39,883 nucleotides of DNA, taken from positions 97,668 to 137,550 of the forward strand of contig NHHW01000008.1 of assembly GCA_002172185.1 (NCBI GenBank), written 5' to 3'. Numbering within the stretch: position 1 is the stretch's first letter; the number at the start of each line of letters is the position of its first letter. Below are positions 1 to 39,883 of the stretch, in pieces. The notes beneath the pieces are model-generated. The model did not search any database. It was not told the DNA's origin and was given only the letters and a program-made list of their open reading frames with translations. Position numbers and translations under genes: made by a program. The stretch is from Euryarchaeota archaeon TMED173. Its GTDB lineage: Archaea > Thermoplasmatota > Poseidoniia > Poseidoniales > Thalassarchaeaceae.

Positions 1-3000
1 TTCTTCGAAACTATTCCTGGCTCGACGCCTGCTCTTACTTCTAGCCAATGACATCTTGGACAATCGAAGAATGAGGGTAGCTTGCTAGGATTAACTCTTA
101 CTCTGGTTGAGAGATCCCTGAGAGGAGAATGTTCATTTTGTGGACTAGATATTGGCTTACTTCGCGAGGCTCTGTCAATTATCTCGATTCTTTGGAGTGG
201 CGTAATTATCTGTTTTTCTTCTTTCTCGGAATCTGAAAAGCAATCTGGATGGTGAATTACGGTCATTCCAGATTTCTCTCTACCTCCAATCGAAGCGTCT
301 TCAATCAATTCTGCTGGATTAATAGAAATGATACCAGTATTTTCTAATCTCGATTCACTATCGAAATTTGACGAAAGTAGCCATGGAGATTGTTTTTCCC
401 CCCTTCTCCAAGAGCCATTTCTTAATGATTCGAGCCACATTTGCCCTAACTGTGGTGCATTTTTGTCGTAGGACCACGGGATCGAAATGCCTTCACCTTC
501 CAACCATTGCGTACCCTTCGGGGATCCTGCAATTATCAGCCTCTCCTCGGCCCTAGTTGCAGCAACATAGAGTAAGCGCCTTGCCTCAGCATTCTTTCTT
601 GCTCTGTGAAGTAGAGAAACATGGTCCCAAAGAGCTGACCTTGGCGGCTTATTAGATTCTGTAGGCCATGGATTCGGGTGGCCAGCGAACATCTCAGGGC
701 TAACAATTAGCCTACTATAATTTTCATTCTTCATATTGGTCTGCCTAGAAGAAAAGAGGTCAGCCAATACTACGACCTTGGACTCTAGTCCCTTTGAACT
801 ATGAATTGACATTACCTTGACAGCATCACTAGGAGGGACTGGTGATGCCTTTAGAGCTTCAGAATAGCTGTCTCTCAAATCCCTAAGTCTATCGGAAAGG
901 ACTATTGCATCCCCTCCTACCTCTTCTGACAAACTTCGGAAAATCTCGACGAATTGCTCTGCATCTTGTCTAGATACTTGATCAGGGAAAGCAACTAGGA
1001 GATCAGAACGATCTATGGTATCTTCTAGAAGTTCCACTAATCTCGAGCTAGATGCCAAGTCATACCATCTAGAGACTAATGACCTCTGTCTTTTATCGAT
1101 ACAATGAGGGAGGAGCCCGACTAGAAGGTCCTCTCCCTCCTCACAGGAGGACAGGAATTGCTGAATCTGTTCATCATTGAAGCCTATTAGAGGCGAGGTG
1201 ACTACCCATAGGGCGTTATGTCGAGATTTCGGTCTGGCAACGAACTGGACTAGGGCCTCAAGCGCTCTGGCTGCGGGCCTTTCCAATAGGCCACCATCGT
1301 GATCTGCTTGTGCAGAGATGCCATGATCATGCAAGTTCCTAATGATGGCATCCCTAAGTTTCACCCTAGTTGGGAGAAGAATAGTAATATCACCCGGACT
1401 AACTAGATCAGCGGGAGTCGTCTCTTTCCATGATCCTTCGGATGATTTGACTCGAGCCTTAGTCCCTTCAATGAGGCTTCTAACCCTTAATGCAATGAGC
1501 ATTGCCTGTCTTTCTAGTCTATCGATTGGCCCCGGTCCGAAGGGATCGATATGTTTCGATAGGTCCTTCGGAGGGTCTTCCTTACTATGTGATTCGGAAG
1601 GACAGATCCACTCAACATATCCAGGCATTTTTCTCTTCTCGGGGAACGAATGCAGCGTCTGATGAGAAGCATAGAAATCACCCTTGGACAGTAATCTGTG
1701 TCTTTCGGAAAAGATATCCTCCCACCACTCGTTCATTATATCCAAAAGTCCTCCTTCTGATCTGTAGTTGACCTGCAAAGAAACCAACCCCTGTTTTCTT
1801 TCATTTACTTCCTTACCAGAAAGTGCTGGAAGATCCCAATCTGTTGAGTCGAATGGAATCCAAGGGGAAAGATCTCGACCACCTCTCTCAGAGTACTCAG
1901 TGGCAGAGGCGAATGTCAATTGGTGGTCGTTACGTGGATCTCGGCTATGGTTAGCTCTTCTGAGTTGGGGTTTTCTGGTAAGTTCTGGAACGCTGGAAAA
2001 CTCATGAAGATTTATGCTTCTTAGCGATTTAGCGAAGTCTAGAAAACCGGTAACTTCTGCTTGTCTGAAGGCATAAATACTCTGCTTTATATCCCCAACA
2101 TAGCATATTGTGGGCTCCCAAGGCGTATCTGGGTTATGTGAGTCATCTTCTCTAATCTCTCTGGAGCCCCAAAGTCTCGAAAGTAATCTCCATTGCAGTG
2201 GCGAGTTATCCTGTGCCTCGTCTATTATGAATGCCCTGAATCTTCGTCTAATCTGCTTCAGAAGTAGGTACCTACTCTCTAGATCTCTCCGCATAGCGCT
2301 CAATATATTTGCTGATTCACCCGCAATATCTCTATTGTCTTCTAAAGCTGAAATCGCTTCGAGTGCTCTCTTAATATGATCGTCCTTCCATGGACTTTTT
2401 ATATTGATGGAGTCAAGTTCTAGTTGCACGGAATGATGGTAGAATGTCCTGCATACCTCAGGACAGTTAGACAACAGTAGATCTCCAGCAAGTCTTTCAA
2501 TATCATCGAAATCATGCACTTCTTCACGAAGTTTCAGTTTCTTCATCACACCTTGAAAACCGAGATGAAGAAGATGGAGGTCGCGAAGGTTCTGAATCTC
2601 AGCGTCTATAGAAAAATGATATTTCTTCTTAGGATAGCCCATCCTCTCTGGGATGTCAATAGGCAGGACTACTATCGGACTTTCCCAAATATCTGGAGTC
2701 TCTGGAGGGGTCGCGTCGTCCAGCATTATCGCAGTTCTAACATAATGAAGAACCATACTTCCCACATCATCATACCAAATTTGCTCTAGATCCGATTTCT
2801 GAGACTTGATCACAGACTTGTATCTTGACTTCAGTGCCTTATCTTTGATTTCGGCATAGCTCCTAATTCCAGAAGGCCAATTATCTGATGGTAGCTTCAT
2901 ATTAGGAAAGAAGTTCATTTTCTTTGCCATTAGGGTTGAGTGGCTTACTATGCATGTCAGAACGTGTCCCATCCAGCATAGCTTCTCCCAGATTCCTGAG

Positions 3001-3974
3001 GGTGGTCCTTTTCTTTCAAGTTCATCTAATGAAGCCATGCGCGTCTCATGCATCCAACCCATGTCTGATGGTGATTGGATGCATTCCTTAATGCAATCAC
3101 AAATCTTAGAAATCACATTATGGAGTCTATATGCCTGCTGTGATACTAGTTCTTCCTCAATAGAGGATAGGATCACATTTAGGAGTTTTTCACGGTCTAC
3201 CTTGCCTCTATCGTCAAATATTTTTCTAGAAGACTCATCTACGAAAACAGACTTCCCCACCAGTGTTCTTAGAACTCTGGCAGCAGAAGTTCTTCCAGAA
3301 TAGTGTCTTGCGACCCTATCTCTTGCAGAGAGGACTTCTGATGCGATTCTTGATGGAATTCCAGCATCTACTGCATCACCAATCCTAGATCTATCGCTTG
3401 CTAGCCTCCAAATGGTTCTGAGTGCAGTCTCGACCAATAAAACCCTAGATGAATCTGATACATTGTCCTTAGTGAAGGAATTTCCTAATTTTCCCCTATA
3501 GGGGGAAACAAGCTGAGATAGGAATGAGTCAATGGTACCTATGGGTGCATCCTCTAGAAGTGTTAGAAGCTGTTCAACGAAACCATCCCCCCTCACTCTT
3601 GGATCGTAGCGATGGGTAGCATCGAATCCGATGGGTCCTGGTTTAATTCTAGAAATTGACCTACGAAGTCTGTCTTTCATTTCATCTGCTGCTCTATTTG
3701 TAAATGTGAGTAGGACCACCTCAGCAGGCAAAAGTCCGCCCCAATCTTCGAGTTTGACCCGATCTGATGAGGGTGCAGAAACCATTCCTCTTTCGATACT
3801 AGATGGTCTAGCAGGTTTTGGAAGAATTCTAGTTGCTCTTTGATCCGCACATAAGTAGTGCTCAATCACTCTATGAACGATTGTACTAGTCTTTCCTGTT
3901 CCAGCACCTGCATCAATGACGATATGTGAATCGAGATTGAGCGCGAGACGCTGGGCAGTGTTTAGCCGGATCAT
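1..3974 (-). CDS. AddA/UvrD-like superfamily 1 helicase with C-terminal nuclease start (partial)
   Basis: An ATP-dependent DNA helicase of the UvrD/AddA/RecB type, probably working with the next gene upstream in double-strand-break end processing. Translated by eye from the ATG at 3974. Walker A is IDAGAGTGKTS (about residues 20-30), motif Ia is TFTNRAADEMK (about 95), motif II is IIDEAQDNSPLQW (about 584), then VGDIKQSIYAFRQ (about 628), MSIHSSKGLE (about 1058) and LLYVAATRAEERL (about 1136). DEAQD and GDIKQSIY are closer to AddA/RecB than to plain UvrD. Near residue 1304 the text SKLPSFFDCPRCHWLE resembles the start of an AddAB-type PD-(D/E)XK nuclease domain; the rest lies beyond the left edge. 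The start ATG overlaps the stop of the upstream gene (ATGA), with GGAGGGG just before it. I checked the motif regions and the last 100 codons, not every codon. Confidence 0.85.
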   Translation of the reverse strand, partial: MIRLNTAQRLALNLDSHIVIDAGAGTGKTSTIVHRVIEHYLCADQRATRILPKPARPSSIERGMVSAPSSDRVKLEDWGGLLPAEVVLLTFTNRAADEMKDRLRRSISRIKPGPIGFDATHRYDPRVRGDGFVEQLLTLLEDAPIGTIDSFLSQLVSPYRGKLGNSFTKDNVSDSSRVLLVETALRTIWRLASDRSRIGDAVDAGIPSRIASEVLSARDRVARHYSGRTSAARVLRTLVGKSVFVDESSRKIFDDRGKVDREKLLNVILSSIEEELVSQQAYRLHNVISKICDCIKECIQSPSDMGWMHETRMASLDELERKGPPSGIWEKLCWMGHVLTCIVSHSTLMAKKMNFFPNMKLPSDNWPSGIRSYAEIKDKALKSRYKSVIKSQKSDLEQIWYDDVGSMVLHYVRTAIMLDDATPPETPDIWESPIVVLPIDIPERMGYPKKKYHFSIDAEIQNLRDLHLLHLGFQGVMKKLKLREEVHDFDDIERLAGDLLLSNCPEVCRTFYHHSVQLELDSINIKSPWKDDHIKRALEAISALEDNRDIAGESANILSAMRRDLESRYLLLKQIRRRFRAFIIDEAQDNSPLQWRLLSRLWGSREIREDDSHNPDTPWEPTICYVGDIKQSIYAFRQAEVTGFLDFAKSLRSINLHEFSSVPELTRKPQLRRANHSRDPRNDHQLTFASATEYSERGGRDLSPWIPFDSTDWDLPALSGKEVNERKQGLVSLQVNYRSEGGLLDIMNEWWEDIFSERHRLLSKGDFYASHQTLHSFPEKRKMPGYVEWICPSESHSKEDPPKDLSKHIDPFGPGPIDRLERQAMLIALRVRSLIEGTKARVKSSEGSWKETTPADLVSPGDITILLPTRVKLRDAIIRNLHDHGISAQADHDGGLLERPAARALEALVQFVARPKSRHNALWVVTSPLIGFNDEQIQQFLSSCEEGEDLLVGLLPHCIDKRQRSLVSRWYDLASSSRLVELLEDTIDRSDLLVAFPDQVSRQDAEQFVEIFRSLSEEVGGDAIVLSDRLRDLRDSYSEALKASPVPPSDAVKVMSIHSSKGLESKVVVLADLFSSRQTNMKNENYSRLIVSPEMFAGHPNPWPTESNKPPRSALWDHVSLLHRARKNAEARRLLYVAATRAEERLIIAGSPKGTQWLEGEGISIPWSYDKNAPQLGQMWLESLRNGSWRRGEKQSPWLLSSNFDSESRLENTGIISINPAELIEDASIGGREKSGMTVIHHPDCFSDSEKEEKQIITPLQRIEIIDRASRSKPISSPQNEHSPLRDLSTRVRVNPSKLPSFFDCPRCHWLEVRAGVEPGIVSK

Positions 3975-6900
3975 AAGTGCCCCTCCATTCTAACATTACA
4001 TGTCTCCCTTACCGGACAGTATCCACAAGTTCTAGCAGAAGGCGTAGGGTGTACTCTCCCTGAACCGGCGCTCGATGAGATCTGCAATGCTACTGAGAGT
4101 CTCTGAGCAAGCCAGGCTCTGAAATTATCGCTCTGTGTTTCTTCATTTTCATCCGAAAACCGGTGCGACTCTGAAGTGATATTCGTAATTGTTCCAATTT
4201 TTTTCTCATCATTAAATTTGGAGTACTCTGAAGAGACCTCAATAAAGTGTTCAGAGTTATGACCAATGACAGAAATGCCTGCTCCTAATACTAAGTCTCC
4301 TGGATGGGTCAACTCCCATGCTCTGGCATATATCGCTAGTTGCAGCTCTTCTAGAAGGCCGTCATAATGACGATTCCTGGGGATGTTAGTCTCGGAAGTC
4401 TTTAGATCCCTGATTGCCACTATTCGCTTTGGTCTCCATCCTGAGTCGTGAATTCTGATTGGAGCAACGGTGTCGTCACCATCTTTATCCTCCCATTTAT
4501 CATTTTTCAAAATATGAGGAAGTAGATCGACTCTGTCTATCCAACCCTTGACCTTAATTGGATCATATGCTATTCCTCCGGAAAGCTCGGGAGGAAGTGA
4601 GATTTCCACACTTCCAGGGCCTTCATTTCCAATCATCCATTCTATCGAAACTGGAATAGTATCTCTTAATTCGAGTTCTGCCAAAACTATTCCTCCAATT
4701 CTACCGGCTGGAGGAATTGGATATGGATCTGCAAGCCAACTACTCCAGACATCCCTATTCATCCCAGTCAATGACCTAAGCCTCTGAGTTGACACAGCAT
4801 CTGTCCTCTCGAGCCATGGGGCTCTGGAATCAAGAGCTTCTAGGGCTATCTTCATGATCTCGTCTGAATTTAGACCTGATCGTGAGATGTTAATATGGCC
4901 TAAATCATCTTCAAGGTTTCTCTCGGCTCCTATTTCGAATTCTAATATGTGAGCAATGACGTCATGATGGATGTTGTGAAGTAGGTCGCCATATGTCCTG
5001 TTATCTAGGTCGTCTCCCTGTAATTCTTCTCTGTCTGCCCTCAATTCTCTAGATAGCCAACCCATCCTTGGACATTTCAACCACGTTTGTAGCCTGGTTG
5101 GAGACCAAACGGAGACTTTCTGCTCTGATTTCCCGGAATGACCATGTCTGGAATCGCTAACTTGATTCCCCGTTGAGGTGGGAGATAGTGGCCTTGGATC
5201 TATCGAAGTAGTCTTACTTCCGTCTAATGATGCCCCTATTACTGGCCATCGATTGTTTATTCTAGGAGGTTTGATGCCCGCAGAAGTCTTTCCATGAAAT
5301 CTTAGACTCTCTATTGAGAAGAGTTGAGTGTTGGAGTCATTGGGAAGATAGCCATCTCCCTCAGGAATGGTGGGCTGCCTCCTCTCACGATCTCTCTGGA
5401 GATACGTATCGATGGGAATCGATATCGCACTGGGATTTATCGGAGCGCTTTTCGGAGTTTTTCCTTCACTAATTTGTAAACCATCATCTTGCCTTGAGGA
5501 TCGTGAAGAGTAATTGAGTTCATCATAGTTGAACGGAGACCCAATATTTCCCTTTTCATCCTCTTTCCTAATCCATTCTCTAATTGGAGCTGCTGGAGGT
5601 GAGGTTTCATCAATACTGGAATCCAGAATTATCACCTCGGGAGATGCATGTAAGATGTATTGAAGCTGATGTCTGGCATCCCTGATTGGTCCATCGGGTC
5701 TTAGAATCCCCAATGAATGTCTTTCTTCGTCCCCTATGTATGGAATCTTAGGTACTCTAAGATCCCAAGAAGAGCTGGAAACATTGGCCAGAACTATCAG
5801 ATCTGAAGTACATCCCAGAGTTTCTTCTGGACTTAGTAGAGAGACGTTACCAGAGTAATTAGAACCACCTGAAGGAGCAGAAGATTGCCTAATTAGGGTG
5901 GTAAACTCATCGACCCATTCTGAGCCCATAATTGGAATTCTATAGCCTGATATTCGTTGCATTTGTCTAAGTTTCTCTCTATCCCCCATTAATGCCTGAA
6001 TTGCTGCTATAGGAGAAAGTCCCCTTCCGCTATAATTTTGCATTTCAGAATCTAAATCTATCAGAGAGATTGTCTTTTCGAGCCATTCATCTCCGTCGGA
6101 AACTAAATCATGAATTGGGAGTATCTCGCCTGTGTGACATCCGATGGGTTTTCGTAATTCTTGAATCAAATCTCTATCGGGACCACGCAGTATAGGCCAT
6201 AGAGAGTTCAACAGGCAGAGTATCCACCATTGAGTTGATTCTTTTTTAGTGCCATCACTCTCATCGAGAGGAGGTTTGGAGAGAGCCTCGATCCACTTCG
6301 AAACTGCCCCCGGACCGCCTAGAACATGTTCATTTCTAGCTAATTTTGTTAGTATTTCCGGATCTGGTGATGGAATGATTGTAATCTCTGAGGGATGAAT
6401 TGATGGGTTCTCGAATGGAATAATCGATCTCTGAAGGGACAGAGCTCTGAGATTGGCCAAAGAAAATGAGTTGGATCCATGAGCTAGATTCACCAGACTC
6501 AGGATCCAGTGACATATGGGGTGAGACAAAATGATTTGTCGTTTTCTTTCCAAACCAACTCCAATTCCTCCAAGCATCTGCTCCCATTTGAGTCTATTTT
6601 TTTCTATGGCTGGGTCGACAATGATAATTTCGGCATCTCCTTCATTTATCCTCTCTAATGTTAATCTGACTGCAGCTTCTATTGAGTGCTTTTCTCTAGT
6701 AATAAGTATTCTTCTTATGTCAACTGATTCATTTTTTTCTGTTTTTCTTTTTCGAGGAATCCATGAGGGAAGATTCTGCAACTCCTTAATTGGGTACTGG
6801 TCGATAAGAAGGAGTCCATGATGGCCTATACGATAGTTTCCGGGGTACGTAAGCTGGTGAATTGGTCGATGCTTGGAAAGTGAGAGTAATATCTCTATAT

Positions 6901-7582
6901 GCGAACGAGGCATTGTTGGTGAATGATCGAGCATGATTATCCCATCGACGTCTGATATTGTGAATGGCGTATATCCTAGTTCTAACGCATCGATTATCCT
7001 CTCAATCGTCATATCGGGGTGAGTGAAGCGCAACTTTTTTTCTAGGCGTTTAATCACTCTCCTAAATGTTGGAATTCCGGGACCATCCCACCGTTGAGCA
7101 ACCAAATCTCTTGATAGTTGACGATGTAGTAAGGCCAATGCTTCTGTCTTCCCCTTGCCCCATTTCATTTCAGGAAGTGGATTAATCAGAGGGAATCCAA
7201 GCTTAGATGCCTCACTCTTACACTCGCTATGTATTATTTCCATTAGTGGGCCATCATTTGAGAGGACCCTTGGGAGTCTTAAGTCGGCAACAAGAGACGA
7301 AATCAGAGACTCGACTGTATGGTGCAGAGTCCTATCAATTGCCCCGTTAAGCTCTATCGAAGATAGTGCTTGGGTCCTTGATTTCTCCGAAGGGTATATC
7401 ACTAGAATGCGGCCAAAAAAACTGATATCTAGATTATTATTACCTAATGTTTGTTTCTTTATGTGCTCTTTGAGCCATTCTGGCATTGGTCCTCTCGGAA
7501 CCTCCTCACTGGTGACATTATGGTCTCCTGTTGCCAACTCACCATCTCCGAGCGTTCCGTATGCTCGACGATGGTTATTCAA
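3971..7582 (-). CDS. AddB-like inactivated helicase with Fe-S PD-(D/E)XK nuclease domain
   Basis: Likely partner subunit of the AddA-like helicase, 1203 residues. The N-terminal half looks like the inactive helicase fold of AddB/RecC: ILVIYPSEKSRTQAL stands near the position where a P-loop would be, but there is no GxxGxGKT. The C-terminal part is a Cas4/RecB-type nuclease: PTRLQTWLKCPRMG (about residues 826-840), GDLLHNIHHD (about 864), catalytic Asp/Lys in IRDLKTSE (about 1057), the QxxxY motif LQLAIYARAW (about 1080), and CGYCPVRETC (about 1187-1196). The last three cysteines plus the one in KCPRMG form the four-cysteine iron-sulfur pattern of AddB nucleases. The start is TTG at 7582; an upstream in-frame ATG is not available, so the exact start is uncertain. 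Its TGA overlaps the ATG of the helicase gene, which indicates translational coupling. Confidence 0.8.
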   Translation of the reverse strand: MNNHRRAYGTLGDGELATGDHNVTSEEVPRGPMPEWLKEHIKKQTLGNNNLDISFFGRILVIYPSEKSRTQALSSIELNGAIDRTLHHTVESLISSLVADLRLPRVLSNDGPLMEIIHSECKSEASKLGFPLINPLPEMKWGKGKTEALALLHRQLSRDLVAQRWDGPGIPTFRRVIKRLEKKLRFTHPDMTIERIIDALELGYTPFTISDVDGIIMLDHSPTMPRSHIEILLSLSKHRPIHQLTYPGNYRIGHHGLLLIDQYPIKELQNLPSWIPRKRKTEKNESVDIRRILITREKHSIEAAVRLTLERINEGDAEIIIVDPAIEKNRLKWEQMLGGIGVGLERKRQIILSHPICHWILSLVNLAHGSNSFSLANLRALSLQRSIIPFENPSIHPSEITIIPSPDPEILTKLARNEHVLGGPGAVSKWIEALSKPPLDESDGTKKESTQWWILCLLNSLWPILRGPDRDLIQELRKPIGCHTGEILPIHDLVSDGDEWLEKTISLIDLDSEMQNYSGRGLSPIAAIQALMGDREKLRQMQRISGYRIPIMGSEWVDEFTTLIRQSSAPSGGSNYSGNVSLLSPEETLGCTSDLIVLANVSSSSWDLRVPKIPYIGDEERHSLGILRPDGPIRDARHQLQYILHASPEVIILDSSIDETSPPAAPIREWIRKEDEKGNIGSPFNYDELNYSSRSSRQDDGLQISEGKTPKSAPINPSAISIPIDTYLQRDRERRQPTIPEGDGYLPNDSNTQLFSIESLRFHGKTSAGIKPPRINNRWPVIGASLDGSKTTSIDPRPLSPTSTGNQVSDSRHGHSGKSEQKVSVWSPTRLQTWLKCPRMGWLSRELRADREELQGDDLDNRTYGDLLHNIHHDVIAHILEFEIGAERNLEDDLGHINISRSGLNSDEIMKIALEALDSRAPWLERTDAVSTQRLRSLTGMNRDVWSSWLADPYPIPPAGRIGGIVLAELELRDTIPVSIEWMIGNEGPGSVEISLPPELSGGIAYDPIKVKGWIDRVDLLPHILKNDKWEDKDGDDTVAPIRIHDSGWRPKRIVAIRDLKTSETNIPRNRHYDGLLEELQLAIYARAWELTHPGDLVLGAGISVIGHNSEHFIEVSSEYSKFNDEKKIGTITNITSESHRFSDENEETQSDNFRAWLAQRLSVALQISSSAGSGRVHPTPSARTCGYCPVRETCNVRMEGHL

Positions 7583-7605
7583 CTCATTGATGGTCTAGCA
7601 TCTAA

Positions 7606-8574
7606 TTATAACGAGTACGTGTTTCTTCTAGGCACCAGAGCGGCTAGCATAAGCAATAGCGCAGATACTGCTGGGGCTGGTAATGAATTTGATTTTTCTT
7701 CTTGCAGTGAGGACCAATCCAGGATTAGAATTGCTGACATGTCATCTCCATCCCAAGGGGTTGGGGCTTTGACTTCTATCGATTCCCTTACTGAAAAATT
7801 CTGATATGCATCAGGATTTAATTTCACTGCTTGGTGCAGGACATGGCTATAGTTGTCCTTTCCATTACTGCCTTCTGGGAAGTACGCAATCTTTTCAACG
7901 AACAAAAGCCAACCCACTACATTGTAAGTTCCATCGGGCCACCAAAGATCATATCCCCAAGAGACATTATACACTGGAGAGTCGTTTGCTAAGCTCGTTC
8001 TCTCTACCTCTAGCGAGAGAGATCCGTTTTGTGAAAATGGGTGCGATGAGCCCAATGACAGCGCAGTAGAGTAGTCCGTTACCAAACTGTTTGAATTAGT
8101 GCTAATTCCAGTATACATCCTCTCCCCGTCAAATACATTTGATGGGGCAATTCTCTCCATTCCACTAGAATAAGAAGTCTCACTGGAGAAAGTTGAGCCT
8201 CTTCCATACACCTCAACCCATCTTTCATCAGTAGAATTGCTACCGAATGGATCGATTGTTTCATGCCAGTATCTGTGATAGTGGATTCGAGTAACTTCGG
8301 AGCCCCCAATTGCCTCATCCAAAGCTTTCTCGGTCTTGACACAGTTTGTACACCAAGTTGCTGTGTATACCTCTACTAAATTTGATAGTTCCGAGATCTG
8401 GGAGTTTTCTGAATCTTGAGTAGAAGTATTTGTTAAATCTATAGATAATCCACCAATAGTTCCCCCGGAAACAGATGAAAATCTTGCATCGTCCCACAGT
8501 GTATCACTTGCTGAGGAGACTTGGATTGGTAAAAAAATAACTAGAGCTAGAACTATTGCCGCAATCTTCCTCAT
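7606..8574 (-). CDS. Secreted thioredoxin-fold protein with CTNC motif and C-terminal membrane tail
   Basis: 322 residues. A signal peptide spans about residues 1-22 (MRKIAAIVLALVIFLP start, cleavage probably near SSAS). Residues 66-85 read as the first strand and helix of a thioredoxin fold, with the redox pair in TATWCTNCVK (Cys75, Cys78). The remainder is Ser/Thr/Gly-rich with possible N-glycosylation sequons. The protein ends in a hydrophobic stretch (PAPAVSALLLMLAALV) followed by PRRN, an arrangement like archaeal C-terminal anchoring or sorting tails. It probably acts outside the membrane in disulfide chemistry, but substrate is unknown. It lies 23 bases upstream of the AddB-like gene on the same strand, so co-transcription is possible without implying shared function. 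Confidence 0.75.
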   Translation of the reverse strand: MRKIAAIVLALVIFLPIQVSSASDTLWDDARFSSVSGGTIGGLSIDLTNTSTQDSENSQISELSNLVEVYTATWCTNCVKTEKALDEAIGGSEVTRIHYHRYWHETIDPFGSNSTDERWVEVYGRGSTFSSETSYSSGMERIAPSNVFDGERMYTGISTNSNSLVTDYSTALSLGSSHPFSQNGSLSLEVERTSLANDSPVYNVSWGYDLWWPDGTYNVVGWLLFVEKIAYFPEGSNGKDNYSHVLHQAVKLNPDAYQNFSVRESIEVKAPTPWDGDDMSAILILDWSSLQEEKSNSLPAPAVSALLLMLAALVPRRNTYSL

Positions 8575-8612
8575 GATTGTTCGAGATGGGTGGGTTATTG
8601 AACGCTTGCGGG

Positions 8613-9659
8613 TTATTGTGAGGCTTCGAATGCCTCTATTGCCCTGTCAATATCATTTTCTGTAATATGTAAGTGAACCACGGCCCTGATTATTGAGTCC
8701 GTTTCGTCTAGAACATCGATACCTCTCTGGGCAAGCCTATTCATCATCTCCTTCGCTCCGGCTTCATTACAATCGACATACACCATGTTAGACTGGACAC
8801 TTCCCAAATCCACTGAGAAGTTATTCATCTCACTTATTGCCTCAGCTAGCCTTATCGCTCTTGAATGATCCTCGGATAATCGCTCAATATTGTTCTCCAA
8901 GGCGTAAAGACCTGCTGCGGCTAGGATTCCCGATTGTCTCATTCCGCCTCCTAACATCTTCCTCCATCTATGGGATTCGGTAATTGTCGCAAGATCTCCA
9001 ACAAGTACTGATCCCACAGGAGCACCCAGACCCTTCGAGAGACAAACGGAAACAGTATCGAAGTCCCGCACCATCCTAGCAGGATCTGTGTCGCTACCAA
9101 CTGCCGCATTGAAAATACGTGCACCATCTAAGTGGACGCGGCAGTCATTTAGGTGTGCAACTTCGCAAATTTCATCTAGAGTTTGCTGGTCATAGATTGT
9201 TCCGCCTCCAACATTTGCGGTATTCTCAACACATACCAAGTTGCAATCAGGATAATGAGAATCACTTCCTTCTGATTTCCTGATGGCATTTTGGACTCCT
9301 TCAGCGGACATTTGCCCCCATGGTCCTTCTACCAAGGAGATCGAGCATCCAGCGAGTGCAGCATATCCTCCTGATTCGTACAAATATATGTGGCTCTTTT
9401 TGTGAGAAACAATCTCATCGCCATGTCTCGTCTGAGCTTTGATTGCTACCGCATTAGACATGGTTCCAGACGGGACGAAAAGGGCTGCTTGCTTGTCCAG
9501 CATACTTGCTACCCTATTCTGTAGCTCTAACACAGTGGGATCGTCTCCTAAAACATCGTCTCCTACAACAGCAGATGCCATCGCCTCCCTCATATCAGGA
9601 GTGGGTTGTGTGATAGTGTCGCTTCGTAGGTCTACTCTGTCTCCGGGGTAGTGTCTCAT
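8613..9659 (-). CDS. ltaE: Low-specificity L-threonine aldolase
   Basis: PLP enzyme cleaving L-threonine or L-allo-threonine to glycine and acetaldehyde. Family signatures: VDLRSDTITQPT at the N terminus, GDDVLGDDPTV, FVPSGTMSN, the HLDGARIFNAA block, and the Schiff-base lysine in CLSKGLGAPVGS (about residue 207). Length of 348 residues is normal for the family. I place the start at the ATG at 9659 because family members begin just before the RSDT motif; an in-frame GTG at 9683 would add eight residues. It sits 48 bases downstream of the RCC1-repeat protein and 38 bases upstream of the thioredoxin-like gene, all on the minus strand. Confidence 0.93.
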   Translation of the reverse strand: MRHYPGDRVDLRSDTITQPTPDMREAMASAVVGDDVLGDDPTVLELQNRVASMLDKQAALFVPSGTMSNAVAIKAQTRHGDEIVSHKKSHIYLYESGGYAALAGCSISLVEGPWGQMSAEGVQNAIRKSEGSDSHYPDCNLVCVENTANVGGGTIYDQQTLDEICEVAHLNDCRVHLDGARIFNAAVGSDTDPARMVRDFDTVSVCLSKGLGAPVGSVLVGDLATITESHRWRKMLGGGMRQSGILAAAGLYALENNIERLSEDHSRAIRLAEAISEMNNFSVDLGSVQSNMVYVDCNEAGAKEMMNRLAQRGIDVLDETDSIIRAVVHLHITENDIDRAIEAFEASQ

Positions 9660-9707
9660 GAAGTCCCGGCAGGAATTTCTCACATAACTGGTACTATTAG
9701 GAGACTG

Positions 9708-12700
9708 TCATCTCCTTCTGAGGTCTTCAGAGTACATGTAGGCCTTTCCTCGGCCCCCTAACCCTTTTTTCTTCTTGTTTGCGATGTACAGCACTGCCAT
9801 TGTACCTAGTACTATTGCTGGTACGCCGAACATTAGAATAGTCAACCATAACGGTCTCTCGATTTTCTCACAAGCTGTCTGTCCGGTCAACTCCTGTTCA
9901 TAGCCAGATGGACACTTCATTTGTTCAACAGCACCTGCCTCTTCAACGAAATGACCTGGATCCGATGGTTGACAAACCGTAGAAGATGAAGAAGGCTGGA
10001 AGGAACCGGGTTGACATGGAGACTGAGAAGTCGATCCTGAGGAAGGAGCAAAACTTCCAGGATCGGCGGGGAGGCACTCTTCCTGGCCTTCTTCTGGTTG
10101 AAAGTTACCTGGACGGCAGCTTGTCTGAGAAAGAGCGCCTTCCTGAGGAACATGATGACCGGGCATAGCCTGATTGCAAGAGCTCTGTCCCCCGTAAGAT
10201 TGGAATTCACCCTTCGAGCACGGAGTCTCTGAGGAGGCCCCACTTTCAGGAACAAAATTACCCGGGGCCGCTAGTTCACAATCTGTTCCTCCGGGTGAAT
10301 CGGAAAAGGTACCTGGATCGCAAGGAGTTTGTGAGGTAGCTCCAGATTGATTGACAAAATTTCCTGGAGAAGACTGGATACAAGAGTTCTGATTTTCCGG
10401 TTTGTATGTGCCTGGGGAGCATGGGATGGTAGAGGTTCCATCGGGACTGGAGACTTCCCCTGCTGGAGCGTCTAAGCAACCTTCAGTTCCTGCTTCTCCC
10501 TGAAATTGGCCCTCGGGGCATGGCATCTGTCCTGCGGCTCCATCCAAATCTACGTAGTGTCCTGGTTCTGCGTCAATGCACTCACCATTTCCTGGGTCTG
10601 GCTGAAATGTTCCTGGTAAACAGGGAGACTGTGAGGTCGCACCATCCAATGAGAAGTTTCCGGGATCTGTCTGTAGGCACGAGACTTGGCCAGACAGAGG
10701 TTGAAAGTTGCCTGGAGGACATGGATTCTGGTTTACGGACGCCTCTGAGTCTGTGTAGTTTCCAGGTGATGTCAGTAGACATTCCCCCTGAGCTGATGAG
10801 GGTTGATATTCTCCCGGCTGACAAGGAGATTGCGCTTGCTGCTGTACCCCGCTGACGAAATATCCGGGTGATGCTTCTGTACATTGGGATTGTCCGGTTT
10901 GCGAGGAGAATGTGCCTGGATGGCACTGTTCTTGTGAAGTTGAGCCTTGGTTAGGTGCTTGGAAGCCTATTTCCACCTCTAAACATGTTATTTGTCCTGC
11001 GAGATTCTGGTAGGTTCCTGGATCGCATGCAGTCTGATTTCCGGATGCTCCACCTGAAACGAAATGCCCTGGAGAGGCTTCTAGGCATAATGTTGAGTTA
11101 GTCTGATTTTGATAGCTACCCGGAGAGCAAGCTGCTTGCCTAGAAGCTCCCGATTCTGCTACAAAATATCCAATTGATGCTGGCAAACAAAAGGCCCCTC
11201 CATAGTTTTGTTGGAATGTTCCAGGTGAGCATTCTGTCTGATCCGTCCAAGACTCACCACTAACGAAGTGACCAGGGGTAGCAAGGATGCACGAATCTTG
11301 ACCTGTGAGGGGCTGAAATTGTCCAATTTCACATGGAATCTGGTCGTATGGTGGGTTTCCATCACTGAAATATCCAGGATTTGTCTCCAGACAGGTTCCA
11401 TTTGTAGAGTATGTTCCTGATGGACACCCATTTGGAAAGGGGTCGAATATGGAAATTACTCCGTCACCATCGTGATCACGCTCAGCTAGCATTGCATACT
11501 CATTCGGACCTAGATCAACAAACGAAGGGGAGATGCTGACGAGTCCCTCGCCAATTCCAAGTTGGCCCTCTGAGTTGTCTCCCCAACAGTAAACAGATGC
11601 ATTGGACATAATTGCACAAGTATGTTGGGTACCTGCGGAAATTGTGGAAACAACTGATCCTTCTGGCATAGAAACCCTCGTTGGGGTACTTCTGTTGGTT
11701 GTAGAATCGTCCCCTAGTTGGCCCAATTCATTACCCCCCCAACAGAATGCGTCACCGTTATCCAAAATTGCACATGCATGGGATTGTCCTACTGAGATAG
11801 ATACGGCTACTCTCCCTTCAGGTAAAATTGCGAATCTAGAAACAGTCGAAGAGTGGTTTACAAGTGTACCATCTCCAAATTGTCCTCCATCATTTCTCCC
11901 CCAGCAAAGGACGCTTCCGTTATCCAGTATCCCACATGTTGTCTGAAATCCAACATCTACAGCGACTAAACTACGATTCTGAGGAATCAATGAAATCAGA
12001 GTAGGTGATGACTTATTTTCTGTAGTTCCATCACCGAGCTGTGCACCTTGGTTGTCCCCCCAGCACATTCCATCTCCATTATCCAGGATAGCACACCCAT
12101 AGTCCTGCCCATATGATACAGAGATAGCAGATCGATTCGAGGGTAGGTCAATTTGATGAGGAATTGATATATTTCCTTGGCTGGTATTACCTATCCCTAC
12201 CTGCCCTTGGGGATCGTTGTCCCCCCAGCACCAAAGGGAAAAATCATCCATTATTGCACATGAGGTATGCAAACCGGCTGCTGATTGGATCGCAGTAAGT
12301 CCATTCGGCATTGTTGTAGGGAATGGTGTTGAGTGCCATCCTCCGGAGACATTGTCACCGACCTGACCATTCCAATCATTGCCCCAACACTTCAATGAAT
12401 AGTCATCCATTACCGCGCAAGAGTGATGCCCATAAGATGCAGTCTCAATCGCGCTAGAGTTTCCTTGCTCGTCATCAAGCAATACCTCAGTGGGGATGAA
12501 GGAATTCCCATTTATCTGCCCATCTCCCAAGTAACCAGTACTAGGGGATACTCCCCTCTGGCCCCAGCACTTCATAGAATTGTCAAATATGATTACGCAG
12601 GTGTATGAGAATGAAGCAGTAATTGTTGATTGAGAATATATCGAACCAATTGTGGAACCAGGATAATTCATAGATCCCAAAGTGAATTGGGCATTATTGT

Positions 12701-12824
12701 GATTCAATTCTGATTGATTATCTCCATGTATTAAATTGGAGGATGACAGTCCGACTAGCAATATTACCAATATGAATGGAATTACCATATTTCCGGCTCG
12801 GTTTTCTTTCATGCCCCTTGACAT
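9708..12824 (-). CDS. Large surface protein: RCC1 propeller plus Cys-rich GCC2/GCC3-like repeats
   Basis: 1038 residues, predicted secreted and membrane-anchored. A signal peptide lies at about residues 13-32. Residues about 75-430 hold seven RCC1-type repeats, each with a CAI.DN....CWG core followed by N..GQ.GDG, enough for one closed seven-bladed propeller. A short acidic linker, DHDGDGVISIFDPFPNG, resembles a calcium-binding thrombospondin type 3 or EF-hand-like loop. Residues about 465-985 hold 16 repeats of roughly 33 residues of the form C.PG.FQ....G...C....PG.FV, like GCC2/GCC3 (ephrin-receptor-like) modules, with two cysteines per unit that could pair. A transmembrane helix (about 992-1012) and a Lys/Arg-rich tail end the protein. 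The likely role is adhesion or recognition at the cell surface; ligand unknown. In-frame later ATG codons at residues 5 and 13 are alternative starts. Confidence 0.85.
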   Translation of the reverse strand: MSRGMKENRAGNMVIPFILVILLVGLSSSNLIHGDNQSELNHNNAQFTLGSMNYPGSTIGSIYSQSTITASFSYTCVIIFDNSMKCWGQRGVSPSTGYLGDGQINGNSFIPTEVLLDDEQGNSSAIETASYGHHSCAVMDDYSLKCWGNDWNGQVGDNVSGGWHSTPFPTTMPNGLTAIQSAAGLHTSCAIMDDFSLWCWGDNDPQGQVGIGNTSQGNISIPHQIDLPSNRSAISVSYGQDYGCAILDNGDGMCWGDNQGAQLGDGTTENKSSPTLISLIPQNRSLVAVDVGFQTTCGILDNGSVLCWGRNDGGQFGDGTLVNHSSTVSRFAILPEGRVAVSISVGQSHACAILDNGDAFCWGGNELGQLGDDSTTNRSTPTRVSMPEGSVVSTISAGTQHTCAIMSNASVYCWGDNSEGQLGIGEGLVSISPSFVDLGPNEYAMLAERDHDGDGVISIFDPFPNGCPSGTYSTNGTCLETNPGYFSDGNPPYDQIPCEIGQFQPLTGQDSCILATPGHFVSGESWTDQTECSPGTFQQNYGGAFCLPASIGYFVAESGASRQAACSPGSYQNQTNSTLCLEASPGHFVSGGASGNQTACDPGTYQNLAGQITCLEVEIGFQAPNQGSTSQEQCHPGTFSSQTGQSQCTEASPGYFVSGVQQQAQSPCQPGEYQPSSAQGECLLTSPGNYTDSEASVNQNPCPPGNFQPLSGQVSCLQTDPGNFSLDGATSQSPCLPGTFQPDPGNGECIDAEPGHYVDLDGAAGQMPCPEGQFQGEAGTEGCLDAPAGEVSSPDGTSTIPCSPGTYKPENQNSCIQSSPGNFVNQSGATSQTPCDPGTFSDSPGGTDCELAAPGNFVPESGASSETPCSKGEFQSYGGQSSCNQAMPGHHVPQEGALSQTSCRPGNFQPEEGQEECLPADPGSFAPSSGSTSQSPCQPGSFQPSSSSTVCQPSDPGHFVEEAGAVEQMKCPSGYEQELTGQTACEKIERPLWLTILMFGVPAIVLGTMAVLYIANKKKKGLGGRGKAYMYSEDLRRR
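9869..11430 (-). repeat. 16 degenerate coding repeats (GCC2/GCC3-like, about 33 codons each)
   Basis: Inside the surface-protein gene. Units share a core of C.PGTFQP..GQ..C followed by .PG.FV..GA.SQ. They are diverged at DNA level, so this is an old protein-level expansion, not a recent tandem duplication. Confidence 0.8.
11545..12640 (-). repeat. Seven RCC1-type coding repeats
   Basis: Seven copies of a CWG-containing repeat of about 50 codons (for example CAILDNGDAFCWGGN and CGILDNGSVLCWGRN). The number matches a full seven-bladed beta-propeller. Each repeat carries two cysteines, unusual for intracellular RCC1 proteins and fitting an extracellular location. Confidence 0.8.
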
Positions 12825-12920
12825 TCATTCAGAGTAATAACCGTTTTTCGCTTTCGCACTCGTTTCTACTCTAGTGGTTTGACGGTGAAACTCATGTGTG
12901 TGTTATGTTACCGGGAGACA

Positions 12921-14225
12921 ATGTCAGAGCCAAGAAGTTATTCTGGTGATGCCGAATACAATGAGTCTGCGAAGGTAGAATCGTTCCTTTCAGACAACTG
13001 TCCTCCAATGGGGATTTACGAAACTCTGTATGCATTCAGAGATGCCTTCGGGAGTTTCATGGGCTCTGAAGGCACTCATCCTTGGTCTCAAGGATTTCCA
13101 CTTACTACACAATTGGAGATGTTCGATGGCCCCCCTCTTCCGGACGAGATAGAGGTAACCTGGGAAGATAGGTTCTATCCGAAAGCATGGGGACATCCGC
13201 AATTACGTGAGTCAATTTCTGATTACTATAACTCCCAATATGGCTCCAGTATTTCTCCGGAAAATATAATGGTTTTTGCTGGAGGAAGGCCTGGAATATA
13301 CACTGTTCTGGCATATCTGAAAGAACACGTTCAAGTAAGGATTGGGAATATTGAGTGGCCGGCATACCTAGACATCATGGAACAAACAAAAACGAGTTTT
13401 CAAGTCGTTCCATTCACTAGAGAAAATAATTTCCATCCTGGTAATTCTGAGTACTTCGATAGATTGGGACTCAATGCCAAGACCCATTTGATGCCTGTAA
13501 TTTCAAATCCCCAGAATCCATCTGGTCAGACACGTTCAGGAGAGGAGCTTAGGGAACTAATAGAGATGGCAGAAAGTGCCGGGAATGGTATTCTATTGGA
13601 TGAGGCTTACGAGATGTTCCATTCTCCTTCAGTCAGTGGGATCGAGTATGTACAAGATTTGGATAATAGCAATATTTTCCTTGCTGGGGCGTGTACTAAA
13701 GGACTTCAATGTCCCGGAATCAGAATCGGTTGGATTGTAGCAAGTAAGAAGAATATTGAGACTATGTCAAACTACTCAAGCTTCGGAATGGGTGGAGTGA
13801 GTCATCCCTCCCAACTATATGCCGTGAAGCTTCTGGAGCCCGCACGGGTAAAAAGAGCTAGGAAAGCCATTGAAAGACACTACAACTGGCAGAGGGAGAG
13901 ATATGGCAAGGCATTCGAGGATATGGGTCTTGGAGTTTATACCGGAAATGGGGGATTCTACCACTGGCTAGAGCTTCCCCCTGGAATGAATAGCGCTGAG
14001 CTAAATAGGCGCTTATTCAAGAGAGGAGCCGCGATTCTAAGTGCTTCTGATTGTGATATGGCTAGACCTCATTCGAAAGATCCGTCATATGTAACTCCGT
14101 ACTCTCGGTTCTTCCGTTTCTCATTCGGTCCTTTGTTACCAGAGACTTTTGATTCGGATATCCAAATATTTTCAGAGGTTCTGGATGAGTACAAATCGGA
14201 TTTAGAACATGACATTTCTATATGA
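12921..14225 (+). CDS. PLP-dependent aminotransferase, class I/II fold
   Basis: A fold-type I aminotransferase, 434 residues from the ATG at 12921. Visible signatures are SNPQNPSGQ (about 186-194), the Asp that contacts the PLP ring nitrogen in ILLDEAYEMF (Asp217), and the Schiff-base lysine in ACTKGLQCPGIRIGW (Lys260), followed by the phosphate-binding Arg region. A C-terminal FRFSFGP segment carries the substrate-carboxylate Arg typical of the family. The amino donor and pathway cannot be read from sequence. I chose ATG 12921 because GGGAG lies just upstream; in-frame TTG 12879 and ATG 12894 are alternatives. It is divergent from the RCC1-repeat gene and 54 bases upstream of the coiled-coil gene. 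Confidence 0.88.
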   Translation: MSEPRSYSGDAEYNESAKVESFLSDNCPPMGIYETLYAFRDAFGSFMGSEGTHPWSQGFPLTTQLEMFDGPPLPDEIEVTWEDRFYPKAWGHPQLRESISDYYNSQYGSSISPENIMVFAGGRPGIYTVLAYLKEHVQVRIGNIEWPAYLDIMEQTKTSFQVVPFTRENNFHPGNSEYFDRLGLNAKTHLMPVISNPQNPSGQTRSGEELRELIEMAESAGNGILLDEAYEMFHSPSVSGIEYVQDLDNSNIFLAGACTKGLQCPGIRIGWIVASKKNIETMSNYSSFGMGGVSHPSQLYAVKLLEPARVKRARKAIERHYNWQRERYGKAFEDMGLGVYTGNGGFYHWLELPPGMNSAELNRRLFKRGAAILSASDCDMARPHSKDPSYVTPYSRFFRFSFGPLLPETFDSDIQIFSEVLDEYKSDLEHDISI

Positions 14226-14279
14226 AGAGAAATACTCAAATTGTCAAATCCTTAAATGTTTGATTTACTCCCATGTCCC

Positions 14280-15854
14280 ATGGGGACTGAAATCACTGCT
14301 GAGCAGGCGGCAAAGCTTGCCAAGGCAACTTATATGCAATTTCTCGAAGAACCCGAGCGTTCTAAGCAGGTTCAGAATATTCCTAAGCTAGTAAAGAAGT
14401 TCAAAGGCGACTATGAAACCATGATCAAGGCTCTTCAAAAGAAGTATGGGAAGATTACTTCTAAGAAAGCAGAACCTGAGCCGGAGCCAGAACAGGTAGA
14501 AGAGCCAGAACAGGTAGAAGAGCCAGAACAGGTAGAAGAGCCAGAACAGGTAGAAGAGCCTAAACCGAAGACCAAGGCTAAGAAGAAGTCAAAGGGATCC
14601 GAGTCAGTTGATCCAGCCGAGGCGAAGGCAAAGGAGGCTGAGGCGAAAGCTTCCGCTGCAGCTGCTCAGGCGGAATTGAAAGCTGCGAAGAAGGAGCAGG
14701 CAGCAAAGGGGAAGGCGGCTGCCAAGGAAGCGAAGGCAGTCGCAAAGGCTGAAGTCGAAGCGAAAAAAGCCGAAGCAGGTAGGATAGCTGCTGAGAAGCA
14801 GGCGAAAGCGGCCAAAAAGGCACTCGAAGAAGTGAAGTCATCTTCTAAATTATCTCCTGATGAACTAAAGGAAAAAGAGGCTGAGCTAAAGCTGAAGGCG
14901 AGAGAAGAAGGTGATGCTGCAAAGGAAGCAGGAAAGACTGCAAAGGAAGCAATGGCTGAGGCTAAGAAGCTCGGTGCAGAGGTCGCAAAAGAAGGTAAGG
15001 CGGCCGCCAAGGCCGAATCAGAACTAAAGAAGGCAGAGATGGAAAGAAAAGTTGCCGAGAAGCAAATTAAGGCCTCTGGAAAAGCGAAGTCCAAAGCGGA
15101 AGAGCAACTAGAGGAGTTTCGCTCAAAGAGGGAAGCTGCAGAAGCAAAGATGGAAAGTACGATGGCAAAGAAGCAGGAGGCTCTGGAGGCTTCCAAAGCG
15201 GAGGCTGAAGAAGCAAAGGGAGCGCTTCATGATGTGAAGTCCCAGATGAAAGACGAAATGAAGGCAGCTAAATCTCTTGAAAAGGAAGTCAAAGCCAAGC
15301 AGAAAGAGATTGCTGATGTTGAGGCCGAGGCTAAGAAGGCGGAAGCTCAGAAATTGAAGGTTGAGCAGGAGATTGAGGAGAGTCACAAATTCAAGTCAGA
15401 AACTGCGAGGAAGGCAGAGGAAGTAGAGAAGGATATCCAAAAGATTCAGAGTGAGATGAAAGGTAAGGAAGAGGCTTTGGTAGGGGTAGAGACTGAGGCA
15501 ATGAAGGCAGAAAGATTGGCTTCTGAGGCTGATTTGAAACTGAAAGCGAATATTATGGATAGAGAAGATTTGATTCTCGAAAGGGTTGGTCTGAAGGCTG
15601 TTCAAGTAAATTGGGCTCAAATCGGTGAAGCCGAAGATGAGAGGCCTGATGATCTTACAAGAATTCAAGGATTAGATGATTTTAGCCAAAGAAAGCTAAA
15701 TGTTCTCGGAATACACACTTTCGGTCAAATTTCCAAGATGGACCCAGTTACTGCAGAGGTTGTCAATGATGCACTTGAGTTTACACCCGGCAGAGTTGCT
15801 AAGATGATGTGGGCCCAGCAAGCAATGCAACTAATTGCAGAACGCGGACATTGA
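14280..15854 (+). CDS. Ala/Lys/Glu-rich coiled-coil protein with C-terminal helix-hairpin-helix-like domain
   Basis: 524 residues and cytoplasmic (no signal peptide). The first 60 residues form a small conserved-looking domain (EITAEQAAKLAKATYMQFL). An acidic Pro/Glu linker with four tandem EPEQVE units follows, then a Lys-rich patch, and about 350 residues of almost uninterrupted Ala/Lys/Glu heptads that predict a long coiled coil. The end, DDLTRIQGLDDFSQRKLNVL then GIHTFGQISKM, matches the helix-hairpin-helix-like module (LTRIxGIGpkxexxLnxxGI.TfxQIA) found at the tail of some ribosomal-protein fusions and SMC-like proteins, suggesting nucleic-acid or protein binding. Function unknown. ATG 14256 would add eight residues. 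Its 3' end meets the convergent dioxygenase gene with one base between them. Confidence 0.75.
   Translation: MGTEITAEQAAKLAKATYMQFLEEPERSKQVQNIPKLVKKFKGDYETMIKALQKKYGKITSKKAEPEPEPEQVEEPEQVEEPEQVEEPEQVEEPKPKTKAKKKSKGSESVDPAEAKAKEAEAKASAAAAQAELKAAKKEQAAKGKAAAKEAKAVAKAEVEAKKAEAGRIAAEKQAKAAKKALEEVKSSSKLSPDELKEKEAELKLKAREEGDAAKEAGKTAKEAMAEAKKLGAEVAKEGKAAAKAESELKKAEMERKVAEKQIKASGKAKSKAEEQLEEFRSKREAAEAKMESTMAKKQEALEASKAEAEEAKGALHDVKSQMKDEMKAAKSLEKEVKAKQKEIADVEAEAKKAEAQKLKVEQEIEESHKFKSETARKAEEVEKDIQKIQSEMKGKEEALVGVETEAMKAERLASEADLKLKANIMDREDLILERVGLKAVQVNWAQIGEAEDERPDDLTRIQGLDDFSQRKLNVLGIHTFGQISKMDPVTAEVVNDALEFTPGRVAKMMWAQQAMQLIAERGH
14484..14555 (+). repeat. Four perfect 18-bp tandem repeats (EPEQVE)
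   Basis: The unit gagccagaacaggtagaa occurs four times without mismatch, followed by a partial fifth (gagcc). It encodes an acidic six-residue repeat in the linker of the coiled-coil protein. Perfect copies imply recent expansion, and copy number may vary between strains. Confidence 0.95.
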
Positions 15855-15855
15855 G

Positions 15856-16473
15856 TTACTCTGCTGGCGAGTATATCTTGAAATCACTCAGCGGTGGGGT
15901 ATACACATGCAAGTTGATTAGGTTGGAATCTTCGTCATTTGAGACTCTGTGAATATCTGGCTCTTCCGCGGCACAAACCTCTCCTGGAAGATATCGTCTT
16001 TGAGAGATGGCTGTTGCTAACCCTTCCTTATTCACCTCATAAACAGTCTCTGTTGAGACTCCTGATACGATAAGAAAGGCACAGTCGCTTCCAACGTGAT
16101 CATGGATTGGGGTATCTTGCCCGGGTTTCCAACAAATTGCTACAAGCTCGTAGTGATCTGTCTTCTTTATCACGTTCCTCTGATACTGTCCTTGAGAATA
16201 TCCTATACAGTCCTCAAGGGCTTCGACATTAATTTCTAGATTTGATAGTCTGGAATCTAATTCATCTAAACCCGGCCTTCTATCTATTCCATCTAGCCAA
16301 GAGGTCAGTCCTCTAATTCCTTCACATTTAGAGAATAGTTCAGAACGAGTTGCCTCTGAAAGTGGTACTTGGGTAGCCACGTTCGGCCGAAGGAGTATTA
16401 GCTCAAGACTCTTATGCAATGATTGTATTTTTTGGATTAGTTTGGGCCAAGCATCTCCTCTGGCCTTACCCAA
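15856..16473 (-). CDS. Cysteine dioxygenase-like cupin
   Basis: Resembles type I cysteine dioxygenase, which oxidises cysteine to cysteine sulfinate with a mononuclear non-haem iron. The segment [18 protein letters not shown] matches the family core, giving candidate iron ligands His124, His126 and His175 ([10 protein letters not shown]). Cys131 and Tyr191 sit where the Cys-Tyr cross-link of characterised enzymes forms. Length of 205 residues is normal. Substrate could be another thiol, since thiol dioxygenases vary at other residues. The start is uncertain: TTG at 16473 overlaps the fumarase gene by 37 bases, and TTG at 16419 would avoid the overlap; there is no nearby in-frame ATG. It follows the fumarase gene directly, so it is probably in the same transcript. 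Confidence 0.8.
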
Positions 16474-18035
16474 AGATCGAACTCTTCGTCGTTAAGCAAC
16501 TCCAACTGAATTGCACTCTGGCGGAGAGTGAGTCCTTTTTCATGAGCATTCTTGGCAATTTTGGCTGCATTATCATATCCGATATGAGGATTAAGAGATG
16601 TTACAAGCATCAAAGAATTTTCAAGATGTTCTGAAATTTTAGCCTGATTGGCCTCAATTCCTGAAATGCACTTTTCCGAAAAGGAAATACATGAGTCTGA
16701 CAGAAGTCTGATACTATGAAGGAGATTGTGAATCATCATTGGCTTGAACACATTTAGTTCGAAGTTTCCTTGGCTCCCTCCGATAGAAATTGCCATATGG
16801 TTTCCCATTACTTGACAACAAACCATTGTCATTGCCTCTGATTGGGTAGGATTTACCTTTCCTGGCATGATGCTGGATCCGGGCTCATTGGCCGGAAGAG
16901 ATAATTCTCCAAAACCGCATCTAGGTCCTGAACCCAGCCACCGTATATCATTTGCAATTTTCATCAGTGATCCTGCTAGAGTATTGAGAGAACCAGAAGC
17001 TGCAACTACTGCATCATGCGCTGCTAATTGAGCAAACTTATTTTCAGCGCTGGAAAAGGGTAAATCTGTCTTTTTGGCGATTTTATCGGCAACTAGATTG
17101 GCAAATTCTGGATGAGTGTTTAATCCAGTACCAACCGCAGTACCTCCCAATGCCAACTCAAATAAATCTGACATAGCGGATTGGATACGAATCTGGTTAG
17201 ATTCAATCATTGAAACATAAGCGCTGAATTCCTGACCTAAAGTAAGGGGGACTGCATCCATCAGGTGTGTCCTACCAATTTTTACGATTTCAGAGAATTC
17301 ATCAGACTTTCTTGAAAGCTCCATACGTAGTTTTTCAACTGAAGGAATTAACCTATGCTGTATCTCCTCCGCCGCTGCGATGTGCATTGCAGTTGGAAAG
17401 GTGTCATTGCTCGACTGTGCCCGATTAACGTGATCATTAGGATGAACTGGCGACTTGCTTCCTAGTGTACCTCCTGCAATCTCGATTGCCCTATTAGCAA
17501 TGACTTCATTAGAATTCATATTTGTCTGCGTTCCTGATCCGGTTTGCCATATTCTCAGAGGGAAATGGATATCGAGCTCTCCGGAAATTACCTCATCGCA
17601 TGCCTTGGAGACTAGAGAGCCGATTTTTTTGTCAAGTGACTTCAATTCCACATTTGTTTCTGCAGCAGCTTGTTTCAAAATCCCAAATGCTCTAATCACT
17701 GACCTAGGCATTCTATCTTCTCCTATATCGAAATTAATCAGAGATCTAGCGGTCTGTGCACCATAATATCTGTCTGCAGGTACCTCAATATTTCCCATGG
17801 TATCGATCTCTACTCGTACCTTACCAGAAGGTCTCTTAGGGTGCCTAGATTTCTTTTTCTGACTTGAATCTTGAATTTTTGAGACTCCTGACATCGAGCT
17901 TTCTATCATCTCAGCGATAGTTGCAGATCTTCCATATTTTCTGCCCTTACCGACTCTAGCATCTAATCTTCTTGCTAAGTCCTCTGGTAAACTAACTGTA
18001 ATTATTCTGCGATCACCAACACGGTGCTTGCCCAT
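16437..18035 (-). CDS. fumC: Class II fumarate hydratase with N-terminal ribbon-helix-helix domain
   Basis: Converts fumarate to malate in the TCA cycle. Residues from about 72 onward align with FumC by eye: [13 protein letters not shown]-like start ([17 protein letters not shown]), [36 protein letters not shown], and the lyase signature [13 protein letters not shown]. That part is about 460 residues, the normal full FumC length, so the first 71 residues are extra. They read as a CopG/MetJ-type ribbon-helix-helix domain: strand [16 protein letters not shown], a helix, then [12 protein letters not shown], followed by a Lys-rich linker. The ATG at 18035 has a TATA-like element 19-29 bases upstream and no Shine-Dalgarno, fitting a leaderless transcript that starts with the RHH part. 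Whether the two parts are separated after or during translation is unknown. Confidence 0.9.
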
Positions 18036-18053
18036 ATTTATTTTTTTAATTAG

Positions 18054-18064
18054 TTATTAATAAA
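18054..18064 (-). promoter_or_regulatory. TATA-like promoter element for the RHH-fumarase gene
   Basis: The 43-base gap between the cyclophilin gene and the fumarase gene is very AT-rich. On the minus strand TTTATTAATAA stands 19-29 bases before the start ATG, the spacing expected for an archaeal TATA box of a leaderless or nearly leaderless mRNA. Confidence 0.4.
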
Positions 18065-18078
18065 TTTTGCTAATCGTG

Positions 18079-18561
18079 TTATACTCGTTCAACCTTGATG
18101 ATTTTCTGAGGAGTTGAGGGGCGATCACCATGCAGAGTTTCTGTAGACTCAATCTCTCTTACGGCTTCCATTCCCTTGGCAACCTCTCCGAAAACTGCAT
18201 GCCTACCGTCTAGCCACGGAGTAGGCACTGTAGTAAGGAAAAACTGTGATCCTCCGGTATTTGGGCCGGCATTTGCCATTGAGAAAATTCCTGGTTTATC
18301 GTGCTTTTTTGCTAAAGCAGCTTTTTCACAAGGGATCTTCCATCCTGGGCCTCCAGTTCCAGCCCTCCCATTTTGGGGATCGCTAGAATGCGGACAGCCT
18401 CCTTGAATCATAAAATCCTTGATTACTCTATGAAAATGTAATCCATCGTAAAATCCGTCATCTACTAATTTGAGGAAGTTTTCTGTGGTTTCTGGGCAAT
18501 CTTCAGTGTAAAGATTGATGTCTATTTCTCCGGCGCTTGTAGTCATCCTAACATATGTCAT
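18079..18561 (-). CDS. Cyclophilin-type peptidyl-prolyl cis-trans isomerase
   Basis: Catalyses proline isomerisation during protein folding, in the cytoplasm (no signal peptide). Family motifs are FHRVIKDFMIQGG (with the catalytic Arg), the GTGGPGW loop, FSMANAGPNTGGSQFF (Met, Ala and Gln of the active site), and WLDGRHAVFGEV. The start ATG at 18561 gives 160 residues and puts the first strand (YVRMTTSAGEIDINLY) where other small cyclophilins begin; ATG 18600 would add 13 residues and nearly touch the upstream csaA stop. It lies downstream of pyrE and the CsaA-like gene on the same strand. Confidence 0.93.
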   Translation of the reverse strand: MTYVRMTTSAGEIDINLYTEDCPETTENFLKLVDDGFYDGLHFHRVIKDFMIQGGCPHSSDPQNGRAGTGGPGWKIPCEKAALAKKHDKPGIFSMANAGPNTGGSQFFLTTVPTPWLDGRHAVFGEVAKGMEAVREIESTETLHGDRPSTPQKIIKVERV

Positions 18562-18601
18562 ACTCGCATTGGGTGGTTGCAAGTTCAATATGGTATGCAT
18601 C

Positions 18602-19000
18602 CTAAGCTATGGTTGACCCTGGAAGTATGCCTTCTGGAAGTTCCAAAAGTCTCACAGTACCATCTGGTTCCAGCGCTCCGAGGACTAGGAACTGTGATAC
18701 GAAACCTGTTGGGAGCGTCTTTTCGCCCAGATTTATTGCAGCTACAACTGTCCTACCAACTAGATTAGCCCTTGAGTAGTTGGTTATCTGAGCTGAGCTC
18801 CAGAGCTTCCCAATTACTGGTCCAAAGTCAACTCTGATCTTATACGAAGGTTTTCTCATCTCAGGAAACTCTTGAACATCATCAATGATTCCCGATCGCA
18901 TGTCCACCGAGAGGAATTCACCTATGCCAATGTACTCCTTTTTCTCTAGTTTTTTTGGATTATAAGGTTGTTTTTCAGTGTCAATTTCGTGCTGACCCAT
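18602..19000 (-). CDS. csaA: CsaA-like tRNA-binding-fold (OB) protein
   Basis: A 132-residue OB-fold protein of the Trbp111/EMAPII family. The text SVDMRSGIIDDVQEFPEM, then RKPSYKIRVDFG and KLWSSAQITNYSR matches the CsaA group, whose members are dimeric and described as export-related chaperones or tRNA binders. A stand-alone domain this size is not a fragment of methionyl- or phenylalanyl-tRNA synthetase. I chose ATG 19000, four bases after the pyrE stop; TTG 19015 would overlap pyrE by 11 bases. Its place between pyrE and a cyclophilin suggests a small operon (pyrE, csaA, cyclophilin) with two folding-related products. Confidence 0.85.
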   Translation of the reverse strand: MGQHEIDTEKQPYNPKKLEKKEYIGIGEFLSVDMRSGIIDDVQEFPEMRKPSYKIRVDFGPVIGKLWSSAQITNYSRANLVGRTVVAAINLGEKTLPTGFVSQFLVLGALEPDGTVRLLELPEGILPGSTIA

Positions 19001-19004
19001 TATC

Positions 19005-19589
19005 TCATCCCGCAATTTCTGATTTCAGTGTTAGAGGAATTAGGGGTATACCTGAATTATCAAAAGCATCTGTCCCCCCCTCTTCTCTATCTAGGATCGT
19101 GATGCAAGCTACAACCATACATCCCATTTCAGAAAGCATATCTGCAGCCTTTAGAGCGGATCCTCCTGTAGTGGTAACGTCTTCCAATAGAACAATTCTA
19201 TCCCCCCTGTTAAGGCTTGAGCCTTCTATTCCCGGCGGGTTTCCAGTCTTACGGCCACCTCTCCCCTTCGGCTCCTTCCTAACAATAAATCCGCGGAGAG
19301 ATGATCCTCTGCCAGCCTTGGCTATAGAAATTCCAGTAAGGGGGACTGCGCCGAGTTCGAGGCCGCCAACTGCATCTACATCTGAAATATTATCTAACTC
19401 GAAGTGTATCAACACTCCAAGCAAATGAGCGCATTCTGGATCCATCATTACTGGTTTCATGTCAAAGAAATGCTTACTTTCTTTTCCACTTGCAAGTGTA
19501 AAAGGTTCTTCTTCGGAGAAAAGATATGCTAGTTGTCTAATCTTCTCAATCAATCGCGATCTCGCTTCATCGACAGAAGTTGATGTCAT
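19005..19589 (-). CDS. pyrE: Orotate phosphoribosyltransferase
   Basis: Transfers the phosphoribosyl group of PRPP to orotate in de novo pyrimidine synthesis. 194 residues. The PRPP-binding motif is IVLLEDVTTTGGSA (residues 132-145); other family features are FTLASGKESKHFFDMKPV near the N terminus and the VRKEPKGRGG loop with the catalytic lysine region. The ATG at 19589 is the clear start. It is divergent from the DNA polymerase D gene with 72 bases between them; I could not pick a convincing TATA box for either direction there. It heads a probable operon with csaA and the cyclophilin gene. Confidence 0.95.
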   Translation of the reverse strand: MTSTSVDEARSRLIEKIRQLAYLFSEEEPFTLASGKESKHFFDMKPVMMDPECAHLLGVLIHFELDNISDVDAVGGLELGAVPLTGISIAKAGRGSSLRGFIVRKEPKGRGGRKTGNPPGIEGSSLNRGDRIVLLEDVTTTGGSALKAADMLSEMGCMVVACITILDREEGGTDAFDNSGIPLIPLTLKSEIAG

Positions 19590-19661
19590 ACTATCTTTTA
19601 CGGACTGGAGGAAGTGGCATGAATATTACCTTGGAAAAACGACTTTTTGACAAAATAAACA

Positions 19662-22600
19662 GTGAATGTTCTTGGACGGTCTAGCAGTAGTGGGGATACT
19701 GAGGGAGGTGGGGCATTGGAAATTAGTACCAGAATAGAAGAAATGGATATTGACAGACTTTCCAAAGAAAATGATTCCTATCAGGTCTGGCTGGATAATA
19801 GAATAGAGGAGGCTTATACAATAGCCAGCGGGGCAAAATCAAAGGGTCTTGACTTTTCTGAGACTATTGAAATCCCCAGAGCAGCTGATTTAGCAAGTAG
19901 GACAGAGAAGCTTCTAGAGGATCCTTATCTATATCCTGATCCGGAAAGAAAGGAAACGCCTGCATTAAGGATTGAGGTTCCTCTAAGGGAGCTTTTACTC
20001 ACACATGATAGAGAGACTGCAGCAATAATGATTGCAATATCGGTAACAAAGGAAATGCACATCAAAACTGGAGATAAGCGACGCGCAATAGATTCAGGAC
20101 TTCGAGTGGGCCTTGCAGTACTAACAGAAGCGGTACTTGTTGCACCCTTAGATGGAATTGGAGAGGTAAGACTCCTGAATAATGAAGATGGTTCAGAGTT
20201 TCTCTCAATAGACTTCTGTGGACCGATAAGAGCGGCTGGAGGTACTGCTCAGGCGATGGGCGTTCTCATTGGAGATATACTTAGACGTGAAATGGGAGTT
20301 AGTAGATACATCCCAACAGTTCCAGAAGTTGAGAGGGTCAAGGAAGAGTTTGGCCTATACAGGGCAAACCTACAGTACAAACCTCCTCCAGAAGAGACTG
20401 AGTTGATTGTCAATGAATGTCCGGTTATGATTAACGGAGAAGAGACTGAAAGGATGGAATGTGCTGGATATAAAGAAGTCAGGAATATAGTAAATGGGAA
20501 TGGAACGTTTAGGACCAGAGTTAGAGGAGGCGTGATGTTAGTTATCGGAGAGGGTCTTTGTCTAAAAGCTCCAAAGATTAGGAGCCATACTGAAAGGCTG
20601 GATGTACCCGGTTGGGATTTTATATCTAGATTCGCAGATAAACAGAAGAGTTCTGGTTCAGAAGGACCTGGGGACAAAGTAAGCAGGATAATCCCGAAAG
20701 AGGAACGATATATGGGCGATGTTATCGCAGGAAGGCCGGTCTTTGGTGAACCTAGAGAACCCGGTGGATTTAGGCTCAGATATGGAAGAAGCAGAGCTAC
20801 CGGCCTTGCAGCTGCTGGATTAAATCCAATAACTATGGAAGCAATGGGTGGTTTTCTTTCTGTGGGTACACAGATGAAAATCGAGGGTCCGGGAAAGGCT
20901 TGCGCAGTGACTCCTTGTATAGAAGTCGAAGGTCCAACTGTTCTACTGAAGAATGGTGATTTAATAAAAATTCGAACAAAGAAGGACTGGAAAGAAGTAG
21001 AAGATGAGCTTGATTCGATTTGGGATTCTGGAGAAATCCTACTTGGATATGGCGAATTTCTAGAAAACAACAAGAGTTTGGTTCCATCTTCATACTCTAT
21101 TGATTGGTGGGCTGCAGATGTTGCTGATTCAATAGACAATCAAGAAAAGATTCGGGCTTTCTCTGATATTGTTGAAATTCTAGTAAAAGATCTCCCCCCC
21201 GGAATGCCATTCAACGGAGCTATTAATCGAGGAGGGGAAGACTCTCTGGAGAGATCTTGGAGGAAGAGGGATTGGGTTTCTTTTCTGAAGGGCCTGAGTT
21301 TGAATTGGTCTCAGATGAAAAAAATTTGTGAGTCATTTGGAACTGCAGTACCCCCTCCTTGGAATCTCTGGTGGTCCGATTTACCAATCCAATTCATTCC
21401 AGAGTTAGTAGAAAATTTGTTGAATTACGGAAAAATTGAGTCGGATTCCCTTAGGATTGTTGGTATCGTAGATGATTGGCCACTCTCAATAGATCAAGAC
21501 GATGTCGGGATTGGCTCACCAATAATGGGGAAATGGCCTCGTTGGACTGAATTGAGTAGGCATGGGGTAGTGAAGTCATCTCTGATGACTTTAGGTCTTT
21601 GTCATTCTCATGATGGGGGCGATATCGTGATAACTCATTTCTGGGAGAGCTTGCTGGATGGTCTCGGACTGGAATTTCAAGAAGGAAAGATTAGAGTTAG
21701 GGTTGATGTTAAGCCATTAGTATCGGAATACGTAGATAGAATTTCATCAAGTCTTGTAAAAATTAATTCTATTGAAGTTGATGGAGTCGATCATTCAGAC
21801 GTTTCAATAGCTAAGTCGTTACTGGAAGACTACGAAGTAGAAAGAGCACTCCAGATAGTTAGGAGATCTTCTTCCCTTCCCCGGTGGGAGGATGCAGTGC
21901 CCTGTAGGATAGGATCCAGGATGGGGAGACCTGAGAAATCAGGTGCTAGAGAAATGAGTCCCCTAGTCCATTCAATTTTTCCTATTGGAGAATATGGTGG
22001 ACCGCAGAGACTTGTGTCTGAGGCTGCTAAAAAAGGCACAATTATGGTAGTTGTTGGACCTAGGTTATGCCAAGAATGTGGTAGACAGAGTCCACATGTT
22101 ACCTGTCATCATCGTATTGAAGAAGACAGCCATATAGAGTGTGGAGGTAGGACAATCCTTGCTCCTAGAAAGAAGAGGGGCAGGAGGAAAGGCGAAAGGA
22201 CTGCAGTAAACCTAGGTTCTGTTCTAGAGGCGAAGAGAAGGAGGCTGGGTCTTGATAGATTGCCGGAGAAGATTAAGGCCGTGAAGGGCCTCTTCTCCGA
22301 AGAACAGTCTCCTGAACCATTGGAGAAAGGAATCCTGAGAGCATTACATGGAGTCTCTGTTTTCAGGGATGGGACTTCTAGATTCGATATGAGTGACGTT
22401 CCAGTTACACACTTCCGACCTGTCGAGATCGGAACTTCATGGAAAAAGCTGGTTGAGCTTGGCTACACGCACGACATTAGAGGTTCTCCACTAACTACTG
22501 ACAAACAGATGGTTGAGTTGTTGCCTCAAGACTTTATCCTATCCAGCTTGGCTGAGAAACATCTTCTCTCGACTTGCTCTTTTGTTGATGATTTATTGAA

Positions 22601-23579
22601 AAGATTCTACGGAATGAAGCCTTTCTACAAGGCCAAGAACCGTGAAGATATTGTTGGACATATAGCGATTGGGCTCGCACCGCATACCTCAGGAGGAGTT
22701 GCCTGCAGAATAATTGGCTGGACTGATGCCTCTGCAGGATACGCGCATCCTCTCTTCCATGCAGCAAAGAGAAGGAATTGCGATGGTGATGAAGATAGCG
22801 TGATGATGCTAATGGACGGTCTGCTAAACTTTACTCAGACTATTCTTCCTGCAAATAGGGGAGGTAGGATGGATGCCCCACTAGTTCTGACGACTAGGCT
22901 AAATGCTAGTGAAATTGACAAAGAGGCTCTAAATGTCGATTGTTCATGGAACTATAGCAGAGATTTCTACGAAGCAACTCTTTCTCAGCCACATCCCAAA
23001 GAAATAGGTGATATTGTGGACATTGTCGAAGGTCGGATTGGGATGATTGGAGAGATTCGAGGTTATGGTTGGACTCATGACTCGGGACCCTTGGATGCAG
23101 GACCAAGAAATTCTTCTTACAAAACCCTAGTTACAATGAAAGACAAATTGGATAGTCAATTGGACCTAGGTAGTGTGCTTCGATCTGTTGCAGTGGAGAG
23201 AGTTGCAAAGCAGGTAATTGAGTCTCATTTTCTTCCTGATATGAGAGGGAATCTAATGGCATACACCAGACAGAAGATTAGATGCGTTAAGTGTGGTGAG
23301 TCCTATCGAAGACTGCCGCTAGCAGGAAAGTGTATCAAGAGAACTATACGCAGTTCGGGAGGTTTCGGAGGAGCTGGTGATTCCTCTTGTGGCGGAAATG
23401 TGGTACTGACAGTATCAGAGGGTGCAGTTAGGAAATATATCCAAATCACAGAAGAAGTGATTCAAGAGTATGGAGTGGATGGCTACACCAAAGACAGAGT
23501 TGATTGGATGTCAGCAAGTGTTGACTCTCTGTTCAAAAACGATAGAGTCACTGTGATGACTCTGGAAGATTTCATTTGA
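19662..23579 (+). CDS. polC: DNA polymerase D large subunit (DP2), intein-free
   Basis: Catalytic subunit of the euryarchaeal replicative polymerase PolD, working with a small exonuclease subunit (DP1) that is not in this window. 1305 residues. The active site is NCDGDEDSVMMLMDGLLNF with Asp1041 and Asp1043 as the metal-binding pair, followed by ILPANRGGRMDAPLVLTT. Zinc-binding cysteines appear at about 803 (CQECGRQSPHVTCHH) and at the C terminus (CVKCGESYRRLPLAGKC with SSCGGNVVLT, from about 1207). The sequence runs straight through the NCDGDED site where some archaea carry an intein, so none is present. The start is uncertain: GTG 19662 is the longest option, ATG 19743 is the first ATG. The 3' end overlaps the convergent preflagellin peptidase gene by eight bases. 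Confidence 0.97.
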   Translation: MNVLGRSSSSGDTEGGGALEISTRIEEMDIDRLSKENDSYQVWLDNRIEEAYTIASGAKSKGLDFSETIEIPRAADLASRTEKLLEDPYLYPDPERKETPALRIEVPLRELLLTHDRETAAIMIAISVTKEMHIKTGDKRRAIDSGLRVGLAVLTEAVLVAPLDGIGEVRLLNNEDGSEFLSIDFCGPIRAAGGTAQAMGVLIGDILRREMGVSRYIPTVPEVERVKEEFGLYRANLQYKPPPEETELIVNECPVMINGEETERMECAGYKEVRNIVNGNGTFRTRVRGGVMLVIGEGLCLKAPKIRSHTERLDVPGWDFISRFADKQKSSGSEGPGDKVSRIIPKEERYMGDVIAGRPVFGEPREPGGFRLRYGRSRATGLAAAGLNPITMEAMGGFLSVGTQMKIEGPGKACAVTPCIEVEGPTVLLKNGDLIKIRTKKDWKEVEDELDSIWDSGEILLGYGEFLENNKSLVPSSYSIDWWAADVADSIDNQEKIRAFSDIVEILVKDLPPGMPFNGAINRGGEDSLERSWRKRDWVSFLKGLSLNWSQMKKICESFGTAVPPPWNLWWSDLPIQFIPELVENLLNYGKIESDSLRIVGIVDDWPLSIDQDDVGIGSPIMGKWPRWTELSRHGVVKSSLMTLGLCHSHDGGDIVITHFWESLLDGLGLEFQEGKIRVRVDVKPLVSEYVDRISSSLVKINSIEVDGVDHSDVSIAKSLLEDYEVERALQIVRRSSSLPRWEDAVPCRIGSRMGRPEKSGAREMSPLVHSIFPIGEYGGPQRLVSEAAKKGTIMVVVGPRLCQECGRQSPHVTCHHRIEEDSHIECGGRTILAPRKKRGRRKGERTAVNLGSVLEAKRRRLGLDRLPEKIKAVKGLFSEEQSPEPLEKGILRALHGVSVFRDGTSRFDMSDVPVTHFRPVEIGTSWKKLVELGYTHDIRGSPLTTDKQMVELLPQDFILSSLAEKHLLSTCSFVDDLLKRFYGMKPFYKAKNREDIVGHIAIGLAPHTSGGVACRIIGWTDASAGYAHPLFHAAKRRNCDGDEDSVMMLMDGLLNFTQTILPANRGGRMDAPLVLTTRLNASEIDKEALNVDCSWNYSRDFYEATLSQPHPKEIGDIVDIVEGRIGMIGEIRGYGWTHDSGPLDAGPRNSSYKTLVTMKDKLDSQLDLGSVLRSVAVERVAKQVIESHFLPDMRGNLMAYTRQKIRCVKCGESYRRLPLAGKCIKRTIRSSGGFGGAGDSSCGGNVVLTVSEGAVRKYIQITEEVIQEYGVDGYTKDRVDWMSASVDSLFKNDRVTVMTLEDFI

Positions 23580-24543
23580 GAAGATATGCCAAGGGATCTC
23601 CAAATAACATGAGTGGGATCAAAGCAAAGAATAGGTACACCAGGAATGGGTGCTTTGTCGCTACCCAAGCTTCTTCCACCCCCATAGACTCCAGTCTCTC
23701 AAGATTCTCCTCGAAATTACTTAGAGATGAGTGCTTCGAAGGCAGAATCCTATTTACAACTCTTGGTTCATCTTCTGTACCTGCTACTTCGGTGAGAATC
23801 CAAGATGGACCGGCTATGATTCCTGAAAGGGGCTTCTTTGTTGCATGCCATGCCATCTTGAAGTCGGGTGCCTTTGAAACGTCTCCTCTAGCTACATTAC
23901 TCAGGAAGATTATCGGGGCTGCTAGGATAAAGGATGCCCCTGCCCAAAGGAATAGTGCCATCGAAGGAGGAATGCGGAATGTATTTTCTACTGAGAAATA
24001 CATCTGCTCTGGGATGAATGCCCACGATGGGAAGAATAGAGTGACCAGGACTAGTGCCTTTACATCTGCTCCACCGGGAATTATCCTAGCTTTCCATGCA
24101 GACAGAAAGAGCATCATAGTCAGTATTGCTCCTAAGGAGCTCCACCAGAGCATTGTCTGGTTAGATTCTTCGCCTAATACAAGATTGACAAAATTCGTAT
24201 CAGAGAATTCTATGGTACCAATTAATATTCCAGCTATACCAATTAGATATATCATTGAAAGAGTAAGTTGTTCGATCTGCCATTCCCTGAATCTACGAAG
24301 ATCAGGAATTCTATAGAAGCATATTGAGAATACTGCAATCATTGCTGATATCGTCATCAAATTAGCGGGCCCAGAGTTGTTTGATACCATCTCTAATGCT
24401 AGGATGATTGTAGCTGGGATTGCCCATATCTTCCAATGCATGTCCCTCACTGACAGAGTCTGAAAGTCAGAACGAGCGGCTATGAACATACAAGAGAAAA
24501 TCATGGAAATTCTAAGTGTGGACAGGAATGGGTCCGGAGACAT
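23572..24543 (-). CDS. flaK: A24 family preflagellin/prepilin peptidase (FlaK/PibD type)
   Basis: Membrane aspartic protease that removes the class III signal peptide of archaellins and pilins. 323 residues, mostly hydrophobic with about six or more membrane helices. The two catalytic aspartates are visible: one in AARSDFQTLSVRD after the first helix and one in the GxGD-type motif IPGGADVKALVLV. The fold is longer than minimal FlaK, with a soluble loop between later helices. Position is 44 bases downstream of flaJ on the same strand, so it closes the archaellum cluster; the likely substrate is the archaellin encoded by flaB here, plus FlaF and FlaG if processed. Confidence 0.85.
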   Translation of the reverse strand: MSPDPFLSTLRISMIFSCMFIAARSDFQTLSVRDMHWKIWAIPATIILALEMVSNNSGPANLMTISAMIAVFSICFYRIPDLRRFREWQIEQLTLSMIYLIGIAGILIGTIEFSDTNFVNLVLGEESNQTMLWWSSLGAILTMMLFLSAWKARIIPGGADVKALVLVTLFFPSWAFIPEQMYFSVENTFRIPPSMALFLWAGASFILAAPIIFLSNVARGDVSKAPDFKMAWHATKKPLSGIIAGPSWILTEVAGTEDEPRVVNRILPSKHSSLSNFEENLERLESMGVEEAWVATKHPFLVYLFFALIPLMLFGDPLAYLLK

Positions 24544-24587
24544 ATATTACTCAGGATAGGGGCAATTGACATCAAGCCTTCGTGACG

Positions 24588-26390
24588 CTATGCGGTGGAT
24601 TGGAACAGTCCTACGGACTGTTCGAGAATCCACGAACTAACGAAATTGGCGATTCCCGCTAACCACATCATCTGTATCATTTGGCCGAGAACTAGTGTTG
24701 TTCCACCGCCACGAATCCGTGCAGTAATCAAGCCAAGTGCGAATATGGTTACTACAATCAAGAAAGACCCTATTAGTTGGAACACAGCTATGTTCTCGTC
24801 TACTCCCGTGGTCTCGCCGAGCACTGGTAGAGCGATGTCAACTCCTGCAGATGCTGTTCCGGCTTCTCCAGTACTATCAACGAGACCAGCAGCGACCTGG
24901 GCAATCGTCTCACCGAGACCTGAGATAATCGAAGTAGTGATGTTCAGAGCGATGATCATTGCGATAAGAAGACCGTATGAAACACTCCTCATCACATTTG
25001 CAGAGATCTGTCTCCTCTGCCTAAGTCCTAGTAGGGTAGTGGTACTCTGGGAAACCTGATCTCCGACCAGACCAGCCTCACCGGTTGAGGAGGAGCCTTC
25101 GATGAAGACCCTGGTGAATCTAGATACCATCATCGAGTTATTGTCTGCAGCAAACCAGTTCCAAGAGTAATCGCTGTTTATTCTCATTGAGAGCCTCTTT
25201 TCTAGATTCATAATTGATTCGTCCAATGCTCCGAAGTCGATTCCAGATAGAGCCTTGACCATTGCGCTAGGCTCTTGAGCCCTTGCTTGGGCGGTCCCAC
25301 CGAAGGCTCTAATGAACTCGGGGAAAGCCTCGTCCCTCCTCCTTACTCTCGTCTCCTCTTGCCCTGTGAGCAGGGCTGGAGCCATGAGTGGTGACATCAT
25401 AACTGCGATTAGCAGTAGTCCGATGTAGTTCCAATTGTCTATGAGGAAGCCAACTCCGTACCAAGCGATGAAGATTATGAAGAGAAGAAACATTATCGCA
25501 CCTAGAATAGCAGATATGATCCAAGCCCTTCTGATTTCTACGGCTTGTTGGGTATTGTATCCGTGTTTAGCGAACAGATCCTCGTGAGGGATAACAAGGG
25601 TGAACAAGTACCATGCACCGAGTTGAAGCAATGCGAATAGTGCGCCGGTTAGAAGGACCCACCTTGACCTGATGAGGATATCTATCCAGTCATCGGACTC
25701 GCCTCCAACTTGGAATAGGATAAGGTGAAGCCCTGATACCACCATCAGAAGTAGACCGGTAGTTGTGAGGGAAACGAACGTCTCTCGAAGTGTATCCAGC
25801 TGCTCTAGTCTAGCATCATAAATAGTGGTGAAAGCTTGTTCGAAGGTCTCGTTCTCGCTCACGAAAAACTCACCTATTGGCTGTCCGACCTCCACCGAGA
25901 AGGCCATCCTGTCTAGGAAATCACTCCAGATCGCCGAGGGACTCTGTTTTCCGACAATTCTAGCTGCGTCTGGAAGATTTGTGTGCCATTTTGATACCAG
26001 GGTCTCTATTGCTTGGATCTCTTTGGCTAGGGCTCCATAGTCGCCCATCTCCTTCAGTACGTCGAACATTCCCTTCTCAGCCGACTCGCCCATAGAGAGA
26101 ATTCCCATTCTAGTCATGAACATGTGCATATCTTGCTCAATCTGAATCGCCTCTGCAGCAACTTGTGTTACGGGATATGCCAAGGTAGCAACAAGACCCA
26201 AAATCGGGAATGCGAGTATTAGCGATAGTGCCCCCAGGGTGCCGACTTCTGCGTTTACTAGAAACCAGACCGTTAATCCGGCCACGAGGCCCATGAGTGT
26301 GGCTGGAAGAGAAAAAAGTAGTAGATATCGTGAGAAGGGCATGCCAAGACGTATTTTAGCAATCTGCCACGTGGAAAACTTGTTCTCCAT
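24588..26390 (-). CDS. flaJ: Archaellum membrane platform protein FlaJ/ArlJ
   Basis: Polytopic membrane protein that couples the FlaI ATPase to filament assembly and rotation. About 600 residues with two T2SSF-like halves and membrane-helix clusters near residues 22-75, 205-250, 285-330 and at the C terminus. A cytoplasmic charged loop includes EETRVRRRDEAFPEFIRAFG, a typical T2SSF-like signature. I start it at ATG 26390 because GGTGAT lies exactly four bases upstream and overlaps the flaI stop; the GTG at 26399 is inside that Shine-Dalgarno. Between flaI and flaK in the operon. Confidence 0.93.
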   Translation of the reverse strand: MENKFSTWQIAKIRLGMPFSRYLLLFSLPATLMGLVAGLTVWFLVNAEVGTLGALSLILAFPILGLVATLAYPVTQVAAEAIQIEQDMHMFMTRMGILSMGESAEKGMFDVLKEMGDYGALAKEIQAIETLVSKWHTNLPDAARIVGKQSPSAIWSDFLDRMAFSVEVGQPIGEFFVSENETFEQAFTTIYDARLEQLDTLRETFVSLTTTGLLLMVVSGLHLILFQVGGESDDWIDILIRSRWVLLTGALFALLQLGAWYLFTLVIPHEDLFAKHGYNTQQAVEIRRAWIISAILGAIMFLLFIIFIAWYGVGFLIDNWNYIGLLLIAVMMSPLMAPALLTGQEETRVRRRDEAFPEFIRAFGGTAQARAQEPSAMVKALSGIDFGALDESIMNLEKRLSMRINSDYSWNWFAADNNSMMVSRFTRVFIEGSSSTGEAGLVGDQVSQSTTTLLGLRQRRQISANVMRSVSYGLLIAMIIALNITTSIISGLGETIAQVAAGLVDSTGEAGTASAGVDIALPVLGETTGVDENIAVFQLIGSFLIVVTIFALGLITARIRGGGTTLVLGQMIQMMWLAGIANFVSSWILEQSVGLFQSTA

Positions 26391-26394
26391 TTTT

Positions 26395-26400
26395 ATCACC
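26395..26400 (-). promoter_or_regulatory. Shine-Dalgarno GGTGAT for flaJ
   Basis: GGTGAT, complementary to the archaeal 16S rRNA 3' end, ends four bases before ATG 26390 and overlaps the flaI TAG stop by one base. It decides the flaJ start and implies coupled translation. Confidence 0.7.
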
Positions 26401-28145
26401 TAGTGATTTATTCCCGTCCATGTCTCTATTGAACTGGCGAATCTGTCCCAACCTTCCTTGTAGTATATGTCAAGAAGATCGTAGACGTCGTCGTAGTGAG
26501 TGAGATCACGATCACACATGATTTGGATAGCGTCTGTTCTTCGTTCCAATTCGTCATAGATGTCTCGCTTACTCCTGAAACCCATCCTAGGAGCGATCTT
26601 GTTTTCGAGCATATCCGACTGGAACATCCCCCTGAAGTAGACCACATCAGCAACAGGGTCCCACTCGAACATGTTCCTTGTCAGAATACCATCCGCCGTC
26701 TTATCGAATCCAATAACCTCGCTAACACCTGTGATCCTTCGAGCTATTCCGCCACCTGGAGCTTCGACCACCTCTTGGAAGATAGCGAAGTTCAGGTTAT
26801 CAAAGAACCTGGCTGGAACGTTGATTGGGTCTCCTGTGAACCTCTGAATTAGTTTGACGATGTTTGATGCGTGGAAGGTCCCAACCACAGGGTGTCCTGT
26901 CTGCATGGCTTGGAATGCGATTGCGCCCTCTACGCCCCTTATTTCTCCTATGATGATGTATCTTGGCCTTGATCTAAGGGCGGCTTTGAGAAGATCAAAC
27001 ATTTCTACCCTAGAGTCCTCGTTCTTGGAGTCTCGTGTGATCAGTCTTTGCCAAATTGGGTGTGCTACCTTCACTTCAGGCGTGTCTTCGGCTGTGTAAA
27101 TCTTGACGTTGTGGTCTATGAAGGGTAGGACAGCGTTTAGAGTAGTGGTTTTCCCAGAGGCGGTCTCTCCAGAGACCAGCATGGACATTCCACTTTCCAA
27201 TCCCAGCCAAATATATGCTGCCATTTGTGCAGAAAGCGTCTTCCATTTGATTAGCTGGATGATTGAGATCGTCTCCTCTGCGAACTTTCTTATTGTGAAA
27301 GATGAGCCTTGGATTGAAACGTCGTCGCTGTAGATTATGTTAATTCTTGAACCGTCAAGAAGAGCCCCATCGACAATAGGCTTGCTGTCTGAAACAGGTC
27401 TACCGATACGCTCTGACATTGACCTTAGGTAGCCGGTAAGAAGCTCCTGATCTTTGAATGCGATGTTTGATGTAAGCATTGGGAATACCTTGTGATCCAT
27501 GTGAATCTGGCTCATTCCTATGGAGTGGATATCCTCCAGCATCTCATCTGCGAGTAGAGTCTCCAATGGTCCATTGTTCACTAGATCTCTTACGACTACG
27601 TACTTCAGTCTGGTTAGTTGGTCTTCGGTAACCTTTAATTTGGACTCTCCGAAACCCAGTAGCTCCCTAGCTTGATTGACTACCGGATTAGCCAGAAGAG
27701 AGACAGAAGAGGTGGTAGTCATCGCATCCATCATCTCGTGAATCATCTCAATGAATTCCTCGTCATTTTCGAATCTCTCTTTCTGGGGTGCGTCTCTGAG
27801 AAGCCTCTCAACAATGAGGTCCCTCATCTCCTCTTCTTCGCCGGTGATTGTTGGCTCAAGACCGTACCAGAATGTGTTACCTGCCCCATCTGCACCTTCT
27901 GGAGGGGAGTAAACGTGAGCGAAGCAAGGAGGTTTGGTTGAATAAATCAGGTTTCTAGGGGATACGTTCTTTGCATCTCTGTCCAGTGGCCCATAGTATA
28001 TCGGCCTAGATCCATGCTTGGCTTCGAAGTCCTCGACCCATTCGCGGATGTGTGGGAATTCTGCCATAAGCCCACCAAGATCCCCAGGTTGGATCTTGAA
28101 TTCGGGCTCTTTCGGCTTATCGTCGGCTTCTTGTTCGGTAACCAT
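26400..28145 (-). CDS. flaI: Archaellum motor ATPase FlaI/ArlI
   Basis: Hexameric secretion ATPase that powers assembly and rotation of the archaellum. About 581 residues from ATG 28145. Walker A is SGETASGKTTTLNA (about 325-338), the Walker B region is RPRYIIIGEIRGVEG (about 395-408), and the His box is TGHPVVGTFHASN (about 418). The N-terminal region HMDHKVFPMLTSNIAF and the GSRINIIYSDDVSIQGSSF block match the FlaI/GspE N-terminal domain. The TTG at 28187 would overlap flaH by 26 bases; ATG 28145 with AGGAG ten bases upstream, 17 bases after the flaH stop, is more likely. Confidence 0.96.
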   Translation of the reverse strand: MVTEQEADDKPKEPEFKIQPGDLGGLMAEFPHIREWVEDFEAKHGSRPIYYGPLDRDAKNVSPRNLIYSTKPPCFAHVYSPPEGADGAGNTFWYGLEPTITGEEEEMRDLIVERLLRDAPQKERFENDEEFIEMIHEMMDAMTTTSSVSLLANPVVNQARELLGFGESKLKVTEDQLTRLKYVVVRDLVNNGPLETLLADEMLEDIHSIGMSQIHMDHKVFPMLTSNIAFKDQELLTGYLRSMSERIGRPVSDSKPIVDGALLDGSRINIIYSDDVSIQGSSFTIRKFAEETISIIQLIKWKTLSAQMAAYIWLGLESGMSMLVSGETASGKTTTLNAVLPFIDHNVKIYTAEDTPEVKVAHPIWQRLITRDSKNEDSRVEMFDLLKAALRSRPRYIIIGEIRGVEGAIAFQAMQTGHPVVGTFHASNIVKLIQRFTGDPINVPARFFDNLNFAIFQEVVEAPGGGIARRITGVSEVIGFDKTADGILTRNMFEWDPVADVVYFRGMFQSDMLENKIAPRMGFRSKRDIYDELERRTDAIQIMCDRDLTHYDDVYDLLDIYYKEGWDRFASSIETWTGINH

Positions 28146-28161
28146 TTGAATCCAACTCCTA

Positions 28162-28908
28162 TCATGCAACTGCCGTAATGTCGACAATGAAACCCATCTC
28201 TGGCATAACTTTCCACCCTATTCGCTCGGTTATTGGCCCGGCTGCCCTGAGGAATCTTGTGACCCCAACTGTCCTGACTAACTGTCCCCCCACCACTGAT
28301 GTCATCATGTCCAACACCACCTCCGCGGAGTTCTTCATATCCCTGAGGAGAGTCTCATCCATCTCTTCTGGATCTATGGTGAGGATTACAGTTCTCCCCT
28401 CGGAAGTGAATTTTCTTAGCTGTGAAATGAGGGCTTTCCCTCCAATTTCATCGGGCATCAACTCTGAGGCCCTATCGATGACTATTACCTCTGCGTCCTT
28501 GGATGGCTGAGCATCTAGTATATCCATCAGGTCAACCTTCTCGTCTGTTTCTTCCGCTAATACACCGAAGCTGGAGATTAGGTGGAAGTTTCCCTCGTCG
28601 ATCCTCTTGTCCATGTAGTATCCGATACTAGATACCTGCTCCAACCATCCTCTGGTGGTTAATTCCGTGGTGTAGAGTGCGACTCTGACGTCGTTTGCTG
28701 TCAAGCCGAATGACATTCTCTGGCCCATGATGCTCTTGCCAGATCCAATGCCGCCACAGACTAGCATTAGGGCCCTGTTAGGTATGGCAGTCCCCATACT
28801 CTGGCCCAGGCTATCCTGTATTACACCAAATTCGAAGTTGTCTACATTAGGCTGGGACAAGTCTGACACCCTCCGTGTTTGAGTATGATCCTGCATATTG
28901 CTCTGCAT
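28162..28908 (-). CDS. flaH: Archaellum KaiC-like ATP-binding protein FlaH/ArlH
   Basis: RecA/KaiC-fold cytoplasmic protein that binds FlaI and FlaJ in the archaellum motor. 248 residues. Walker A is VCGGIGSGKSIMGQ (about 50-60) and Walker B is EVIVIDRASEL (about 138-148). The residues before the P-loop (FEFGVIQDSLGQSM, then IPNRALML) match the usual FlaH entry strand, so the coding sequence must begin upstream of ATG 28797. That forces an overlap with flaG of 62 bases (ATG 28908) or 50 bases (ATG 28896). Neither start has a strong Shine-Dalgarno. Confidence 0.9.
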   Translation of the reverse strand: MQSNMQDHTQTRRVSDLSQPNVDNFEFGVIQDSLGQSMGTAIPNRALMLVCGGIGSGKSIMGQRMSFGLTANDVRVALYTTELTTRGWLEQVSSIGYYMDKRIDEGNFHLISSFGVLAEETDEKVDLMDILDAQPSKDAEVIVIDRASELMPDEIGGKALISQLRKFTSEGRTVILTIDPEEMDETLLRDMKNSAEVVLDMMTSVVGGQLVRTVGVTRFLRAAGPITERIGWKVMPEMGFIVDITAVA

Positions 28909-29329
28909 CAGAAATCACAGTAAAAGATAGTGAGGCGTCCGTGTCTACAGTGTAGTCGTGAGGAGATGATGTTTGGTCTTCGATATTGAATTCGATGATC
29001 TCTCCTGGTAGCCACTGTGTGGGACTACCCACCGATGATACCGTCATAGAATGCCCCGCAAGGAACACTCCCACAGTGTTTACGTCCAAGAAGGTGTCTC
29101 CCGAGTTCTGTAGGAAGATGGTCGTGGTCTTACCGGTGTTGTCCCATTGTATATTGCTCGGGTCGTTGACCATTGATGCGCGTGTTCTAGTCAGTTCTGA
29201 GCTCTGCTCCCCCCTATCATCTATTGCCTCACTCATGTCTTCCCATGCTCCAAGAAGTACTCCCGAAACAAGGGCTGCCACTATTAGGCCCGCACTTAGC
29301 ATTACCATTTCAGAGGGACCATTTGTCAT
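28847..29329 (-). CDS. flaG: Archaellum stator-type protein FlaG/ArlG
   Basis: Pilin-like surface protein with an N-terminal hydrophobic helix (residues about 8-28) and a beta-sandwich domain outside the membrane. In characterised archaella FlaG and FlaF form the stator complex. The segment SSELTRTRASMVNDPSNIQW followed by IFLQNSGDTFLDV matches the FlaG pattern of LxTdixIINDPsN and YVKNTGsxtL. 160 residues, normal length. ATG 29329 has AGGTGAG three bases upstream. The 3' end overlaps flaH. Confidence 0.85.
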   Translation of the reverse strand: MTNGPSEMVMLSAGLIVAALVSGVLLGAWEDMSEAIDDRGEQSSELTRTRASMVNDPSNIQWDNTGKTTTIFLQNSGDTFLDVNTVGVFLAGHSMTVSSVGSPTQWLPGEIIEFNIEDQTSSPHDYTVDTDASLSFTVISDAEQYAGSYSNTEGVRLVPA

Positions 29330-29332
29330 TTT

Positions 29333-29339
29333 CTCACCT
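29333..29339 (-). promoter_or_regulatory. Shine-Dalgarno AGGTGAG for flaG
   Basis: AGGTGAG ends three bases before ATG 29329 in the 12-base gap after the flaF stop. It supports the chosen flaG start. Confidence 0.6.
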
Positions 29340-29341
29340 TC

Positions 29342-30058
29342 TCATGCATTCACTGTAATCGCGCTGTTATAATCGTATATCGCTAGCCACGCCCTGTTTG
29401 GATCATCGCCGACAGCGAATCCATGGGAGTCTGAATTGAGAGTGAAGGGATCTGAAGAAAGGCTCTCTCCCGGGAACAGGTATAGATTGCCAGAGGAGTA
29501 GTGATCCGTGAAATAGAACGGTTTGCCCTGGGTATTGTCCCCAGTTGTGTCAGATAGCGTGATTAGGATGTGAGAGAGTTCGACTGTGTCTGATCCTGTG
29601 TTCTCTATGGTTATCGTAATCTTCTCGTGAATTGAATCGATGTCGACTATGGCGCCGGATCCGGTTGCACATCCTGTTATTTCGACTCTATCGGTTTGAG
29701 CGTATCCGCTTCCAGGATCGGAGATGGATACCGATGTGACTGCTCCGGCAGAGGCGATCACATCAACAGTCAGCCCAATACCGGTCCCCACGATTGCCGT
29801 AGTAGAGCAAGCTGAGCCGGTGTCCGGGTAGTCTGAGCCGTCTTCTCCGGCTCCTTCTCCAAGAGAGATGGTTTCGGCCGGACCCGTTGACTCGGTCTGA
29901 TCTGTAACTGAGGTGAGTGAGACCTCGGGATTGGGTAGATTGTACTCGGAGTTCCTGATCGAATCGTCAATACTTTCTATCATTGAAACCGTAGCCATGC
30001 CGAAAAGCATGATGAACACGGTTCCTACCACCATAGTGCCTACACTCGACCCAGCCAT
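29342..30058 (-). CDS. flaF: Archaellum stator-type protein FlaF/ArlF with an inserted Gly-rich module
   Basis: 238 residues. The N-terminal hydrophobic helix (about 5-28) and the C-terminal strand text EKITITIENTGSDTVELSH match FlaF, which binds the S-layer in characterised archaella. The protein is longer than usual FlaF because residues about 60-133 are inserted between VSLTSVTDQ and EKITITIEN. The inserted part contains GSGYAQTDRVEITGCATGSG, a pattern seen in virus tail and fibre proteins (GSGYxxGDxVxIxGxGxGA). Cys84 and Cys120 flank it and could form a disulfide. ATG 30058 is preceded by GGGGGAGA. Assignment to FlaF rests on gene order as well as the short beta pattern. Confidence 0.75.
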   Translation of the reverse strand: MAGSSVGTMVVGTVFIMLFGMATVSMIESIDDSIRNSEYNLPNPEVSLTSVTDQTESTGPAETISLGEGAGEDGSDYPDTGSACSTTAIVGTGIGLTVDVIASAGAVTSVSISDPGSGYAQTDRVEITGCATGSGAIVDIDSIHEKITITIENTGSDTVELSHILITLSDTTGDNTQGKPFYFTDHYSSGNLYLFPGESLSSDPFTLNSDSHGFAVGDDPNRAWLAIYDYNSAITVNA

Positions 30059-30070
30059 CTAATCTCCCCC

Positions 30071-30895
30071 CTAGGGAGTCCCCTGGGCCCTCCAAGCCTC
30101 TATCATGGCAGCGAATGTCAGTAGAGTCCTGTTATTCACTGCAGGTGCTCCTTCTGAGGGTTCCCCTGGCTCTGCTAGTGCGGCTATCGAGCCCAATGAC
30201 TTCTCTTCTGCTGCCGTAATGACTCCTGATTTGGAAGCAGACTTCAGGAAGTTCACAGTATCTGCCCCATTCATATGATCTAGTAGGAGTGCGGCTATTT
30301 TGGTAGGATCGACCTGCGGTCCCTGTAGAAGTGCTTCGGCCTCACCACTCTTGAGGAATGGGTTGACTGCTAGGGACTGGGCCTCGTAGAGATCGAGGAG
30401 ATTTGGGCCACCGGGCATTCCCCCCGCGAGGGGTGCTGCTCCTACCTGAGGAGCTCCTTCCACAGGCTTGCTTGTTACCTCTCCATCGTCTCCCACTGTG
30501 TGGATTACATCCTGAGCTCCTCCGCCAGCTGCTGGAGCAGCTGCGGCTGAGATTGACTCTGCTGCGAGTTTTGCTGTTTGCTGCTGTGTAAGCTTCAGGT
30601 TGGCCTCCATCATGTCCAAAGCGGTCTCCAATCTCTCGAATCTCTCCTTAACCAAGTCGACGAGCTCTGGAATCTGCTCGGATCCCTGTCCGCCTCCCTG
30701 AGGATCACCTAGGACACCGACACGTGTTCCTGCAGGGGCGAATAGCCATGCTTCTAGGTCGGTGGGCCTGAACTCGGTCGGAATGTCAACATGCTCAACA
30801 GACAGCCTCGCGACCTTGTCAAGTCGGCTAGTCATTCCAGGATCGGCACCCTCCAAGGTGGATCCTCCGAATGGGAGTTTGTCGAGCAGCCCCAT
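30071..30895 (-). CDS. Archaellum-cluster coiled-coil protein in the flaC/D/E position
   Basis: 274 residues, cytoplasmic (no signal peptide). Residues about 75-110 (IPELVDLVKERFERLETAL) form a coiled coil. An Ala/Gly/Pro-rich linker follows, then a helical C-terminal part: VDPTKIAALLLDHMNGADTV and FLKSASKSGVITAAEEKSL. That end faintly resembles the FlaD/FlaE pattern of LLxWLxxL then YYxxIGWISEEV, but the key Trp residues are absent. It sits between flaB and flaF, where flaC/D/E lie in other euryarchaea, so I infer it is a divergent cytosolic motor-ring or switch protein that may link to chemotaxis. GAGGA six bases before ATG 30895 supports the start. No confident family. Confidence 0.6.
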   Translation of the reverse strand: MGLLDKLPFGGSTLEGADPGMTSRLDKVARLSVEHVDIPTEFRPTDLEAWLFAPAGTRVGVLGDPQGGGQGSEQIPELVDLVKERFERLETALDMMEANLKLTQQQTAKLAAESISAAAAPAAGGGAQDVIHTVGDDGEVTSKPVEGAPQVGAAPLAGGMPGGPNLLDLYEAQSLAVNPFLKSGEAEALLQGPQVDPTKIAALLLDHMNGADTVNFLKSASKSGVITAAEEKSLGSIAALAEPGEPSEGAPAVNNRTLLTFAAMIEAWRAQGTP

Positions 30896-30923
30896 GGGAA
30901 TTCCTCATGTAATGAGATAAGTC

Positions 30924-31532
30924 TCAGACTAGGGACTTCCCTACTGTGGTCGAGACGACCTCTAGCTCAGCCTCGGTCTCTCCACCGCCCTCGACGGTGA
31001 CGAGAAGCTGTAGCTTCCCTCCTACATTTGGTTGGCAGTTTGCAAGGGTGATTGGGATCTTGAAGGTGTCACCAGATTCCAGTGAGTCGCTGGAAAAGGC
31101 AGTAGCGGCGTTTCCGTCTCCGTCTGAGCCGTCGAGCATCGATGCGCCTGCAGCGTCGATGGTGTTGGTATCGATAACCAGATCGTCTCCGGCTGCGTTG
31201 GCACAGGTGATGAAGTAAGTAACAAGGTTGGATGTGACCTCATCGGCACCGGCTGCCAGCTGAGCGATTACCAGGATGCTAGCGAGCGCATCTGGGTCCG
31301 CTCCAGTGGTCGTCTTCACGAATGCGTCCACTAGGTTGATTTTACCGGAGATCTCGCCCCTGGTATCATCGGCTGTCTTCTCAGCTCTCTGCTGTAGCTC
31401 CTCAGCGGTCGTGATGATTATTGTCGACGCTACCGCGGCCACAAGGATTAGTGCGATGAAAACAATCATCGCTCCGATACCTATCGAACCTTCTTCTCTT
31501 TCTCTTTGTGCTAGTTGGTAATCTTCGCTCAT
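30924..31532 (-). CDS. flaB: Archaellin, filament subunit FlaB/ArlB
   Basis: Structural subunit of the archaellum, 202 residues. The short charged leader MSEDYQLAQREREEG ends in Gly at the class III signal-peptide cleavage site, followed by SIGIGAMIVFIALILVAAVA, the near-invariant archaellin N-terminal helix with Gly at +3. Mature protein about 187 residues, ending in a beta-rich domain with two cysteines (ITCANAA and LANCQPN). I start at ATG 31532 because AGGTGA lies five bases upstream; a longer reading to 31568 lacks this. Only one archaellin is present, while many euryarchaea have several. It has its own promoter upstream. Confidence 0.95.
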   Translation of the reverse strand: MSEDYQLAQREREEGSIGIGAMIVFIALILVAAVASTIIITTAEELQQRAEKTADDTRGEISGKINLVDAFVKTTTGADPDALASILVIAQLAAGADEVTSNLVTYFITCANAAGDDLVIDTNTIDAAGASMLDGSDGDGNAATAFSSDSLESGDTFKIPITLANCQPNVGGKLQLLVTVEGGGETEAELEVVSTTVGKSLV

Positions 31533-31537
31533 AGCGT

Positions 31538-31543
31538 TCACCT
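31538..31543 (-). promoter_or_regulatory. Shine-Dalgarno AGGTGA for flaB
   Basis: AGGTGA ends five bases before ATG 31532. It fixes the archaellin start and removes a 12-residue false extension. Confidence 0.7.
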
Positions 31544-31573
31544 GTAGTTCCCGTGGTAAACTAATCACTTATG

Positions 31574-31580
31574 ATATTAA
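31574..31580 (-). promoter_or_regulatory. TATA-like promoter element for flaB
   Basis: On the minus strand TTAATAT lies 42-48 bases before ATG 31532 in the 86-base gap after the upstream gene. A start site 25 bases downstream would give a leader of about 20 bases carrying the AGGTGA. It suggests flaB onward can be transcribed separately from the two large upstream genes, as an abundant filament subunit would need. Confidence 0.4.
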
Positions 31581-31618
31581 TGGAGAATTTGGGTGTTTTT
31601 AGGTGGTGAGGCCTGAAT

Positions 31619-32662
31619 CTAGCTTCCGATACCCATGGCATCTTGGAGATTGAGCACCTCTATCGGGACGTGGACCACTGCTCCGGGGCCTATGTTCTCA
31701 ACGAGTGGTAGTCGTAGAGTCTCGAAGCCGTCTGGCATCCAAGGATCGACCAATACCCCCTCCATGGTTGCAGGGGTTCTGTTTTCAATTCTAGTCTGAA
31801 CCTTTAGATTGCCGTAATCAGCAAGATAACCTGTGGTAACGTTCAATCTGGTACCCAAAAGAGACGTCTGAGGGAATGAGCCAGAAGGCCTAATCTCTAC
31901 CCCGATTTCTATGAATCCCTCTGGAGGGATTTCTGGTATCTCGCACATCTTAGGAGTTGCTGACCACCCATATGGGATTGGGGGGGCTAGCCTCATCGTG
32001 GAGACATTGTTCTCACCAAGGTTCTCGAGTGTGATAACCATTAAGCCGTGATCCTTTCCCTCTGGCCAAGTGGTTCCTACCGACAAGAAGAAGTTGTTTA
32101 CTAGGAAGGGGCTCGTCGCCTCTGTGACTGCTACCGGTCCAAGAGCCTTGATAGCATCCTCGAAGGCCTTGGAGGCAGATGCTAAATCCGAATCTATGGC
32201 GTTCTTGCCTTGATTGACAAGTGTCAGGGCAATCTCCTCAACATCGCTTAGTTCACCCATCTCATTCAGATGCCTTCCTAGAGTTCCAAGAGATCTCTCA
32301 AGGCCTTCTTTCCCCATTGATGCTACAGCACCCTCTACGCAATCTGCTGCAGCCCCCCAGTTTCCTTCTCTGAGGTGTTGGAGCCCGAGCATGGTAATGT
32401 CCCATGCATTTCGATCACCATCTGACATCACCTCGAGCTCTTCAAGAGATCTTTCGAGTGAGGACAGGGCCCTGTAGAGGTCCATTATTTGTCCTTCGGC
32501 CTCATCTAGCTCCTTGGAAAGGCTCTTCAGCTTCCTATTTGCGCTCAACGGTCTATTCGCCCAGATTGCGAACTGAATGCTCTCGGCCTCTTCCTCGATG
32601 TAGTCAATCCTCTTCAGAGTGGCCTCAGCACCTCCGACTGCTGCGGCTTGTTTCTTTGCCAA
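31619..32662 (-). CDS. Unassigned protein: N-terminal helical/TPR-like region plus C-terminal beta domain
   Basis: 347 residues, no signal peptide and no membrane helix, so cytoplasmic. Residues about 12-75 form a coiled coil (SLSKELDEAEGQIMDLYRAL), and about 85-185 are helical with TPR-like pairs (LGLQHLREGNWGAAADCVEG, then DLASASKAFEDAIKAL). Residues about 195-335 are beta-rich with a CARDB/NEW3-like flavour (LMVITLENLGENNV, IEIGVEIRPSG), the same type found in the giant protein upstream. Its ATG at 32662 begins one base after that gene's stop, so the two are probably co-translated. I do not recognise the family. I infer a cytoplasmic partner of the giant membrane protein. Confidence 0.7.
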   Translation of the reverse strand: MAKKQAAAVGGAEATLKRIDYIEEEAESIQFAIWANRPLSANRKLKSLSKELDEAEGQIMDLYRALSSLERSLEELEVMSDGDRNAWDITMLGLQHLREGNWGAAADCVEGAVASMGKEGLERSLGTLGRHLNEMGELSDVEEIALTLVNQGKNAIDSDLASASKAFEDAIKALGPVAVTEATSPFLVNNFFLSVGTTWPEGKDHGLMVITLENLGENNVSTMRLAPPIPYGWSATPKMCEIPEIPPEGFIEIGVEIRPSGSFPQTSLLGTRLNVTTGYLADYGNLKVQTRIENRTPATMEGVLVDPWMPDGFETLRLPLVENIGPGAVVHVPIEVLNLQDAMGIGS

Positions 32663-32663
32663 T

Positions 32664-35600
32664 CTAGTTCCCTCCCGAGCCTGGTTTCTTGCCGGCGCTG
32701 CCGAGGATCTTCTTGATTCTGATTGCTCTCAGCTCTATATCGGCCAAATCTCGATAGAGGGTATTGTAAGAGCTGTCAAGGAATCTCAGTATTAGATCTA
32801 CCAAAACCGGTGATAGCAACATAAATCCTATGACTGAGGCTATTGACGTTGCTCCCAAATCTATCGCAAGTTCGGGAGTGATCAGCACGAATGGTAGGAA
32901 CGCGAAGGGGGCACATGAGATAATTGCCCTCAATTCATTTCTTGTATTCGCTTGCTCCTTGTCGTGATCCTCAATCAGGGCACGGGTTCCGATGCGTGAC
33001 TTCTTCCTATCGTCGTGAATTGCCTGTAACTCGCTAGATGATAGCCAAGCAACAAGGCCTGCGAAGAAGATTGCGCCCATCGCGCAGATTATGGTAAGGA
33101 TAGTAGAGATTGCAGAGAGGGAAAGGGTTCCGAAAGCCATGGATGCTACGTAAGCCGACGCATGGAGTCGGTCTTGGTCATCATCCATACCTCGCCTTAG
33201 TAGTGATAAAGCTCCAAAGAATATCACCAAGAAGGCGAGAGCTGCGGATGGGATTCCAACGCCTGCTAGATCCACGGAAGGAGTCGACCAAGACTCGATT
33301 GGTATGTCTACTTGCTTGATGTCATCAGAAAGGACGTTTCCGAAGATTCCGCCTTGCTGGACAACATCACTTGGGATAATGATGCTAGCAGTACATTCAA
33401 CCTCCTCCGAGGAGCTGTACCATGGTATTGGATTGAGTTTTACTGGCCATGAAACAGTGTGATTTCCAGCTGCGGGAAGGGCGGGTACCGCTTTATTGGA
33501 GGACATCCCTGTGATAGATAAATACGGTGATGTAGGGCAATTTAGACTGATTTGGACGTCGGAAGGCATCACTGCGTTTCCTGCATTGATAATGTTCACA
33601 TCTATGAAGGTCGAGTCTCCCTCAACACCACCCCCCCTGAACTCGAGGCTGTTAATCTGTGGATTTGTTGACTGACTCATCCTGATCTTTACGACTAGAT
33701 CAGTAGAAAACTCCGTACTTTGGTCCTCCTCTGGATTCCTTAGTTGTAGGTAAATATCCCATCCATCGCCCGCTGCAAGCTCAGAGCTAAGGGGGATTTG
33801 AACCTGAATTACGATTGTTCCTCCATGGGTTCCTCCCGGCTCCAGATCGTACGGCGTAGTGGGTGCCATGTCCCACTGGGAATTGCAGTTTGCCACAGTA
33901 TCCTCAGTAGCAGCCAGACCCGTACCCTGGTCATCGAGGAGGACACACTGCCCGGAGCCGGTGTTAGTGTCGTGGTCGATACTCAGGCTCCAGTGGGTTT
34001 TCTTGTATGCGGTCGAGGTTACAAGCCTCTCTGGTAGGTCTGTTGATGCATCATACTGGAAGCCGCCACCTAGTTGGGGGACTATCTTGCCGTTTAGGCC
34101 TAGGGAGTATGCTCTCTCAGCGGCATTGGTGCTCCCGGAAGGGTTGATGTTGACCCAAGGAATCCTGATTTCCCTGCATCTGTCATCATCATTATTTACG
34201 CACTGGTACATTCCGGGCGTATCTGCATTAAGCAGGATCTCGTCGTCGGCCTGGGCTCTAACGACTACTATTGGGGTGCTATCCTGTTGTGGATCGACGT
34301 CCACTCCTATGGGTGTCCGAGTCAGAAGGAAGGTCCCCGGCTCATCCTTGTAATGATCATCGCCAAGAGTGCTGAATCTAAATGTCAGAGAAGTAGTTCC
34401 GCCCACCGCCAGAGAGAGGCTGGTTGAGCTGACTATTGCTTCTACTCCGAACCTGTCCTCTATTGGGTCACTGTCCATGGTCTCCCACGAGATTGTTAGG
34501 TCCATCATGGCATTTCCCTTGTTCTCCAATTCGTATTGGATGATTCTGTCTACTCCCGGAACGAGAGCTATGCGATCTGGAGATTGAGTCAGTTGTACAT
34601 CGAAAACGGGGAGTATCTCTACAGTCAGTAGACTTGTCCCGGCTGGAACCCCCCCGCCGAGAGATTTTCTCTGATTGACTGGTACTGGTTGGCTTGTACC
34701 GTTCACTGTGATGGAAGTCGGCCAAGTGGGGAAAGGGTCTGTGATGTTTACCGCTCTTACGATTACTGAGTGATTCATATATGCCTCAAGGATTGAGCCC
34801 CCCTCATTGAGTCCCGGGAGAGAAATTGTTAGCATTACCGAATAGCTCTCTTCGGGTGCTATTGAGAAGTTTGAGTCGTTTACTGAATAGCTCCAGTTGC
34901 CTGCCCCCTCGGGAAACTCTGCAGTCAGGTTGAGTGTCTCTACCAGATTACCCAAATTGGTCAATGTGTATGGGATTTGCACAGTATTTCCTGGAGCGAC
35001 CTGTATGGACGATGGAGCGATGAATATGATCGCGTGATCCGGGGCGACCTGAACGGTTATCTCGCTAGTTGCAAGAAGCATTCCATCGTGTTGGACTGTC
35101 ATATCGAATCTGCTGTCCTCATCTGCTCTAGCTGAAGAGCCTGCAGTGGCATAAATCCTGACTATCGCCTGTGCGCCTGGAGCTACTGTCTGCTGTTTTT
35201 CGTAAGTCTCTGTACCGTCATCTGCGAATGAAACCTGAATTCTGGTATTGTCGTAATTCGTTAGTGTCAGGTCATAGGTGACGTTTGAGTTACCAGTATT
35301 GTTAAGTTGTAGGATTATGGTTTTCTGGCCTACTCTGCTTTCCCCGCTATCTATCACAGCGATAGATTTAGTTGGAGATATTTCTGCAGAAATTACTTTT
35401 GTGAGATTGACGTAGGCTGGGGCATTTGCGAGATACCCTATGTTCCTGTTGGAATCATCTGTTCCGTTAACGTAAACCCAGATTTCGTGGTATCCGTCTG
35501 CACTGGCTGTAGATGGAGGCACTATGTTCACGGTTATGGTGAACATGTCCCCTTCGGGATTTCTATCCACACCATTCGGGAACAGGCTTGTTCGAGATTT

Positions 35601-37865
35601 GAGCATATTGACTTGCTTGCTTGCCAAGGAGATGTCCCACCCGGGGATCGGTACGAAACCAACGGTGTAGTTGGCCACGTCATTACCCGTATTCTTCAGA
35701 GTCAGTTGGGCGGACATCGGCACGGATGGGTCCCCAGTGACCACTGGTCCTGAGATTAGTTCTGCAGACCAGAGTTCTTCGATCGTGAAGGTGACGTTTG
35801 CAGTAGCATTTTTCGATATCGTGTCTGTGAACGACGCCCAGTTCGATGTTGCAATGAAATCGAACTTGAAAGTTCCCGCTGCCGGATATGGGAAGTCTTC
35901 GTTTGCATTGAATGAGATGCCTACGAATCCGTATCCTATCTCTCCGGGTTCGAGTTCCATATTCCCCGGACCAATTGATGCGATCCATCTGGTGTGTTCT
36001 GAAGTGCTGGCATCGGATTGTGGGGTGTCGCCATCAAAGGTTTTCCCATCGGCTTCTCCGCCTGATGGGACCAAGCTTACCTGAGCAAGTGTATCATCAG
36101 AACCCAGATTGTGGACTATGGTTACCTCGAATGGCACCCATCTGTCCGTATTACCTCCCAATACGTCATCTACTGAAACATCACTAGGAGTCCCGGTGAT
36201 TTGGATGTCTAGTTCTACCACACTGTCAATGACTAGTGTTGTCTGATTTGTAGAAGGTATTCCACCTTCCATGGGGATCGCTTGCATAATGATATCGACT
36301 TCCTCGATTGAGGACACCTTCCAAGAAGGATTCAGTGGCATTTCTAGCTCTGGGGTGGTTATTGTGACCGGAATCGTTCTGTTCTCGCCCGGAAGTAGAA
36401 CATCGGTGATGGTGATTGGGCAGTGTATTGTCCAATAAGGAACAGCCTCCGTTGCTCCTACACTGATTTGGAATTGCGCCGGGGCTGTTCCTGTGTTTCT
36501 GAGAGTGTAGTCTAGGGTTTTTGGAGTCCCGGGAGTAATGTTTGCGAAGTCCTCTAAGTAGACTGCGGGAACGGCGGGCGTTGTGCCTGGCCCTGTTCCA
36601 GGTTGGATATAACTGTGATTCTGGAAAATCTCTGACTGGTATGTACCTCCTGCCATTACAATTGTATTGGCCTCCAGAACGTAACCTGCTCCTATGCTCT
36701 GGACAGAGATTGTGACCACAACGGCATCGCCGTTGGCGGCATCAGCGGGAACCTCGATTGGAACCTGGATGGATTGTGTCTGGTCTTCTATAACTGTGAG
36801 AGGATCTGCTGTAGTGTACAGATTTTCACCATCACCTTGTGAGACATTTGCCCACCAATCATCAACTGCTGAGGTGTTTGATTGCGTGACTGTGAATGTG
36901 TCGGTATCTCCTGAGTTCTGTAGTATGAAGTTTAGAATGGTGGATGACCCGGGGTCGACATTGCGGTTGTTGGCAGGAATCAGGGTAGCCCTTAGTGCTA
37001 CGAAGTTGACTAGTCTCGATGGGATGTTTACCACTGACTGAGTTTCTCCAGTAACTAGGAGGCTGCCTCCCAAGGTGTAGTCTCCTTCCAGACTCGAACC
37101 ATCGAAGCTGATCGATACGTTGACTGGTTCTGGAGGGCTCGATAGGCTGCCTGGGTCTGCCTGCTCTGTACTTGATGTAATTGATACGGCCGAGCCTCCT
37201 AGAGTTGGAGTTAGGGTGAGTTGCGCGGAAACGTTGACTGGTTGGTTGCCCGTATTTATCACAGTGATTGCGCCCTGCCATTGGGCCCTAGCAAGGGAGC
37301 CCCCAGTACCAGGCAGGGAGTCGGCGATGTCTGAAGCCGATTCTACAGCGGCAACATCCACATTGCTTAGAGTAGACTGATCATTTGAAGAGTCGGAGTC
37401 TGATCCCGTTGTATCCCATAATGCAACTATGTTCAACCCTGTTGCTTGTGCACCGCTGACGTTAGTTGCATCCCAGAGTAACAAGTGGACCTCCTGTTGC
37501 CCGGGATTAATTGAAACCTCTCTGGAGTCTACATCTACTCCTCCTACTCTGAGGATTAGGTCGCCTTCCCCAACTCCTCCCCCGATGTTAACAATGCTCA
37601 CTCTGATGATGTGATTTTGTGGTGCGAGTACGGGGACTCCGGACACCATGGATGAGGGAGTGGTCACATTGAGATCTGTTACCGCCACATCCGGATCTGT
37701 TGACTTTCCTGATGTCATCATGGGAGACTCTTCTTCCGGATAAGTCGGGACTCCTGCCAGAAGGGGCATCAAGAGGAGGATGGCAGTCAGAATCGAGGCC
37801 TTGCACGCCATTCGTATGGCATTTCCTCTATCCGAAGAGTTGTTCGAGATGGCGTATGTTCCCAT
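32664..37865 (-). CDS. Giant secreted multi-domain membrane protein (CARDB/NEW3-like repeats)
   Basis: 1733 residues. A signal sequence lies at about residues 19-40 (MACKASILTAILLLMPLLAG). Residues about 57-175 look like a CARDB beta domain, followed to about 1525 by many beta-sandwich domains of about 100 residues with NEW3-like text such as LNFILQNSGDTDTF, LDYTLRNTGTAPAQF, IPYTLTNLGNLVETLNL and IQYELENKGNAMMDL, plus many Asn-X-Ser/Thr sequons. Four cysteines occur in one late domain. From about 1530 on there are four to five membrane helices (for example IPSAALAFLVIFFGALSLL and SVIGFMLLSPVLVDLIL) and a basic tail. The topology suggests a cell-surface array reaching outside with a polytopic membrane base. 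Function unknown; it heads the strand block that leads into the archaellum genes. Confidence 0.85.
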   Translation of the reverse strand: MGTYAISNNSSDRGNAIRMACKASILTAILLLMPLLAGVPTYPEEESPMMTSGKSTDPDVAVTDLNVTTPSSMVSGVPVLAPQNHIIRVSIVNIGGGVGEGDLILRVGGVDVDSREVSINPGQQEVHLLLWDATNVSGAQATGLNIVALWDTTGSDSDSSNDQSTLSNVDVAAVESASDIADSLPGTGGSLARAQWQGAITVINTGNQPVNVSAQLTLTPTLGGSAVSITSSTEQADPGSLSSPPEPVNVSISFDGSSLEGDYTLGGSLLVTGETQSVVNIPSRLVNFVALRATLIPANNRNVDPGSSTILNFILQNSGDTDTFTVTQSNTSAVDDWWANVSQGDGENLYTTADPLTVIEDQTQSIQVPIEVPADAANGDAVVVTISVQSIGAGYVLEANTIVMAGGTYQSEIFQNHSYIQPGTGPGTTPAVPAVYLEDFANITPGTPKTLDYTLRNTGTAPAQFQISVGATEAVPYWTIHCPITITDVLLPGENRTIPVTITTPELEMPLNPSWKVSSIEEVDIIMQAIPMEGGIPSTNQTTLVIDSVVELDIQITGTPSDVSVDDVLGGNTDRWVPFEVTIVHNLGSDDTLAQVSLVPSGGEADGKTFDGDTPQSDASTSEHTRWIASIGPGNMELEPGEIGYGFVGISFNANEDFPYPAAGTFKFDFIATSNWASFTDTISKNATANVTFTIEELWSAELISGPVVTGDPSVPMSAQLTLKNTGNDVANYTVGFVPIPGWDISLASKQVNMLKSRTSLFPNGVDRNPEGDMFTITVNIVPPSTASADGYHEIWVYVNGTDDSNRNIGYLANAPAYVNLTKVISAEISPTKSIAVIDSGESRVGQKTIILQLNNTGNSNVTYDLTLTNYDNTRIQVSFADDGTETYEKQQTVAPGAQAIVRIYATAGSSARADEDSRFDMTVQHDGMLLATSEITVQVAPDHAIIFIAPSSIQVAPGNTVQIPYTLTNLGNLVETLNLTAEFPEGAGNWSYSVNDSNFSIAPEESYSVMLTISLPGLNEGGSILEAYMNHSVIVRAVNITDPFPTWPTSITVNGTSQPVPVNQRKSLGGGVPAGTSLLTVEILPVFDVQLTQSPDRIALVPGVDRIIQYELENKGNAMMDLTISWETMDSDPIEDRFGVEAIVSSTSLSLAVGGTTSLTFRFSTLGDDHYKDEPGTFLLTRTPIGVDVDPQQDSTPIVVVRAQADDEILLNADTPGMYQCVNNDDDRCREIRIPWVNINPSGSTNAAERAYSLGLNGKIVPQLGGGFQYDASTDLPERLVTSTAYKKTHWSLSIDHDTNTGSGQCVLLDDQGTGLAATEDTVANCNSQWDMAPTTPYDLEPGGTHGGTIVIQVQIPLSSELAAGDGWDIYLQLRNPEEDQSTEFSTDLVVKIRMSQSTNPQINSLEFRGGGVEGDSTFIDVNIINAGNAVMPSDVQISLNCPTSPYLSITGMSSNKAVPALPAAGNHTVSWPVKLNPIPWYSSSEEVECTASIIIPSDVVQQGGIFGNVLSDDIKQVDIPIESWSTPSVDLAGVGIPSAALAFLVIFFGALSLLRRGMDDDQDRLHASAYVASMAFGTLSLSAISTILTIICAMGAIFFAGLVAWLSSSELQAIHDDRKKSRIGTRALIEDHDKEQANTRNELRAIISCAPFAFLPFVLITPELAIDLGATSIASVIGFMLLSPVLVDLILRFLDSSYNTLYRDLADIELRAIRIKKILGSAGKKPGSGGN

Positions 37866-37873
37866 TGCTTGCG

Positions 37874-37893
37874 CTCCCCTCCTCGTAGAGGAG
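37874..37893 (-). promoter_or_regulatory. Strong Shine-Dalgarno inside a leader hairpin of the giant gene
   Basis: On the minus strand GAGGAGGGGAG (37884-37874) ends nine bases before ATG 37865. Its GAGGAG forms a perfect six-base stem with CTCCTC through a TAC loop (37893-37879). The hairpin could hide part of the ribosome binding site. Confidence 0.5.
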
Positions 37894-37920
37894 ACTAACC
37901 ATGATTATGAAACAACCGGC

Positions 37921-37926
37921 GATAAA
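37921..37926 (-). promoter_or_regulatory. Possible TATA element for the giant surface-protein gene
   Basis: TTTATC on the minus strand lies 56-61 bases before ATG 37865. A start about 25 bases downstream would put the hairpin at the very 5' end of the mRNA. The element is weak and shares the 129-base divergent gap with the opposite gene. Confidence 0.3.
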
Positions 37927-37994
37927 TGGTTTTGTAACTGCCTTGGCCTCTATGTGACCGATGTAATGAAAAGTCACCGCTCACGTTCAGTTAC

Positions 37995-39173
37995 GTGGCG
38001 GACGCTGTATCCATAGTAGTAATCGTTCTCATCCTCGTTGCAATGATGAGTGGCTTGTTTCGAATCTTGCGTTCGGGAACTAGAAGGACGATTCTCCCTT
38101 CGACACGTAGAAACGTCCCTAACGAGCTCTTAGACGGTGGTTCCGTAAGATCTAGGTCTAGAAGGTCTGGGAGAGATAGGTCGGGTAGCGCTACCGTATC
38201 CGGTTCTCTTGGACAGGGTTCTCAGGCGATAGGTGCGGGGGTTCAAGAAGCGGAAGTTTCGACTGAAGAAGAGTCGGCTCTGGAACAGAGGCTGGAGAGG
38301 GAAGGTGCAAAGAGAGGTTCTGTGCAAATCAGCCTTTTGTGGGATAACTGGAACGATCTGGATCTACATGTAATAACGCCCTCTGGAGAACATGTCTACC
38401 ACGATAATAGGAACTCGAGTTGTGGTGGAGAATTAGATATAGACATGAATTTCAAGCCTACTTCAAAAACTCCTGTTGAAAACATCGTTTGGACGAAAAC
38501 TCCCCCTCCGGGAGTTTACAGAGTTGGTGTTAGACACTACAAAATCCATACAAAGGGGATCTTCGCCTGGGTCCCCTTCCTATCTAGGATACACAGGAAG
38601 AATGACACTGATTTCAAAGTCAGCATAACCATTGGGGATTCAAAGCGTTTCTACGAAGGATCCCTTGTGAAGAGTAATGAGCTGCAATTCGTAGCTAAGT
38701 TCGCTATTGCCGGATCTGATGGTGAGGTTCCCCAAGAAGAGGTTAGAGAGGAGATTCCGGAAGTTCAGGAGGACTTCTCAGAAGCTAGAGAGGTTGATAC
38801 CCTAAGGAGAAGGGTCGGAACTGTTCAGGATGGAGTTTCAGTGACTCTGAATTGGGATGGAAATGCTGATCTAGGGCTCTCTGTGAGTAACTCTGATGGA
38901 GAGGAAGTCTCTTTCTTTAGTCCTGATGGGCTAGATGGAGCTTCCTTCGATATCGGGGGATTCGATCCTAAGTCACCAGTCAGGTCTATACTTTGGGCTT
39001 CTGAGCCGCCCAAGGGAGCTTACAATATCTCTGTCAGGCAGTTTGAGACGGAGGGTGATGATGGTGACGTAGAATTCAGCATCACTCTGAATAATAAGGG
39101 CGAAGAGAAGTCCTTCACTGGCAGCGCTAGTTCGGACGGAAGCAGCATTGAAGCTGGAAGCTTCGAGATTTAG
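37995..39173 (+). CDS. Membrane-anchored protein with two YfaP/DUF2135-like beta domains
   Basis: 392 residues. The start is a GTG at 37995; residues about 4-25 form a membrane helix (VSIVVIVLILVAMMSGLF) followed by an Arg/Ser-rich linker. Domain 1 (about 112-230) has SLLWDNWNDLDLHVITPSGE, GGELDIDMNF and PPPGVYRVGVRHY, the DUF2135/YfaP pattern (W.. .DLDLHV.DP.G, GG.LD.D, PG.Y...V). Domain 2 (about 280-392) repeats it in weaker form: LNWDGNADLGLSV and PPKGAYNISVRQF, with the DLDLH Asp/His lost. Function is unknown; the family is associated with surface or envelope proteins. It is divergent from the giant surface gene and overlaps the mptE stop by four bases at its 3' end. Confidence 0.75.
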   Translation: MADAVSIVVIVLILVAMMSGLFRILRSGTRRTILPSTRRNVPNELLDGGSVRSRSRRSGRDRSGSATVSGSLGQGSQAIGAGVQEAEVSTEEESALEQRLEREGAKRGSVQISLLWDNWNDLDLHVITPSGEHVYHDNRNSSCGGELDIDMNFKPTSKTPVENIVWTKTPPPGVYRVGVRHYKIHTKGIFAWVPFLSRIHRKNDTDFKVSITIGDSKRFYEGSLVKSNELQFVAKFAIAGSDGEVPQEEVREEIPEVQEDFSEAREVDTLRRRVGTVQDGVSVTLNWDGNADLGLSVSNSDGEEVSFFSPDGLDGASFDIGGFDPKSPVRSILWASEPPKGAYNISVRQFETEGDDGDVEFSITLNNKGEEKSFTGSASSDGSSIEAGSFEI

Positions 39174-39883
39174 TCTGTCCAAAGACCTAGGATCCGCAGT
39201 GACTTCTCCATCCACTTTAGTTTCTCCAACTTTGTTGGCTCGTGAGTTTCTCCTGACCATCTTCCAACTGAGTCGGAGTTGGTCCCTAGCAAGCGGATGT
39301 TGTGATTTCTGACTCCCAGTGAAGCAAGGAAGCATGCAGCCCTATCACCGTCGGTGAACCCCCCGGGGTTGTGCATACCAGGGATTATGCTACTTGTCTG
39401 ATGAGTGAGAATCAGTTCAGGAGGTTCGCTCTGACCTCCGGATTCTCTGATCAATTCTAACCAGTCTTCGCGATTGTCGCCGTGCGCATGAAGCACCATC
39501 GGTATCGATCGTCGAGCGGCCCTATACGTCCCCTCACCACCATCCGCGTCACTAACCATACACGCCACGCGCGACCATGCCTTCTCTGAGAGAGGGTTTG
39601 GTATCTCCGAAATCACCCCTGCTGCACCGTCTGCGATAACGAGCAATGTCGTAGATTCGAGGGTATCGATCAATTCTTCTGGTTCAATTGCTGCCCCGAG
39701 TATTGCTACCAATGGGCCTCCGATCACCAGTCTGCGATACAAGTTTGAAATCGAGGCGCTCCTGTGGTTTCTTTCCCAAACTCTCACGCTAGATTGCTCT
39801 ACTGTTTTTAGCAAGTCCTCCGCGCTTTCTAGGTCTTCGATCTCCCCCCATTCAAAGTAATCCCTAACCTCATCCTGGAGATC
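39170..39883 (-). CDS. mptE: 6-hydroxymethyl-7,8-dihydropterin pyrophosphokinase, MptE type (partial)
   Basis: Archaeal enzyme that pyrophosphorylates 6-hydroxymethyldihydropterin in folate or methanopterin-type cofactor synthesis. Recognised from VIADGAAGVI, MVSDADGGEG, VLHAHGDN and the strong motif NPGGFTDGDRAACFLASLG, followed by LLGTNSDSVGRWSG and a Lys-rich end, as in the MptE/DUF115 family. The reading frame continues without a stop to the right edge (DLQDEVRDYFEWGEIEDLES), which fits the N-terminal helix of the family, so the start lies beyond the window; the apparent TTG at 39814 is not the true start. Confidence 0.88.
   Translation of the reverse strand, partial: DLQDEVRDYFEWGEIEDLESAEDLLKTVEQSSVRVWERNHRSASISNLYRRLVIGGPLVAILGAAIEPEELIDTLESTTLLVIADGAAGVISEIPNPLSEKAWSRVACMVSDADGGEGTYRAARRSIPMVLHAHGDNREDWLELIRESGGQSEPPELILTHQTSSIIPGMHNPGGFTDGDRAACFLASLGVRNHNIRLLGTNSDSVGRWSGETHEPTKLEKLKWMEKSLRILGLWTD

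Follow-up and report, generated by a model that had tools for sequence, protein, structure and literature searches.

The archaellum locus and its stator gene

The window, a stretch of 39,883 nucleotides from the archaeon TMED173 (a genome that is 45% complete), contains an archaellum operon whose genes were assigned as follows:

24588..26399, minus strand: ArlJ (NCBIfam ArlJ/FlaJ, E 2.8e-96, below the cut-off)
26400..28187, minus strand: ArlI motor ATPase (NCBIfam archaellum motor FlaI, 660.7 bits, exceeding the cut-off of 550)
28162..28908, minus strand: ArlH (NCBIfam ArlH, E 3.1e-46, below the cut-off)
28847..29329, minus strand: FlaG/ArlG (NCBIfam ArlG, E 4.9e-18, below the cut-off; Pfam Arch_flagellin, E 6.1e-13)
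29342..30058, minus strand: FlaF/ArlF, 238 residues, called P0001 here (open reading frame, operon position and alignment with insert-free FlaFs)
30071..30895, minus strand: ArlD/E-like gene (by position; weak match to Pfam FlaC_arch, E 0.095)
30924..31568, minus strand: archaellin (Pfam Arch_flagellin, E 7.3e-20)

P0001 is flanked by the archaellin and the ArlD/E-like gene, which had no NCBIfam match at E <= 0.01, on one side and by ArlG-ArlH-ArlI-ArlJ on the other. The window thus shows the gene order archaellin ... ArlF-ArlG-ArlH-ArlI-ArlJ, and FlaF-FlaG-ArlH is found in the fetched loci of relatives too. P0001 is identified as ArlF (FlaF) because of this operon position and because its N- and C-parts can be aligned with short, insert-free FlaFs from sister genera. 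It shares with ArlF (NCBIfam NF052590) the position before ArlG-H-I-J, an N-terminal hydrophobic helix and a C-part that aligns with weakly matching insert-free homologues; it differs by an addition of some 86 residues ahead of the second strand, and in a search of NCBIfam it matched neither this model nor any other. The short FlaFs L046, L040 and L043 match the ArlF model with E values of 1.2e-6, 1.9e-4 and 4.7e-5, all below the curated cut-off. This cut-off, 110 bits, was reached by none of the six FlaFs scanned (five from the order and one from an outgroup), the best being the outgroup protein L126 with 67.3, and it therefore says little for this phylum.

In what follows, g1 denotes the genus of the window, f1 its family (g1, g6, g7, g3, g5 and others) and f2 the sister family.

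A two-part module inserted in ArlF

Within the stator gene, the following features are distinguished:

29954..30046, minus strand: hydrophobic helix at the N-terminus, residues 5-35 (from the hydrophobicity of the sequence; a single-sequence model of low confidence places a helix at 6-35)
29633..29890, minus strand: inserted module, about residues 57-142, with two GxxY half-repeats (alignment with insert-free and insert-bearing FlaFs; model of residues 48-150)
29807..29809, minus strand: codon of C84, proposed disulfide partner (cysteine pair here in 16 of 16 g1 FlaFs over 180 residues)
29669..29671, minus strand: codon of C130, proposed disulfide partner (the same 16 of 16)

The initial annotation had described a phage-type module of about 50 residues between two FlaF strands, containing the motif GSGYAQTDRVEITGCATGSG and bracketed by two cysteines. 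The motif is present at the position where it had been placed, and alignment with the insert-free FlaFs of sister genera confirms a module at this point, between the first two strands of the beta-rich part. The size given (29663-29815, residues 82-132 of P0001) was too small, since the insert is about 86 residues long by alignment, and the two cysteines, C84 and C130, sit inside the module, one in each half. The half-repeats carry the GxxY motifs G74..Y77 and G116..Y119. Every one of the 15 full-length FlaFs of the window genus, that of the window included, has both GxxY motifs and both cysteines. This recurrence, together with the E values of the phage tblastn (2e-7 for the whole of P0001 and 2e-5 for the insert, each the best among the matches listed) and of the search against viral protein profiles (PHROGs, 1.3e-4 to 1.5e-4), shows that the insert is not a product of chance. 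A Pfam search found no family for it.

When residues 48-150 were modelled with AlphaFold2, using 29 further rows (one relative and 28 viral sequences), the insert was predicted to be all beta (pLDDT 90.1, pTM 0.79). The insert might instead be part of the normal FlaF sandwich, as the initial annotation had allowed; both the insert-free homologues and this confident standalone model speak against it, while the full-length single-sequence model of P0001, in which the helix and strands do appear, is poor (pLDDT 41). A Foldseek search of BFVD with the insert model returned 16 viral matches at E <= 1e-3 (TMq 0.46-0.77), eight of which are named: cyanophages or a Mediterranean phage clone account for four of these, and uncultured Caudovirales for the other four. 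The fold match is not independent of the sequence match, given the 28 viral rows in the alignment of the model. Foldseek against PDB gave no match at E <= 1e-3 with the same model, and in a VIA structure search, the best Z was 4.0, with EF-Tu tied with chains of a phage baseplate complex. Among profile searches of PDB, that of the long FlaFs matches tailspike (28lx, 8ck1) at E 5.7e-6; the module profile A4 reaches a best E of only 0.19, with the T4 gp18 tail sheath first; and the short-FlaF profile A2 finds no FlaF structure, its rows including an antifreeze-protein repeat (E 1.1e-8) and flagellin (E 0.052).

The cysteines follow a pattern of their own. Beyond residue 30, the number of cysteines is even (0, 2 or 4) in each of the 70 FlaFs over 180 residues, and 30 of these proteins contain cysteines there: all 16 in g1 (spacing 43-48), seven of 14 in g11 (26 or 27), four of six in g12 (4), one of two in g16 and two of two in g19. 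None of the short FlaFs has more than one cysteine in total. These counts across relatives are not independent cases; the location of the pairs at differing places from genus to genus argues for disulfides formed separately in an outer compartment. In the window protein, C84 and C130 would form such a disulfide between the two halves of the module. The g12 pair, present in L099, L100, L102 and L103 and absent in L098 and L101, is a CxxxC in the second half-repeat.

Kinship with phage modules and with giant surface-type proteins

Among the closest known counterparts of the insert are the GxxY/GSGY modules of T4-like marine phages, found in PHROGs 438, 460, 697, 4406, 5342 and 6005, whose members include baseplate wedge, head closure, structural and tail fibre proteins. 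Both half-repeats align with these modules, the E values against PHROGs go down to 5.3e-8 among nine g1 inserts, and the predicted folds are alike. The proposal that the motif is of a type known from marine virus particles is therefore borne out, with clear viral similarity in both sequence and predicted fold. The FlaF insert differs from the phage modules in residing in a cellular motor protein and in being present as one module per protein; in addition, its cysteine pair is absent from most of the viral rows, as judged by eye. A search of open-licence PubMed Central found no published GSGYT phage repeat. A separate viral contig (L227:1632-2513) encodes a 293 residue protein rich in GxGY repeats.

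The same module also occurs in the archaea themselves. Of 311 genomes in the order, 110 have matches to a profile of the g1 inserts, and the matches listed include, besides FlaF itself, many open frames near 2400 residues (in g1, g6, g10, g18 and g8 of f1) or 2700 residues (in f2), and some of other sizes. Ten of these giant loci were fetched, several with frames cut by the fetch or by a contig end, and each contains one to three overlapping module matches with E values of about 2e-8 to 2e-14. The single giant whose whole sequence was inspected begins with a signal-like segment and, at its C-terminal end, has a hydrophobic stretch and an acidic tail. The giants share the module with FlaF and differ in lying outside the archaellum operon and in occurring also in genera where no ArlH was found. 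A general pairing between the FlaF module and giants was considered and rejected, as g6 has giants together with a short FlaF, and giants occur in g10, g18 and g8, which are not represented among the 198 genomes with ArlH. Module-bearing open frames of about 2400-2900 residues (L115-L124) were seen in many genomes, and one open frame in G258 (G258:C62) is 7292 residues long.

These relationships bear on the idea, raised in the initial annotation, of gene exchange with viruses. In its strongest form, which we regard as rather unlikely, this idea holds that the module was acquired straight from a marine virus and retained, with its variation reflecting repeated viral transfers. In a phage collection searched at E <= 10, g1 inserts match 405 and 355 records and the single f2 insert tried matches one, as a viral source for g1 would lead one to expect; of the 405 records, however, 390 are below 60% identity and 15 are at 60-80%, and no near-identical viral copy of the insert was found in the viral searches. 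Similarly, a viral scan seeded with the module of a g1 giant gave 130 viral relatives, of which 80 were kept, but with g1 FlaF inserts as queries only 3 and 1 viral loci were returned, and with an f2 insert none.

The scores of individual inserts point both ways as well. In 11 of the 15 g1 inserts, viral pieces outscore giant pieces and also everything else from outside g1, with L015 as an exception in which an f2 insert is ahead of both in a near tie; giants lead for the other four, including the window's own insert, for which the best giant reaches 41.3 bits against 36.7 for the best viral piece. For the g1 profile, the median is 44.3 bits against viral pieces (44 pieces), 33.0 against giant pieces (14) and 18.5 against f2 inserts (47), whereas the f2 profile gives 37.7 for giant, 16.1 for viral and 14.5 for g1 pieces. 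The viral set is larger than the giant set (44 versus 14 pieces) and was collected using the module of a g1 giant as query, which biases its scores upwards; the phage collection is free of that bias. Since the module is carried by the archaea's own giant proteins, a viral donor is not needed. Thus, the kinship with phage modules stands, while the transfer from a virus is not established.

Distribution and number of gains

A search with P0001 of 60 relatives gave a match at E <= 1e-3 in 29. Of the other 27 g1 genomes, 14 contain a full FlaF, two contain one cut by a contig end (in one of these, L018, only the second part of the insert remains) and 11 contain none; with the window's included, the insert is present in 17 of the 17 g1 FlaFs found, two of them cut. 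Of 318 genomes in the order, 198 gave an ArlH. Outside g1, 80 regions upstream of it were fetched and a FlaF was extracted from 79, the exception (L075) lacking a FlaG of the expected length. The alignment across relatives that had been suggested as a check reveals that the module is not an order-wide feature, being absent in 24 of these 79 FlaFs. These 24 are short (131-147 residues) and all belong to f1 (six in g6, seven in g7, nine in g3 and two in g5). The remaining 55 are from f2: 50, in seven genera, contain the insert (212-229 residues in total length), three are cut by contig ends (g22 and g16) and two contain another insert (g19). In the f2 inserts, the second half is frequently without a full GxxY motif. 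The two g19 proteins (L110 and L111) are 365-368 residues long, with a larger, different insert and four cysteines beyond residue 30. In 20 outgroup regions from the phylum, a FlaF of 129-171 residues precedes FlaG in 16, as judged by eye, and not in the other four; none of the 16 contains the insert. The short FlaF looks like the ancestral form.

The number of gains was considered on an operon tree built from ArlH (N-terminal piece), the ArlD/E-like protein and ArlG, with 62 of 108 rows, thinned by genus and rooted with outgroups, all of which lack the ArlD/E-like protein. Within f1 (SH-aLRT/bootstrap 92.6/95), g1 groups with g6 (100/100), then with g7 (100/99) and then with g3/g5; support for f2 is 86.7/80. 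On this tree the insert requires either two gains or one gain and three losses, and separate gains in g1 and in f2 would be the simplest account. Two gains are also backed by the insert scores, because 14 of the 15 g1 inserts score better against viral or giant pieces than against f2 inserts. A tree of FlaG only (109 rows) leaves the base of the order unresolved and draws g1 apart.

Hypervariability and replacement of the module in the window genus

The insert is much less conserved than its surroundings in g1, with a median protein identity of 38% compared to 67% and 64% in the flanks. The most telling pair is L004 (G005) and L013 (G027), whose proteins are 95% identical in the N-part, 85% in the C-part and 34% in the insert. 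At the DNA level, windows of 15 codons are 98, 93, 89 and, at the edge, 67% identical before the insert, 33, 40, 40, 43, 48 and 33% within it, and 76, 89, 96, 91, 73, 93 and 89% after it. The neighbouring DNA is 89.5% identical over 714 bases upstream and 92.5% over 1200 bases downstream (ungapped columns), with a dip in ArlH. The G005 ArlH, downstream of L004, was matched in two pieces, probably due to an assembly frameshift. In this pair of close species, the module has thus been replaced almost entirely. A second case involves L015, which is a sister of L016 by the downstream genes (91.1%), yet is only 26-67% identical to it over a stretch that starts near codon 46 and takes in the insert and most of the C-domain; over the insert and most of the C-domain, L015 is instead 80-89% identical to L011, with which it shares only 69.9% downstream.

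As a control for swapping, pairs were binned by flank identity. In g1, insert identity is 41% in the one pair with flanks at 85-90%, 50-82% in three pairs at 80-85%, two of which we read as the exchanged L015 pairs, a median of 48% in five pairs at 75-80%, and 93-96% in two pairs above 95%. In g14, it is 90% at 85-90% (nine pairs) and 77% at 75-80% (60 pairs), and in g11-g15, it is 88% at 85-90% (seven pairs), 67% at 80-85% (one pair), 64% at 75-80% (one pair) and a median of 54% at 60-70% (30 pairs). In close pairs of f2, the insert is in step with the flanks, whereas in g1 it is not; the contrast is weaker at wider distances, and the strong hypervariability in g1 is based on few close pairs (one at 85-90% and five at 75-80%), with no swap in the two pairs above 95%. 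An AU topology test was dropped as proof of recombination, since the g1 insert rejects the flank tree (delta lnL 198) but so do the control genera (86 and 36).

Could such divergence arise without any exchange? The module might be an ancestral feature of the order that was lost in several genera and persists as a neutral spacer under relaxed constraint. The occurrence of the insert at the same loop in both families and its low conservation relative to the flanks are compatible with a spacer of this kind, which is nonetheless unlikely: it requires the one gain and three losses in place of two gains, it does not account for viral or giant pieces outscoring every f2 insert for 14 of 15 g1 inserts, nor for the two cysteines and two GxxY motifs preserved in 15 of 15, and drift does not give the abrupt drop of identity at the module edges in L004 and L013.

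All sequences compared here are from metagenome-assembled genomes (MAGs), in which strain chimeras are possible. In 11 of 20 g1 genomes, the contig breaks off no more than 2.5 kb upstream of ArlH, against 2.0 expected; the corresponding figures are 16 of 50 against 8.2 in f2 (plus-strand rows among the matches listed) and three of 15 against 3.1 in the genera with short FlaFs, the contig counts being rounded and the distance in G005 approximate throughout this test. The g1 genomes with a contig end near FlaF are G007, G018, G020, G012, G024, G017, G022, G016, G015, G025 and G005 (L228-L232, L003-L018). The excess in g1 suggests strain-level variation around FlaF, but f2 too has more contig ends than expected. 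That the swapping is merely an artefact of MAG contigs joining flanks and modules from different strains is very unlikely, for although g1 contigs often end here, as expected at the strain-variable sites where misjoins are likeliest, misjoining cannot create the divergent alleles, each of which keeps the reading frame and has the two cysteines and the two GxxY motifs, the L013 module lies on a contig of 140.7 kb, and alleles are repeated in independent MAGs (L010, L011 and L015 are of one type, with 85-92% protein identity).

Proposed role of the module

Near-complete difference of the module between close species with near-identical neighbouring sequence suggests that it is an outward-facing domain. 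In excerpts of two earlier studies, ArlF is described as capping ArlG filaments and touching the S-layer, with binding of the S-layer and of ArlG known for Sulfolobus (PMC8667602, PMC12448462). The excerpt of the latter also describes the Thermoplasmatales, which belong to the same phylum as the window archaeon, as lacking an S-layer, reports only minor differences and no obviously distinct binding motif among the ArlF homologues compared, and presents the anchoring of the archaellum in archaea of this phylum without an S-layer as an open question. The ArlF of the Thermoplasmatales thus poses the same question, namely what ArlF anchors to. The archaellum genes of Ca. Poseidoniales, which occur in the absence of chemotaxis genes, have been interpreted as adhesive, according to an excerpt of PMC6461757. 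No published account of the Marine Group II archaellum FlaF or of an insertion domain in Poseidonia ArlF was found in open-licence PubMed Central; what is new here is the hypervariability of the insert in g1.

In view of these findings, we propose that the g1 ArlF is a stator protein with an accessory extracytoplasmic all-beta domain, whose most likely job is a variable contact with the envelope, a reading to which we give about an even chance. A module of two GxxY half-repeats would have been spliced in ahead of the second beta-strand of ArlF, presumably by separate captures in g1 and in f2, and its halves would be pinned together by a disulfide. The module would extend ArlF outwards at the outer tip of the ArlG/ArlF stator, where it may touch a variable outside partner, either the envelope layer of the species itself or else a virus or a grazer. 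Divergent alleles may then be maintained, and passed on through recombination within the conserved flanking sequence. A more far-reaching version, which we offer tentatively as one possibility, is that the archaellum stator contains an exchangeable 'variable region', a virion-type cassette that is swapped between species, its diversity being maintained by viruses or envelope partners that make contact at the base of the archaellum.

The presence of an additional surface-type domain on ArlF in two families of one order indicates a contact open to testing. Replacement of alleles in this domain, if true, would also offer a clue to the selective forces acting on archaellum parts in the ocean.

Elsewhere in the window (9708-12824, minus strand) lies a gene for a secreted-looking protein of 1038 residues, with two types of internal repeat and a C-terminal hydrophobic stretch.
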